Shown here: in pieces, positions 1 through 64,000 of the stretch
Numbering within the stretch: the stretch's first letter is position 1
Layout of the letters: each line of letters opens with the position of its first letter
Assembly: GCA_943788145.1 (NCBI GenBank)
Contig: CALSPD010000016.1
Span: 1 to 64,000 of the forward strand
Reading direction: 5' to 3'
DNA: 64,000 nt
Origin: an uncultured Flavobacteriales bacterium
GTDB taxonomy: Bacteria; Bacteroidota; Bacteroidia; Flavobacteriales_G; Salibacteraceae
The notes under the pieces: model-generated
Told to the model about the DNA's origin: nothing
The model's database searches: none
The model's input: only the letters and a program-made list of their open reading frames with translations
Position numbers and translations under genes: made by a program

Positions 1-167
1 CGGATGCTTTCACCAATTTGAGGAGCAGCCAAGCCCACACCGTTGGCGTTATACATCGTATCGAACATATTGCTAATAAGCGTTTTTAGCTCAGGATAAT
101 CCTTCTCAATTTCAACTGCTTCTTTCTTTAAAATCGGATCTCCGTATGCTACTATCGGTAAAATCAT
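1..167 (-). CDS. def: Peptide deformylase, N-terminal part (cut by window edge)
   Basis: Reverse translation MILPIVAYGDPILKKEAVEIEKDYPELKTLISNMFDTMYNANGVGLAAPQIGES carries the GxGLAAPQ motif. Confidence 0.9.
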   Translation of the reverse strand, partial: MILPIVAYGDPILKKEAVEIEKDYPELKTLISNMFDTMYNANGVGLAAPQIGESI

Positions 168-171
168 GCCT

Positions 172-582
172 TTAGCCTTTGTTTAAATATTCCTGCAAAA
201 GTAATGTTGCGCTTATTTTATCAATGTTTCCTTTGTCTCTTCGGTCGCTGCGCTTTGAACCGGCAGATATCATCGTTTGCATCGCAATTTTACTCGTGAA
301 GCGCTCGTCCAGGCGATCTACTAACACCGATGGGAATACTTTTTTAAAACTTTCAATAAAAAGCAAAATGTTTTGCTCGACAGCCGAGTCTTCACCGCTC
401 ATGCGTTTTGGATGACCAATTACCACTCGCTCAAAGGGCTTTTTCTGATTTAAAAGACGCAATCCATCCATTAACTTATCTGTAGCCAACGTTTCTAACC
501 CATTGGCTATCATACCTAAAGGGTCAGAAATGGCTAACCCCGTGCGTTTCATTCCAAAGTCTATAGCAAGTGTTCTCGGCAT
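172..582 (-). CDS. ruvX: Holliday junction resolvase RuvX/YqgF family
   Basis: MPRTLAIDFGMKRTGLAISDPLG N-terminus, DERFTS motif; start set at the internal Met of ORF 172..606. Confidence 0.88.
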   Translation of the reverse strand: MPRTLAIDFGMKRTGLAISDPLGMIANGLETLATDKLMDGLRLLNQKKPFERVVIGHPKRMSGEDSAVEQNILLFIESFKKVFPSVLVDRLDERFTSKIAMQTMISAGSKRSDRRDKGNIDKISATLLLQEYLNKG

Positions 583-661
583 GTTGCGAAGGTAAAGCTT
601 CGCCAACGGTTGATGGCAATAGACAAACTGTACTTTTGCCGCGGACTGAAAACTCTATTCT

Positions 662-1489
662 ATGGCATATTCACTCGAGGAAATGGAAGGCTTGATTCAT
701 TCGGCATGGGAAGACCGATCGCTTCTAAACGACAACACCACCAAACATTGTATCGAACAAATCATTGATCAAATTGACAATGGCCTACTTCGTTGCGCTG
801 AGCCAACTCAAGATGGTTGGAAGGTGAACGACTGGGTTAAGAAGGCCGTAATCCTCTATTTCCCGATTCGCAAGATGGAAACCATCGAAGTTGGACCCCT
901 TGAGTTTTACGATAAAATGGCCCTGAAAAGCAATTATGCCGATAAGGGTATTCGAGTTGTTCCGCATGCTATCGCTCGCTATGGCGCCTATATCTCAAGA
1001 GGTGTCGTTATGATGCCTTCCTACGTAAACATTGGTGCTTATGTAGATGAAGGTACAATGGTGGACACATGGGCTACCGTTGGAAGTTGTGCGCAAATTG
1101 GTAAAAATGTGCATTTGAGTGGTGGAGTTGGAATAGGAGGAGTTTTAGAACCCGTTCAAGCTGCGCCAGTAATCATTGAAGACAATTGTTTTATTGGTTC
1201 TCGATGCATTGTTGTGGAAGGCGTTCACATTGAAAGGGAAGCTGTTTTAGGAGCTAATGTGGTTTTAACCATGAGTACAAAAATCATTGATGTTACAGGT
1301 GCTGAACCCATCGAAACAAAAGGTCGGGTTCCAGCCGGCTCTGTCGTGATTCCGGGCTCAATCCCAAAAACATTTGCGGCTGGAACCTACCAAGTTCCCT
1401 GTGCCCTTATAATCGGCAAGCGAAAGGAAAGCACGGATAAGAAAACTTCGTTAAACGATGTGCTTCGCGATTTTCAGGTGGCTGTTTGA
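662..1489 (+). CDS. dapD: 2,3,4,5-tetrahydropyridine-2,6-dicarboxylate N-succinyltransferase
   Basis: Left-handed beta-helix hexapeptide repeats, GAYVDEGTMVDTWATVGSCAQIGKNVHLSGGVGIGGVLEP. Confidence 0.93.
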   Translation: MAYSLEEMEGLIHSAWEDRSLLNDNTTKHCIEQIIDQIDNGLLRCAEPTQDGWKVNDWVKKAVILYFPIRKMETIEVGPLEFYDKMALKSNYADKGIRVVPHAIARYGAYISRGVVMMPSYVNIGAYVDEGTMVDTWATVGSCAQIGKNVHLSGGVGIGGVLEPVQAAPVIIEDNCFIGSRCIVVEGVHIEREAVLGANVVLTMSTKIIDVTGAEPIETKGRVPAGSVVIPGSIPKTFAAGTYQVPCALIIGKRKESTDKKTSLNDVLRDFQVAV

Positions 1490-2469
1490 TTGAATCGAAA
1501 AAAATACTGGTCATTCAGACAAGCTTCCTTGGTGATGCGATTTTAGCGACATCCATACTCGAAAGCCTGCATAAGTCGAATCCGAACTACGAATTGCACT
1601 TGCTCGTTCGAAAAGGAAACGAAGCTTTATTTGAAGGTCATCCATTTTTAAAAACCTGCTGGGTTTGGGATAAGAAAGCCAATAAGTTGGGCAATTTGTT
1701 GCGTATGATTAGCGCCATTAGAAGCGAAAAATTCGATGTGATCGTGAATGTCCATCGCTACCTCAGTTCTGGATTAATTACTGCTTTATCTGGTGCTAAA
1801 ACCCGAATTGGTTTTGATAAAAACCCCCTTTCTTGGGCTTTTACTCAGTCTATCATACATCGATTCAATGGAGGCCACGAAATAGATCGAAATCATAAGT
1901 TAATTCAGTCGTTGGTTTTGATGGAGCAAGCTGAGAAACCTAGGCTTTATCCAACCGCGAAGGATATGGCCTCGGTGGCGCAATTTCAAGTGAATGAATA
2001 TGTATGCATCGCACCCACATCGGTGTGGAATACCAAGCAATGGCCAAAAGAAAAATGGGTAGAACTAATTCAGCTCCTTCCTTCCGAACATAAAGTATAT
2101 CTACTCGGAGCAAAAAATGATCGTTCCATTTGCGAGTGGATACAAGCGAATGCGAACCGCGATATGATTGAGGTATTAGCCGGGAAATTAAGTTTCCTTC
2201 AATCGGCCGCCTTAATGGCTGGTGCCAAAATGAACTACGTCAATGATTCAGCTCCAATGCATTTAGCCAGCGCGACAAATGCGCCAACAACAGTAATTTA
2301 TTGCAGCACCATTCCAGGTTTTGGTTTTGGACCATTGAGCGATCGAAAGAAAATAGTGCAACTTGAAACGAAGTTGGACTGCCGACCTTGTGGATTACAT
2401 GGATTTAACGCTTGCCCACAAGGACATTTTAACTGTGCCAAAGAAATCAACCCTAGGAACGTTTTATGA
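1486..2469 (+). CDS. Glycosyltransferase family 9 / ADP-heptose:LPS heptosyltransferase-like
   Basis: ILVIQTSFLGDAILATSILESL; APTSVWNTKQWPKEKW; apparent TTG start overlapping the dapD stop. Confidence 0.85.
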   Translation: MIESKKILVIQTSFLGDAILATSILESLHKSNPNYELHLLVRKGNEALFEGHPFLKTCWVWDKKANKLGNLLRMISAIRSEKFDVIVNVHRYLSSGLITALSGAKTRIGFDKNPLSWAFTQSIIHRFNGGHEIDRNHKLIQSLVLMEQAEKPRLYPTAKDMASVAQFQVNEYVCIAPTSVWNTKQWPKEKWVELIQLLPSEHKVYLLGAKNDRSICEWIQANANRDMIEVLAGKLSFLQSAALMAGAKMNYVNDSAPMHLASATNAPTTVIYCSTIPGFGFGPLSDRKKIVQLETKLDCRPCGLHGFNACPQGHFNCAKEINPRNVL

Positions 2470-3026
2470 TTGAAAAACAAGAAATGGACAAGGCGGTGGC
2501 AGTGCTGCGATCTGGTGGAGTAATCCTCTGCCCTAGCGATACCATTGCGAGTTTATCCTGCGATGCATGTAATGCAACAGCCATTCTTAAAATTTTCGAC
2601 ATCAAACAGCGACCACCTCAGAAAAGTATGATCATGTTGGTTTCTTCTATAACCATGCTAGAGGCATATGTAGCTCACATCCCTGAAGCAGCATATCAAA
2701 TCATTGAGGTGTCCGATACACCAACGACTATCGTTTATCCTAATCCTCGCAACTTACCTAAAGAACTATTGGCTGAAGATGGATCATTGGGAATTCGAGT
2801 AGTGAACATTGGGTTTATTAAATCGATTATCGATCGATTTAGAAAGCCAATCGTATCAACATCAGCCAATTTGAGCGGAAAACCGGCCCCGATTCGAGTA
2901 AGTGAAACCGAGCTATTAATTTCGCAATCAGTAGATATGGTGATTGACTTAGACGAGTTTTTAACCAAGCCCAGTAGTATTATCAAATTCAATTCTGACG
3001 ATTCCTTTCGAATCATCCGCAAATAG
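2466..3026 (+). CDS. L-threonylcarbamoyladenylate synthase (Sua5/YciO/YrdC family)
   Basis: GGVILCPSDTIASLSCDA; KRPP-like KQRPPQKSMIMLV; STSANLSGKPAP. Confidence 0.85.
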   Translation: MIEKQEMDKAVAVLRSGGVILCPSDTIASLSCDACNATAILKIFDIKQRPPQKSMIMLVSSITMLEAYVAHIPEAAYQIIEVSDTPTTIVYPNPRNLPKELLAEDGSLGIRVVNIGFIKSIIDRFRKPIVSTSANLSGKPAPIRVSETELLISQSVDMVIDLDEFLTKPSSIIKFNSDDSFRIIRK

Positions 3027-3028
3027 CT

Positions 3029-4456
3029 ATGACGTCAGTCGAGATTAAAGCATACCTCAACAAACCCCTTTTCGAAGCTGTTCAAAAGGTTTCGAACGAA
3101 TTAAAGCTTGAAGCCTTCATTGTGGGTGGTTTTGTGCGTGATTTAATTTTAGACCGGCCAAGTAAAGATCTGGATATAGTAGTTTCCGAACGAGGTATTG
3201 AGTTTGCCAAGGCGCTTTCGAAAAAACTTGATGGCACTAAAGTGAACATATTTGAACGCTTTGGCACCGCTCAGTTTGTTGCTGATGGACTTGACATTGA
3301 AATCGTAGGTGCACGAAAGGAGTCATATCGTTATGATTCGCGAAACCCGATGGTCGAAAACGGAACGCTACACGAGGATCGCTCACGTAGGGATTTCACC
3401 ATCAACGCACTTAGCATCAGTCTTAACGATAAGGACTATGGTGAAATCATTGATCCTTTTGGCGGATTGAATCATATTGAAAAGAAATTGCTTGTTACAC
3501 CATTAGATCCCGTTATCACCTATTCAGACGACCCTTTAAGGATGATGCGCGCCATTCGATTTGCAACCCAACTCGGGTTTCGTATCGAAGACCAATCCTT
3601 AAAGGCGATTGAAACACAACGTGATCGCATTCGCATCGTTTCGCAAGAACGCATAACGGATGAGTTGAATAAAATCATTGCTTCATCAAAGCCGAGCCTT
3701 GGATTCAAATTGTTATTTAATACCGGTTTACTTCACATCATTTTCCCTAAAATGGTTGAGCTCTATGGTGTCGAACATCGAAATGGGGTGAGCCACAAGG
3801 ATAATTTTTACCACACACTTCAAGTGTTGGATAATGTTGCCGATCGTAGCAGTGATCTATGGTTGCGCTGGAGCGCGATTCTTCATGACATTGCCAAACC
3901 AGATACCAAACGATTTGACAAAGTTCATGGTTGGACCTTTCACGGACATGAAGATCGTGGCGCTCGAATGGTTCCAAAACTTTTCCGAACACTCAAACTA
4001 CCTCAAGATCATAAGATGCGCTTCGTTCAGAAAATGGTCAAATTGCATTTACGTCCTATCGCCTTAAGCAACGATAAAGTGAGCGATTCTGGTGTGCGTA
4101 GATTGGTGTTTGACGCTGGTGATGACCTCGAAAACCTGATGATTCTGTGCGAGTCTGACATCACTTCGAAAAACGAGCTGAAGGTTAAGCGCTTCTTGAA
4201 CAACTTTGAAAAAGTGCGATCAAAATGCATAGAGGTGGAAGAAAAGGATAGGCTGAGAAATTGGGAACCGCCCATTGGAGGAGCTGAGATAATGAATATC
4301 TTCGGGTTGAATCCAGGTAGAGAGGTGGGTGTTTTAAAGACAGCAATTCGAGAATCCATCCTCGAAGGAGAAATAGACAATAATTATGATGATGCATATC
4401 AGCTTCTTTTAAGGAAAGCCGATGAGATCAACTTGAAGCCACTTAAACGTGATTAA
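3029..4456 (+). CDS. cca: CCA tRNA nucleotidyltransferase with HD domain
   Basis: FIVGGFVRDLILDRPSKDLDIV, RRDFTINALSI, DPLRMMRAIRFA, HDIAKP. Confidence 0.9.
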   Translation: MTSVEIKAYLNKPLFEAVQKVSNELKLEAFIVGGFVRDLILDRPSKDLDIVVSERGIEFAKALSKKLDGTKVNIFERFGTAQFVADGLDIEIVGARKESYRYDSRNPMVENGTLHEDRSRRDFTINALSISLNDKDYGEIIDPFGGLNHIEKKLLVTPLDPVITYSDDPLRMMRAIRFATQLGFRIEDQSLKAIETQRDRIRIVSQERITDELNKIIASSKPSLGFKLLFNTGLLHIIFPKMVELYGVEHRNGVSHKDNFYHTLQVLDNVADRSSDLWLRWSAILHDIAKPDTKRFDKVHGWTFHGHEDRGARMVPKLFRTLKLPQDHKMRFVQKMVKLHLRPIALSNDKVSDSGVRRLVFDAGDDLENLMILCESDITSKNELKVKRFLNNFEKVRSKCIEVEEKDRLRNWEPPIGGAEIMNIFGLNPGREVGVLKTAIRESILEGEIDNNYDDAYQLLLRKADEINLKPLKRD

Positions 4457-4458
4457 TC

Positions 4459-5007
4459 ATGCAAAAAGTTATTCATTTTAGAGTATTAATCGATTACGAA
4501 AAAGATGTATTTCGAGACATTGAAATGGTGTCTAATGATAGTTTTCTAACCTTTCATGAAATGATTCAAGAAGCATTTGGATTTGATAATTCACAGATGG
4601 CATCTTTTTATGTGAGTAACGATGATTGGGAAAAAGGACAAGAAATCACCCTCATTGAAGTAAAAGATCCTGAAGAAGGAGGCGATCCAATTTGGATGAT
4701 GGATAATATTCAATTGGACGAAATCATTTTTGAGAAAAATCAAAAACTAGTTTATGTTTTTGATTTTATGCTCATGTGGTGTTTTTACATCGATGTGATA
4801 AGCATCAAAACCATTGAAGACGCCATGATTCTTCCTAGAATTTCGCAATCCTTCGGTATTTCGCCCGAGCAGTACAGTAAATCAACCGATTTGACATTTG
4901 ACGGTGTCGAGATTGAAGTGGATAGTGAAGAAGATGATGATGAATTGGAAGAAGATGAATTGGAAGAATTGTTCAGAATGATGGGCGGAAGCGAAAACTT
5001 GAATTAG
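4459..5007 (+). CDS. Plasmid pRiA4b ORF-3-like (IS1096 passenger-like) family protein
   Basis: VIHFRVLIDYEKDVFRDIEM...FLTFHEMIQEAFGFDNSQMASFYVS; acidic C-terminus. Confidence 0.65.
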   Translation: MQKVIHFRVLIDYEKDVFRDIEMVSNDSFLTFHEMIQEAFGFDNSQMASFYVSNDDWEKGQEITLIEVKDPEEGGDPIWMMDNIQLDEIIFEKNQKLVYVFDFMLMWCFYIDVISIKTIEDAMILPRISQSFGISPEQYSKSTDLTFDGVEIEVDSEEDDDELEEDELEELFRMMGGSENLN

Positions 5008-5011
5008 TCCT

Positions 5012-5905
5012 TTGAGTCAATTGATCGTCCTTGCCGGACCAACAGCGTCTGGAAAAACCAAGCTATCCATTGATTTGGCTAAGCTCTTCGATGCAGAAAT
5101 TATTAATGCCGATTCACGTCAGGTATATAGAAAGTTGAACATTGGAACGGCAAAACCAACTACCATAGAACTCAATGCGATTCCCCATCATTTCATTGAC
5201 ATAAAAAACCCGGATGAAGACTACAACGCGGGTGAATTTGAAACAAATGTCATTTCCTTTTTAGAAGATTATTTCACGCGAAAGAATACGGCCATCTTAG
5301 TGGGTGGTTCGGGACTTTACATAAATGCTGTCGTCAATGGCTTTGATCCGCTGCCAAAGGCCTCGGAAGAGATACGACAAAAATGGATGGAATTGCTCGA
5401 ACGCGAGGGAATCGAATTTTTAAAGAATGAGCTTATAGCTAGCGATCCAATTTATGCCAAAACAGCCGACCTTGATAACCCACAACGCCTCATTCGAGCG
5501 CTTGAAATAATCGATAGCACGGGTAAAACCTACTCAAGTCAACGACAGAAAACAAAAAAGAGTAGACCTTTCAAATCAACCCTCTTTGCGCTTTCTCCAG
5601 AGCGCAGCGGGCTTTATGATTCAATAAACCAACGGGTTGATAAAATGATGGAAGATGGGTTGTTAAGCGAAGTTGAATCACTTATCCAATATAGAACCTG
5701 CAATGCACTGCAGACAGTTGGCTATAAAGAATTGTTTGATCACATTGATGGAAAATCGACCTTAAATGAGGCCATAGATAAAATAAAACAACATACCCGC
5801 AACTTCGCCAAGCGCCAAACAACTTGGTTTAAACGACAAAATGATTTCATTTCGCTAAAATCAGACTACATAAACGAAATACAAAAGCATCTTAAAAGCT
5901 TTTGA
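5012..5905 (+). CDS. miaA: tRNA dimethylallyltransferase
   Basis: VLAGPTASGKTKLSIDLAKLFDAEIINADSRQVYRKLNIGTAKPT. Confidence 0.95.
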   Translation: MSQLIVLAGPTASGKTKLSIDLAKLFDAEIINADSRQVYRKLNIGTAKPTTIELNAIPHHFIDIKNPDEDYNAGEFETNVISFLEDYFTRKNTAILVGGSGLYINAVVNGFDPLPKASEEIRQKWMELLEREGIEFLKNELIASDPIYAKTADLDNPQRLIRALEIIDSTGKTYSSQRQKTKKSRPFKSTLFALSPERSGLYDSINQRVDKMMEDGLLSEVESLIQYRTCNALQTVGYKELFDHIDGKSTLNEAIDKIKQHTRNFAKRQTTWFKRQNDFISLKSDYINEIQKHLKSF

Positions 5906-5953
5906 GTCGTCTATTTGATGCTTAACTATCTTCGCAAACACATCATGTTCAAT

Positions 5954-6490
5954 ATGAAAACTATACTTACCCTTTTGCTTTTCATAAGCAGTGTCTCCGT
6001 TTATAGCCAAACAGGTTTGGTTAAATCGTTTGACAGCCAATGCAATTGCACCATTGTGACGAATCATTACGACAATGGGCAAGTAAGTGCTCAGTATCAT
6101 GAAAATGACAAGGGTAAAAAGCATGGTCTTGAAAGCGTCTTTTTTGACAATGGATCTTTGCAATACACTAGAAATTGGACAAACGGCAAGTTAAATGGCG
6201 AAGGCAAACACTACCACAGAAATGGTAATGTTTATTACAATGAAGTATATGCAAATGGGGATAAATCAGGCACTTGGACATTTAAAGATGAAGAAGGTGA
6301 TTTGACTCAAACCATTCAATACACAAGCAATGGAAATGATGGCATTTACGATTATTATCACGCTGGCATCAAGTATTTCACACAGGCCCTTCAAAACGGC
6401 AAAATGGTGGCTGAAACAGTTCTCAATGCTGAAATTCACGACCAACTAAAGGCAGAAGCTGAAGCTGCTCAACAAGCGGGCAAGCAATAA
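5954..6490 (+). CDS. Secreted MORN-repeat / toxin-antitoxin YwqK-like protein
   Basis: Signal peptide MKTILTLLLFISSVSVYSQ; repeats such as YHRNGNVYYNEVYANGDKSGTW. Confidence 0.7.
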   Translation: MKTILTLLLFISSVSVYSQTGLVKSFDSQCNCTIVTNHYDNGQVSAQYHENDKGKKHGLESVFFDNGSLQYTRNWTNGKLNGEGKHYHRNGNVYYNEVYANGDKSGTWTFKDEEGDLTQTIQYTSNGNDGIYDYYHAGIKYFTQALQNGKMVAETVLNAEIHDQLKAEAEAAQQAGKQ

Positions 6491-6495
6491 ATCAA

Positions 6496-7131
6496 TTACT
6501 GGATTTCGAGATTAAAAACCACGGTATCGTTGTCCATAAACACACTTCCCTCTCCATTCTGACCGCCTGAACCTGATATTCTGAGCGTTTCGTATTCAAT
6601 GATTCCTCCACCATAGGCAGGGCAAAAAATGGTGGTGTCAATGAGTCCATCAAAAACAAAGGTTTGCTTTCCACAACATGTTCTACATCGAGGTGAATTT
6701 GGCAGCATGTAAAGAATCATACGAATTCCTGGTCGATTTTGGTTAAAGGCATGAATCTTCAAAACTGATTTTTCGTACAGTTTTATCTCCTGAAAATTAT
6801 CCGTATTCATTCTCCAAGCATTTCGGTCCAGCGTATCATTCGAAGAAAAATAACCATCAGCAGAAGCGCGAAATCTATATTCTACCACTGAGTTCGGTTC
6901 TAATTCCGCATGATAAAAACCAACGTCATTCGATTCAACCGATTCCAAAACAGAGAAGACATTCGAATAGGTACCGTAGTTTAATTTGGATTGCTCGAAA
7001 TGAATGACGGCACCCGAAATAGGGTTTTCTGTGTTTCCGTTCATGACTATTCCAGATACTTCGATCGACTGGTTTTTGGAACACGAACTAGCTAAAAAAT
7101 AGCATAGAAAAAGCATCAGAACTTTATGCAT
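6496..7131 (-). CDS. Lipoprotein with carboxypeptidase-regulatory-like domain
   Basis: MLFLCYFLASSCSKN lipobox; VSGIVMNGNTENPISGAVIHFEQ. Confidence 0.6.
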   Translation of the reverse strand: MHKVLMLFLCYFLASSCSKNQSIEVSGIVMNGNTENPISGAVIHFEQSKLNYGTYSNVFSVLESVESNDVGFYHAELEPNSVVEYRFRASADGYFSSNDTLDRNAWRMNTDNFQEIKLYEKSVLKIHAFNQNRPGIRMILYMLPNSPRCRTCCGKQTFVFDGLIDTTIFCPAYGGGIIEYETLRISGSGGQNGEGSVFMDNDTVVFNLEIQ

Positions 7132-7198
7132 GGATAAATGGTGGTAAAAGTTTTTTCATCAATTAATTGAAAGACCATTTTCAAGTTATTTTAGCCGC

Positions 7199-7924
7199 AT
7201 GAACAGAGCGAAGTTATTCAACCTTATGATGCTGATGACTATATTCAGCCTAGTATATTCTTGTGGTCCTGCTAGCGAATCTCCTGATGCGGATGAATCC
7301 GACCTTGTTGATGAGACGTTAGTAAATACGCCATTTACACGAGAAGTGAAATTTGACACATGTTTACTCATTGCACACAAGGTGAAAGCTTACGATGTTT
7401 GGAAGGCTTCATTTGATATTGCCCAATCCATTCGAGAGAAACATGGCATAAAAGCATTAAGCGTATATAGAGATCGCACTGATACATCATTAGCCTTGGT
7501 TTACACGCAAGTCACTAATTTAAAAAGTGCTCGAGATTACATCACTTCTCAAAACCTTCAGAAATCGATGGCGTCTGCTGGTGTTATGGATGCAATGGAT
7601 CTTTATTGGATGACGCGTCAGCTGTCAGGAACAGAACCCATCACGGACAGTATTCTGATGTTTATGAGTTTTAAAGTGATGAACTACGACCGATGGGAAA
7701 GTGCATTTTTAGAGGATTACAAAGATGAACCTAATCGAGAAAATCAAGTTAAAACAGTGATGCGGGGAATTGATGATCCAAATCAAGTATCCATGATTTT
7801 CGCAGTCAATGACATTGATTATGTTGAAAAGATGGAAAAAAACAATGTTTTTCGTGCTAAGATGCTCGCTTCCGGAGTAGTGAGTTATCCCGTAACTTAC
7901 AAGCTACTTGAGATGCAACTTTGA
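7199..7924 (+). CDS. Hypothetical lipoprotein
   Basis: MTIFSLVYSCGPA lipobox; long ORF with two related halves. Confidence 0.55.
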   Translation: MNRAKLFNLMMLMTIFSLVYSCGPASESPDADESDLVDETLVNTPFTREVKFDTCLLIAHKVKAYDVWKASFDIAQSIREKHGIKALSVYRDRTDTSLALVYTQVTNLKSARDYITSQNLQKSMASAGVMDAMDLYWMTRQLSGTEPITDSILMFMSFKVMNYDRWESAFLEDYKDEPNRENQVKTVMRGIDDPNQVSMIFAVNDIDYVEKMEKNNVFRAKMLASGVVSYPVTYKLLEMQL

Positions 7925-7970
7925 TAAATTGTTCATCGTTTGTTGGTATTTCAGCCGAGATATATAACTT

Positions 7971-8339
7971 GTGGTAACTAATTTTCGACAAAATTTGAGC
8001 CCCATGCAGAACGAGCGATTGAAACTAATCAAAGAGATGTTGGAAACGAATCCTGAAGATTCGTTCCTTAAATATGCTGCAGCGCTTGAATACGAAAAAG
8101 ATGGCAATCGCAAATCGGCCATAGCTCTGATCGAAGACCTTTTGAGCAAGGACGAAACCTACCTAGGTGGTTACTATAAACTAGGCAAACTGTACGAAGG
8201 CGAGGGAAAGGAAAAAGAAGCTATTAAAATTTATCGATTGGGATTGGATGTTTCTAAGAAAAATTCCGACCTAAAAACAGAGGGTGAACTATCCGAAGCG
8301 CTAATGTTGTTGGGGGCTGACGATGAAATCAGTTGGTAA
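7971..8339 (+). CDS. Tetratricopeptide-repeat protein
   Basis: PEDSFLKYAAALEYEKDGNRKSAIALIEDLLSKDETYLGGYYKLGKLYEGEGKEKEAIKIYRLG. Confidence 0.7.
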   Translation: MVTNFRQNLSPMQNERLKLIKEMLETNPEDSFLKYAAALEYEKDGNRKSAIALIEDLLSKDETYLGGYYKLGKLYEGEGKEKEAIKIYRLGLDVSKKNSDLKTEGELSEALMLLGADDEISW

Positions 8340-8343
8340 TAAG

Positions 8344-9024
8344 TTAAACGTTTGTTTGACTGAACAAATAACGATTCGGACTGATCAAGTTTTCGCGTAC
8401 GGCATAAATAATGAGTCCAGCCGTGTTGTTAATCCCTAGCTTACTCATCATATTCTTTCGATGTGTCATAACGGTATGAAAGCTCAAATGAATTTTTTCG
8501 GCTATTTGCTTTGTCGTTAATCCTTGGGCCACCAACTGCAATATTTCTAACTCCCGCTCAGAAATGGTGATCGGTTCACAACCGTGTTTGGATTCGTCTC
8601 CGAAGTCATTATTCAATTGATCGATCACTTTGCCACAGAAGAACTTTTCGCCTTGCCCTGAACAAAGAATGCTATCAATGATTTCTTCTTGATCACAATC
8701 TCCAAGTAAATGACCATTTAAGCCTGATTCAAGCAATTTGCGAACGGTGTCAGCTTCACAAACTGTCGTCATGCCCATAACTTTTATTCCTGGCAATAGC
8801 TTCAAAGACTGAATTACATCTGAAGCGTGCAAGCCTTCAGCGAGGTAATTGATCAGAAGCACATCTGGGTTCGACTCCAACAGGTCGGATTTCAAATATT
8901 CCGAATTAGCTGTTAATCCAACAACTTGAATCGCGTCAATCTCACTAAAAATGGACTTTAACCCCTCTCTTGTGACATAGTTGGACTCTGCAATGTGAAG
9001 TTTAATCGGATTCATCAAGGTCAA
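8344..9024 (-). CDS. Response-regulator-like protein with LuxR-type HTH and degenerate receiver
   Basis: C-terminal ISERELEILQLVAQGLTTKQIAEKIHLSFHTVMTHRKNMMSKLGINN; receiver acidic site replaced. Confidence 0.85.
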   Translation of the reverse strand: MTLMNPIKLHIAESNYVTREGLKSIFSEIDAIQVVGLTANSEYLKSDLLESNPDVLLINYLAEGLHASDVIQSLKLLPGIKVMGMTTVCEADTVRKLLESGLNGHLLGDCDQEEIIDSILCSGQGEKFFCGKVIDQLNNDFGDESKHGCEPITISERELEILQLVAQGLTTKQIAEKIHLSFHTVMTHRKNMMSKLGINNTAGLIIYAVRENLISPNRYLFSQTNV

Positions 9025-9062
9025 ATTTATTAAGAATCAATCTAAATAAGCAGGTCGTTCGA

Positions 9063-9995
9063 TTAAATTTCAAACAACTTTCCTTCAATTGCCAGAAACG
9101 AATTCAAAAATTCGGTTCGAGCTTCGTTTTCAAGCAACTCCAAATCCAAATATCTGGCTGAAAAATGACCAATCAACAACTGACGGACTTCTGCATTTTT
9201 CGCGACTATCGCGGCCTGTTTTGCGGTGCTATGAAAGGTTTGTTTTGCTCTAGTGACATCAGCCTCCGCAAAGGTAGCCTCATGGTAAAGGGTATCACAT
9301 CCTTTTATATAAGCGCTGGTTTCAGCCATCGGAAGTGTATCGGTACAATAAGCGTAGGTTTTGGGTGCAGGAGGATCAATCGTCATTAACGCGTTCGGTA
9401 TTATCGTTCCATCTTCCATTATAAAATCAGCGCCATCCTTTATTTCTTGAATCAACTTAATAGGGACACCAAAAAGGTTTAAGGATTCTTTTTTAAACGT
9501 CCGCTGCTTTTTTTGCTGTTTGAATAAAAAGCCACTACAAGGGATTCGGTGTTTCAACGGAAATGCCGTAACACTTAGGTTGGCATCCGAATAAACCAAT
9601 GTGTCTCCGACACTTTCAACAATTTCATCCGTAAAAGTATAATGTATTGGAAATTGAAATCGACCACCGCCAGCCTCCATTTGTAACTCAAAAATGTCTT
9701 TGAGTTTAGCAGGACAAATGATATTCAGTTTTGAAGTTCTACCTAATAGCTGCATGCTATTGAGAAGGCCCAGCAAACCAAAATAATGATCGCCATGTAA
9801 GTGCGATATAAAAACGGCCTTAATACGCTGAATTTTGATTCGATATTTCCGCATTTGCATCTGCGCTCCTTCCCCACAGTCAATCAAATAGTATTGTTGA
9901 TTGCAGTCTAAAATCTGAGCAGTTGGAAATCGATTGTTTGCTGGTAAAGCTGAGCTAGAGCCCAATATTCTAACAGAAAAACTACTCTTCGCCAA
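9063..9995 (-). CDS. rnz: Ribonuclease Z
   Basis: LIDCGEGAQMQMRKY; FISHLHGDHYFGLLGLLNSMQLLGR. Confidence 0.93.
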   Translation of the reverse strand: MAKSSFSVRILGSSSALPANNRFPTAQILDCNQQYYLIDCGEGAQMQMRKYRIKIQRIKAVFISHLHGDHYFGLLGLLNSMQLLGRTSKLNIICPAKLKDIFELQMEAGGGRFQFPIHYTFTDEIVESVGDTLVYSDANLSVTAFPLKHRIPCSGFLFKQQKKQRTFKKESLNLFGVPIKLIQEIKDGADFIMEDGTIIPNALMTIDPPAPKTYAYCTDTLPMAETSAYIKGCDTLYHEATFAEADVTRAKQTFHSTAKQAAIVAKNAEVRQLLIGHFSARYLDLELLENEARTEFLNSFLAIEGKLFEI

Positions 9996-9997
9996 GA

Positions 9998-10729
9998 TTA
10001 TTGAAGTACAAACCTTAAGGTCGTTGACTCACCGCCTTGACGTAGAACAGCAAAGTAAACCCCAGGTTGCAGGTTAAATTGGTCGACAGGAACTCGTGTA
10101 AGTCCTTTTCCTGATTCGTTTTTCCAGCTCCCTAGGACAGAACCTAAGAGGGAATAAATGGTAATAACACTATGTTCAGAGCTTGCCGATTGAATGACAA
10201 GATTTCCACCTTTTGTCATTGGGTTCCGTTCTGAAAACAGATTGAGACCAAGGTTATCTAGTTCAGCAATGTCAGCGGGTGTGCCAGCATTTAACGTAAT
10301 CGAATAGTCCTTCAAGTCATAGGTGAAGGTCGGCAGGTTTGTGTGTAATTGAAAAACAGCCACTAAGTCATTGCTGCCAACTTCTAGCGGATTATCAGGT
10401 GTTCCAAAAATTCGGATACATCCAAAATCTCCTCCTTCGATACCACAAGTCGAGTTTTGACATTCGTAAGACAAACCCGATGGCAGTCCATTTACAGCAG
10501 TTAGAACCACGCTGTCCACGCTTAGGCTGATGGTTATGGTTGTTTCGGCCGGCACGCTCATGTGAATCACTGCTTCATAGGCCAATCCTATTGTAGCTTC
10601 GGGCAAACCTTCTTGCTCGGTTGGGGAATACAGACCAGTGATTGTTGTGTCAGGGACACATTGTGCGAACAGATCAACCGATAAAAATGTAGTAAATGAG
10701 CACAGGAAAATAATGTAAAGGTGTCTCAT
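9998..10729 (-). CDS. T9SS type A sorting domain-containing protein
   Basis: Signal peptide plus C-terminal IYSLLGSVLGSW...FNLQPGVYFAVLRQGGESTTLRFVLQ. Confidence 0.75.
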   Translation of the reverse strand: MRHLYIIFLCSFTTFLSVDLFAQCVPDTTITGLYSPTEQEGLPEATIGLAYEAVIHMSVPAETTITISLSVDSVVLTAVNGLPSGLSYECQNSTCGIEGGDFGCIRIFGTPDNPLEVGSNDLVAVFQLHTNLPTFTYDLKDYSITLNAGTPADIAELDNLGLNLFSERNPMTKGGNLVIQSASSEHSVITIYSLLGSVLGSWKNESGKGLTRVPVDQFNLQPGVYFAVLRQGGESTTLRFVLQ

Positions 10730-10732
10730 ATA

Positions 10733-11104
10733 TTAATCCGTTTCCAAATCTCGACCCACTTCGTCCATGATTATAAAATCAATCGCTTCTTGCTTTGTTG
10801 GTGTAATATTTAGAACAGAATCCAGTTGGGAAATACTGCATAATTTCTGAACCAAGTCGTTGAGTCCGCAGATTACAAAGGTTCCTTGAGCATTTTTACA
10901 TAGTCGATTACCCACCAATATCGCGCTTAATCCTGAGGAATCGCAATACCTTGCATTGGATAAATCCAATACGATATTTTTAATTCCTTGACCATTAAGT
11001 TCTACAAACTTCGCCTTAAGCTCAGGAGAAATTACTCCCCCCAACTTCTCAGATTCAATGCTAACAAGCGTATAGTTGTCGTTTTGAGTTATTGTAAAAT
11101 TCAT
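10733..11104 (-). CDS. STAS-domain anti-sigma factor antagonist
   Basis: NIVLDLSNARYCDSSGLSAILVGNRLC. Confidence 0.85.
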   Translation of the reverse strand: MNFTITQNDNYTLVSIESEKLGGVISPELKAKFVELNGQGIKNIVLDLSNARYCDSSGLSAILVGNRLCKNAQGTFVICGLNDLVQKLCSISQLDSVLNITPTKQEAIDFIIMDEVGRDLETD

Positions 11105-11143
11105 AAAAGAAAGATTTAAACGGTCACTAACAAATATATCAAA

Positions 11144-12082
11144 TCAACTCGTTGGCTTTACTTGACCTGAAAGAAGATAAAGAACTGCCATTCTGATAGC
11201 AACGCCATTCTCAACTTGGTTCAAGATAATACTATTCTTTCCATCTGCTATGTCCGAAGTGATTTCTACGCCTCTATTTATCGGTCCTGGGTGCATAATT
11301 ATTATGTCTGTTTTCCCAAGTTCCGCAAGCAGCGCGTTACTGAGTCCATATTGCATTGTGTATTCACGAAGGGAAGGAAAGTATTGAATTTCTTGTCGTT
11401 CGAGTTGAATCCTTAGCATATTAACCACTTCACACCATTGAAGCGCTTTTCTAAAATCTAAGAATACTTTGACGCCTAGACTTTCGATGTGCTTTGGTAA
11501 AAGGGTAGATGGACCGCAAACCGCGACTTCGGCCCCAAGCTTTTGCAAACAGAAGATATTGGATAGCGCAACCCTGGAATGCAAAATATCTCCAACAATT
11601 AAAATTTTCCGACCGGTCAAGTCTCCTAATTTCTCTCTGAGTGAAAAAGCGTCTAGCAATGCCTGTGTCGGGTGTTCATGAGCGCCATCTCCGGCATTTA
11701 TGATGCTGCAATCGACATGGTTCGCTAGAAACATACAAGCTCCAGGATTCGGATGTCGCATCACGACAACATCGACTTTCATAGCAAGGATATTATTGAC
11801 CGTATCGGCCAAGGTTTCCCCTTTTTTAACAGATGAGGATGAAGCTGAAAAATTGACTACATCCGCTGATAATCGCTTTTCCGCTAATTCGAAAGAGAGC
11901 TTTGTTCGGGTTGAATTTTCAAAAAAGACATTTGCAATGGTCACGTCTCGAAGCGAAGGAACTTTCTTAATCGGACGATTTAATACATCTTTAAAATTAT
12001 CGGCCGTCCGAAATATCAACTCGATATCCTCTTTTGTGATTTGCTTTATGCCGAGCAGATGTTTAGTACTCAGTTTCGTCAT
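11144..12082 (-). CDS. pyrB: Aspartate carbamoyltransferase catalytic subunit
   Basis: FFENSTRTKLSFELAEKRL; HPTQALLDAFSL; HPGPINRGVEI. Confidence 0.95.
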   Translation of the reverse strand: MTKLSTKHLLGIKQITKEDIELIFRTADNFKDVLNRPIKKVPSLRDVTIANVFFENSTRTKLSFELAEKRLSADVVNFSASSSSVKKGETLADTVNNILAMKVDVVVMRHPNPGACMFLANHVDCSIINAGDGAHEHPTQALLDAFSLREKLGDLTGRKILIVGDILHSRVALSNIFCLQKLGAEVAVCGPSTLLPKHIESLGVKVFLDFRKALQWCEVVNMLRIQLERQEIQYFPSLREYTMQYGLSNALLAELGKTDIIIMHPGPINRGVEITSDIADGKNSIILNQVENGVAIRMAVLYLLSGQVKPTS

Positions 12083-12630
12083 GCTTTTTTGGTTGAACTA
12101 AAAAGAATCACTTTATTTTCCATATCGTTTTCAGACCATTGAACTTTTACCGTTTCGTCTGAAACAACGTCCACTACTCTACCCGTATAATCTGGCTGAA
12201 CGGGCAATTCACGGCTAAACCTACGATCAATCAATACCATCAACTCTACGTGAGCAGGACGGCCAAAATCCAGCATAGCGTCCAATCCAGCCCGAACGGT
12301 TCGCCCCGTGTAGAGGACATCATCCACGAGGAGTATATTCCGACCTTCAATGCTAAAATCGAGGTTGGTTTTTGATGGCACCAACATTTCTGTTCGTCTC
12401 CTAAAATCGTCTCGATGAAAGGTAATATCCAGTTCACCGTAGTTTATAGTACCTACATTATAAATGCGCTTTAACCGTTCAACCATCCTTCGGCCAAGAA
12501 AAACCCCACGAGGTTGGAGCGCTATGATGGCGAAATTATTAACATCAAGATGCTGCTCATAAACCTGAAAGGCAAGCCTATCCAGGGTATGGTTTAATAA
12601 TTCATGGTCTAACAACAGTCTCGATTCCAT
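12079..12630 (-). CDS. pyrR: Bifunctional pyr operon regulator / uracil phosphoribosyltransferase
   Basis: NILLVDDVLYTGRTVRAGLDAMLDFGRP; LVLIDRRFSRELPVQPDYTGR. Confidence 0.93.
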   Translation of the reverse strand: MESRLLLDHELLNHTLDRLAFQVYEQHLDVNNFAIIALQPRGVFLGRRMVERLKRIYNVGTINYGELDITFHRDDFRRRTEMLVPSKTNLDFSIEGRNILLVDDVLYTGRTVRAGLDAMLDFGRPAHVELMVLIDRRFSRELPVQPDYTGRVVDVVSDETVKVQWSENDMENKVILFSSTKKA

Positions 12631-12667
12631 CTATTGAGGGCAAATATACTTGAGTATTCAAGGCAAA

Positions 12668-12698
12668 AAAAATCCCCTTCCGTAAGGAAGAGGATTTT
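12668..12698 (-). terminator. Intrinsic terminator downstream of rpsA
   Basis: Hairpin AAAATCC(CCTTCC-GTAA-GGAAG)AGGATTTT with A/T-rich flanks between rpsA and pyrR. Confidence 0.75.
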
Positions 12699-12721
12699 AT
12701 ATCTAAAAGAATGCAATCGCA

Positions 12722-14836
12722 TTATTTTTTCGGTTTTGACTTGCTTTTCTTTTCTGCAAGTTCCATCTCATCTTTCAATGAAGAAAGGACATCTAAATCA
12801 CCAAGAGTTGTCTTTTCGATTGAATCGTTAAGTTTCTTAACGACTCTTCGATCATTTTTAGACTTGGTAGCTTTAGCACCGCCTCTTGCTGGCTTTTCGT
12901 TTTCTTCATCGTCAGCGATATGAGCTGTTTCGAACGTTTTAGTATGTGAAACAATGATCTTTTTAGAGTCCTTGTTGAATTCTAAAATTTGGAAATCTAG
13001 CGTTTCTTCATTTGCTGCCTTCGAACCATCTGCCTTCACTAGGTGACGACTTGGAGCGAATCCTTCAACACCATAAGGTAAGTTTACAACACCGCCTTTA
13101 TCGTTTCGTTGAATGATTGTTCCTTGGTGTGTTGATCCAATTTCAAAAACTGTTTCAAAAACTTCCCATGGATTCTCTTCCAATTGCTTGTGTCCAAGAC
13201 TCAATCTTCGGTTTTCTTTGTCTATTTCTAGCACAACTACTTCCATGTCTGATCCAGCTTTTGTGAACTCAGATGGATGATTGATTTTCTTGCTCCAGCT
13301 CAAATCAGAAATATGGATAAGACCATCAATTCCTTCTTCTAGCTCAACAAACACACCGAAGTTAGATAGGTTAGTAACCCTTCCTGTATGCTTGCTCTCT
13401 ACTGGGTAACGCTTCTCGATATCTTCCCAAGGATCTTGAGTCAATTGGCGTGTACTTAATGAAAGCTTACGCTCTTCACGATCGATTGCTATAACCTTCG
13501 CTTCAACTTCATCTCCAACTTTGAAGAATTGATCAGCAGTTCTCAAGTGTTGAGACCAGCTCATTTCGGAAACGTGGATAAGACCTTCAACTCCAGCGGC
13601 TACTTCAACAAATGCTCCGTAGTCAGCTAAAACAACAACTTTTCCTTTAATGTTATCACCTTCTTTGATCTCTGTGTTCAAGGCATCCCATGGATGAGCA
13701 TGAAGTTGCTTAACACCAAGTGCAATTCGCTTCTTGTCATCATCGAAGTCAAGGATAACAACGTTGATCGTTTGATCCAACTCCACAACTTCCTCTGGAT
13801 GATTGATTCGACCCCAGCTTAGGTCAGTAATGTGGATAAGACCATCTACTCCACCAAGATCAATGAACACACCATAAGAAGTGATGTTCTTAACTGTACC
13901 CTCAAGTACTTGACCTTTTTCAAGTTTTTGCATGATCTCAACCTTCTGCAATTCGATTTCTGCCTCGATCAATGCTTTGTGAGATACGACAACGTTTTTA
14001 AACTCATTGTTGATTTTCACAACTTTGAATTCCATGTCTTTTCCTACGTAGATATCGTAGTCACGGATAGGCTTAACGTCAATCTGAGAACCTGGAAGGA
14101 AAGCTTCAAGGCCAAATACATCAACAATAAGACCTCCTTTAGTTCTACACTTAACGTGTCCACGAATGATGGTATCATTCTCCTTAGCAGCGTTAACACG
14201 CTCCCAAGCACGCATCATTCTTGCTTTCTTATGCGATAGCAATAATTGACCGTTTGCGTCTTCCGTCTTCTCTACATAAACTTCAACTTCATCTCCGATT
14301 TTCAAATTCGGATTGTGTCGAAATTCTGGAGAAGGAATAACTCCTTCACTCTTATAGCCAATGTTTACAACGACTTCACGATTTGTCATGGCAACAACCT
14401 TTCCGTCAATCACTGTATGCTCAGTAATTGAAGTCAATGTTTCGTCATACATGCGCTCCATTTCTTCGCGCTCGCTATCCGAATAAACTTCTCTTTTCTT
14501 ATCAAGTTTTGACCAGTCGAATTCAGCAAGTGTAGGTCGCTTTACCTCTTCTACTTTCGCAGCTGGAGTTTTGACCTCTTCCTTCACAGCCTCCGCCTCA
14601 ACAGCTGGAGCTGGAGTTTCAGCAGCAACTTCAACAACTGCTTCTGCAGGCGCCTCGGCTGTTACATCTACTTGATTAACTCTGGTTCTTGGTTTTTTTG
14701 GAGCGGCTTTTTCGGCTGTCTCCTCTTTTTTAGCGGTAGTTTTAGTTGCAGCAGCCTTTTTCGCTGGTGCCTTCTTTGCTGCTCCTTCTACCTTGGATGC
14801 TGCAGCTTCTTCTGTCTTTTTTGCCATGTGGCGCAA
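12722..14836 (-). CDS. rpsA: 30S ribosomal protein S1 with Ala/Lys/Glu-rich N-terminal extension
   Basis: Repeated S1 domains (GTVKNITSYGVFIDLGGVDGLIHITDLSW etc.); ~110-aa low-complexity N-terminus. Confidence 0.92.
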   Translation of the reverse strand: MRHMAKKTEEAAASKVEGAAKKAPAKKAAATKTTAKKEETAEKAAPKKPRTRVNQVDVTAEAPAEAVVEVAAETPAPAVEAEAVKEEVKTPAAKVEEVKRPTLAEFDWSKLDKKREVYSDSEREEMERMYDETLTSITEHTVIDGKVVAMTNREVVVNIGYKSEGVIPSPEFRHNPNLKIGDEVEVYVEKTEDANGQLLLSHKKARMMRAWERVNAAKENDTIIRGHVKCRTKGGLIVDVFGLEAFLPGSQIDVKPIRDYDIYVGKDMEFKVVKINNEFKNVVVSHKALIEAEIELQKVEIMQKLEKGQVLEGTVKNITSYGVFIDLGGVDGLIHITDLSWGRINHPEEVVELDQTINVVILDFDDDKKRIALGVKQLHAHPWDALNTEIKEGDNIKGKVVVLADYGAFVEVAAGVEGLIHVSEMSWSQHLRTADQFFKVGDEVEAKVIAIDREERKLSLSTRQLTQDPWEDIEKRYPVESKHTGRVTNLSNFGVFVELEEGIDGLIHISDLSWSKKINHPSEFTKAGSDMEVVVLEIDKENRRLSLGHKQLEENPWEVFETVFEIGSTHQGTIIQRNDKGGVVNLPYGVEGFAPSRHLVKADGSKAANEETLDFQILEFNKDSKKIIVSHTKTFETAHIADDEENEKPARGGAKATKSKNDRRVVKKLNDSIEKTTLGDLDVLSSLKDEMELAEKKSKSKPKK

Positions 14837-14945
14837 TTTGTATCTTGTTCAAATCGGCACGAACAAGAGGTTTTTAATATTAAGGGCAACCGACATACCC
14901 CTTCCCAAATCGGGGTGCAAATGTAGAAATATATTGAAGAAATAC

Positions 14946-17210
14946 TTATCTGATTATCACCATTTTCTCGATTTGTACGAGCGTTTGATTTAATTCAAAC
15001 CGGACTGTGTACACGCCCACTTGAAAATGGCTCGAATCGAAATCGATATATTGTCCTTCTAGTCGTGTTTCAAAGACGATTCTACCATGCTGATCGTAAA
15101 CAGCAATATTCATTCGTTGCTTTTGTCCGCTTCCCAACGAAAACCGCGTCATTCCGGAAGTCGGATTGGGAATAATACTAACCAAACTTGGATTTTGATC
15201 CGATAAAATATTCAGTGTAGAATCGTGCAGAATGCGAATGAGCATAGAATCGCGACTCAGGCAACCACTATCATCGGCCTGATAGAAGATTAAAACTGAA
15301 TCTGGACCAATAAACAGGCTTGGATTAAAAATGCCCTGCGCTGTCGGATTACCCGAATTAGCATAATCTGACCAAGCGCCACCATTAGTGGCAGCCGTCA
15401 ATTGAACAGCCGTTATGTGATCAAAGAAGGTATCTGAGCTTAATATGTTGGTATTTGGCAATCCTTTTACTCTGATTTTAATTGAATCGGAATTTGCGCA
15501 ACTGCCTGTCAAATCATAGATGACATTGATAACTGAATCAGCGCCATCAGGCACATTCAACTGAAATGGCGAAAAAACACCAGCGAGGCTATTTAGAATT
15601 CCGGGGCCAGAAAAGACTCCCCCACCTGTGCTGGTCAGGATGGTATCAATATCATCGTTAGCGCAATAAACGGTTGGCAAGACACTACCTCCATGTGCCA
15701 TGGTCAGATCAATCGGGTAAGCTTCAAACACATGAATGGTAACGGTGTCCTTGTTTCCGCACCCTTCAGGTTGATCGCTCTCAACGGTATATATGGTCGA
15801 TTGGCTGGGATGAATCCAAGGTTTTTGGCACCCAACGCAACCGAAATTCGTTCCTACTTGAATGGGATCTCCAGATAACGATTGCCAGTAAAAAGTATCT
15901 CCACCATGCGCATTCAAAATGATGGTATCATCTGCGCAAACGGTAGTATCTGATCGCAAATACGTTTGTCGTCCAGAAAGTATTCGAAAGCTATAGTCGT
16001 TATAGCCTGGATTCGGACAAAAATCATCTTCCACAAACACATTAAACCAAGTCTCGGCAGTGGCAGAAGTGAAGTTGAAGATCGAGATGTGAAATGTATC
16101 CGGATTGGTTCCGCTGTGTGAGTAGGCAACACTGTCCACATATTCGCCTAAGTTGCATTGGAAGGACAATGAGTCTCCACTCAGCGCGCCACTGGTGTCA
16201 TAATCAGCGAAGACAATATCAATTTCAATATCCTGACCTTGACATGTTTGAATGCTTATGGAGTCAACTATCGTTGCATTTGAGTTTAGCGTTGATATTG
16301 CGATTGGTGCGCTATTATCACAAGAATCTACGACCATAAAGTGAACATCGCGGTGAAGTTGGGCCTTTAACGCTCCTGTAGATTTATCGTATTCACTGAC
16401 TTTAACCGCTACGGCATATATTCCAACGATGTAACCTGCAGGAAGAAAAGGTGTGAAACTTATGTCGCCATTGGCAGAATTCAGAGTGATAGCGCCTGGA
16501 AGTGGTTGTGTTGGCGCAAATCCACTTGCGTAGTTTATCGAAGTGAATGAGCCAGCATTGAATTCATCCCAAGCGGTGTCCAACTCCCAAAACAAACTAT
16601 CCCCGTCTGCATCTGTTGCGCCCCAGTGATAAGTGACTTCCTGTCCTGCACAGTAAAATGGAATGGGACGAGGATTTTTAAATTGGACGCTACTGTTTTC
16701 GGGGTAATCCGATTTATTAAGGCTTGACCAGACGGTGTTGAAAGGTTGCCCCACGAAATTATGGCCACTGGATCTAGCGCCATTTCGATAAACCATCATC
16801 CACTCATGGCAATTGCCCGTATCGATGATGGAAAAATCTATAATCGCCTTATACCCAAGTAATTTTATGCCCATGTAACCGCAAGGACCATAGGAACATG
16901 CATTGTATATTGGATCCGACTTACAGACAGGCGAAGCATCAATAATGGTATCCATAAAAGCCGTTATCGTGTCCAAAAAGCCCTGATCTTCACAATAAAG
17001 ATAAAACGAAGTGTAAGTCGGTAAAGGTCCATTCCAGCTGCAGTTACCATTATTAAAAAACGTACCTGGACAATTTGATGGCATATCGCAATACACCTCA
17101 AAAGAGTCGCCTGAAAGATGTTTGTAGGATACATTTAATCCGATGACATGTGTAGCCGATGCTTCACCAAGCCCCAACAATGTCAAGAAAAAACAGATCA
17201 AATACCTCAT
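14946..17210 (-). CDS. Large secreted protein with T9SS type A sorting domain
   Basis: N-terminal ASATHVIGLNVSYKHLSGDSFEVYCDM; C-terminal IPNPTSGMTRFSL...VGVYTVRFELNQTLVQIEKMVIIR. Confidence 0.75.
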   Translation of the reverse strand: MRYLICFFLTLLGLGEASATHVIGLNVSYKHLSGDSFEVYCDMPSNCPGTFFNNGNCSWNGPLPTYTSFYLYCEDQGFLDTITAFMDTIIDASPVCKSDPIYNACSYGPCGYMGIKLLGYKAIIDFSIIDTGNCHEWMMVYRNGARSSGHNFVGQPFNTVWSSLNKSDYPENSSVQFKNPRPIPFYCAGQEVTYHWGATDADGDSLFWELDTAWDEFNAGSFTSINYASGFAPTQPLPGAITLNSANGDISFTPFLPAGYIVGIYAVAVKVSEYDKSTGALKAQLHRDVHFMVVDSCDNSAPIAISTLNSNATIVDSISIQTCQGQDIEIDIVFADYDTSGALSGDSLSFQCNLGEYVDSVAYSHSGTNPDTFHISIFNFTSATAETWFNVFVEDDFCPNPGYNDYSFRILSGRQTYLRSDTTVCADDTIILNAHGGDTFYWQSLSGDPIQVGTNFGCVGCQKPWIHPSQSTIYTVESDQPEGCGNKDTVTIHVFEAYPIDLTMAHGGSVLPTVYCANDDIDTILTSTGGGVFSGPGILNSLAGVFSPFQLNVPDGADSVINVIYDLTGSCANSDSIKIRVKGLPNTNILSSDTFFDHITAVQLTAATNGGAWSDYANSGNPTAQGIFNPSLFIGPDSVLIFYQADDSGCLSRDSMLIRILHDSTLNILSDQNPSLVSIIPNPTSGMTRFSLGSGQKQRMNIAVYDQHGRIVFETRLEGQYIDFDSSHFQVGVYTVRFELNQTLVQIEKMVIIR

Positions 17211-17263
17211 GGTCCTGTGTTGTGATTTTCAGACGGGACTACATCGACTTAAGTTGACCAGAC

Positions 17264-19604
17264 CTAATGTTGAACGACAAAATTCCCTTGGTGAATTATT
17301 TGATTTTCGGCATAGACTTCAATGAAATAGACACCCGATGGTAAAAATGAAACATCGATTAACGCTTGGCTACTTCTTGGGTTAGAAATGAATATCATTT
17401 CACCCAACATATTCACCACCTTTATTTCATTCATTACTTGGTTTGCATTCACTGTAACCATTCCAGCAGATGGATTTGGATGAATCTGAATCTCGGTTGC
17501 AAGCGTGGTTTCTAATCCAGTTGGTTTCTTTAGCTCCAATCGATTCGAGAACAAAATAAATTCGAGGCTGTCGATTTCATTCCATGCTTCGGTAAGCGTA
17601 ATCACAGGGGCGATGTTGTTTTGAATCAACCAGCGATCTACGTAAACCGCATAATCGCCATTGGTTAAACTTTCAAAGCCGAATGCTCCATTCACGTCTG
17701 TCTTTGTATAGGCTATTGGGTCTTGAGTTGCGTTCATTAAAACAATTTCAACGCCAGCCACGGGATCGCCCACTGCCCTGCCCGCTCCTTGGCTTACTAT
17801 ACCTGAAATAAATCCTGTGCCACCAAGGTTGATTCCACTCTGTACCTCATGCGTCAATTCGAGCGTATCGCAAAAATCGGGATAGATGAAATCTGCCATA
17901 GGCACCACGACCTTTGAATCGTAATAAGTAGGAATTAAAAGCGGAAAGGCACTGGCATTTGGAGACACCTTCAATAAGAAGGAGTCTATTCCCAATAAAA
18001 AGGTGAAATATCCGGCTGCATCGGTAGTTGTAGAGTCGATGACATAGACCGAATCTTGTCCTGCATCGTATTGAAAGCGATAGACTTTAGAACTCGTAAC
18101 AGGATTTAGAGCCGTATCCAACGCCTGACCTATCAAAACGGCTGGGTCAGTGACGACAGTGACGGTGTCCGTAAAACTGCAATTACCTGTCATGTAATTC
18201 TCAACCAAATAGACTGTGGAATTAAAGGGGTTTAATTCCACTTGGGTACAAGCAGCATTTAGACAATTGAAATTAAGCGAACTAAAAGGGTCACCGCTTA
18301 AAACCGACCAAATGGACAAAGAATCGGCCTTGGTTGTTAGCGTATCCCAATTGTTGTAGCACCCAAAAACAGTTTCTGCACGCGGACCTACCGAACTAAT
18401 ATGAATCGCCTTGGAAGCCTGTCCCATCATAGGATTATGGGTGTCAAATGCTTTAACAATAACATCAATGCCATAAGAATATACCTTATTAATCACTGCG
18501 CGTATTGTTGCCGTAGTTGGGTTAATTCCGGTTTGAGTGATTTGATAATAATCCGCGATGAATTCTAGGTTGCTAAAAACATTGATGGTGTCGCCAAGAT
18601 CAGGATCTGAGAATTCTACGTCAAAACTGAAGGTGTCTTCCACGCAAACACGGAGGCTCAACGAATCAAGTTGCTTGGCATTCACAACGTTGTTTAAGTC
18701 GTCCCAAACTGGATTATTGTTGTTTTGAAAGGGAAACACAAAAAACTGAACGTCTCGAAAAGTTTCCTGCTTCAGGTTTCCAGATTCAGGATCCCATTCA
18801 CTTGTTTTAATATTTAAGACATAATTGGCATAGCTGTATCCCGATGGAATTTTCGGTTTCAAAATGAATTTGACCAGTTGCATTATTCAGGCTTAGTCCA
18901 TTAGCTGGTTGACTTCCGTTGTATCCTGAATTGTAATTAACAGGATTTAAATTCCCATTGTTATATGTGTTCCAGGCCTCTATTAGTTCATACGATAAAC
19001 TGTCACCATCCAAATCATACATGGCCACACTAAAAGAATAATTGCTACTATCCAACAAGCCAGCTGGTGTATCAAATTTGAATGACTTTACAGAGCTATT
19101 GTTATATGGATTCGATAAATCAATGTCCATATAAGTATAATAGGAAGGTTGACTTAACACGTTCACCGAACTGTTTCTTGCACCTGTGTTAATGTAAAAA
19201 CGCAGTGTATCGCATGATCCCATATACGAGCTCAAATTGATTATGGTGTCGTATGTAGCGACTTGAAAACCTGTATATCCATTGCTCCCAGCAGCTCCAC
19301 ATGAATTTAAGTTTTGTCCCGACCAGCTATAAAGTGGATATTCCTTTATACCAGAAAGCGGAATTGCCAAATTTGTTGATTGTGAAAATTGGCTAATACA
19401 GATAACTCCAACACCTATATATGAACCGATAGGTGGATTTCCTCCTGTCCAAATCGTCCCTCCACACCAGTCAATATGCTCTACTCGAATCAAGTAATTT
19501 GAGTCACCGATATACTCATAGGTCAATTCCTGAGAGATAAGGTGAGATGCAAATGCTCCTCCCGACAAGGAAAAAAAGAGCATCGAGGCAAAGAATAATT
19601 TCAT
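17264..19604 (-). CDS. Paralog of 14946..17210, T9SS type A sorting protein split by a frameshift near 18860
   Basis: ORF 18807..19604 has the signal peptide and N-terminal domain; ORF 17264..18883 continues with KFILKPKIPSGYSYANYVLNIKTSEW and a T9SS CTD. Confidence 0.7.
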
Positions 19605-19665
19605 ATGGGTTCAGGTTTGATGCATTGACGCAAACCAGAAAAGAATAGTTGACCTCAGTTTGAAT

Positions 19666-20895
19666 TTACTTCTCTAAACGCTCTAGTCGCTGCAACACAG
19701 GCGGGTGCGAGTAACTGACAAAAACCAAGTAAGGATGCGGTTTCAAGTTGCCCAAATTTTCAGCCGTGAGCTTTTTCAACCCAGAAGCCAAGGGTTTGCC
19801 ATCGTAAGTATCGCGGGCATAGGCATCGGCTTCGAATTCATTTTTTCGACTCAATATATTCATCCCTATACCAATCAAAGTGCTGATGGGCGAAAACATG
19901 ATGCCAAAAGCAATGATTCCGACATGAAAAGAAGCTTGTTTCGCGCCAAGCGCTTGAGAAAATTCTGGAATCCGCAAAAACAAACCGAGTAAAAACAGCA
20001 TAATCCCAGACTGAACTATGCTCAGAATCAACGATTGTCGGGTGTGTTGCTTTTTGTAATGGCCAATTTCATGTGCTAAGACCGCCACTATCTCCTCTGT
20101 CGTCATTTGTTCGATGAGCGTATCGTACAAGACGATTTTCTTTTTTGGCCCCAAACCGCTAAAAAAAGCATTGGATTTACCGCTCCGTTTTGACCCATCC
20201 ATGACGAACAAATTGGTGAGTTTGAACCCCACCTTATTGCAGTAGGCCTCAATAGCTGTGCGTAACTCTCCCTCTTCCAGCGGAGTAAACTTATTGAATA
20301 GTGGCATGATCCAGCTGGCGGCAAACATGGTCATGAAGAGGGAAAAAATCGTCATCACCACCCAAGCGGTTATCCAGAAGTAATCGCCCAATTCGTAATA
20401 AAACCAAATGATGAGTGCACCTAAAGGAAGACCAATGGCAGCGGACAACAACGCCCCTTTTATCATGTCTATAATAAAGGTTTTGACCGTGGTTTTATTG
20501 AAGCCAAATTTTTCTTCAATAACGAAGGTGCTGTAAATTCTAAAGGGCAGCGAAAGGATGGAAGAACCCAAACCGAGCACTCCGAAAAAAGCCAAAGCCA
20601 GCACAATGTCATGTTCTACGTATTGCCTCAACCAGCTGTCTATGCTTCCAAACCAACCCATGACCAACATAGCCAACGAAATGACAATACTGATGGATGA
20701 ACTGACGGAGCCGATTCGCCCGTTTGCTTTGTCGTAAGCCAACCATTTGGCATACTTTTCTTCATCGTAAATGCCCGCAGCTTCTGGCGGCATTATGGGC
20801 GACTTCGCTTTATCGTTGAGGTAGTCTAGCCATTTCCCAAAAAGGAAACTGGCTAAAGTGAGTGCAAAAAATGTCCAATAAATGATGTCTATCAA
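19666..20895 (-). CDS. M48 family (Ste24/CAAX prenyl protease-like) metallopeptidase
   Basis: VAVLAHEIGHYKKQHT; multiple TM segments; FEADAYARD. Confidence 0.88.
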   Translation of the reverse strand: MIDIIYWTFFALTLASFLFGKWLDYLNDKAKSPIMPPEAAGIYDEEKYAKWLAYDKANGRIGSVSSSISIVISLAMLVMGWFGSIDSWLRQYVEHDIVLALAFFGVLGLGSSILSLPFRIYSTFVIEEKFGFNKTTVKTFIIDMIKGALLSAAIGLPLGALIIWFYYELGDYFWITAWVVMTIFSLFMTMFAASWIMPLFNKFTPLEEGELRTAIEAYCNKVGFKLTNLFVMDGSKRSGKSNAFFSGLGPKKKIVLYDTLIEQMTTEEIVAVLAHEIGHYKKQHTRQSLILSIVQSGIMLFLLGLFLRIPEFSQALGAKQASFHVGIIAFGIMFSPISTLIGIGMNILSRKNEFEADAYARDTYDGKPLASGLKKLTAENLGNLKPHPYLVFVSYSHPPVLQRLERLEK

Positions 20896-21779
20896 GGTCG
20901 TAAAATAAATTTGTGAACGGCATCCAAATACTCCGGATAGCCCATGACGACAGGAACATCGTTGTGCACAGCGCCTTCGATTCGATGTGCCTCCGAATAA
21001 GAACCTTGGTAATTTCCAAAAACGGTTTCGCCATGGGTTTTCATCTGGATGTAATCATCGTTCACACCATGAATCCAAAAGAAAGGCTCTTCGACTTTTT
21101 TGATTTCATCGCCATTGTTGATTTCCAAATTGGTAAAATACGAACCCGGAAGCGACAATCCAGAAGCATCCTCAACAAACACTTCCTCGGATGCAAAAGG
21201 TGCTTCCAACATCAGTTTTGATGGCTGCATGGTTCGAACATTAGCCGTTAATTCCGTTGCTGGAGCCGACCCCATGCTATAACCGTAAATTATCAATCGA
21301 TCATCGGATAGGCCCATTTGCTTTAGCCACGCCATACAGGCATCCACATCGGCATATAAACCTTCTTCTGACGATGGACCTTCGCTAACACCAAAACCCC
21401 GGTAATCCATGGCCATAATGCCATAGCGGTTTTTGCTCCCCGTGTTTGCCAGCAGTTTTACCCGCGACCAATAAAAGTCCAAATGGTCTTTGTTTCCATG
21501 GCAATAAAGAATGATCGTGTCGGTAGCGATATTCGCTATTCGCCCGACATATACAGCCCAAATGGTTTTATTCTCGCCTGATGGATCGCTTTGAAGCGTC
21601 ATCAAGTGAATCAACGAATCATCCACATCGTAGGCTGGACCGACCTCTATTTCGACTTCTCCTTCATAGGCGTCTAGTTTGTATTCGGTAAGGCTATCAT
21701 CGGCATTGTAGAGAAAGCTATCCAACCTCAAACAAGAAGAAAATAAAACAGCCAATGCTATGTAAATGATCTTTTTCAT
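20892..21779 (-). CDS. Alpha/beta hydrolase lipoprotein
   Basis: VLFSSCLRL lipobox; LIIYGYSMGSAPATEL nucleophile elbow. Confidence 0.75.
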   Translation of the reverse strand: MKKIIYIALAVLFSSCLRLDSFLYNADDSLTEYKLDAYEGEVEIEVGPAYDVDDSLIHLMTLQSDPSGENKTIWAVYVGRIANIATDTIILYCHGNKDHLDFYWSRVKLLANTGSKNRYGIMAMDYRGFGVSEGPSSEEGLYADVDACMAWLKQMGLSDDRLIIYGYSMGSAPATELTANVRTMQPSKLMLEAPFASEEVFVEDASGLSLPGSYFTNLEINNGDEIKKVEEPFFWIHGVNDDYIQMKTHGETVFGNYQGSYSEAHRIEGAVHNDVPVVMGYPEYLDAVHKFILRP

Positions 21780-22480
21780 TTCGTAAATCTTCTGCTAATT
21801 CCTATATAAACTCCTATTGTACCCCTTCCGCCCGGTGAAACATAATCCACAACCAAGGGAAAGGTTTCATGTTGAAATCCCAAATACTTCAACTCGGTTA
21901 AATAGCTCCATTTCGCACGGTTGAACTGATGACCTATCGTCACCCAAGGTAATAGCTCATTTGTTTGCACTTGACCGTGAGCCTTCGTTTTATTGAGTTC
22001 GACCCATGTGCCGACTCCGCCATAAAACAGGTTTGGTTTTTCCCCATATTGCCACCACGTGATGGCTTCCAGTTGCGGATAATTTCGGTAGTTTCCTTCG
22101 TTGAAATCATACATGAAATGCATGGCCGGTGTTGCCGTTAAACCGAACTTTTTAGCCTTGGTTTGATATACATTAATTCCGAGGGAAATATCAGCTTGAA
22201 CCACGCCAAAGGCAAGGCTAGTTGTATTCAAACCAGCTGCGAGCGTTAGTCCCGTATCAATTCCGTGAGCGTAGCTTATGGAAGTCAACGGAACGGGAAT
22301 TGGCGCTCCCGCGAAATTGATGCTTGGCCCGCCAAATCCAGCACTGACGGCCTTCTCCCCCTTTTCGAGTGGCTTGATAATGCGCGTTGCATTGCACGAT
22401 GCGAAAAGCACCACGAGAACCAGCCAACCTATTGATTTAATAATGCCCATTATACTTTCGGAGAAACCACTCCGCTGCAA
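21776..22480 (-). CDS. Hypothetical outer-membrane lipoprotein
   Basis: MGIIKSIGWLVLVVLFASCNA lipobox; beta-rich remainder. Confidence 0.5.
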   Translation of the reverse strand: MQRSGFSESIMGIIKSIGWLVLVVLFASCNATRIIKPLEKGEKAVSAGFGGPSINFAGAPIPVPLTSISYAHGIDTGLTLAAGLNTTSLAFGVVQADISLGINVYQTKAKKFGLTATPAMHFMYDFNEGNYRNYPQLEAITWWQYGEKPNLFYGGVGTWVELNKTKAHGQVQTNELLPWVTIGHQFNRAKWSYLTELKYLGFQHETFPLVVDYVSPGGRGTIGVYIGISRRFTK

Positions 22481-24536
22481 TTAGTAATACAATTAAAAAT
22501 GCGACCCATTTCCATTCAATAATGCTTTGCCACTCTTTGGATGAGTGGATGATTGGCTTTGCCGTTTCTAAGGCTAAAAGATTGTTCACCGCTTCCGCTT
22601 CTTGTCCAGCATAAAACGTTTGTCCTTTGGTTTTCATCGACCACTGTTCGAGCATGTTAAAATCGGCACGTAAATTTAAAAATTCAGCCTTGTTTTCGGT
22701 AACAATGGATTCGCCTGATTCCGAAAACTGTTCTTGCCCATTTTGCGCTGTTGCTTTCCAGGTGTAGTCTCCTGGTGAAAGCGTCCCGATGGCAATTTTA
22801 TATCCTCGGCCGTCATTTTGAAAGCGGTATTCAAAGTCATGATCTAACGAATCTGTCACCACCAATCGAAGGTCTGCTTCATTATCAAGCTCGAAGGATT
22901 CGTTGTAATATTCTGCTTCAAACTTGACTTCCTTACCTTCAGAAATGCGCTCTGGTGCCGCCACATTCAATCGGGTACGCTTTTGTTTCAGTGCTAAATA
23001 CTGAACCGTCTTTACAATAACCGCATCTGCCCAAACGCCATCATTCATCATGCGATCGTAAAGCCGCCACCGCCACCAACCTTCTCCGGCCAACACCGCC
23101 CGTTTCCAACCTGTTTTGTTGCTAAAAAGCAATAGCGGTTTGTCTGTCTCGATGGAGCCGATTTTTTGCAAAAGCAAAGCTTGCCCATCGTCCGTTTGGC
23201 GATATTCCCCGAAAGGTACGTTCAGCGGTGGCAAGCGATCGATTCCTTCGTTGGTTGGTGCTTTAAACAGGCTGAAATTTGAATTCACCATAGCTCCCGA
23301 CTCATCCACGTTGCTGCGCTGAGATTGAATTTCAAGACCCAAATCCATCTGTTTCAAATGAATTAAACTGACTTCTGGTGTGAGAATGCTAAACACCGGA
23401 ATTTGTTGATCTCTAAATACCTTGATGCGGTTCAGATCGTTGGCACTGGTTGGTAAACCATGCAAAATGGTCAAGTCGTAATCGATGGAGCTTTCGTTCC
23501 AATCATCTAATAATTTCACTTCGATTTCATATTGATCGTTGCTGACTACAGCGGCCTTGAGGGCAGCAATGTCTGGATGGGGTGACTTGGCGAGCAACAA
23601 CACCCGCGTTCTATTGTCGAGCACATCAACAAAAGCCTCGATCGAATTGTTGAGTTTGTTCACTTCTTCATCTAGAACATCAATGGCAATGGAAAAGCGA
23701 TTCAGTCCGACTTTGGTGGCCTTCGTTTGGAAGACGATCTCTTTCGCAAAATCGTTGGAGTTGATGTTCACTTCTTGCTTGGCCAACTCCGTTGTCCCAT
23801 TCATCAATCGGACAACAGCTTTTTTATCACCTAAGCGCGTAGCTCGAAAGCGGGCTTTTAGCTGAAATTCATTGCCTAGAAAAGCCAGTCGGTTGTTTAA
23901 TACTTCCGTTAATTCAATATCGGGCAAAACGGACGAGTCGCCCAGCGCTAACATGAAAAGCGGAGCACCTGATTCTAGACTTAAAAACCTAGGATCGGCA
24001 CCAAAAGTTTGGATACCGTCCGTAGCGATCAGCACGGCACCGATGTTTAAATTGTAATAATCTTGGTTGATCGACTGAACCACCACTTGATAATCCGTCA
24101 AAAAAGAAACATCTATGGCTGAGTCGTTTTCTGGAACTACGGTTTCACCAAAATCCAAAAACTTGACATCGTATTTTTCTTCGAAAGCGCCTAGATTTTC
24201 CTTGACCAAGGTGGAGGCTTTTCCTCGTTCCGATTCGTTTACCGACTGAGAAACATCGTTATAAACCAATAGTAAGGGCTTTTCCACATCGTTGAAAAGG
24301 CTAATCAAAAAAGGTTGAAGCAGCAAAAAGCCGAGGATAAAAAAGGTCGCAACCCTCAATCCCGTCAACAAACCTTTTAAGGCCTTCGACCAATCGTCAT
24401 AACCGCGATTATGCCAATAAACCCACCAAGCGATTAACCCACTTAATGGAAGAATGAGCAAGAGCCAGAAACCGGAATATTCGAAACTTATTTGCACCAA
24501 TAGATTGTTGAGAAAAATGAATAATGATCGGGGCAA
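22437..24536 (-). CDS. Large membrane protein with VWA/BatA-like architecture
   Basis: N-terminal TM helices, LLLVYNDVSQSVNESERGK, C-terminal TM WVAFLIVLLIAAEWFLRK. Confidence 0.55.
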   Translation of the reverse strand: MPRSLFIFLNNLLVQISFEYSGFWLLLILPLSGLIAWWVYWHNRGYDDWSKALKGLLTGLRVATFFILGFLLLQPFLISLFNDVEKPLLLVYNDVSQSVNESERGKASTLVKENLGAFEEKYDVKFLDFGETVVPENDSAIDVSFLTDYQVVVQSINQDYYNLNIGAVLIATDGIQTFGADPRFLSLESGAPLFMLALGDSSVLPDIELTEVLNNRLAFLGNEFQLKARFRATRLGDKKAVVRLMNGTTELAKQEVNINSNDFAKEIVFQTKATKVGLNRFSIAIDVLDEEVNKLNNSIEAFVDVLDNRTRVLLLAKSPHPDIAALKAAVVSNDQYEIEVKLLDDWNESSIDYDLTILHGLPTSANDLNRIKVFRDQQIPVFSILTPEVSLIHLKQMDLGLEIQSQRSNVDESGAMVNSNFSLFKAPTNEGIDRLPPLNVPFGEYRQTDDGQALLLQKIGSIETDKPLLLFSNKTGWKRAVLAGEGWWRWRLYDRMMNDGVWADAVIVKTVQYLALKQKRTRLNVAAPERISEGKEVKFEAEYYNESFELDNEADLRLVVTDSLDHDFEYRFQNDGRGYKIAIGTLSPGDYTWKATAQNGQEQFSESGESIVTENKAEFLNLRADFNMLEQWSMKTKGQTFYAGQEAEAVNNLLALETAKPIIHSSKEWQSIIEWKWVAFLIVLLIAAEWFLRKYNGHY

Positions 24537-24591
24537 TTGATTTCAATCACCCAACGATCGAGTAGCAAATGAGCCTTTTTGTGGCTATAGA

Positions 24592-25359
24592 CTAGGTCAA
24601 CATGCCACCATCCACATTAATCACCTGACCAGTGACATAAGCAGACATGGAACTCGCCAAGAATAAAGTCAAATTGGCAACGTCTTCAGGCGTTCCACCG
24701 CGCTTCAATGGAATAGAATCTCGCCATTGTTGCACCATAGCCTCGTCTAAAACACCTGTCATTTCCGTTTCAATGAATCCTGGCGCAATGGCGTTGCAAC
24801 GGATGTTTCGGGAACCAAGTTCTAAAGCCACCGATTTGGTGAAACCTAAAATACCCGCTTTTGATGCGGCATAATTTGCTTGACCAGCATTTCCTTTTAC
24901 GCCTACCACGGAACTCATGTTGATGATGGAACCGCTGCGCTGCTTCAACATGGTGCGCTGGACAGCTTTGGTCATGTTAAAAACCGACTTCAAGTTGGTC
25001 GTTATGACTTCGTCAAATTGCTCTTCCGTCATTCGCATCAAGAGGTTATCGCGCGTTATTCCCGCGTTGTTTACAACGATGTCGATGCGCTCAAATTCTT
25101 TCACCACTTCGGCTGCCATGTTTTCGCAGGCTGCGAGGTTAGCCACGTCAAACTTAAATCCTTTGGCTTTCACACCTTTAGCCTGCAATTCCGCCTCCAA
25201 TGCTCTAGCCTTATCATCGGATGAAACGTAGGTAAACACCACGTTTGCACCTTGATCTGCAAAAAGTTCGGCTATTGCTTTCCCGATACCTCGTGTGGCT
25301 CCGGTAATGATGGCCACTTGATTCTCTAATAATTTCATCTCTTTCGTTTTGTGCGTCAA
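24592..25359 (-). CDS. fabG: 3-oxoacyl-[ACP] reductase
   Basis: AIITGATRGIGKAIAELFADQGANVVFTY; NNAGITRDNLLMRM; YAASKAGILGFTKSVALELGSRNI. Confidence 0.93.
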   Translation of the reverse strand: MTHKTKEMKLLENQVAIITGATRGIGKAIAELFADQGANVVFTYVSSDDKARALEAELQAKGVKAKGFKFDVANLAACENMAAEVVKEFERIDIVVNNAGITRDNLLMRMTEEQFDEVITTNLKSVFNMTKAVQRTMLKQRSGSIINMSSVVGVKGNAGQANYAASKAGILGFTKSVALELGSRNIRCNAIAPGFIETEMTGVLDEAMVQQWRDSIPLKRGGTPEDVANLTLFLASSMSAYVTGQVINVDGGMLT

Positions 25360-25445
25360 AGAAAATCATTCGCTGACAGTAAAACTAATTTTCGATGAAA
25401 TGCGTTCTTGTCCAGATTAATTGACTTATTTTTGAGTTAAAGCCC

Positions 25446-26387
25446 GTGACTATGCGTAAACTCAGTTTAACCCTTTGTTTGATTAGCCTGAACTTCGTTG
25501 GATCCAGCCAATCTAAGATCAACTATGCGCAGCGCATGGCCACGCCCACTTACTTTTTTCCTGAATTTGCCGGATGGCATGGTGGCCTTCAAGCCAACCT
25601 TCAATATCGAAATCAATGGCCGGGAATACCAGTGAGTTATGTTACCTACAATGCGGCCGTAGATGGTTATTCCGATAAACTACATTCCGGTTTTAGCCTC
25701 AACATGACGCATGACAGACTAGGAACTGGAATTATTAACAACAACTATGTGGAGCTGAATTGGTCGCCAAAACTCACGTTGGAGAATGGCTTAACCATCA
25801 TGCCAGCCGTGTCTGGTAAATACATTCAAACTTCCTTCGATTGGTCTCAATTGAATGGTGGAGGCCCAAATAGATATGGTCAAGTATATGACCCGAGCCA
25901 ACAACCTACATCGAGCAGCTTAAATCGCGGAAGCGTGGGAGCTGGGGTTGCGGTTATCTTTTACGAAACCTTCCTTGTGGCGCATGTTCATGACATCAAC
26001 CAACCAGACTTGTCTTATTTCGCTAATTCTGAATCGAGGTTACCACGCACCTACTCCTTCCTTGCTGGCCGAGTATTTTCCTCCAATAATTTCAAATTCA
26101 CTCCAAGCATTTCATACCATAGCCAGGGTAATTTTAATTTGGTCACATTGGCGTGTAACGCACAATACAAATGGATATACCTTGGTGGAAAATATGACAT
26201 TAACGGAATGGCGGGTATAGCATTGGGCGCAGAAATAAAAGAACGCATCCGTCTGTCTTATTCCTATGATGTAACCACTTCACAACTCGGGAATCAAAAT
26301 TTTGCTTCGCACGAAATCGCATTAAGGCTGTGGTTTTATAATGACCAGGCTAAAAAGCAGTTCTTGTCTAACCTGCCGCTGATGTAA
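25446..26387 (+). CDS. PorP/SprF family type IX secretion membrane protein
   Basis: AQRMATPTYFFPEFAGWHGGLQANLQYRNQWPGIPVSYVTYNAAVD; LGAEIKERIRLSYSYDVTTSQLGNQNFASHEIALRLWF. Confidence 0.78.
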   Translation: MTMRKLSLTLCLISLNFVGSSQSKINYAQRMATPTYFFPEFAGWHGGLQANLQYRNQWPGIPVSYVTYNAAVDGYSDKLHSGFSLNMTHDRLGTGIINNNYVELNWSPKLTLENGLTIMPAVSGKYIQTSFDWSQLNGGGPNRYGQVYDPSQQPTSSSLNRGSVGAGVAVIFYETFLVAHVHDINQPDLSYFANSESRLPRTYSFLAGRVFSSNNFKFTPSISYHSQGNFNLVTLACNAQYKWIYLGGKYDINGMAGIALGAEIKERIRLSYSYDVTTSQLGNQNFASHEIALRLWFYNDQAKKQFLSNLPLM

Positions 26388-26410
26388 TCTCCTCGACTAA
26401 AGCGCATAAA

Positions 26411-26437
26411 AAAAGCCGACCCTTACGAGTCGGCTTT
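26411..26437. terminator. Bidirectional terminator between convergent porP-like gene and sucD
   Basis: AAAGCCGAC-CCTTACGA-GTCGGCTTT hairpin with A-run on one side and T-rich on the other. Confidence 0.85.
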
Positions 26438-26459
26438 CCATTTATTTATGTTTTTGCGA

Positions 26460-27341
26460 TTAAGCTGTTACGCCCATCACTTGTGCCATAATCTTTCCAA
26501 TCTCAGCTGGTGAGTCGGCAACATGCAAACCACATTCTCTTAATATTTTCATTTTGGCAGCAGCCGTATCATCCGCTCCGCCAACAATAGCTCCAGCGTG
26601 ACCCATTCTACGTCCTTTTGGTGCCGTTTGACCAGCAATAAATCCAACAACGGGCTTTTTGTTGCCACTGGCTTGAATCCATCGAGCAGCTTCTGCTTCA
26701 AGGTTTCCACCAATTTCACCTATCATAACGATACCTGCTGTTTCTGGATCATTCATGAAAAGTTCAACCGCTTCGCGTGTTGTGGTTCCAATAATTGGGT
26801 CACCACCAATTCCGATCGCAGTGGAAATTCCCATGCCCGCTTTAACCACTTGGTCAGCCGCTTCATAGGTTAATGTTCCCGATTTTGACACGATTCCAAT
26901 GTTTCCTTTTTTGAATACGAAACCTGGCATAATACCCACTTTCGCCTCACCTGGAGTGATAACCCCTGGGCAGTTTGGTCCGATCAATCGGCAGTCTTTA
27001 TCAGAAATGTATTCTTTCACTTTCACCATATCGTTCACAGGAATTCCTTCTGTGATGCAAACTATAACCTTGATTCCAGCCTCAGCAGCTTCCATAATGG
27101 CATCGGCAGCAAAAGCTGGTGGAACGAAGATGATGCTCACATCAGCTCCTGTTTTTTGAACAGCCGCATCTACGGTATTAAACACTGGTCGATCGAGGTG
27201 GCTTTGTCCGCCTTTGTTTGGCGTTACACCGCCAACCACGTTTGTTCCGTAAGCAATCATTTGCTCCGCGTGAAATGTTCCCTCGGTTCCAGTGAAACCC
27301 TGGACGATGATTTTTGAATCTTTATTGACTAGTACACTCAT
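26460..27341 (-). CDS. sucD: Succinate-CoA ligase subunit alpha
   Basis: [45 protein letters not shown]. Confidence 0.95.
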
Positions 27342-27346
27342 GCCTT

Positions 27347-28597
27347 TTGAATTGGTGGCCGAAAATAGCCATTCCTAGAATGATGCAAAAGATTATTCTA
27401 AGCCTTTTGAGTTTAAGAAAATATGATTCAATTCGCACCATGCGCTTTACCCTCGCTTTCTTTGTGTTTTACTTTTTGCATGCGCCACTAGAAGCGCAGG
27501 TTCAACATCGAAGTATTGAGCTCGGAGCTTATGGCGGTAAAATCCTGAAGATCTACAATAACTTTCCGGAGCGCGACATGCACTCAGCTGTGGCGATTAC
27601 GCTGAGCCATTGGAAACCATCTCTTGAAAACAATGTTTTTGGTCGCCCCGAAAGTGGTCTTTGCCTTACCCTGCATCGATTTGGCAACGATTCCATTTTA
27701 GGATATGGAATGGGTGTGCAGTATGAAATGGCTTTTGAACAAAGGCTTAGCAATCGATTGTTCCTGACTCAGCGCATACGTCCTGGATTGATATACAATA
27801 CGAAACCTTTCGATTACATCGACAATACAAAAAACATTGTTACAGGTGCAAATTTGGCGGCATTGGTGGGCGTTTCCATTGGACTTAAATATGCCCTTTC
27901 CGACCGAATGAGCGCCAAGCTTGATTTTAGTTTATGGCACAGTTCAAATGCTCATACGCGCTTGCCAAATGTTGGCATGAATTCTCCCTTGGCTGCGGTT
28001 TCGCTGCAATACAAATTTTATCAAAACCCCGATACCATAACGTTGCCAAAATGCCACCGATGGAAGCCCAATTGGAGTTTTATTGGCTTTGCAAGTTATG
28101 GTGTGAACCAAGCGGGCGGAACAACTCGACCGGTCAATGGACCTTCCATGACCAAGTGGCTCGGTTCTGCTGGAGTGAGTTATCGCTTTAGAACCATTCA
28201 TCGGCTATCGCTTACGGTGGAAGCCTATCACGACAACACCTATAAACTCTGGAATGAAACGATGGAATGGACCGAATCGGGCGATTTCGCTCAGGCCTCG
28301 GCCATCATGCTATTGGCCGGGCATGAGTTCATTTATAGGCGTTGGGGGATGTTAATCAATGCTGGTGTGAATCTCTACAACCCATCGCTTGATCGCATTG
28401 TAACACAGGTCGAATCGGAATCCACCATAAACACCGTAAAGCGCTATGTTCCAGGAAGGATTGGTGTCCGGTATTATTTCCTTCAGCGAGGCGATCGATA
28501 TGATGCATTTGCCCAAGCTGCTGTTAAATCAAACCTTGGTCAGGCCGACTTTTTTGAGCTCGGACTAGGTTTCAATTTTTCAAGGCTGAAAAACTAA
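27347..28597 (+). CDS. Acyloxyacyl hydrolase / PagL-like outer membrane protein
   Basis: [58 protein letters not shown]. Confidence 0.55.
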
Positions 28598-29549
28598 AAC
28601 GTTGGATGCTTTGGTCCTGAACAGAAATGATACAGACATCGCCATCAATCACCACATCCGTCAAATCGAGTCCATCTTCAAAATCATACCACATCCATTT
28701 TTCGCCATCTGGGCTGTGGGCGAAAGCGCCATTATTCGCGACTATCATCCAATTTGAACCATCACTCATTATTCGATTTGCTCCGCGCACAGTTTTGGAT
28801 TTGCAAACGGTTTCCCAGCTTTCGCCACCATCCACAGATTTCATCACATCTCCTTCATAGGTGACCAACCAGCCTGTTTTTAGGTCTGCGAAATAGATGT
28901 CGCTGATGAAAGTACGGGAAACCTCTTGTTGCGTCCATTTCGTTTCGCCCTTTGATCTTTTGATCAGCATACCATCTCCCCCAACCCAGGCCGACCAATT
29001 GGAAACATCGCCAGCTGTGCAAAGGCCTCTAGCCTCGTGCTCAAATTCAAATTCATCCCAAGAATTGGCAGAGTCTGAACTGTGAAAGACCACACCAAAT
29101 GCCAGTTTACCCCCCGCAATTAAAAAATGTTCATTGCCTACTTGTGCCAATCTTCGAATGGGATTTTTATTGAGATCACTTACCCAATCGGTTTCGCGCC
29201 ACCAATAGTCATAGAAAACTTGAAGGCTATCGCTGTGAATGAGTTGAAGCGAATCGAGGCCAAACCACCACCTGCCGTTTATGAATTTGGCGTCATATAC
29301 TTCACGAGGTAAACTTTCCGTGCGAACATTAAATTGAGTCAGGTATTTGTCTGACTCGACCACAAAACCCTTAGCATTTACATTGCCTCCGGCAAAGACA
29401 TAGCCATTCGAAGTGGGCTCGATGCAACGCACCTTGCCTTGAACGGGCAGCACAATGGTGTCGAATTCAAAGCCTGTTTTGTCCTTTTGACAAGCCGTTG
29501 CGATCAATACCATGAAAACCAAGAAATAGCGAATATTGCCTCGTGACAT
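28572..29549 (-). CDS. Lipoprotein with BNR/beta-propeller-like repeats
   Basis: VFMVLIATACQKD lipobox; SIDGGESWETV-like repeats (SVDGGESWETVCKS, HSPDGEKWMWY). Confidence 0.6.
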   Translation of the reverse strand: MSRGNIRYFLVFMVLIATACQKDKTGFEFDTIVLPVQGKVRCIEPTSNGYVFAGGNVNAKGFVVESDKYLTQFNVRTESLPREVYDAKFINGRWWFGLDSLQLIHSDSLQVFYDYWWRETDWVSDLNKNPIRRLAQVGNEHFLIAGGKLAFGVVFHSSDSANSWDEFEFEHEARGLCTAGDVSNWSAWVGGDGMLIKRSKGETKWTQQEVSRTFISDIYFADLKTGWLVTYEGDVMKSVDGGESWETVCKSKTVRGANRIMSDGSNWMIVANNGAFAHSPDGEKWMWYDFEDGLDLTDVVIDGDVCIISVQDQSIQRFSFSALKN

Positions 29550-29592
29550 CGCGAACGAAATTATTGTTGAAAGTCGAAACTACCTTTGCAAA

Positions 29593-30939
29593 ATGAAGGA
29601 AGCGGAAACGATCGTTGCATTAAGCACGCCTCAAGGCGAAGGAGCCATTGGCATCATTCGGCTTTCCGGGCCAAATGCGGTGAAGTTAACGGCACGACAC
29701 ACCAATGCATCGTTATTGAACGCTGCGGCCAACAGCGCGGTTTTTAGTCGCTTTCGAATTAATGAAGTGATTTTAGACGAAGTAGTCGTTACCATTTTTA
29801 AGGCGCCAAAATCCTACACAGGTGAAGACGTTTGTGAAATCTCTTTTCACGGATCGGCTTTCATTCTGAATCAGGCGCTTGAAGCTTTGTTGGAATCGGG
29901 TGCGCGATTGGCCACACCTGGTGAGTTTACTCAACGCGCGTTTTTGAATGGGAAAATGGATTTGAGTCAGGCAGAAGCCGTGGCCGATTTGATCGCTTCT
30001 GAGTCCGAAGCGGAACATCGCCTCGCCATGCATCAAATGCGCGGTGGGTTTTCGCGCGAGATTGCTCAATTGCGTCAAGAACTGATCAATTTCACCAGTC
30101 TGATTGAATTGGAGCTCGATTTTGCCGAAGAAGATGTAGAGTTTGCCAATCGCGATCAACTGAAAGCCTTGATTCAAAAAATTCAAGCTTACATCCAAAA
30201 ACTTGTTGACTCCTTTCGTTATGGCAATGCCGTAAAGCAGGGAGTTCCGGTTGCTATAATTGGTCAGCCAAACGCAGGAAAATCAACCTTGCTCAACTTG
30301 CTATTAAACGATGACAAAGCCATCGTTTCTGAAATTGCAGGTACTACCCGCGATGCGGTGGAAGACATTTGCATTGTAGAGGGCATTCGATTTCGCTTCA
30401 TCGACACGGCTGGAATCCGAGAAACAACAGACATTATTGAAGCCATTGGCGTCAAGAAAAGTTTGGAGAAAATGCGTGGCGCGGCCATTGTCATTTACCT
30501 CTTTGACGCCCGCGAATCGAAAGAAGAACATATTGGTGTACTCGATAAATTGAATCTGGAAATGGATCCAGCCACAGTAGTCATTGCTGTTGCGAATAAG
30601 ATCGACCTGTCGGATAAATCTGCTCTAGCCGACATTCAGCTTTCGGCCAAAACGGGCGAAGGACTGGACCAGTTGCGCAGGCTGTTGGTTGACTCCATTA
30701 AAACGGGTTCGGTTAAATCAGGCGATGTCGTAGTGACCAACGCACGCCACTTACAAGCGCTAAAAGCGACAGGAATTGCGCTAGATGCTGCGCTTCACGG
30801 CATTGAAAGCGGCTTATCGGGCGATTTGGTATCATCAGACATTCGCGAAGCACTGCACCAACTCGGCTCGATAACGGGTGAGATCAGTGCAGAAGAGCTG
30901 TTGGGTAACATTTTTGGGAAGTTTTGTATCGGAAAGTAA
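29593..30939 (+). CDS. mnmE: tRNA uridine-5-carboxymethylaminomethyl(34) synthesis GTPase MnmE
   Basis: ETIVALSTPQGEGAIGIIRLSG; GQPNAGKSTLLN; C-terminal GNIFGKFCIGK; start set at internal Met. Confidence 0.95.
   Translation: MKEAETIVALSTPQGEGAIGIIRLSGPNAVKLTARHTNASLLNAAANSAVFSRFRINEVILDEVVVTIFKAPKSYTGEDVCEISFHGSAFILNQALEALLESGARLATPGEFTQRAFLNGKMDLSQAEAVADLIASESEAEHRLAMHQMRGGFSREIAQLRQELINFTSLIELELDFAEEDVEFANRDQLKALIQKIQAYIQKLVDSFRYGNAVKQGVPVAIIGQPNAGKSTLLNLLLNDDKAIVSEIAGTTRDAVEDICIVEGIRFRFIDTAGIRETTDIIEAIGVKKSLEKMRGAAIVIYLFDARESKEEHIGVLDKLNLEMDPATVVIAVANKIDLSDKSALADIQLSAKTGEGLDQLRRLLVDSIKTGSVKSGDVVVTNARHLQALKATGIALDAALHGIESGLSGDLVSSDIREALHQLGSITGEISAEELLGNIFGKFCIGK
30922..30939 (+). repeat. 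Left direct repeat (putative attL core) TTTTGTATCGGAAAGTAA
   Basis: 17/18 identical to 37112..37129; encodes FCIGK* of mnmE. Confidence 0.85.
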
Positions 30940-30980
30940 CCACCACAAAACAAACAAACACAAAACCCATAGAAACCACC

Positions 30981-31006
30981 AAAGCCCTCTAATACTGGGC
31001 TTTTTT
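30981..31006 (+). terminator. Probable intrinsic terminator just inside the element
   Basis: AAAGCCC-TCTAATACT-GGGCTTTTTT. Confidence 0.6.
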
Positions 31007-31160
31007 AATATTTAAACTATACGTTTCTTTTGTGTTAATATTGTTTTTCGTGTAATATTTGTACCTTTATTGTACCTTCATAGGTTGAGGTCAAAATTTG
31101 CTACCCATTTTTTTTTAGCATAATTGACACTTTAAACACTTAACACACTACAGGCACAAA

Positions 31161-31757
31161 ATGAGTATCAAATATTAAGTACAACGTATTTGCCAGCATT
31201 GCGGTAATGAGTTCACAGCACGAACAACCGTACCACAGTTACTGTTCGACAACGTGCAGTAAGGCAGCGTACAAAGCAAGAAAACGGGCTGAAAAGGTTG
31301 AGCAAGCAATAAGCGAAACCCAGCGAATAAAAACCAACCTATTGAGAACTGAAAGCCAAAGAGTTTTTAAGTCTGAGGTTGCCAGTTTAATTAATAGCTC
31401 AGTTCGTACTGTTTAACTTAGCAAACGGAACTAAAAGCACATAATATTGGAAAAGAAACCTTGTTAAGCGTTCCAGATTGACAAAGCTATTTAAAACCAG
31501 CACCGAACACCTAACGACCTGCAACACCGAACAAAAGAGTTTGATATTTCAGAATGTTACAACCTTACCAAGTACAAAGCAAATACGGTATTTCAGAAAA
31601 CCTTACACAACCTTATCAAACGAAACAGCATACCCAAAATAAAGAAAGGGCTGGTTCGCTTACGTTCCGAAACAGCGTATTGATGAATTATTAACGTACA
31701 ACAAGTTTTTTTCAGCCGTTCACAATTTTCACGGTTTTCACGAAGAGCATAAAAGAC
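31161..31757 (+). pseudogene. Zinc-ribbon/HTH protein remnant (frame-disrupted)
   Basis: Peptide pieces in different frames: MSIKY*VQRICQHCGNEFTARTTV, SYCSTTCSKAAYKARKRAEKVEQ, LKAKEFLSL, VASLINSSVRTV; in-frame TAA at 31176. Right boundary approximate. Confidence 0.6.
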
Positions 31758-31758
31758 A

Positions 31759-32901
31759 ATGGCAACAAAAGTTAAGTTAAGACAAAAGGCAATTTCAGGG
31801 AACAGGCAAAGCCTGTATTTGATTTTTACCCACCCATACCACACCCCGAAACAGGCGAACCAACCCGAAGGGAATTTTTAGGCTGTACATTTTCGAGATA
31901 AGGCTAAAACACCCTATTGATAAACAGCACAATAAAGAAACTTTACAGCTTGCTGAACAGATAAGGCAAAAACGTGAAAACCACTTAAACAAACCTGAAA
32001 TTTACACAGGGTACGAAAAGGAGCAACTAAGATTAAAGGAACTGGGCGAACAAATTTTGTTTGACCTACTTTCAAAAGCCTTGCCGACAAACGCAAAGCC
32101 AGTAACCACGATAACTGGGTTTCAGCATACAATTACCTTGAAACATTTACAAAGGGAAATTTGAAGTTTGCCGACCTCAACGAAAAGTTTTGTAATGAGT
32201 TCAAAGAGTATTTACTCACTACCAAAAGCAATAAGAGCAACAAAACAACCCTTGCCCAAAATTCAGCCGTTTCCTATTTCAATAAGCTGAAAGCAACTTG
32301 AAACAAGCCTATAAAGACGGTATTTTAACCACGACCTAAACGCAAAATTGAACCAATAAAACAGGCAGAAACCAAGGAAACTTTTTAACCATTGAGGAAC
32401 TGAACAGCCTTGTAAAAACAGAATGTAACAACCCTTTATTGAAACGTGCAGCCCTGTTTTCAGCCCTCACAGGGTTGAGGTTTTCAGATATTAAAAACCT
32501 TGTTTGGGGGCGAACTGGAATACATTGAGGGCAACGGGTATTTTATACAGTTCAAACAACAAAAAACCAAAGGGGTTGAAATGATGCCTATTTCTGAACA
32601 GGCTTACAGCTTACTGGGTGAACCCAAAGAACCCACCGACAAAGTATTTGAGGGGCTTACTTATTCAGCATACGAAAACAAACACCTATACCAATGGATT
32701 GGAGCAGCAGGAATAACAAAGGATATAACCTTTCATTGTTTCAGGCACACGTTTGCCACCTTGCAACTATCAAAGGGAACGGATATTTACACCGTTTCCA
32801 AAATGCTGGGACACCGTGAACTGAAAACCACACAGATTTACGCAAAGATTATTGACCAAACCAAACGTGAAGCAGCCGACAAAATTAAATTGGATATGTA
32901 A
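31759..32901 (+). pseudogene. Tyrosine recombinase/integrase broken by multiple single-base indels
   Basis: Reconstructed text MATKVKLRQKAISGNRQSLYLDFYPPIPHPETGEPTRREFLGLYIFENKAKTPIDKQHNKETLQLAEQIR; intact C-terminal ORF 32500..32901 with HCFRHTFATLQLSKGTDIYTVSKMLGHRELKTTQIYAKI. Confidence 0.85.
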
Positions 32902-33554
32902 TGAAACAGAAAAAAGATACAAGGTTTTGGCTTACCACCTTTTTTGAGGAACAGGAACAAACCAAACACCCTTACAAAAGTTTCAAAAGGGAAATTGAAA
33001 ACAACGGCTGTTTTAAAGTGAAAACAGACACGGACACCGTAAAGATATACACCCCTGAATTAGCCGTTATTTTTACCTCAAAGGAATTGCCAGCCCGTAA
33101 TATGGACACCCAAACAGAAACAACAATAAACGGCTGGGATTACCTAAATACATACATTGAAACATACAAAGAGGGCGAACAATATTTTGAAACTGAATTT
33201 AAAGTTTCACCGAACACCCTTTACGGGGCAAACGCGGAACAGTATGTAAGGGATATTCACTTAAACTTTTTTCACGTTCAGCATACGGGAGCAAATGAGG
33301 GCTGGGGCTATGTTAAGAAACAATACCCGTTTATATTAACCCATAAAGCTGTAAAGGAATTTGGCTACTATTCAGGAATAGTAAACAAGGTTGAGGAACA
33401 AGTAAAGAAATACCCCCGACTGTTTGCCACCTTTGATAAATGCGAACACAATTTACCACCTCAACAAACTGAAACGAAAACAGAGCAGGAAACCGAAAAT
33501 GATTTTACCCTTTCCACTATTGAGGATTGGTTATTTGAGTTTAAAGAAAAATGA
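32901..33554 (+). CDS. Hypothetical element-encoded protein
   Basis: Uninterrupted 217-aa ORF immediately after int; no motif recognised. Confidence 0.6.
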   Translation: MKQKKDTRFWLTTFFEEQEQTKHPYKSFKREIENNGCFKVKTDTDTVKIYTPELAVIFTSKELPARNMDTQTETTINGWDYLNTYIETYKEGEQYFETEFKVSPNTLYGANAEQYVRDIHLNFFHVQHTGANEGWGYVKKQYPFILTHKAVKEFGYYSGIVNKVEEQVKKYPRLFATFDKCEHNLPPQQTETKTEQETENDFTLSTIEDWLFEFKEK

Positions 33555-33836
33555 ATAATGCAGACTATCAAAATTTAGTTTCAGCATTGATACAATACTT
33601 TTGAAACTGGAATATTCCCGACACTTTCAAAAGCTATTCAAGTGAATGGCAGACTAAACAAAAAGCTGTTCGGCTGGGCTTTGAATAGAATATTTGAAGC
33701 GAAAGGCAAAGGAATTGAAAAGGAACTTTTGCAATTTGCAAAGCAAAATATTTCATTGTTTACCGATGTTCAGTTTGATGAAACCAATATTTTGAAAAGC
33801 AATTTGTATAAGTATTTCACTACTCAAACCAAGTAA
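33551..33836 (+). CDS. Small hypothetical element protein with a frameshift at about 33599
   Basis: MNNADYQNLVSALIQYF then ETGIFPTLSKAIQVNGRLNKKLFGWALNRIFEAKG after removing one T from TTTT. Confidence 0.5.
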
Positions 33837-33928
33837 ATAAAGGTCGCCACCAAAACCACCGAAAACACTTTTTAGACCACCAAAACCACTTTGTTTGTTT
33901 GCTGCATAACTTTTAAAAATGTAGCAAA

Positions 33929-34255
33929 ATGAATAACCCATTTGAAGTAATTGAGGCAAGGTTAAACATTATTGAAACCTTATTGCTCGACCTCAAACAC
34001 ACACCAAAAGAGCAAGGCGAACAACCCGAAACAGACGAACTTTTAACTGTTCAGGACACGGCTAAATTTTTGAGCCTTTCAGTTCCCACCGTTTACACCT
34101 TAATTAGTAAAGGCGAATTGCCAGTAATGAAGCGTTCAAAACGCTGTTACTTTTCAAAGGTTGAGTTAATCAATTATTTGAAGCAAGGCAGAAAAAAGAC
34201 GTTGGCAGAAACAGCCAGCGAAGCCGAACAATATTGTAAAACTAAAAAGGGGTAA
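33929..34255 (+). CDS. Excisionase-family helix-turn-helix DNA-binding protein
   Basis: LLTVQDTAKFLSLSVPTVYTLISKGELPVMKRSKRCYFSKVELINYLKQG. Confidence 0.85.
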   Translation: MNNPFEVIEARLNIIETLLLDLKHTPKEQGEQPETDELLTVQDTAKFLSLSVPTVYTLISKGELPVMKRSKRCYFSKVELINYLKQGRKKTLAETASEAEQYCKTKKG

Positions 34256-34258
34256 GCT

Positions 34259-35389
34259 ATGCAGGAACATAACAACACCCCTAATAAGTTAAGCACTAAA
34301 GACGGGGACAAAGATACAAATTTAAACACCATTACCCCAGCGTTTGAATTTGATAAATACGGTATCGGGGTTGAGGATATTAAAACCGAAGCCGAACAAC
34401 TTTTAAAGCAAGGAAACGAAGCCAAAGAAAGTAAAGGACTGTTCACCGTGAAAACAGCCAGCCGTTGGATTGAACAGGCGAAAACCCGACCTATTCCGCA
34501 AATGCTTTTTGGTGAACTTTGGTTTGAGGGTGAACTATGTATTTTGTTTGCCGACACCAATTTAGGTAAGTCAATTTTAGCCGTGCAAATTGGTAACAGC
34601 ATAAGCAAGGGCGAACAGATTCGGGGCTTTAAATTGGAAGCGCCAAAGCAACCAATTCTGTATTTTGATTTTGAGTTAAGCGACAAACAATTTGAAAACC
34701 GATATTCAATAAAGTTTGAAAAGCATTACAATTTTGATAACAACTTTATACGGGTTGAAATAAACCCCGATGCCGCTATACCCGAAGCCCAAACCTTTGA
34801 GGATTACCTCAACCATTCATTGGAGCGAAGTATTACCGAAACAGGGGCAAAAGTTTTAATCATTGACAACCTTACTTACCTCAAAAATGAAACTGAAAAG
34901 GCTAAAGATGCTTTGCCCTTAATGAAACATTTGAAAGCCTTAAAAAACAAATACGGGCTTTCAATTTTAGCACTTGCACACACACCCAAAAGGGACTTAT
35001 CAAAACCAATTACCCGAAATGATTTACAAGGCAGTAAGATGCTAATAAACTTTTGTGATAGTTCCTTTTCAATAGGTGAAAGCCACAGCGACAAAAATTT
35101 ACGCTACCTGAAACAGATTAAGCAACGGAACACCGAACAAATTTACGATGCTGAAAATGTTTGTGTTTGTCAAATTGACAAGCCCCTCAATTTCCTTTTG
35201 TTCGAGTTTGTGAATTTCGGTAAGGAATGGGAACACCTGAAACAGCACACCGAAAAGGACAAGGAAAACCTGAACGAACAGGTAAGCGAACTAAAGCAGC
35301 AAGGGCGAAGCCTTCGGGAAATAGGGGCTGAACTGGGTATTTCTCACATGAAAGTAAGTAGAATTTTAAAGGACTGTAACACCCTGTAA
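34259..35389 (+). CDS. RepA-like AAA ATPase (AAA_25-type)
   Basis: ELCILFADTNLGKSILAVQIGNSISKGEQI Walker A; VLIIDNLTYLKNE Walker B-like; C-terminal HTH LREIGAELGISHMKVSRILKDC. Confidence 0.85.
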   Translation: MQEHNNTPNKLSTKDGDKDTNLNTITPAFEFDKYGIGVEDIKTEAEQLLKQGNEAKESKGLFTVKTASRWIEQAKTRPIPQMLFGELWFEGELCILFADTNLGKSILAVQIGNSISKGEQIRGFKLEAPKQPILYFDFELSDKQFENRYSIKFEKHYNFDNNFIRVEINPDAAIPEAQTFEDYLNHSLERSITETGAKVLIIDNLTYLKNETEKAKDALPLMKHLKALKNKYGLSILALAHTPKRDLSKPITRNDLQGSKMLINFCDSSFSIGESHSDKNLRYLKQIKQRNTEQIYDAENVCVCQIDKPLNFLLFEFVNFGKEWEHLKQHTEKDKENLNEQVSELKQQGRSLREIGAELGISHMKVSRILKDCNTL

Positions 35390-35429
35390 CAACTGTAACA
35401 CCCTGTTACAAGTGTTACACCCGTTACAC
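35374..35429. repeat. Clustered TGTAAC / GTTACA hexamer repeats
   Basis: CTGTAACACCCTGTAACAACTGTAACACCCTGTTACAAGTGTTACACCCGTTACAC. Confidence 0.8.
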
Positions 35430-35442
35430 TAAAGAGGTAAAA

Positions 35443-36718
35443 ATGATTGAACACCGATACATATTAGAACCATACAAGGGAATGAATACCCGTTACCGTT
35501 GCCCAGCACCTAATTGCCGGCTAAGGGATAAAACCTTTTCGCTTTACATTGATACGGAAACAGGCGAACACATACACCCCACCGTTGGCAGGTGCAACCG
35601 TGAAAGTAATTGCGGACACCATTACACCCCGAAACAATATTTTCAGGATAACAATATTTCATTTGATACACCCCAGCCCAAAGCATACAAGCCCCGACCT
35701 GTTACACCTAAACCAAAGCCCGTTTCATTTATTCCCGTTGAGGTATTTAAAGCCAGCCTGAAAGCACACGAAAAGAACCACTTTGTAAAGTTTCTTATTA
35801 TCCTGTTCGGGGTTGAGATCGCCAGCCAACTGGTAAGCCGTTATTTTATTGCCGCCTCAAAACATTGGAACGGTGCAACGGTATTTTGGCAAATAGATAC
35901 ACAGGGCAAAGTAAGAACGGGTAAAATTATGCTTTACAGCCCCACCACAGGCAAAAGAGTAAAGAACCTTGAACTACCTGTTTACTGGGCACACAAAGCC
36001 CTTAAACAGCCTGAATTTGAGTTAAGGCAATGTTTGTTTGGTGAACACTTACTAATTGATAAAACAAAACCCGTTGCCATAGTTGAAAGTGAAAAAACGG
36101 CTGTAATTGCCAGCGTTTATTTACCCCAGTTTGTTTGGGTTGCCGTTGGCAGCCTTTCCAACCTGAACGCTGAAAAGTGCAGCATACTAAAGGGGCGAAC
36201 TGTTACGCTATTTCCCGACCTCAACGGGTTTGAGAAATGGAGCAACAAGGCAAAGGAACTTTCACACCTTGCAAATTTTACTGTTTCCGATTTATTGGAA
36301 CGCAAAGCCACCGAAGCCGAAAAGAAACAAGGGTTTGACCTTGCCGACTATTTAATAAAATACGATTACAAGACGTTTGTAATACCTGAGGCAACCGAAG
36401 CACCCCAGCCGTTCAACCGTTGGCTGAGGTGAAACCATTTGACAAACCGAACCTGTTTACTATTTCAGTAAGCCCGAACAACCAAAGCCCGAAAGCTGGG
36501 AACAGGATATTACCGAACTTGAAAACTACTTTTCGTCTTTTGAGTTACCGACCCAGCCCGTGAAGCTGAACCAAAGCAGCACAATAACGGATTGTTCCCT
36601 ATTCATTGAAAGCCACTTTGCCACCGTGAAGGGAAACAACGGAAACAAAACCTTTTTACCATACCTCAACCGCTTACGGGATATGAAAGCGGTAATTCAA
36701 AGTTCCCTAATTATTTAG
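35443..36718 (+). CDS. DUF6371-like zinc-ribbon/primase-like protein; C-terminus shifted by two indels
   Basis: RYRCPAPNCRLRDKTFSLYIDTETGEHIHPTVGRCNRESNCGHHYTPKQYF; continuation KPFDKPNLF and YYFSKPEQPKPESWEQDITELENYF in other frames. Confidence 0.65.
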
Positions 36719-36744
36719 GTTTTATATTCTAAAGAATAAACCAA

Positions 36745-37129
36745 ATGCCAAAGCCCCAAACATTCCCAGACCTGTACGATGATGCTTTGCAATTGAATAT
36801 TTCGAAGCTTAAAGAATGGGGCTATCTTGAGCAAGAACAAATAAAAAGCGGTACAATTAATTGGAGTAGCAGCGGAAACAAAAGAGGGAAGTATCTCAAT
36901 AAAGGTGAACGCTAAACGTGAACAACCCTTTATTAAGCTGGATTACAATTTCAGGGGCGAACACCGAAACTATTTAGTGTATTTGACCTCTATCCCTTCA
37001 AACCTGAATATTGGCGAAATATGGTACTTCATTTGCCCCCAAACAGACAAGCGATGCCGAAAGCTGTATTCAATAGGCGGTTACTTTTTACACCGTGAAG
37101 CATTCAAAGGCTTTTGTATCGGAAAATAA
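36745..37129 (+). pseudogene. Element protein, frameshifted and truncated at the right direct repeat
   Basis: MPKPQTFPDLYDDALQLNISKLKEWGYLEQEQIKSGTINWSSSGNKRG then SISIKVNAKREQPFIKLDYN...KRCRKLYSIGGYFLHREAFKG; last codons FCIGK* come from the repeat. Confidence 0.6.
37112..37129 (+). repeat. Right direct repeat (putative attR core) TTTTGTATCGGAAAATAA
   Basis: 17/18 match to the mnmE 3' terminus at 30922..30939. Confidence 0.85.
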
Positions 37130-37131
37130 AC

Positions 37132-37620
37132 ATGATAAAACAACTGTTCAATTTAATCCCTAAGACTTACCGCTTCGCTGCACTTATAGTATTATGTGCC
37201 ATTCACTTTGCTTTCACGCCTAGTGAAAGCGAAGTCATCGTTTTTCACTGCACCCCCGAGATTAGCATAGATACAAAGGGGCTTGTTTATGAAGTAACCC
37301 AAAACGACACGGATGATTTATTCTATTTTATTGGATTAAAAGCAAATGCACCAAGCGCAGATCTGGGATATTTTATGGTTTCATGCAGTACGGGAACAAG
37401 CCAATTTCATTGCTGTTCAGGCAAGGAATATCGGGTAGGTCAAACGCGCGAAGGCAAAAATTACACGGATCGTTCTGGGACTATAATTGATAGCAATAGG
37501 CATTGGCGAGCATTAAGCTTTAATGGTGGGATAACGATTATTTATGATGACGTGCCTGCCGATAGACTCGAAATCGCTAATGATATTATCGACCAAGTTT
37601 TTAAGCAGATGGTTAATTAA
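37132..37620 (+). CDS. Hypothetical membrane-anchored or secreted protein
   Basis: N-terminal hydrophobic segment MIKQLFNLIPKTYRFAALIVLCAIHFAF; begins 2 nt after the right repeat. Confidence 0.55.
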   Translation: MIKQLFNLIPKTYRFAALIVLCAIHFAFTPSESEVIVFHCTPEISIDTKGLVYEVTQNDTDDLFYFIGLKANAPSADLGYFMVSCSTGTSQFHCCSGKEYRVGQTREGKNYTDRSGTIIDSNRHWRALSFNGGITIIYDDVPADRLEIANDIIDQVFKQMVN

Positions 37621-37958
37621 GCAATTGAATGGCTACTAGGTCGAATCAGTCAGCAAAAAAGAATAGTTCGCTTTCCCAGTTACCTTGGGACTCTTCCCAG
37701 ATGTATTATGAGCAAGAACCCTATTTTATTCAAGAATAATATTTGAAGCGCAGGAGTCGCGGTATCGTTGAAAAAGCAGGATTGAGTTTCAACCTTGAAG
37801 ATTATCTCAAAGCAATTATAGGGCTTATGAAGGCGGAAAAGGATATTTTGAAAATGTACTGGCCCTACCGATTTCTTTACAATAATCGAGTTTTTGCACC
37901 TGGAAACACGAATTCTTTTACCTCAATTTGAACTAAGGATAATACTCGCTTAATTTGA

Positions 37959-38636
37959 ATGAATCAAATCCGTCTACTTTTGAATCGATTAGAAAAATGT
38001 GAAATGAATTCCGAGCAATTGGCCTTGAACAACCTTTTATTATCCACCATAGAAATGCTGCAGAAGCAGCCTATTGCAACGAATCGATTCTCAGATTTGG
38101 CCAAGCTCGTTCGATATATAGTAGCAAAAAGAAAAGCGAATAAAGATGTGCAGCTTAATTTCATTTGCACGCATAACTCACGAAGAAGCCAGTTGGCACA
38201 AGTTTGGGGACAATTTGCCGCTGATTATCATGGGATTCCAGCAAAATGTTTTTCAGGCGGTGTGGAAGTCACGGCTTTCAACCAGCGCGGAGTTGATAGT
38301 TTGATCCGTTCAGGATTTGATGTTGCTCAGGATGGTGAGAAAAATCCAATTTTCGGTATTAGCTATTCACCCGATTCAAAGCCAATTCAGGCATTTTCCA
38401 AATTGTATGATGACGATGCCAACCCCAAAACAAATTTTGCAGCCGTCATGACCTGTGGCCATGCCGATGAAAATTGCCCCTTCATTCCTGGCACCGAAGC
38501 CAGAATTCCACTTCGATACAACGATCCGAAAGCTTTTGATGACACAGAAGTTGAAGCCCAGCGTTACGATGAACGATCCATGCAAATTGCTTCTGAACTG
38601 TTTTATGTCTTTTCACAGGTAAAAGCCCAGCTTTGA
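37959..38636 (+). CDS. Low-molecular-weight phosphatase / arsenate-reductase-like protein
   Basis: FICTHNSRRSQLAQVWGQFAA (Cx5R loop); VMTCGHADENCPFIPGTEARIPL. Confidence 0.75.
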   Translation: MNQIRLLLNRLEKCEMNSEQLALNNLLLSTIEMLQKQPIATNRFSDLAKLVRYIVAKRKANKDVQLNFICTHNSRRSQLAQVWGQFAADYHGIPAKCFSGGVEVTAFNQRGVDSLIRSGFDVAQDGEKNPIFGISYSPDSKPIQAFSKLYDDDANPKTNFAAVMTCGHADENCPFIPGTEARIPLRYNDPKAFDDTEVEAQRYDERSMQIASELFYVFSQVKAQL

Positions 38637-39241
38637 AAAGGGCATCAGTGGTTTTATTCATCCTAACCTTAAGCGTCCAAATCGGTCTTGCTCAAAACGC
38701 GGATTTGCAGCTTATGCAAATCCTCAATGTCAATCGAAACACACAGTTGGACCAACCCATGATTTTCTTATCTGAATCTGCTTCGGCAGTGAGCCTGTGC
38801 GTTCCAACATCGACCTTCCTTTTAGGAGCAGTTTCTCACAAAAGATCCGAAAAACTGAAAGCCATTTATATGGCCGAATCAATGGCGATAAATACAGTAT
38901 TCACCCTTGCTCTTAAATACAGTATTGATCGACAACGTCCTTTTAAGGCTGACGAATCCATCGTGAAGCTTTCCGTAGGTGGAAGCCCATCATTTCCGAG
39001 CGGTCATACATCAAATGCCTTTGCGCTAGCCACTTCGTTTACAGTTGCTTACCCTAAGTGGTATGTCGCTTTGCCGTCCTATTCTTGGGCCGCAATTGTG
39101 GGTTATTCGCGCATGCACACCGGAGTTCATTATCCAAGCGATGTGCTCTTCGGTGCTTTACTCGGAACTTCTAGCGCCTATTTAAGTCAGTTTTTGAATC
39201 AGCAGCTTTTTAAGACCTATCAAAAGCCAAAGGCATATTAG
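38633..39241 (+). CDS. PAP2-family phosphatase
   Basis: KYSIDRQRPFKAD, PSFPSGHTSNAFA, SRMHTGVHYPSDVLFG. Confidence 0.9.
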   Translation: MKRASVVLFILTLSVQIGLAQNADLQLMQILNVNRNTQLDQPMIFLSESASAVSLCVPTSTFLLGAVSHKRSEKLKAIYMAESMAINTVFTLALKYSIDRQRPFKADESIVKLSVGGSPSFPSGHTSNAFALATSFTVAYPKWYVALPSYSWAAIVGYSRMHTGVHYPSDVLFGALLGTSSAYLSQFLNQQLFKTYQKPKAY

Positions 39242-39336
39242 CCGCGTCTTTACTCGAATAGCGTAATCTTATCTTTTTTGGAAGGTGATTTTCACTGGCA
39301 TCCTTCTTCTCCGCTTTTCCATCCTAAATTCGCATC

Positions 39337-39558
39337 ATGCCCTCGCAAGAAGAAGAGTTATTGAAGTTGGTTACCGTGAAAATGCCGTATGGCAAATTCA
39401 AAGACCGCTTGATTTGTGATCTACCGGTCAGTTATTTGGAATGGTTTGACCGCAAAGGCTTCCCTTCTGGAAAACTTGGAGAACAATTGCAACTCATGCA
39501 TACCATCAAATCCAATGGTTTGGAGCATATTTTATCTGGTTTAAAACGGCTGAAATAG
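39337..39558 (+). CDS. DUF3820-family protein
   Basis: VKMPYGKFKDRLICDLPVSYLEWFDRKGFPSGKLGEQLQ. Confidence 0.75.
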   Translation: MPSQEEELLKLVTVKMPYGKFKDRLICDLPVSYLEWFDRKGFPSGKLGEQLQLMHTIKSNGLEHILSGLKRLK

Positions 39559-39971
39559 TGGAACTCTCACCTCCCATCGTTTCCAAAACTCAATTTCACC
39601 AGCGCACCGGTCAGTTGATCGGGGCTCCCATCATTGTTACCGTTGCCATATTGATTTTCAGCAAAGCTCTAGCAGTTGGCATCACAGCGGGATTACTCTT
39701 AGCATTGAGCTTTTGGTTGAGCCTTCCAAGAAAGGTGATTCTCAATGACACGGACGTTCAGATCATCCATTTTTTTAAGACGATAACCATTCCATACCAT
39801 GATGTCATTGAAGTGCATCGAGCGAATCGCTTCATGGCTAAGGAAGATATTCTGATTATCGCTAGGGTGAAACACAAAATTCTTCGGCTTCCCTTTTCGG
39901 GTAAGGGCTTGGGAATGGAATCGCTGCTCGCTTTTTTCAAAGCTAAACACGTACGGGTAAATTCAATTTAA
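39558..39971 (+). CDS. Hypothetical membrane protein with PH-like region
   Basis: Two N-terminal hydrophobic segments, then a beta-rich region. Confidence 0.5.
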   Translation: MELSPPIVSKTQFHQRTGQLIGAPIIVTVAILIFSKALAVGITAGLLLALSFWLSLPRKVILNDTDVQIIHFFKTITIPYHDVIEVHRANRFMAKEDILIIARVKHKILRLPFSGKGLGMESLLAFFKAKHVRVNSI

Positions 39972-40945
39972 TGGCATTGAAGGCAGACTACTCCCCTCCA
40001 TTATTCCACAGGCATGTGCATTTCAGCACCATCATTCCAAATCGCTTTCGGAAAATACGGTCATTAACCTATCAGCGCCAAACGCTAAATACTCCCGATG
40101 GCGATTTTATCGATTTAGATGTATCTAGTATAGGATCGACCGGTTGCTTGCTTTTGCTTCACGGATTAGAGGGCAGCAGCCAATCGACTTACATGAAGGG
40201 GCTCGCAAAATATGCGAATGACCAAGGTTTTGACGCGGTAGCTATGAATCACCGAAGTTGCAGCGGCAAACCAAACAACCTCGCTATAAGTTATCATAGC
40301 GGCAAAACGGACGATGTTGCTGCGGTAGTTCAAGCGCTTTCTGCCACATATGAAAGCATCCATATCGTGGGGTTTAGCTTAGGTGGAAATATGGCTTTAA
40401 AGCTAGCGGGTGAATGGGCTCAAGCCCATCCTAAACAAGTCAAATCCGTTGTTGGTGTTTCTGTTCCTTGTGATTTGGCCAGTTCCGCGTTGAAACTTGG
40501 CTTGGCTGAGAATCGCATCTATCTCTGGCGATTTCTATCGCAATTGAAGGCAAAGGCAAGGGCTAAAGCCTTGCGTTTTCCCGATGCCAACTTGGATCTG
40601 AAACTCATCAAGCAAAGCGATACATTTAAAGCCTTCGATGATGCCTATACAGCTCCAGCCCATGGATTTCAATCTGCTGCGGACTATTATGAAAAATGCA
40701 GTTCAAAAGCTTTCATCCCGAACATAGAGCCTCCAACGCTGATTATCAACGCAAAGAATGACTCCTTTTTAAGTCCGTCCTGCTATCCGATAAATGAAGT
40801 GAATGAAAATCCAAATGTTGGGCTATTAATGCCAACTTTTGGCGGTCATGTAGGATTTGCAAGCGATTTTATGATGAACGAAGCGTTTTGGAGTGAAATC
40901 CAAATCATGGATTTCATAGCGTCCATTTCGAAGCCGAAAGACTAG
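39971..40945 (+). CDS. YheT-like alpha/beta hydrolase
   Basis: LLLLHGLEGSSQSTYMKGLAKYANDQGFDAVAMNHRSCSG; IVGFSLGGNMALKLAGE. Confidence 0.85.
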   Translation: MALKADYSPPLFHRHVHFSTIIPNRFRKIRSLTYQRQTLNTPDGDFIDLDVSSIGSTGCLLLLHGLEGSSQSTYMKGLAKYANDQGFDAVAMNHRSCSGKPNNLAISYHSGKTDDVAAVVQALSATYESIHIVGFSLGGNMALKLAGEWAQAHPKQVKSVVGVSVPCDLASSALKLGLAENRIYLWRFLSQLKAKARAKALRFPDANLDLKLIKQSDTFKAFDDAYTAPAHGFQSAADYYEKCSSKAFIPNIEPPTLIINAKNDSFLSPSCYPINEVNENPNVGLLMPTFGGHVGFASDFMMNEAFWSEIQIMDFIASISKPKD

Positions 40946-42942
40946 TTGTCCTTGTCGTCTAGATCTGACTCTACTTCTTCGTCCAATTCTTCGAAAATGG
41001 AATTCTTACTCAAAAACTCTGGTACCATGCGTTTCATTTTCGAGACAATCTTATTGTTGTCTTGGGTGTCGAACAGGCCAATGAGTTCCTCAATATCTGC
41101 CGAAACCTTTTCAAATTCATATTCACGAACCTTGGCAACCATGATTTTTTTATGATGAGTAGGCAGCGTGTTTTCCTCATCGTTCAACAGTTCCTCATAG
41201 AGCTTTTCACCCGGTCTTAATCCTGTAAAAGCGAGCTGAATGTCCTTGCCCAACTCTAATCCAGAAAGCTTGATCATCTTCTTCGCCAAATCGACAATTT
41301 TCACTGATTCGCCCATGTCAAAAATGAAAATTTCGCCCCCTTTCCCCATCGATCCCGCTTCGAGAACCAATTGGCAAGCTTCAGGAATAGTCATAAAGTA
41401 TCGGGTAACTTCAGCATGCGTAACGGTAAGTGGTCCACCCGCCAAAATCTGCTTTCGAAACAAAGGAATAACAGAGCCATTTGAACCCAACACATTTCCA
41501 AAGCGTGTGGTAATGAATTTGGTCGTTGAATCCGATTCACCTTTGAGTTTATTAAAAAGGGATTGCACGTACATCTCAGCGATTCGCTTCGAAGCGCCCA
41601 TGACATTTGTCGGATTAACCGCCTTGTCGGTTGACACCATGACAAATTCGCCCACGTTGTATTTTACGGAGAGATCGGCTAAGTTTTTCGTACCCAAGAC
41701 GTTGTTCAAAATGGCCTCGCTTGGATTCAATTCCATAATGGGAACATGCTTGTATGCCGCGGCATGATAGACAAAATCGGGTCTAAATGTGCGAAACACA
41801 TTCTCGAGTCGCTCTTTATTTCGAATGTCGCCAATGACGGTTTCATATCCCTGAAAACGTACGGTTTCCCTCAATTCCAACTCTAAGTCGAATAAAGGTG
41901 TTTCGGCATTGTCCAGTAAAATGATTTTTCGCGGTTTAAAGGGAATGATTTGACGCACCATTTCACTGCCAATAGAACCTGCCGCGCCAGTTATGAGAAC
42001 TGTTTTATCCGCTAATTGCTGACGAATGTTCTTCTTATCCAATTTAATGGGCGAACGCTCCAGCAAATCTTCAATTCTAATTTCCTTGAATTGATTAAAA
42101 CTCAATTCTCCATTGATCCATTTTGAAGCTGGCGGAACATCCAAAAGTCGAATGTTGTATTTCAAACACAAATCGACAAGTTTCTGTTTTTCAGATAGTT
42201 TAAGGTTAGTGTCAGCAAAAATCAACTGATCTACCTTTTCACCCTGAAATAGCTCTTCCAGTCTTTCTGAAGCATGATAAATCATAACGCCTTCCATGCG
42301 CTTATTGGCCAATTGGGGATTGGAGTCCACAAAGGCTACCACCTTATATCGACCACCTAAATCGCGATCGAGGGTCTTTTTAGCTATGTTGCCGGCTTCT
42401 CCAGCGCCATAAATAATGACGTAAGTTGGGTCTTGACTGACCTTGCGCATTTCATAATATAGAATACGAATGACTACTCGGAAACTTGCCATGAAAAACA
42501 TCATGAAGAAATAGTCGATGATGATGACGGAAAAGGGAACGATGTATTTCGTAGTGATATAAAGACTGACAATGTTAGACAGTGCCATAGCCACCGTTCC
42601 GAAGGTGACCGTGTAAAAGATTCGCACCCCGTCTTCCGTACTGGTATATTGAATAATTCCAGCGTATGTTTTAAAGATAACGAAGGACAAAATGCGCACA
42701 AGAATCACAAATGGAATGGCATAAGCCATATTCGCCAAGTGTTTATCCTCGAGATGGAAATTGAATCGCAAGAAAAAGGCTAAAAAAACCGAACACAGGG
42801 CGATGAAAATATCGATGGTGAAAATGCCCCATCGCGGCAACCGTCTACCTTCCCTGAAATAACTAACAATGCTCTGCATGAATGGAATAAAAGATCTTTC
42901 TGCGACAGCGAAAATGCACTTATTTCTCCTTATCCATCTCAA
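40942..42942 (-). CDS. Polysaccharide biosynthesis nucleoside-diphosphate-sugar epimerase/dehydratase (CapD/FlaA1-like)
   Basis: N-terminal TM domain; KTVLITGAAGSIGSEMVRQI; YHAAAYKHVPIMELNPSEAI; GLRPGEKLYEELL. Confidence 0.92.
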   Translation of the reverse strand: MRWIRRNKCIFAVAERSFIPFMQSIVSYFREGRRLPRWGIFTIDIFIALCSVFLAFFLRFNFHLEDKHLANMAYAIPFVILVRILSFVIFKTYAGIIQYTSTEDGVRIFYTVTFGTVAMALSNIVSLYITTKYIVPFSVIIIDYFFMMFFMASFRVVIRILYYEMRKVSQDPTYVIIYGAGEAGNIAKKTLDRDLGGRYKVVAFVDSNPQLANKRMEGVMIYHASERLEELFQGEKVDQLIFADTNLKLSEKQKLVDLCLKYNIRLLDVPPASKWINGELSFNQFKEIRIEDLLERSPIKLDKKNIRQQLADKTVLITGAAGSIGSEMVRQIIPFKPRKIILLDNAETPLFDLELELRETVRFQGYETVIGDIRNKERLENVFRTFRPDFVYHAAAYKHVPIMELNPSEAILNNVLGTKNLADLSVKYNVGEFVMVSTDKAVNPTNVMGASKRIAEMYVQSLFNKLKGESDSTTKFITTRFGNVLGSNGSVIPLFRKQILAGGPLTVTHAEVTRYFMTIPEACQLVLEAGSMGKGGEIFIFDMGESVKIVDLAKKMIKLSGLELGKDIQLAFTGLRPGEKLYEELLNDEENTLPTHHKKIMVAKVREYEFEKVSADIEELIGLFDTQDNNKIVSKMKRMVPEFLSKNSIFEELDEEVESDLDDKDN

Positions 42943-43004
42943 TTTGCTTCCAACTTATGAGTATCTGCCTTTTTATTAGCCGCTAATGCCTCGATGAACA
43001 TGCT

Positions 43005-44321
43005 TTGAACAACATGGCTTGCAAACTTTCTCGGAAGTTTATGGTTTGTTCTAAAAAAACACTGAACTTCCCCTCCGTGAATTTTAAAGAACTAGGACTA
43101 AGCGAAGCATTGATCGAATCGATCAGCTACATGGGGTTTGAATCGGCCACCCCAATTCAAGAGCAGGCCATTCCAAAAATATTAGACGGTAAAGACTTGA
43201 TTGCCTGTGCTCAAACGGGTACGGGAAAAACGGCTGCCTTTATACTTCCCATCATCAATAGACTGGCTGAAGGCAACTCAAAGGGAATAAACACGGTGGT
43301 TATCTGTCCAACCCGCGAACTTGCCATTCAAATAGACCAAGCCATCAACGGTTTCACCTATTTCACATCCATTTCATCTATTGCCATTTATGGCGGAGGA
43401 GATGGCGATGATTGGGACGCTCAAAAACGTGCGCTTACAAGTGGCGTTGACATTGTGGTCGCGACACCTGGGAAGTTTATTGCCCACTTGAACATGGGTT
43501 ATATGGATTTAACTACGATTAAACATGTAATTCTAGACGAAGCCGATCGCATGTTAGATATTGGATTCTTTGATGACATTTTGAGGATATTCAGCTATTT
43601 CCCAAAAAAGCGTCAAACCTTGATGTTTAGCGCGACAATGCCGAAAAAAATCCGGGATCTGGCGGAAGAAATTCTAAATGAACCCGATCAAATAAGCATT
43701 GCCGTTTCCAAGCCAGCCGAAGGTGTGGTTCAGTTGGTTTATTTGTGTTACGATCCGAATAAAACCAAATTCCTTCGCCACTTTATCGAAGAAAATCCGG
43801 CTTGCCAAAGCATCATCATCTTTAGTTCGACTAAACGCGAGGTGAATGAAATTGTGCGTGGACTGCGCAATCGCAACTATCGCGTTGAAGGCATTTCGTC
43901 TGACTTAAACCAAAGCCAACGCGAAGAGGTTTTGATCAAGTTTAGGGCTAAACAATGTCGTGTTTTGGTTGCAACAGACGTGATGAGTCGTGGAATCGAT
44001 ATCAAGGACATCAACTTGGTCATTAATTACAATGTTCCGAATGATGCCGAAGACTATGTTCATCGCATTGGAAGAACGGCACGTGCAGATACTACCGGAA
44101 TTGCTGTCACCCTCGTTAACGAAGAGGAAATGTATAAGTTCCTCCGAATCGAGCGACTGATCGAGCGAGAGATAGACAAACAGCCTATTCCCAAAGAGAT
44201 TGGCATCAGTCCAGAATGGAATCCAAATGCCAGCGGCAAGAAAAAAGGTGGTGGAAAAGGAAACGGAGGACGCAACTTCAAGAAAGGAAATTTCAAGAAA
44301 CGAGGTCCTAAACCTCAATAA
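43005..44321 (+). CDS. DEAD/DEAH-box RNA helicase
   Basis: CAQTGTGKTAAF, PTRELAIQ, LDEADRMLD, SATMPKK, HRIGRTARA; basic Gly/Lys tail. Confidence 0.93.
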   Translation: MNNMACKLSRKFMVCSKKTLNFPSVNFKELGLSEALIESISYMGFESATPIQEQAIPKILDGKDLIACAQTGTGKTAAFILPIINRLAEGNSKGINTVVICPTRELAIQIDQAINGFTYFTSISSIAIYGGGDGDDWDAQKRALTSGVDIVVATPGKFIAHLNMGYMDLTTIKHVILDEADRMLDIGFFDDILRIFSYFPKKRQTLMFSATMPKKIRDLAEEILNEPDQISIAVSKPAEGVVQLVYLCYDPNKTKFLRHFIEENPACQSIIIFSSTKREVNEIVRGLRNRNYRVEGISSDLNQSQREEVLIKFRAKQCRVLVATDVMSRGIDIKDINLVINYNVPNDAEDYVHRIGRTARADTTGIAVTLVNEEEMYKFLRIERLIEREIDKQPIPKEIGISPEWNPNASGKKKGGGKGNGGRNFKKGNFKKRGPKPQ

Positions 44322-44322
44322 G

Positions 44323-46014
44323 CTACTCCTTTACGAAACGTAAGATTTGATCATTCAATTCCTTCGATTTTACGAAGTAAACCCCTGAAGACAAATCTTC
44401 TACGTTAAGACTATTTCCGACAATTGGAGCAGAAAGCACAAGGTTTCCGAGCATATCATATACTTGGACATTTGTCAATTTTGAACCAACAAAGGTCAAT
44501 TTATCTTTTGCTGGATTTGGCGTAACCGACCATTTGACTGCATTCAATTCTTTGTTACCCAAACAATCCGACACTTTAATGGTATCCGAGGCGCTGCATC
44601 CTTGAGCATTAGTCACCGTGACACGGTATTTACCTGTGGTTGTAACGTTGATTACGCTTCCGATAGCTCCAGTACTCCACACGTGATCGCCTGAAAGTCC
44701 TGTAAACAACGTGATGATTTCGTTGCCACATAAAAAGGTATCGTTGCCCAAATTCACGATTGGGAAATCAGCAATGTTGACGTATTGACTATCTATCGAT
44801 TCGCAACCGTGTAAGTCCGCAGCCGTTACGTAATACATACTTGAAGTTGTCACGGTTACATTGGTATCCGTAGAACCATCAAACCAAGCGATGACATCAT
44901 GAGAGTTTGAATTCAACCAAATTTCTCTATCGCCACAGCTATCACCCTTCATAAGAATTTCAGCCGGTACAATGACGTGTCGTGTGATAGACACTTGATC
45001 CACTCCATCACAATAGCCCGCTTCGCTAACCGTAACCGAAATATTTCCAGAAGACGTTGTACTTATGGTTTGAGTGGTATCACCAGTCGACCATAAATAA
45101 GTAGAACCTGCCGTTCCAGCATTTAAGTTAACGCCTTTTCCTGGGCAACCGAACTTAGCTGGACCGAGGTCTACTTCTACTACGTCCAACACTCCGGTCA
45201 AGGCTACAGTGTCAGAACGCATACAACCATCGCCATTGGTAACCGTAACCGAAAGCGCGCCTATAGCATTTATGCTATTTGTATTTGTAGTGTTTCCATC
45301 AGACCATAAGTAAGTATTCCCTCCCGGTAAAAACAAGGAAAGAGAGTCTCCATCACAAATGGTAGTATCTGGACCTAAATTGACGTTCGGCTGGTCTAAT
45401 ACTTCAAGAACCCTAACTATCGAATCAGAACATGAATCCCCTGTCACCGTCAAAGTTACATTATAAGTGCCGCCCTCTGGTGCCGTAAATGTCGGTGATT
45501 GAGCTGTTGAAGTGCCATTTGGTAGATCCCAAGCATAGGTCAAGTTTGAACCGGTACTCGTATTATTTACAGACACTAAATCACCAGCGCATACCGTATC
45601 TTCTGTAAAAAAAAACTGTGGAATAGAGCTTGGGCAGCAGGCTCCGACAGGCAACCAACCTGTTGCGTATGAAAGGTAGCTTCCTCCTAAATAACCACGA
45701 GCTTTAACTGTGTAATTGCCATATGGGATATTACCCAACACCACCGTATGACTCCAAGAAGTCAATACACCTAAAACAATCTGCGGAGAGATGTATTTGA
45801 TTTCAACAAAAATGGTGTCGTTAACAATGCTATGAGTAATTGGTTGTAGGATATAATTTCCAGCGTCATTCCAACCAGTGATGGTTACCGTAGTACTTGT
45901 GCAATTCATAGGATTTGATGGTGGAACGACTTGCCAAACATCAACTGCAGGTTGAGCTATAACGCCTCCAGCATAAAGGCTACACACACATAATAAGGCT
46001 ATAAATCCACGCAT
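44323..46014 (-). CDS. PKD-domain protein with T9SS type A sorting signal
   Basis: PKD-like YAWDLPNGTSTAQSPTFTAPEGGTYNVTLTVTG; C-terminal VTPNPAKDKLTFVG...LSSGVYFVKSKELNDQILRFVKE. Confidence 0.8.
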   Translation of the reverse strand: MRGFIALLCVCSLYAGGVIAQPAVDVWQVVPPSNPMNCTSTTVTITGWNDAGNYILQPITHSIVNDTIFVEIKYISPQIVLGVLTSWSHTVVLGNIPYGNYTVKARGYLGGSYLSYATGWLPVGACCPSSIPQFFFTEDTVCAGDLVSVNNTSTGSNLTYAWDLPNGTSTAQSPTFTAPEGGTYNVTLTVTGDSCSDSIVRVLEVLDQPNVNLGPDTTICDGDSLSLFLPGGNTYLWSDGNTTNTNSINAIGALSVTVTNGDGCMRSDTVALTGVLDVVEVDLGPAKFGCPGKGVNLNAGTAGSTYLWSTGDTTQTISTTSSGNISVTVSEAGYCDGVDQVSITRHVIVPAEILMKGDSCGDREIWLNSNSHDVIAWFDGSTDTNVTVTTSSMYYVTAADLHGCESIDSQYVNIADFPIVNLGNDTFLCGNEIITLFTGLSGDHVWSTGAIGSVINVTTTGKYRVTVTNAQGCSASDTIKVSDCLGNKELNAVKWSVTPNPAKDKLTFVGSKLTNVQVYDMLGNLVLSAPIVGNSLNVEDLSSGVYFVKSKELNDQILRFVKE

Positions 46015-46045
46015 GATCGGTTCAATTTTGAGGCCGCGAAAGTAT

Positions 46046-47713
46046 TTAGAATAAACCAGTAATCAAACCGTTTTCATCAATGTCAATGTGTTCTGCCGCT
46101 GGTTCAGAAGGCAGTCCAGGCATGCGCATCATGTCACCTGTAATGGGAACTAAAAATCCCGCTCCTGCAGCAATTTCAATTTCACGAACGGTAACAACAA
46201 AATCTCTTGGACGGCCGATCAAATCAGGATTATCCGAAAGTGACTTTTGCGTTTTCGCAACGCATATAGGCAATCCTTCCAGCCCTAGATTAGTGATCTT
46301 TTTTAAGTCAGATTTTGCTTTACTACTATATTCAACGGCCTTCGCCCCGTAAATTCGAGTCGCTATGGCCTCAATTTTCCCTTCAACGGTATCGACTAAA
46401 TCGTACATCGGATTGAATTTTCCACTAAACCCATCCGCCAAGTTGGCTACATGCTTGGCTAGTTCTTCTGCTCCTGCTCCTCCCTGACCCCAGTGATCAC
46501 TAAGAACAGCCTTCACCCCTTTGGCGGCACAAGCCGCTCGAATGATTTCCAGTTCTTCATCTGTATCTAAGGTAAACTTATTGATGGCCACGACAGCCGG
46601 CACGCCAAATTGAGCAATGTTTTCTAAGTGTTTTTCTAAATTTTCAACTCCTTTTCGCACCGCTTCCGGATCGGGTTGGTTTAGTTCTTTGACTGGTTTC
46701 CCACCGTGATATTTTAGTGCTCTCACTGTGGCAACCAACACCACTGCGTTTGGATTCAACCCAGCCGAGCGGCATTTGATGTCAAAAAACTTTTCTGCTC
46801 CCAAGTCAAAACCAAAACCAGCTTCAGTGACCACATATTCGGATAATGACATACCCATTTTAGTGGCAATAACTGAATTCGTTCCTTGAGCAATATTGGC
46901 AAAAGGCCCTCCATGAATAATGGCTGCATTTCCTTCTAATGTTTGAACGAGGTTGGGTTTAATGGCATCTTTCATTAAAACGGCCATGGCACCATGTGCA
47001 TTCAAATCTCGCGCATAAATGGGCTTCTTATCGAAAGTATAACCAATGAAAATGTTTCCCATGCGCTCCTTCAAGTCCTTTAGGTTCTTCGACAAACAAA
47101 GAATGGCCATGATTTCGGACGCGGCTGTGATGTCAAATCCCGTTTCGCGCGGAATTCCCATGGTCGTACCACCCAATCCTACAATGATGTGGCGAAGTGA
47201 CCTGTCGTTCATGTCCATGACGCGCTTCCATGTTATGGTGCGCGGATCAAGATTCAGGTTGCGCTTCTTACTTTGGATGTTGTTGTCAATAAGCGCTGAA
47301 AGCAAATTGTGGGCACGCTCGATGGCCGCAAAATCTCCCGTAAAATGGAGATTGATGTCTTCCATGGGAATAACCTGACTGTATCCTCCACCCGTGGCAC
47401 CGCCCTTCATTCCGAATACGGGTCCCAAGGACGGTTCGCGCAAAACAACAGTGGTTTTTTTGCCAATTCGGTTTAAACCTTCTGTCAAACCAATGGAAGT
47501 GGTTGTCTTTCCTTCTCCAGCAGGCGTTGGAGAAATAGCAGAAACCAAAATCAGTTTTGAATCATAGAGTTTCCCTTCGTTTATCAAGCTCAGCGGGAGC
47601 TTGGCCTTGTATTTTCCATAAAATTCGAGGGAATCAGCATCGATTTTAAGCTTGGAAGCTATTTCTTGAATGGGCCTAAGTGTGGCCTTGCTGGCAATTT
47701 CTAAATCTGTCAT
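46046..47713 (-). CDS. fhs: Formate-tetrahydrofolate ligase
   Basis: SPTPAGEGKTTTSIGLTEGLNRIGKKTTVVLREPSLGPVFGMKGGATGGGYSQVIPMEDINLHFTGD. Confidence 0.95.
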   Translation of the reverse strand: MTDLEIASKATLRPIQEIASKLKIDADSLEFYGKYKAKLPLSLINEGKLYDSKLILVSAISPTPAGEGKTTTSIGLTEGLNRIGKKTTVVLREPSLGPVFGMKGGATGGGYSQVIPMEDINLHFTGDFAAIERAHNLLSALIDNNIQSKKRNLNLDPRTITWKRVMDMNDRSLRHIIVGLGGTTMGIPRETGFDITAASEIMAILCLSKNLKDLKERMGNIFIGYTFDKKPIYARDLNAHGAMAVLMKDAIKPNLVQTLEGNAAIIHGGPFANIAQGTNSVIATKMGMSLSEYVVTEAGFGFDLGAEKFFDIKCRSAGLNPNAVVLVATVRALKYHGGKPVKELNQPDPEAVRKGVENLEKHLENIAQFGVPAVVAINKFTLDTDEELEIIRAACAAKGVKAVLSDHWGQGGAGAEELAKHVANLADGFSGKFNPMYDLVDTVEGKIEAIATRIYGAKAVEYSSKAKSDLKKITNLGLEGLPICVAKTQKSLSDNPDLIGRPRDFVVTVREIEIAAGAGFLVPITGDMMRMPGLPSEPAAEHIDIDENGLITGLF

Positions 47714-47722
47714 ACTGCAATG

Positions 47723-48361
47723 TTATCGCAAAATGACGGTTCCGAATGAAAGTCCGAGTCGAAAATCAAACGTTGGTCGCAATCCTATATTCCCATTTGA
47801 CCATCCCAGCCCAAATCCTATCGTTTGATCAAGGACATTTTTACCCTTTACCCATTGGTAACCAAGTTGCCCTCCTAAAATATGGGTGTTATAAACTTGT
47901 GTGGTGATGCCATTGGGGAAGGTGGGATCATAGGCATCTGTGTAAACAAATTTGTAATATGGACCGACATGTAGTCCTTCACCATAGCGATCTGGGTTCG
48001 ATGCCTTCAAAACATAGTAGCTGGCCTCCGCCCGAATCTTAAAAGCATTTGATCGAAGTTGAGAAGTTCCGATTGGTCGGATGTAAAAGTATTCTCCTTC
48101 CAAGCCCGCTGAAATAAATCGTGTAAAGGCATAATCCAACCGACCATTAAAAGCGCCAATTCTCCCCGCACTCAAAGGAAGCAGCAAATAGGAAAGTGGT
48201 CGAATTTTGAACGTCAGCTTATAGGGATCGGTCAAAACAAATTCCTCTTCTTCTTCAATTGGTTTGGATGTGTCTTCTACGCTGATATCCTGGGCCTGCG
48301 AATGAAATGCAGGAAGAAAAAAGGTCAAACAAAAAATGGATGCTATTGCAGCGAGTTTCAT
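47723..48361 (-). CDS. Secreted/outer-membrane hypothetical protein
   Basis: Signal peptide MKLAAIASIFCLTFFLPAFHSQA; beta-barrel-like pattern. Confidence 0.5.
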   Translation of the reverse strand: MKLAAIASIFCLTFFLPAFHSQAQDISVEDTSKPIEEEEEFVLTDPYKLTFKIRPLSYLLLPLSAGRIGAFNGRLDYAFTRFISAGLEGEYFYIRPIGTSQLRSNAFKIRAEASYYVLKASNPDRYGEGLHVGPYYKFVYTDAYDPTFPNGITTQVYNTHILGGQLGYQWVKGKNVLDQTIGFGLGWSNGNIGLRPTFDFRLGLSFGTVILR

Positions 48362-48546
48362 GATTCAAGCGTTCGAAATGCAAGATTATGAATAATCCAA
48401 ATGCCGCTGTCGTCCTTCATTGCGCATAATTGAGCAGCTTATCACTCCTTTATTGAACGCATAAAAAATGAAGCTACATAGACTTTTAAACAACTTCTGT
48501 CGTCTATAAATCAACCTTCATCGAAACCCAACCTAAAACACCAAAG

Positions 48547-51073
48547 ATGAATCGAATCGCCATCCTTTCCATTTTGCTTCTTTGTTTCCACTGTCCTTCG
48601 GTCTTTAGTCAGGCCTACACACCGCAGCCTATAGGACTTAACTACCTCATCCAATCGAATCCTGCCTTTACTGGTTCGAGGGCCTGTCCATATTTTGGAC
48701 TGACTATGGTCAAGAACCACCGGATGAGCCCCATTCAACACAGTTTGGTTCAAGCAAGTTTTAGTTCGCAGATCGATGCCTTGAATGGTGGAATCGGTTT
48801 GAATCTCTCCCACGATAATCTAAATAATGCCTATTCAGAACAAAATGTCAATGCCACCTATGCTTATCGATTGCTTATTAGTCGAAATCTAGCCATGATG
48901 CTCGGGGCCAAGGCTGGCTATTCTTACTTGACTTTCGATCCGAATCAATTATCAGCGATAGCACAACCGAGTGCCTTGTCCACCAAAGGACATTTGGACT
49001 TAGGTGCCGGCCTTTTAGTTTACACTGAAAGGCTTTTTATTGGCTTTGCCATGGATGATTTTCTTCAACCCACGATTTTGAATTATAAAGGCATATCGTA
49101 TCAAAAACCTCTGTCGTTTTCATCCATTGTTGGACTCAACACCCGCATTCCGAGGCTGCCTTTAAGTGTGAAATGGATGAATAGTTTGCAACAGGAGTTT
49201 CGATTGCCCATTCAATTGCTCGATAGCAATCAACTATTACCTCAACAAGGCTTACACCAGTACACTTTTCAGAGTTCGATATCAAAACGCTGGCTTAAAA
49301 CGGGAATTTCCTACCGTTACCGAGTCGGGGCCAGTAATGTATTGGGTGCTCACTTGGGTTATACAAGCGATGCTTTAAGTGTTGTTTTTGCAAGTGGCTT
49401 TACACAAGAATCTGAGGTGAGCAAGGTGGTATCAACCTACTATCAAATCAATCTTGATTTCAATTTTCCTTGTAAACAAAAAAGGAGAAAATACCGCGTC
49501 ATGGCTTGCCCTTCCTTTGGAGGAATGTCTTACAGACATGGTAGCAGCCAACCATATGGAAACACGAATTACAATTCGAACTTAAACGCAGGCACATTAA
49601 CCGCTGGCGAAGTCAACGATTTTGAAAAATGGGAATTATGGAACGATCTATCGAAAAAAGAGCTGAACGAACAAGCAAAAGTTTGGTCTATTCGACCAGA
49701 ACAGCGCTACACCACTCAAGTCAGCAACACCATGGGTTATCCCGTTGTGGACGCAGAAGTGACCCCTTTTATCGGCAAACAACAAAGTGATTTGGAAGGC
49801 GAAAACAGACAATACCGGAAAAGCCGAATTATGGCACAACCTGTTTGACAAGGATAATTCTGAACCTGCCTTCATTGAGGTGAAAACTGCCGAAACATCC
49901 TTTCGTTTGGCCGATCCACGGCCTTTTGCTCTAGGTATTAACCACATTGAATTGGATGAGACGTGCTCTACTTCAAGCAATGTTGACATCTTATTTATAA
50001 CGGACGCTACGGGCAGCATGGGCGATGAAATCGAATTCTTAAAAGTGGAATTGAAAAACATCATTGAACGCACGCAAGTTCAAGACAGTTCCGCTTCGAT
50101 TCGACTTGGAAGCATGTTTTACCGTTGTGAAGGAAACAGCTATACCACAATCATGTCATCATTGGATAGCGATTTCAACAAAACGATCAAGTTCATAGGA
50201 AAACAAAATGCTGGCGAAGGTGGAGATGAAGCCGTTGAAATTGCCCTGACCAAGGCCGTTCACGATTTCGATTGGAGTCCGAATGCCAAGGCACGCATCG
50301 TTTTTCTAATTCTTGACGAGGCTCCCGGAACTTCGCCTGAAAAAATCAAGACCTATCAAAAAGCACTTGCTGATGCGACCGAATTAGGCATTCGAATCGT
50401 GCCTTTGGTGGCGAGCGGTGTCGGCCATTATTCCGACAAAAGCCTTGAATACCTGATGCGATCAACTGCCTTAGCAAGCAACGGGACCTATGCTTTTTTC
50501 ACCAACCACAGTGGCGTGGGAAACGATCACAGCGATCCCGAAACGGATGCATACGATGTTGAACACATGAATGACATGATCTTGCGTATGATTCGAGCGT
50601 TTAGCACTGTTCATTCCTGCGAAAACGCACTCAATCAAGCTTACAAAGCTGAACCTAAGGAAACCAAGGTGGATATAATTGAACGGGTGATTTTAGATTC
50701 AAATGCAAGAAAACCGGTGTCGTTGACTGAATTAACGGATACGCATTCATCCGATTCGACATCAATCGACCTCGGATCGGACTCAGTTGAATATGTGGAA
50801 GAAACGGCCGAAATTGCATACGTGTATAACACGGTCAAACAGAGTTTCAGCTTTTATCCGAATCCGACTGCAGGTTTGGTCCACATCAAAGTGGAAGGCG
50901 ATATAAAGTCACTCTTTCTTGCAGATATGAATGGTAAGTTGCTTCAGAAATATGACTTTAATGGGTTAACCGAAATGGACATTGATCTATCCTTATTTCC
51001 AAGAGCGGTTTACTTTATCCAATACGAAAGCATGGGCAAATGGCATACAGGAAAAATCGTCTTGACTCGATAA
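48547..51073 (+). CDS. PorP/SprF-like barrel in frame with VWA domain and C-terminal T9SS sorting domain; frameshift at about 49763
   Basis: N-term YTPQPIGLNYLIQSNPAFTGSRACPYFGLTMVKNHRMSP; mid LTAGEVNDFEKWELWNDLSKKEL; VWA VDILFITDATGSMGDEIEFL; C-term FSFYPNPTAGLVHIKVEG...YFIQYESMGKWHTGKIVLTR. Confidence 0.7.
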
Positions 51074-51075
51074 GA

Positions 51076-51573
51076 CTAGTTCCGCGACTTTTTCGGATTG
51101 TAGGTGACTTTTTCCAATCCTAAATCTTGGGATAGGTCTTTCATCAATTCCTCTGCTGGATGCGCAGCTTCAAAGCTTCGGATGAATAATCTGCTGCGGT
51201 GAGATTGGGTTAGCAAATAGACTTTATAAACCGTTTCAATGGCCGAAATGCGCGCATTGCCCCGACTGACCATGCTCGAACTCATGCGCCCTTTTAAAAT
51301 GGCAATGTCCGTAAACTTTTCAAGGCTTTTCCATTCGCCAACGACAATACCGTAGTAAGAAGCGTAGGCTTGATAGGTCTTTAATTCCTTGTTGATTTTG
51401 ATTCCAGATCGAGTAGTAAGGATGTATAAGGCGCCTAGGATCAGAACAAGCCCAATGCCCATGGATGCCCACACACCAGAAAACAAAAGCAGTATAACAC
51501 CACCAACCAAACCTACATAAGACCCAGCTCTCGGTCCTCCAGTGAACGCAAATCCGTGGTCGATTTGAATCAA
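51076..51573 (-). CDS. Hypothetical membrane protein
   Basis: Two hydrophobic helices followed by a PH-like soluble region. Confidence 0.45.
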   Translation of the reverse strand: MIQIDHGFAFTGGPRAGSYVGLVGGVILLLFSGVWASMGIGLVLILGALYILTTRSGIKINKELKTYQAYASYYGIVVGEWKSLEKFTDIAILKGRMSSSMVSRGNARISAIETVYKVYLLTQSHRSRLFIRSFEAAHPAEELMKDLSQDLGLEKVTYNPKKSRN

Positions 51574-51576
51574 ACC

Positions 51577-52275
51577 CTATTCTTGGGCTTCGTTCATGCC
51601 TACATAAACCACCTTGCCATTTGTTCGAGCAATTCCCAGCACATAGCGAGTTAAGTAGCCGCCATTCTCCACGTCTATCCAAGCCTTGATAACTGGGATG
51701 TCGTCCATTTCAGAAAAGGTAAAACCCGTCACTGTCAGTTTATTGATAACGCCATAAGCAGAATCGATAGCCAACATGGTGTTATAAACCAGACCTGCGA
51801 TGGAATCGCTGATTTCTGTATCGTCCATCACACGTTTAAAGCCAACTTCATTGCGGGTTTTATAAAAGTCGAAAAACGAATCGACTGCCATCAGCTGGAT
51901 GTTGGCTTCTTGAATTTCATCGATTTTGTAGGTCTTCTCGTAGTTCGTCCCTTCGTCCGACACTCTAATGATCAAATCCACAAAACCACCCAATTCTTCT
52001 TTGCTCAAACTTTTAATGAAGAGCAAGGCTGATACGGAAGTAACCTTTTCGTGTGAGTATTCAGGTTCAACAAAGGTCAGATTATCCATTTCCAGCTCTA
52101 TGTTATTCACTTCGCTATCGGATGTACTCAATCCTTTTGTCCGTGTGATGGTCGTGGATTCAGCCTTCCAAATCGATCCAACATAAGCCGCTGCATTCTC
52201 AAAATTATCGACTGGCTCTTCACAAGAAGTGAGCAAAAGGGAAATACTTAATAAAGCAAACAATGATTTTTTCAT
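51577..52275 (-). CDS. Hypothetical lipoprotein
   Basis: LLSISLLLTSCEEP lipobox. Confidence 0.55.
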   Translation of the reverse strand: MKKSLFALLSISLLLTSCEEPVDNFENAAAYVGSIWKAESTTITRTKGLSTSDSEVNNIELEMDNLTFVEPEYSHEKVTSVSALLFIKSLSKEELGGFVDLIIRVSDEGTNYEKTYKIDEIQEANIQLMAVDSFFDFYKTRNEVGFKRVMDDTEISDSIAGLVYNTMLAIDSAYGVINKLTVTGFTFSEMDDIPVIKAWIDVENGGYLTRYVLGIARTNGKVVYVGMNEAQE

Positions 52276-52355
52276 GGGTTTCTTTTAGCGCTGCAAATCT
52301 GCACAAAGGATTTGTTAGCTGACACCCCGAATGCGATTATTGCGTTAAAGCACGG

Positions 52356-52820
52356 TCAAACCTGCAAGGAAGCTTTCAGCGTTGAGAAAAACTCCATCGC
52401 TTTTTCATCCAAACCTTTTAACTCAGCCACATCTTCGTTTCCATCGTTGTCGGTGAAGGTGATTTGAATACCATCGACCATGATGGTAATGGATAAAACC
52501 TTGGATTTGGGAATTTTAAAAGCGAGCGAGAGATTGGGTTGCATATAACGGTAGGCAAAATAGCCCAGCGCTAGAGTACCTGAAATCAGCACCATCGATC
52601 GACCACGTGTTAGGTTTAAAATCAAAACACCCATGATGAAAACCACCAAATAGGCCATAAAAAGGCTCGATTTCTTCTTTCGTCTCCTACTCTTTTTATT
52701 GGTCGTTATGCCCTTTTCTTCCAAGTCGGCTATTTCCGACCAATTGCCCGAATTGGTTAAATAAACATGATTGTCATCGATGTTTACAAAACCAGTGTTG
52801 TATCCAAACCAAGCTTTCAT
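52356..52820 (-). CDS. Hypothetical membrane protein
   Basis: Central double hydrophobic segment FMAYLVVFIMGVLILNL...MVLISGTLALGYFAYRYM. Confidence 0.45.
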   Translation of the reverse strand: MKAWFGYNTGFVNIDDNHVYLTNSGNWSEIADLEEKGITTNKKSRRRKKKSSLFMAYLVVFIMGVLILNLTRGRSMVLISGTLALGYFAYRYMQPNLSLAFKIPKSKVLSITIMVDGIQITFTDNDGNEDVAELKGLDEKAMEFFSTLKASLQV

Positions 52821-53479
52821 TGTTTTTTTTTAGCTATATCTTGATGGTATGGAAGCGGCTCGTGGAAATGAATGGTGCAATTTGGAAGTAACTTCCGAAT
52901 TCGGGCCTTTTCCTCGTCATTTAAACTATTGTCACCTAGGCCGAGTTGCTTGAGGTTCTTGAGTTGGCCAATTGATTCGGGTAGTTTGGTCAGTTTATTT
53001 CGGTACAAATCCAAAATTTCCAAGGAATCAAGCAATCCAATTTCCTCAGGTAGCGACTCCAAACATACACCCCAAGCAACCCTCAAAACTTTAAGCCGCC
53101 TGAGTTGGCCAATTTCAGCTGGCAGCGTTTTCAGGCTTGTTTTATAAAAGCATAGCGATTCCAATTGCGTCATGCCGCCAATAGCGGGACTCAACTCTAT
53201 AAGGCAATCTGTCCAAATACAATGTACGGTGACTTCCTTGAACGATCGATTTGCATAAAATGGAGTTGGAATTTCGGGTGATTGGATGGCTACATCAAAG
53301 GTGTCGAACCCTTGCGCTGAGGCCAAACTATCGGTGAAGGTCTTTAGAAGGAAAGCGTCCAAATCAAAGGAATCCGCTTCCACTACTTCGGGTTTTGCCG
53401 CCTCTGCGTTTTTATTCGCACACGAAGTTGCGATCATGCCTGGTATGACAAGCATTAGAAACCACCATGCCGCCCTCAC
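52817..53479 (-). CDS. Leucine-rich-repeat lipoprotein
   Basis: Lipobox MIATSCANK; repeats LPAEIGQLRRLKVLRV, LPEEIGLLDSLEILDLYRNKLTKLPESIGQLKNLKQLGLGDN. Confidence 0.8.
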   Translation of the reverse strand: MRAAWWFLMLVIPGMIATSCANKNAEAAKPEVVEADSFDLDAFLLKTFTDSLASAQGFDTFDVAIQSPEIPTPFYANRSFKEVTVHCIWTDCLIELSPAIGGMTQLESLCFYKTSLKTLPAEIGQLRRLKVLRVAWGVCLESLPEEIGLLDSLEILDLYRNKLTKLPESIGQLKNLKQLGLGDNSLNDEEKARIRKLLPNCTIHFHEPLPYHQDIAKKKQ

Positions 53480-54162
53480 TTTTTGATTTTGATTTTTTGA
53501 AAGGTCTCGGTTTCCTTGAATACATCGGCCTTTAATATGTCTTTCATTTCGCGCTTGGTCGGCTTAACGCTTGTTTCATTCAGCTTACCTTCTTCGTCTG
53601 TTTCTTCTTCTACTTCCGTAAAACTCTTCATGCTGGCAATGGCGTCATCGTTCACAAAAATCTCCTTTATGGTCAGCTTACCTTCCTTATCGAGTTGCAT
53701 GGTTTGTACCGTCCAGCTGCTTTCAGTTCGCTTCCGGTTCAAAAAATAATGGCCTTTGAAATAACGCAGCACGTGTTCCTTGGATATAAAAAACTCGGAC
53801 CGCCTACGTGTCCAAGTCATGACAGCCGTGTCGCCTTCATAGCGCAAGGAAACAGCATCTAGGTTTAGCTCAGAAATCACTCGACCGTCTTTGATGGCAA
53901 TGCCTGGTGTAGTATCAACCTGTTCTTCCGTCATGCGCACTTCATAATTCCATTCGCGACTCATACCTTTTTCGGAAATGGTGAGAATCGAACTGTCTTC
54001 GAGGCATAAATAATCGCCCTGATAGCGGCTTTTAAATCGGTGTTCATCACGATCGCTGCGCGGTTGAGGTTCTTTGAAAAACAACTCTTGTTCGCAAGCC
54101 TGAAACAAGAAAACCAACAAGGTGAAATAGACTAAAGCTCGAAAGGTAAACGGGTTTTTCAC
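53476..54162 (-). CDS. Hypothetical lipoprotein
   Basis: LLVFLFQACEQE lipobox. Confidence 0.5.
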   Translation of the reverse strand: MKNPFTFRALVYFTLLVFLFQACEQELFFKEPQPRSDRDEHRFKSRYQGDYLCLEDSSILTISEKGMSREWNYEVRMTEEQVDTTPGIAIKDGRVISELNLDAVSLRYEGDTAVMTWTRRRSEFFISKEHVLRYFKGHYFLNRKRTESSWTVQTMQLDKEGKLTIKEIFVNDDAIASMKSFTEVEEETDEEGKLNETSVKPTKREMKDILKADVFKETETFQKIKIKK

Positions 54163-54583
54163 AGGCTAAAAATTGGTGGTTTTCAAATTTAAACGATGTT
54201 TTAGATAAGGGAGAAATAAAGCAGAAACACGCTAAATTCTTCAAAAGGCAGAATTTTTTACGCTGAAACGAGAAAATTGGATTTTACGCAAAACCCTTTA
54301 ACAAAAACACATTCAGCGACATCATTCGTTTACAAATGATTGCTGTCGATATTAAGTGGCTATTAACCGAATCGAGTTTTGAAGTCGCCATTCCTTTGTC
54401 CCATCGTTCTTTCAGTGATAGGTTAAAGCAGGAGATGCAGCATGTGCGAGTCGACAGAAATAATACAATATGCCAGAGGCGAATGAATACAGGACGGATG
54501 CACACCTAAATCAAAAAGCGAGTAACCTACACAGCTAGACGAGCAACAAAAACAATAATTAAACAAAGTAAAAACACAGTATC

Positions 54584-54928
54584 ATGAACGCATTAAGAAA
54601 CAGAGTACAATTGATCGGCCACCTAGGAATGAACCCAGAAGTAAAAACTTTTGAAGGCGATAAAAAAATGGCCAAAGTGAGCATTGCAACAAACGAAGTG
54701 TATTACACAGCCAAGGGCGATAAGAAAGAAGAAACGCAGTGGCACAATATCGTTATGTGGGGCAAAACAGCTGAAATAGCTGAGAAATACCTCAAAAAAG
54801 GACAGGAAGTTTGTGTGGAAGGCAAGCTTGTAAACCGCAGCTGGGAAACCAAAGAAGGCGACAAGCGCTACATCACCGAGGTAGTAGTGAGCGAATTGGT
54901 CATGCTCGGAAAGAAGGACGCAGCCTAG
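54584..54928 (+). CDS. ssb: Single-stranded DNA-binding protein (short form)
   Basis: MNALRNRVQLIGHLGMNPEVKTFEGDKKMAKVSIATNE; WHNIVMWGKTAEIAEKYLKKGQEVCVEGKL. Confidence 0.92.
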   Translation: MNALRNRVQLIGHLGMNPEVKTFEGDKKMAKVSIATNEVYYTAKGDKKEETQWHNIVMWGKTAEIAEKYLKKGQEVCVEGKLVNRSWETKEGDKRYITEVVVSELVMLGKKDAA

Positions 54929-54952
54929 TCCATCTTGTTAAATACCTCATCT

Positions 54953-54983
54953 AAAAGCCCGTGCCTATCGCATGGGCTTTTTT
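54953..54983 (+). terminator. Intrinsic terminator after ssb
   Basis: AAAAGCCCGTGC-CTATC-GCATGGGCTTTTTT. Confidence 0.8.
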
Positions 54984-55038
54984 GCTTTCCATCATTTCAT
55001 CATCCTCCTTAACTTGCGCTTTCTGAATCATAGCCCTT

Positions 55039-55584
55039 ATGGAAAACCGCAAACTCGTACTCTACATCGCTTGTTCTTTGGATGGACGCATAGCCAAACC
55101 AAACAACGACATGAGTTTTCTCGATCGCGTTCAAGTGGAAGGCGAAGATTATGGCTACTACGATTTCATTAAAAGCATTGACACCATCATTCTAGGAAGG
55201 AAAACCTATGAATGGGTGATGACTCAAGTGGCTGAATACCCATATAAAGAACAAGATGTTTATGTGATCACGCGAACGGAGCGACCGAAAAAAGACAACA
55301 TCACCTTTTATGCTGGCGATCTGGGTGAATTGGTTACCCGATTGAAATCAAAACCCGGCAAAAACATCTTTTGCGATGGCGGTGCAGAAATTGTGCATGC
55401 GTTGCTATCCGCTAAGCTCTTTGACGAACTTGTTTTTTCCATCATTCCTGTCATTTTGGGCGATGGCACTACCCTATTTAAAGCCGGCATTCCCGAAGCT
55501 GACCTGAAGTTGATTTCCTCAAAAGCCTATGATTCAGGCTTGGTGCAATTGAAGTATCACATCAATCACGGGGCAAATGGTTAA
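55039..55584 (+). CDS. Dihydrofolate reductase family protein (RibD C-terminal-like)
   Basis: RKLVLYIACSLDGRIAKPNNDMSFLD; IILGRKTYEWV; IFCDGGAEIVHALL. Confidence 0.88.
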   Translation: MENRKLVLYIACSLDGRIAKPNNDMSFLDRVQVEGEDYGYYDFIKSIDTIILGRKTYEWVMTQVAEYPYKEQDVYVITRTERPKKDNITFYAGDLGELVTRLKSKPGKNIFCDGGAEIVHALLSAKLFDELVFSIIPVILGDGTTLFKAGIPEADLKLISSKAYDSGLVQLKYHINHGANG

Positions 55585-55643
55585 AGAAATCGAGTGTGTC
55601 AGGGGGCTTGGTTCAATAACCAGTTCAAATCAATGAATCCAAC

Positions 55644-57086
55644 ATGGTGAATCGCCTTATCTATTTCCTGCTTTTAGCATTTATCACGGTTGATACGGTT
55701 TACTCCTATCGACAACATGCTAGCGCTCCGTTGGATGGCGATATAGCGGAAAGTGTTTTACCCGGAGATAATTTCAAGCCGCTTTTTTCCAGTCCAATGG
55801 GGTTTACGGCCATTGCTAACGATGTGCACTACCCCAATCCAAACCGCTTTTTCATGCACTGGCCTTTTCAAGTTTATATGATGCAAATGCCCATCTATTT
55901 GCAGCGTTTTATGGACCCCATTTCAAGTGTTTATACGGCTGCTGCTTTGGCAAAAACCTTCATTCAATTAAGCCTTGTTTTTCTGCTTGCAATGGCCATT
56001 ACGGGCACTTACAATGTGCTTTGCTTAAAGTTTATGCTTGCCGCGGCTTTGCTCACTCCTCTTTTCCAAACAGATGGTTTTCGTGGCCTCATGGGAATAA
56101 TCGATCCAAGCATTACTTACACCTTTTCCTATGCGCTTCCCTGTCTGTTTATGCTGATCTATTTTCTGCCCTTTATTTTTCGCTACTATCACAATAAACC
56201 CATCGCTCCAAACGCCATCCTATACCCCGTTTTGATCGCTCTTAGCGTCATAGTTTGCCTGAGCGGACCGCTCAACCCGGGTATCGTCCTTGTTTTTGCT
56301 TTAATCGCTTTTTCGACTGCTTTTCTACACCGTTTCAACCTTTCCGAGAAAAAAGGGATTGCAACAAAATTTATTGCCGCTTTTCAGGACCTTCCTCGTT
56401 TTTATTGGTGGTATTTCACCCCCGTTTCCCTGTTAGCACTATACTCGCTTTACTTAGGGCAATACAACGAGCACAATCAAATTTGGTCTATATCACTATC
56501 CGAATTGTACGCCCGACTACCTACGGGAATCTTTCACCTTCTCAGCGAGAAAATCGCCTATCCTGTGCTGTTGATCAGCATCGCCATCAATGTCATCATC
56601 ATCAAAAAACTGAACATTGTGGGGGGCAATAAGGTGATTTCCGTCTTGAAATGGATAGGACTTTTCGCCTTAATCTACATCCTCCTGCTCCCGCTTGGAG
56701 GTTACCGACCCTATCGGCCATTGGTTTTGCGCTATGACACCATTATGCCCATTACCTTAGGTCTATTCTTTGTTTTTGGCGGCAGCACGCTGGCTATTTT
56801 AAATCATTTAAAAGGAAAGAAGCAGCTGCTTTATTTGCCGATAGTCTTTGCAGTTGTATTGATCTATTCCTTTGCCGATCAGGCCAAGCTCGATAAAAAT
56901 GCTTGCGAGCAATTGGCTTTGCAAACCATAGCCGAATCGCCAGAATCTATGGTTGTATTGAATAGTTCATGCAGTGTATTGTCTTGGTTTACCATAACAG
57001 ATCCTTCCAAATCTGAGCAAAACGCACGACTGATCAAAGCGTGGAGAATTACCGACAGCAAGAAGCTTTATTACAGCAAAGAATAG
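55644..57086 (+). CDS. Polytopic membrane protein of unknown function
   Basis: 480-aa ORF with many hydrophobic segments. Confidence 0.55.
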   Translation: MVNRLIYFLLLAFITVDTVYSYRQHASAPLDGDIAESVLPGDNFKPLFSSPMGFTAIANDVHYPNPNRFFMHWPFQVYMMQMPIYLQRFMDPISSVYTAAALAKTFIQLSLVFLLAMAITGTYNVLCLKFMLAAALLTPLFQTDGFRGLMGIIDPSITYTFSYALPCLFMLIYFLPFIFRYYHNKPIAPNAILYPVLIALSVIVCLSGPLNPGIVLVFALIAFSTAFLHRFNLSEKKGIATKFIAAFQDLPRFYWWYFTPVSLLALYSLYLGQYNEHNQIWSISLSELYARLPTGIFHLLSEKIAYPVLLISIAINVIIIKKLNIVGGNKVISVLKWIGLFALIYILLLPLGGYRPYRPLVLRYDTIMPITLGLFFVFGGSTLAILNHLKGKKQLLYLPIVFAVVLIYSFADQAKLDKNACEQLALQTIAESPESMVVLNSSCSVLSWFTITDPSKSEQNARLIKAWRITDSKKLYYSKE

Positions 57087-57208
57087 GTTTGTAAACGCGT
57101 TATACCACCCGCCTAACCCACTCCCTGAGCGATTTGGGTTGAGGGCATACCAAAAAACGTTAGTTTGGCTGTTGTAAACTTGATACGACACATTTTCAAA
57201 TTCCATCC

Positions 57209-57748
57209 ATGAAAAATCAAATCAAAATAGGCACATTCTTCCTTGTTATCCTTTGCACGACTGTCGCTTTTAAGTTTGTTGAATTCGATGTAAAATCGCT
57301 CTTAGATGACCGCATCGAACTGAAAATTCCAAGTGAATTTGAAATTATGTCGGACGAACTGTTAGCCATTAAATATCCTTCCGCCAACCGTCCAACGTTG
57401 GTCTATTCGAATGAAACAGGCGGCATCAATGTAGCCTTCAACCACACACCCAACCAGGCCAATCAAGAAGCCATAGCGCCCATCGAGGAAAACCTGTTCC
57501 AGGTTTTTAAAACCAATTTCCCGACTGCCGAATGGAAAGATCACGGGATCAAAGAAATCAACGGGCGTCAAGTGGGATATTTGGAAATGATTACACCCGC
57601 CATAGACACGGACATTTACAACTTACTCTTCTTCACCGATGTAGATGGTCGATTGCTGATTTGCACCTTCAACTGCACGATACACAGAGCCGAACTTTGG
57701 GAAGAGCCAGCGCATGAGATTATGCAGTCTCTCAAGGTGGTCATATAA
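57209..57748 (+). CDS. Hypothetical secreted protein
   Basis: N-terminal signal-like segment FFLVILCTTVAFKF; single intact ORF. Confidence 0.5.
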   Translation: MKNQIKIGTFFLVILCTTVAFKFVEFDVKSLLDDRIELKIPSEFEIMSDELLAIKYPSANRPTLVYSNETGGINVAFNHTPNQANQEAIAPIEENLFQVFKTNFPTAEWKDHGIKEINGRQVGYLEMITPAIDTDIYNLLFFTDVDGRLLICTFNCTIHRAELWEEPAHEIMQSLKVVI

Positions 57749-57753
57749 TCAAC

Positions 57754-58590
57754 TTAAGCACGACACAAAATCACAAAACGCTCTTTTCCGCTGATATCGT
57801 TCTCAAAACATACCTCACCGGTCCATACTTCCTTTAACTGCTTGCAGAGTAAGGCTGTTTCCGTAGCGTGGGTTTCGAAATATACTTTTGAAATGCCCGC
57901 CTTTTCTGCTATTTCTGCAATTCTTGTAAAAAAATAAAACGGGTCATGCGCTGGACCAAATAGCGCAATGTGCGGCTCAAAGTCAAGCACATTCGCTTCT
58001 AAACTTTCAGCACGATCAACGGGAATGTAGGGTGGATTGCTCACGATGACATCAAAATCGACTTGATGCAAGGCTTCGCGTATATCAGTTTGAAATAGCT
58101 TGACATCCAGATTCAAAGCTTTGGCATTTTTTGAAGCTACTTCCAAAGCCACAGGAGAAACATCGCATGCGCTGATGCGCCAATTGGGTCGAGCAGCTTT
58201 TAAAGCCAAGGGAATACAGCCCGAACCTGTTCCTATGTCCAAAACCTTCAAAACATCTGAAGTTTCATGATCGAGCACCAGTTGAACCAATTCTTCTGTC
58301 TCTGGGCGAGGAATTAAAACGGCCGCATCGACATAAAGCTCCAGCTCCATAAACTGCGCTTTGCCAAAAATGTATTGAATCGGCTCATGCTTTTTTAAGC
58401 GTTTGGTGGTCTCTTTCCAGCGATTCAAGTGCGCCTCGGCAACAAGGTCAGCGCTGTGCATGTAGGCCTCTGCTCTATTCCAATCCTCCAATTCAGCCAC
58501 ACACCAATGATAGATGGACTGTAACTCGCCTTGGGCATAAAAAGCCGTGAGTTGACTGTAAAACCACTGTCGAAGTTCAGCATGATTCAT
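57754..58590 (-). CDS. prmC: Peptide chain release factor N5-glutamine methyltransferase
   Basis: VLIPRPETEELV; VLDIGTGSGCIPLALK; IVSNPPYIP. Confidence 0.93.
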   Translation of the reverse strand: MNHAELRQWFYSQLTAFYAQGELQSIYHWCVAELEDWNRAEAYMHSADLVAEAHLNRWKETTKRLKKHEPIQYIFGKAQFMELELYVDAAVLIPRPETEELVQLVLDHETSDVLKVLDIGTGSGCIPLALKAARPNWRISACDVSPVALEVASKNAKALNLDVKLFQTDIREALHQVDFDVIVSNPPYIPVDRAESLEANVLDFEPHIALFGPAHDPFYFFTRIAEIAEKAGISKVYFETHATETALLCKQLKEVWTGEVCFENDISGKERFVILCRA

Positions 58591-58668
58591 GGCGCAAAGG
58601 TGGGATTATTCATACATCCGTTCGGAAGATAAAAGCCTTTATCTCTACTTTCGGAGCAAAGCAAATCC

Positions 58669-60345
58669 ATGAGTAAAATCATTCTCTTCAGCGTTTGTCT
58701 TTTTTCTAGTTTGTTGGCCCCAGCTCAAGATTTTCAATGGCTTCGACCTTTGGAAGTGTCTAAAATGGTCGTTGCCGATAATGGCGACATCTACTTGCTC
58801 GATCGATTCAACTTTTCACGTGACGTTGACCCAAGTGCGAACGAGTGGATATTAACAGGTGGAAACCTTACGCCTTACATCGCCAAATTCGATTCCGACT
58901 GGAATTTAGCCTGGGCCTATGTGCTGAAAGATGTTGGTGTAACCGATATAAAAACAAGTGGAGATAAACTGGTGATTTGCGGAACTACCAGCGAAGGAGC
59001 AAAAAATCAATTCCAAATTCAACGACTACACTTTAGAAGACAATCATTGGTTTGCTGCCCAATTCAACAGCAATGGAAACTGTACGCGCATTATCAACAC
59101 CCATCGTCAAGACGCTACAATGGAATCTGGCATTGTTCACGGTGGAAACCTGGTCATCACGGGTCGCTTATTTGGCGAAGTCGATTTTGATATGGATCCG
59201 AATGATGAATACCTCAAAACTTCCTATGGTGATAAAAGCGGCTACATCGCGAGCTACTCGAACTTAACCAAACCCGATTGGGTCATGGTTTTTCAAGACT
59301 ATGGAACAAGCGAAGTGCAGCCCATCAAAATGATCCAAGACGATGGCGAGTTGATTCTTTGGGGAAAATATACAGGCCAAGTGGACTTTGAACCCAACGG
59401 CCAGAGTGTGCTTGGTGAAGATACCATCCCAAACACGCAGCCTTATTTTGTCGCTCGCTTTAATGCCATTGGCGAACTCATTTGGGTCAACAGTTTTGTG
59501 GCCGAATCTGACGTTTACCCGTCTGATTTCCAATACGATCAATCGGGTGGCGTGTACCTAACTGGCATCTTCCAAGATCGCTTGCTTTTGGGTACAGACG
59601 ATGTCTTGCTTGAAGGTGCAGCTGGTTTTGATAGCGACTTCATCATTCGCTTCGATCAGTTTGGAGACATCGACTGGTATTATGCCCTCAGCAATTCCAT
59701 GGACTGCAAACAACCTAGCGTGGTTTTAGCACCTGAAGGAAATAGCATTTGGTGGGTGGCTCGGTGCATGGAAGCATTGATTTGGATCCGACAGCCGGCC
59801 AATATGAAGTTCAAACCAACCCAAATCCAAATACCCAGAGCTTATTGACCCATTTGTCTGCGGCCTTTATCACTGAAATCGATCAATCAGGAAGTATTGA
59901 AAAAATCAACTATTTCAACACAGAAACGGAGGTGTATTTTATGACCATGATGGCACACCCCAATCAAGACTATTACCTATTGTATGGCGGAAGTTCGAAC
60001 CGAAATTTTGATCATGACTTCGGTTTGGCTGAATATTTCGATCCGACTTTAACGCGATCGTACATTGCAAAATATGATGGTGTTAGAATCCCGGAGGCCC
60101 TATCCACGGCTGAATTGGACGATGAAGACTTTCATGTTTTCCCGAATCCTTCATCATCCATCTTTTTCGTGAATGACCATGAATCCATTCGCTCGCTGTT
60201 CGTGCGGGATGTCGCTGGCCGAAGTGTTCCATTTTCCTTTAGCAACGGAAAAATCAGCTTGACAAAAGGGATGGCTGGCATTTATTTTCTGCAAATGGAA
60301 ACAAAGCAAGGAATAAAGACTAAAAAAGTAATCTTCACGCCCTAA
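58669..60345 (+). CDS. T9SS type A sorting protein split over three ORFs by two frameshifts
   Basis: ORFs 58669..59190, 59120..59848 and 59749..60345 join as one protein; C-terminal HVFPNPSSSIFFVNDHES...GIYFLQMETKQGIKTKKVIFTP. Confidence 0.7.
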
Positions 60346-61395
60346 ATGGAAACTACCAATCACGAAATGTACATGAAGCGCTGCTTCGAATTGGCGGCCT
60401 TGGGCAAAGGAAATGTTGCTCCAAACCCCATGGTTGGAGCTGTAATCGTGTGTGATGGGAAGATTATCGGTGAAGGATATCATCAACAATTTGGCGAAGC
60501 CCACGCAGAAGTGAACGCCATCGCCAGTGTGAAAGATGAATCGCTTCTATCAAACAGCACAATCTATGTCAACTTGGAACCGTGTGCGCATCATGGCAAA
60601 ACGCCACCTTGCGCTGATTTGATCATCGAAAAGAGCTTTCAACGGGTGGTGGTCTGCAATTTCGATCCCTACAAGGAAGTGGCAGGAAAAGGCCTTCAGC
60701 GGATGCGAGACGCTGGAATAGATGTAGTTACGGGCGTATTAGAAGCCCAAGGACGCTGGCTCAATCGTAGGTTTTTCACCTACCACGAACAAAAACGACC
60801 GTACGTCATCCTAAAATGGGCGCAAACCATTGACGGCTTCCTAGATCACAACAGACAGCCAGAAGACGACCAGAAGGCACTTAAAATCACGAATAAAGCA
60901 GCCAATCAATTGGTTCACCGATGGCGCTCGGAAGAAATGGCGATTCTAGTAGGAAAAAACACGGCTTTGCTGGACGATCCAAGCCTAACCACGCGGCTTT
61001 GGCCGGGTAAAAGCCCATTGAGGATCGTCATTGACCCGCAATTGCAGCTTCCGAAAACACTTAAGCTCTTCAGCGATGGCCGACCAACGTGGGTGTATAA
61101 TGCTGCGAAAGCCTATTGCGAAGATGAAATTTGCTACGAACGCATTTCAGACCCATCGCGCTTTGAACACGAAATCATGGGACATCTGTTTCACAACGAC
61201 ATTCAAAGCATCATCATCGAGGGTGGCCCAAATACTTTACAGCGGTTTTACGATGCCGGATTATGGGATGAAGCCCGCATTTTCACAGGCATGCAACGCA
61301 TTGGTGACGGTGTCCGCATCCCGCGATTTGTTGGAGAGTTGAAATCAACCACTCACTTGGACGATAACGTGTTACAAGTTTACTCTCGAGCGTGA
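60346..61395 (+). CDS. ribD: Bifunctional diaminohydroxyphosphoribosylaminopyrimidine deaminase / reductase
   Basis: GNVAPNPMVGAVIV; HAEVNAI; NLEPCAHHGKTPPCADLII. Confidence 0.93.
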   Translation: METTNHEMYMKRCFELAALGKGNVAPNPMVGAVIVCDGKIIGEGYHQQFGEAHAEVNAIASVKDESLLSNSTIYVNLEPCAHHGKTPPCADLIIEKSFQRVVVCNFDPYKEVAGKGLQRMRDAGIDVVTGVLEAQGRWLNRRFFTYHEQKRPYVILKWAQTIDGFLDHNRQPEDDQKALKITNKAANQLVHRWRSEEMAILVGKNTALLDDPSLTTRLWPGKSPLRIVIDPQLQLPKTLKLFSDGRPTWVYNAAKAYCEDEICYERISDPSRFEHEIMGHLFHNDIQSIIIEGGPNTLQRFYDAGLWDEARIFTGMQRIGDGVRIPRFVGELKSTTHLDDNVLQVYSRA

Positions 61396-62225
61396 TATAC
61401 ATCGTCCTCAGTATATTTTCTGCCACGGCTATCCTATTGCTTTTCAGATGGATGGGACATAATGGAGTGAATTCGCGCCACGCCATTATGGTGAATTACG
61501 CTGTTGCGGGATTAATCGGCCTACTCTTCTTTTCACATTCAGAAGAAGTTTGGAACAAATCGTGGTTCTTGCCTTCCATGGCTATGGGCGTATTCTTTTA
61601 CATCGTTTTTCGTTTCATCGCTAAAACAACCCAAACAAATGGCGTTTCTGCCGCAAGTATTGCAACCAAAATGAGTGTATTGATTCCTGTTTTAACAGGA
61701 ATTTTCCTGCTCGATGAATCGATCAGCTGGCTTAAGGTTATCGGGATTAGCTTGGGATTAGTTGCTGTTTTTTTCGCGTCAAAACCCAATCAAAATATTG
61801 AGAATTGGAAATGGCTGCTTTTGGCATTCTTGGGTAGTGGTTTGATTGATGCTGCTTTGAAGCTCTTTCAAACCTGGAGTGTAACCAGTGCCGAGTTCCC
61901 GTCTTACATCACCGTTATCTTCAGTTTTGCCTTCCTAGCCGGACTAGCGCATCATTTCACCCTTCCAGACCGAAAAATCGAAGCTAAAAGTTACTTCGGA
62001 GGCATAATGCTGGGTTTGGTGAATTTCGCTTCCCTTATTTTCATTTTGGAGGCCATCAGCCTGCCCAATTGGGAAAGCTCTGTCATCTTTCCTATCAATA
62101 ACGTTGGAATCGTTGCACTAAGTTCTCTGTCTGCCTTAATACTCTTCAAAGAAAACCTCGACCTAAAAGGCTGGCTAAGCGTGATTTTAGCCCTTTGTTC
62201 GATTTGCTTACTTTCATTTGGATAA
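61392..62225 (+). CDS. EamA/DMT-family transporter
   Basis: About ten hydrophobic segments; GVSAASIATKMSVLIPVLTGIFLLDESISWLKVIGISLGLVAVF. Confidence 0.75.
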   Translation: MIYIVLSIFSATAILLLFRWMGHNGVNSRHAIMVNYAVAGLIGLLFFSHSEEVWNKSWFLPSMAMGVFFYIVFRFIAKTTQTNGVSAASIATKMSVLIPVLTGIFLLDESISWLKVIGISLGLVAVFFASKPNQNIENWKWLLLAFLGSGLIDAALKLFQTWSVTSAEFPSYITVIFSFAFLAGLAHHFTLPDRKIEAKSYFGGIMLGLVNFASLIFILEAISLPNWESSVIFPINNVGIVALSSLSALILFKENLDLKGWLSVILALCSICLLSFG

Positions 62226-62836
62226 TGGCAACAGTCGATAATTACCGAACCATAAAAGCACCGGCAGAAGGGGGATATCGCGAACGTGGCAGTAAGTTTT
62301 TTGCCTTCGCCTACCCTTGCTCTAGCGAAGAAGAACTCAAGGATTACATTGGGAATCTCAAGAAAATTCATCCTTTGGCGCGGCATTTCTGCTATGGAGC
62401 CATTTTCGGAACAACAAAAGAAGAACAACGATCAAACGATTCGGGCGAACCAGCTGGCACGGCCGGACTTCCCATTTTGAATCAAATACTTAGCGCAGAC
62501 ATGACCAACGTTGCCGTCATTGTCATCCGATATTTTGGTGGAACTAAACTTGGAAAACCAGGGTTGATTCAAGCCTATAAGTTGAGCGCCCAAGCTTCCC
62601 TTGAAGCAGCAAAAGCCATTACCATCACGGTCAAAGACAGCATTCACGTCCATTTCGACTATGACGACACAGGCAACGTAATCCGAGCAATTGAAGGCTT
62701 TCCAGGCGCTTCAATCGTGGATCAACTGTTCGACCAACGCTGTTCCATCATCTTTTCCGTTCCGCTCTCGACCGTTTCGGATGCGTTACATTTGTTCGAT
62801 CATTTACCCCATGTTCAAATTGGTCAAATTGCATAG
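62225..62836 (+). CDS. YigZ/IMPACT family protein
   Basis: ERGSKFFAFAYPCSSEEE; SNDSGEPAGTAGLPILNQI; VIVIRYFGGTKLGKPGLIQAY; start at ATG 62225. Confidence 0.9.
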   Translation: MATVDNYRTIKAPAEGGYRERGSKFFAFAYPCSSEEELKDYIGNLKKIHPLARHFCYGAIFGTTKEEQRSNDSGEPAGTAGLPILNQILSADMTNVAVIVIRYFGGTKLGKPGLIQAYKLSAQASLEAAKAITITVKDSIHVHFDYDDTGNVIRAIEGFPGASIVDQLFDQRCSIIFSVPLSTVSDALHLFDHLPHVQIGQIA

Positions 62837-64000
62837 GTTTTTGCTTGTATCGGTGCTTGTTGTGATTTCCGGCTTAGGTCTGGCGCAGGATGCACTCAAA
62901 TACGAAACAAAGGCATTGACGCATAGAGATTCGAGCGTGGCATCCATGGAAGAACAACTCAGTGCAAGTTTTCAAGCTCCCATTTCAATGCGAAAAGTAC
63001 AGTCCAAAAAAAGTCCGATTGGAGTGCATGACCATTTTCAAATCGAAATCAACGGGCTACCCATCTATGAAGGTCTGGTGATTCGCTCGCGTTTCAATCA
63101 AGGCAATGCATCGATTTGTTATCCCAAGCTATCGTTGATGTTAGTACCATACCCATCAAAAACAAACCATGCTAGAGTCTTGAATTTTATAGAAAGTTTT
63201 GAGTTATTTGAATCGATATATCAATCTGGTTATCAGATCGTAATAATTGATAATATTCCCACACTTTCCTTTATCATAAAAGGAAAAATAGAGGGTTTTC
63301 CGCAAATCTTGATTTTAGATGAAAAAGGCGATGAAATCAATCGAAAAGACCTTACACGTTTCAATAAACCCGACTCACTGGTCCGTGTTATGGTCTTCCT
63401 TCCCGACCCGTTGACCCGTGCAGAAAAAGCTTATGGAAATCCACTGTACGATAACGATGACGCCAATGCTATCGCTTTGAACGATTTAAGAGTCGAAGAC
63501 AGCATTCTGGTTCGATGGGACTCAAATACATTGGAATGGGTGCTCGAAAGCGACTATTTCCAAGGCATAGACCTAGATGCCATTCCGAATGGCGATGCGC
63601 CCACATCCATAAATGGCAGGTTTGATTTTGGCCGTGGTGAATTTGGCTTTGAATACGTGAACGCCTTTTACCACATACATCGTCAACAAGAACGAATGCA
63701 AGAGCTTGGCTTTACCGACTTAGCCAACTACCCCATTAAAGTTGACGCCCACTACGGACTGGCTGATCAAAGTTCTTTCTCCTTTGACGACAACAGCCAA
63801 ACGGGTGTTTTGCGCTTTGGGGATGGCGGAGTCGATGACGCAGAAGATGCTGACGTTATTGTGCATGAATACACGCATGCGCTGAATTACAGCATAAACT
63901 CAAGCCCCGTTTCTGGTAACGAACGTGAAGCGATTGAAGAAGGCAATTGCGACTTCATTGCGCTTACTTATTCCCGTGCCATTTCCCAATTCGGTTACGA
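62811..64000 (+). CDS. Secreted zinc metallopeptidase (thermolysin-like HEYTH), truncated by window end
   Basis: Signal MFKLVKLHRFLLVSVLVVISGLGLAQ; DADVIVHEYTHALNYSINSSPVSGNEREAIEEGNCDF in the same frame. Confidence 0.75.
   Translation, partial: MFKLVKLHRFLLVSVLVVISGLGLAQDALKYETKALTHRDSSVASMEEQLSASFQAPISMRKVQSKKSPIGVHDHFQIEINGLPIYEGLVIRSRFNQGNASICYPKLSLMLVPYPSKTNHARVLNFIESFELFESIYQSGYQIVIIDNIPTLSFIIKGKIEGFPQILILDEKGDEINRKDLTRFNKPDSLVRVMVFLPDPLTRAEKAYGNPLYDNDDANAIALNDLRVEDSILVRWDSNTLEWVLESDYFQGIDLDAIPNGDAPTSINGRFDFGRGEFGFEYVNAFYHIHRQQERMQELGFTDLANYPIKVDAHYGLADQSSFSFDDNSQTGVLRFGDGGVDDAEDADVIVHEYTHALNYSINSSPVSGNEREAIEEGNCDFIALTYSRAISQFGY

Follow-up and report, generated by a model that had tools for sequence, protein, structure and literature searches.

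Behind mnmE in the 64-kb stretch of DNA analyzed here (hereafter, the window) lies a block of genes about 6.2 kb long, which raises three questions: whether it is an integrated mobile element, to what kind of element it belongs, and how such an element might move between hosts. Taking the evidence together, it is very probable that the block is a decayed copy of an integrative element specific for mnmE, built on a Tn4555-type backbone and without a recognizable MobC or relaxase. The comparisons with relatives presented below show where it inserts, how its att sites are built, how far its kind has spread in the phylum, and to which backbone it is homologous, and they show horizontal transfer and decay; catalysis, excision, replication of the circle, and the route of transfer are inferred.

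Unique 18-bp repeats bracket the element at the 3′ end of mnmE

The initial annotation had placed an element between two 18-bp direct repeats, the left of which forms the end of mnmE. These repeats (17/18 identical, 6190 bp apart; Table 1) are real, lie at the positions originally given, and are the only sites within three or fewer mismatches of the mnmE core on either strand of the 64-kb window. Across the whole assembly they are the sole exact matches to a degenerate form of the core, the next best match having 2 mismatches, and genome-wide matches at up to three mismatches are no more numerous than those to a reversed control pattern. The GC content is 39.3% in the element and 45.1% and 43.0% in the flanks. 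As judged from its open reading frame and Pfam domains, mnmE is left intact with the ending FCIGK*, and the 18-bp core is the set of codons for this conserved C-terminus of MnmE. Integration at the 3′ end of mnmE is thus borne out both by the uniqueness of the repeats and by the recurrence of the same arrangement in relatives. If the repeats had instead arisen by chance, or if the stretch were ordinary chromosomal sequence, the absence of an orthologous empty site would be accounted for; since the repeats are unique and the same arrangement is found in dozens of unrelated genomes, we give this reading a negligible probability.

Table 1. Features of the mnmE-associated element, in window coordinates
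Feature	Coordinates	Strand	Basis and remarks
mnmE/trmE, host target gene, intact	29593..30939	+	Pfam MnmE_helical, TrmE_N, MMR_HSR1; start codon approximate, ORF opens at 29536
attL core TTTTGTATCGGAAAGTAA, final 18 nt of mnmE	30922..30939	+	Repeat comparison
Left end of element, conserved, CCACCACAAAAC	30940..30951	+	Motif inside attL of most of 27 bounded loci
HTH pseudogene, frameshifted	31161..31696	+	tblastn with L086 and G005 proteins, matches in three frames; cluster c1
Tyrosine integrase pseudogene	31759..32901	+	PF00589 on open part; internal stops; indels relative to L086
orf2, split into 32901-33554 and 33642-33836	32901..33836	+	87.7% to 311-aa L086 protein
Excisionase-like HTH_17 protein, intact	33929..34255	+	PF12728; 98% to L086
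RepA-like AAA_25 / DnaB-like ATPase, intact	34259..35389	+	PF13481; phrog DnaB-like helicase; 95.7% to L086
DUF6371 primase-like protein with zinc ribbon	35443..36709	+	PF19898, PF21957; ORF to 36432, frameshifted remainder to 36709
Gene c5, frameshifted (36745-36915 / 36905-), truncated at attR	36745..37111	+	Comparison with relatives
attR core TTTTGTATCGGAAAATAA	37112..37129	+	Repeat comparison; lacks the GTTACT motif that precedes the core in most relatives

The copy in the window appears decayed

Of the genes first assigned to the element, the integrase, excisionase-type HTH protein, RepA-like ATPase, and primase-like protein stand, and with them the replication module (AAA_25 helicase-like and DUF6371 primase-like proteins). 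The small upstream open reading frames are instead pieces of one HTH gene, akin to the HTH_17 gene found upstream of int in 64 loci; the frame at 33642-33836, taken for a separate small gene, is a piece of the split orf2, for which family searches returned no match; and the ‘truncated gene’ at the right end proved to be c5, a gene that is conserved but here carries a frameshift and is fused to attR.

The element had been described as compact; its genes are those of a decayed copy rather than of a working element. Measured against the element of Flavobacterium cyanobacteriorum (L086) and that of a genome from the window's own genus (G005/L022), whose integrase is intact, the HTH gene, integrase, orf2, c5, and the C-terminus of the DUF6371 protein are all broken in the window, as read from assembly sequence, in which any of the frameshifts could be a sequencing error. 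Only the C-terminal 133 aa of the integrase (32500-32901) are open, and the DUF6371 frame is lost near the C-terminus, its continuation being found in another frame. The left end is canonical. At attR, the core comes directly after c5 codons (..EAFKG-FCIGK*), with GTTACT missing, while in several relatives c5 is about 70 residues longer and attR lies 110-160 bp past its stop codon, which argues that the right end of the window copy is truncated. The copy thus appears decayed and is probably immobile. Decay is also uneven along its length: compared with L086, substitutions affect 12-28% of the first kilobase (30940-31950), where frameshifting indels are numerous, whereas most of the remaining element is 3-10% substituted with few indels. 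Either the left end has been decaying for longer or it would have a different origin from the rest, and possibly the copy is a mosaic, with an old resident and a more recent arrival divided between 30940-31950 and the remainder.

Conserved ends of relatives suggest a recombination model

Candidate attL and attR sites about 6-12 kb apart were found at 27 loci, most of the bounded elements being 6-10 kb long; for the element in G005, a search over about 13 kb from mnmE gave no attR. The ends of these elements are conserved: at attR, the core is preceded by a TTAGTTACT-like motif, and at attL it is followed by CCACCACAAAAC. Such ends imply a putative attP of GTTACTTTTTGTATCGGAAAGTAAC, in which an 8-bp inverted repeat (GTTACTTT/AAAGTAAC) would surround the exchange region. 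Within the core, variation at position 3 mostly follows the host side at attL, whereas positions 12, 15, and 18 vary more at attR, a pattern that would place the exchange between them.

In the model that we propose, the element is site-specific, and its tyrosine integrase would use the final 18 bp of mnmE as attB. The circular form, in intact relatives, is predicted to carry an attP consisting of TTAGTTACT, TTTTGTATCGGAAAGTAA, and CCACCACAAAAC in that order, with a circle junction resembling GTTACTTTTTGTATCGGAAAGTAACCACCAC. Copies that appear intact are carried by cultured strains, among them Maribacter thermophilus HT7-2, Pedobacter sp. BS3, and Cyclobacterium roseum. The integrase would recombine this attP with the FCIGK* codons of mnmE, the exchange probably falling within about TGTATYGG, and mnmE would remain intact because the element restores its last codons and stop. 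Regulation and excision may fall to the HTH_17 proteins, and replication of the excised circle to the helicase-like and DUF6371 primase-like proteins.

The end of mnmE is an integration hotspot across Bacteroidota

A search of the genome collection with the G005 integrase as query yielded 80 loci from many Bacteroidota families, and at 72 of these the 3′ end of mnmE lies upstream of the related integrase, on the same strand and 176-2394 bp away. Gene order is conserved across the relatives' elements. When an even sample of 395 class genomes was screened, 53 genomes passed the integrase threshold (E<=1e-40), and in 41 of the 395 (about 10%, the window's own genome included) the integrase sits at mnmE. 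A tree of 138 integrases contains 105 at mnmE, 21 elsewhere, and 12 unplaced, and the window integrase falls within an 18-row clade composed entirely of mnmE integrases (SH-aLRT 98). The initial annotation had guessed at a hotspot in Bacteroidota; the counts at 72/80 loci and in 41/395 genomes make it larger than was guessed. The checks that it had named agree, in that homologues of the integrase do adjoin mnmE and the clade of the window integrase targets mnmE rather than other sites. Specificity is not absolute, given that 21 of the 126 placeable integrases lie elsewhere, that close kin occur off-site (e.g., L083 and L134), and that a second related element in the window's genome has another location. 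These 18 bp are the dominant attachment site of the Tn4555-related integrase clade across Bacteroidota.

For many Bacteroidota, the site provides a defined attB/attP pair for chromosomal insertion. It also marks the 3′ end of mnmE as a place in which islands can be sought; genes for metal efflux and restriction have been seen there.

A 77-kb viral contig (L173, IMGVR_UViG_3300028591_008352) carries a 40%-identical integrase 207 bp from the 3′ end of mnmE; from this contig, prophage-sized elements seem to use the mnmE site as well. The window's own genome contains a second related element (L003, contig C7, about 119056-124100), not at mnmE, with a broken integrase and a left junction, GTTACTTTTAATCTCGGAAAGTAACCACC, that is attP-like on both sides; a search for the attR of this second copy in contig C7 did not find one.

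Relatives point to recent horizontal transfer

Within the window's genus, an integrase of this family lies behind mnmE in three genomes (G005, G001, and G007), and no such integrase is present at mnmE in six others (G002, G003, G004, G006, G008, and G010). In G003 and G010, orthologues of window genes 39337-44321 follow mnmE at about 5-6.5 kb without an integrase, which supports insertion at mnmE in the window. The comparison of sister genomes suggested at the outset therefore supplied occupied sites and integrase-less mnmE loci within the genus but no exact empty site from the same species, and we infer the empty state from synteny and relatives.

Across seven compared loci, integrase DNA is 80-94% identical while host mnmE is 60-71% identical. 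The F. cyanobacteriorum element, also at mnmE, shares 92.5% DNA identity with the window element over 5.0 kb. At the protein level the two are 95.7% (RepA) and 98% (Xis) identical, and the hosts' mnmE proteins about 49%. To judge from these sequence identities, a recent horizontal transfer of the element is hard to avoid.

One mnmE element from the same genus (L056 / L121; G007, CAJQLE010000004.1) carries, instead of RepA, a rolling-circle gene that is Rep_1-like (cluster c14); the genes after it resemble CDF and RND metal efflux, and no attR was found within 13 kb.

The backbone is that of Tn4555-type mobilizable elements

Tn4555 has been listed as TnpA, integrase, TnpC, excisionase, AAA ATPase, and DUF6371 (PMC13183296). 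A circular record of 10,057 bp (CP103138.1) has this Tn4555-type order together with a mobilization protein and cfxA; its integrase, AAA, and DUF6371 proteins match those of the window, and HTH, integrase, Xis, AAA, and DUF6371 are homologous to members of the family. The shared order runs HTH, integrase, variable orf, excisionase, AAA ATPase, DUF6371, the first two being pseudogenes in the window. As far as can be read from these homologies, the window element shares its backbone with the Tn4555-type mobilizable elements of Bacteroides. Two differences stand out: Tn4555 has the mobilization protein and cfxA, whereas no relaxase was found in the window element, and Tn4555 prefers two sites through TnpA (PMC5704250), not mnmE. 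The pBUN2-type IME (NZ_AP019726.1), of which G145 and G368 have chromosomal copies, shares this backbone, here with a DUF3987 helicase. Both chromosomal copies are inserted at mnmE, but unlike the window element all three carry a relaxase (with MobC also in pBUN2 and G145). The integrases of these two mnmE relatives are almost identical to that of the copy on plasmid pBUN2, and the pBUN2-type integrase is about 43% identical to the G005 integrase.

In Gammaproteobacteria, trmE/mnmE is the home of SGI1-type resistance islands, and the window element is likewise integrated at the last 18 bp of this gene. For SGI1, attB is the final 18 bp of trmE/thdF (PMC2297512). SGI1 differs in being a 42-kb island mobilized by IncA/C plasmids, with other gene content. 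Because the core consists of the conserved FCIGK* codons and the closest known backbone is that of Tn4555, the resemblance to SGI1 that had first been noted does not imply kinship. Phage-inducible islands of the PICI and PICMI kinds resemble the window element in being small, with an integrase, an excisionase-type regulator, and replication genes but no structural genes. The window's kind differs from them in that its genes run in one direction, no helper is known, and neither a terminase small subunit nor a capsid-redirecting gene could be made out convincingly. The Riemerella 10K island, considered as a precedent for mnmE, sits in a tRNA-Arg gene and was set aside.

The kind of element, defined by its Tn4555 backbone, is thus already known; what appears to be undescribed, in the open-access literature, which leaves out most subscription journals, is that such elements are specific for mnmE in Bacteroidota and that they have a form without a relaxase.

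Right ends hold other genes in place of recognizable transfer genes

A tblastn search with six mobilization proteins found no relaxase or MobC in the window element or the bounded relatives, the sole match being in L139, outside the bounded set. Pfam searches of 61 accessory proteins gave none either, among the best 25 of 44 families. In the 27 host genomes searched for PF03432, the window's genome had no match, and no element match was reported beyond that of tblastn (record contigs not having been matched one by one). The initial statement that the window element has no visible relaxase, conjugation, or capsid gene is borne out, none having been found. Most of the relatives examined likewise have no recognizable genes for moving between cells on their own.

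Right ends hold instead c10, c5, c11, c13, TPR proteins, or restriction systems. Type IIG restriction-modification genes lie near attR of the mnmE elements L069 and L094, and a PvuII-type endonuclease and methylase near attR, probably in L115; such genes are defense cargo at the mnmE hotspot. Some of the other genes have phage connections. c11 has a relative in a phage DUF5681 protein, c13 has a weak match to the PHROG terminase small subunit (E=0.0012), and one relative has a phage-type helicase loader. On a 51-kb Bacteroides finegoldii plasmid (L225, NZ_OY725926.1), a c5 homologue has DnaB on one side and a VRR-NUC gene on the other, and a tail tape-measure gene lies downstream; this plasmid is probably a phage-plasmid with the c5 homologue in its early region. 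The predicted structures of c5 (pLDDT 84) and c10 (pLDDT 65) gave no viral fold match with E below 0.001, nor did that of c5 match any in the PDB; c5 and the consensus attP junction had no match in IMG/VR, and a c10/c11 profile confirmed nothing in viral contigs.

How might the relaxase-less form move?

A resident conjugative element could mobilize the relaxase-less elements in trans, by way of an oriT of their own or an unrecognized mobilization protein, in the manner of SGI1-like/MGI elements. The backbone is homologous to that of mobilizable Tn4555, the relaxase-bearing relatives in G145 and G368 are inserted at mnmE too, relaxases are encoded elsewhere in several host genomes, and there is precedent in known IMEs that lack a relaxase of their own and are mobilized by ICEs or plasmids (PMC5704250). 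However, no oriT was identified, and the window's genome and two carriers of the same genus have no PF03432 relaxase, that family being the one searched genome-wide. On balance we view mobilization in trans as quite conceivable, though short of probable.

It is also possible, if rather doubtful, that the relaxase-less subtype is a phage satellite, whose excised and replicated circle would be packaged by a helper phage as for PICIs and PICMIs. The lack of a detected relaxase or MobC in the window element and bounded relatives, the 6-10 kb size of most bounded elements, and recent transfer between families and orders are consistent with packaging, as are the c5 homologue among the early genes of the probable phage-plasmid from Bacteroides, which has a tape-measure gene, the phage affinities of c11 and (weakly) c13, the helicase loader, and the restriction systems near attR. 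The same idea must contend with the lack of any capsid or convincing terminase gene, the failure of c5 and c10 to match viral structures and of c5 and the consensus attP to match IMG/VR, the position of the c11-like phage gene, which is not adjacent to an annotated terminase, and the fact that no helper phage was identified. We think it somewhat unlikely that the relaxase-less mnmE elements make up an unrecognized, phylum-wide family of Bacteroidota phage satellites, with a Tn4555-type backbone, no mobilization module, and c5/c11 plus restriction systems at the right end. Whichever route applies, the family supplies natural relaxase-less elements by the dozen for studying how crossing between families and orders happens.

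Short fecal records labeled ‘Bacteriophage sp.’ were considered as evidence of packaging and rejected, since these records, which do carry the backbone, have the genes of Tn4555-type IMEs, in at least one case with a gene that looks relaxase-like by eye and position. Away from mnmE, L023 (G037:C65) has the same RepA and DUF6371 genes beside an unrelated-looking integrase, along with two more genes resembling, by eye, a VRR-type nuclease and a terminase small subunit.
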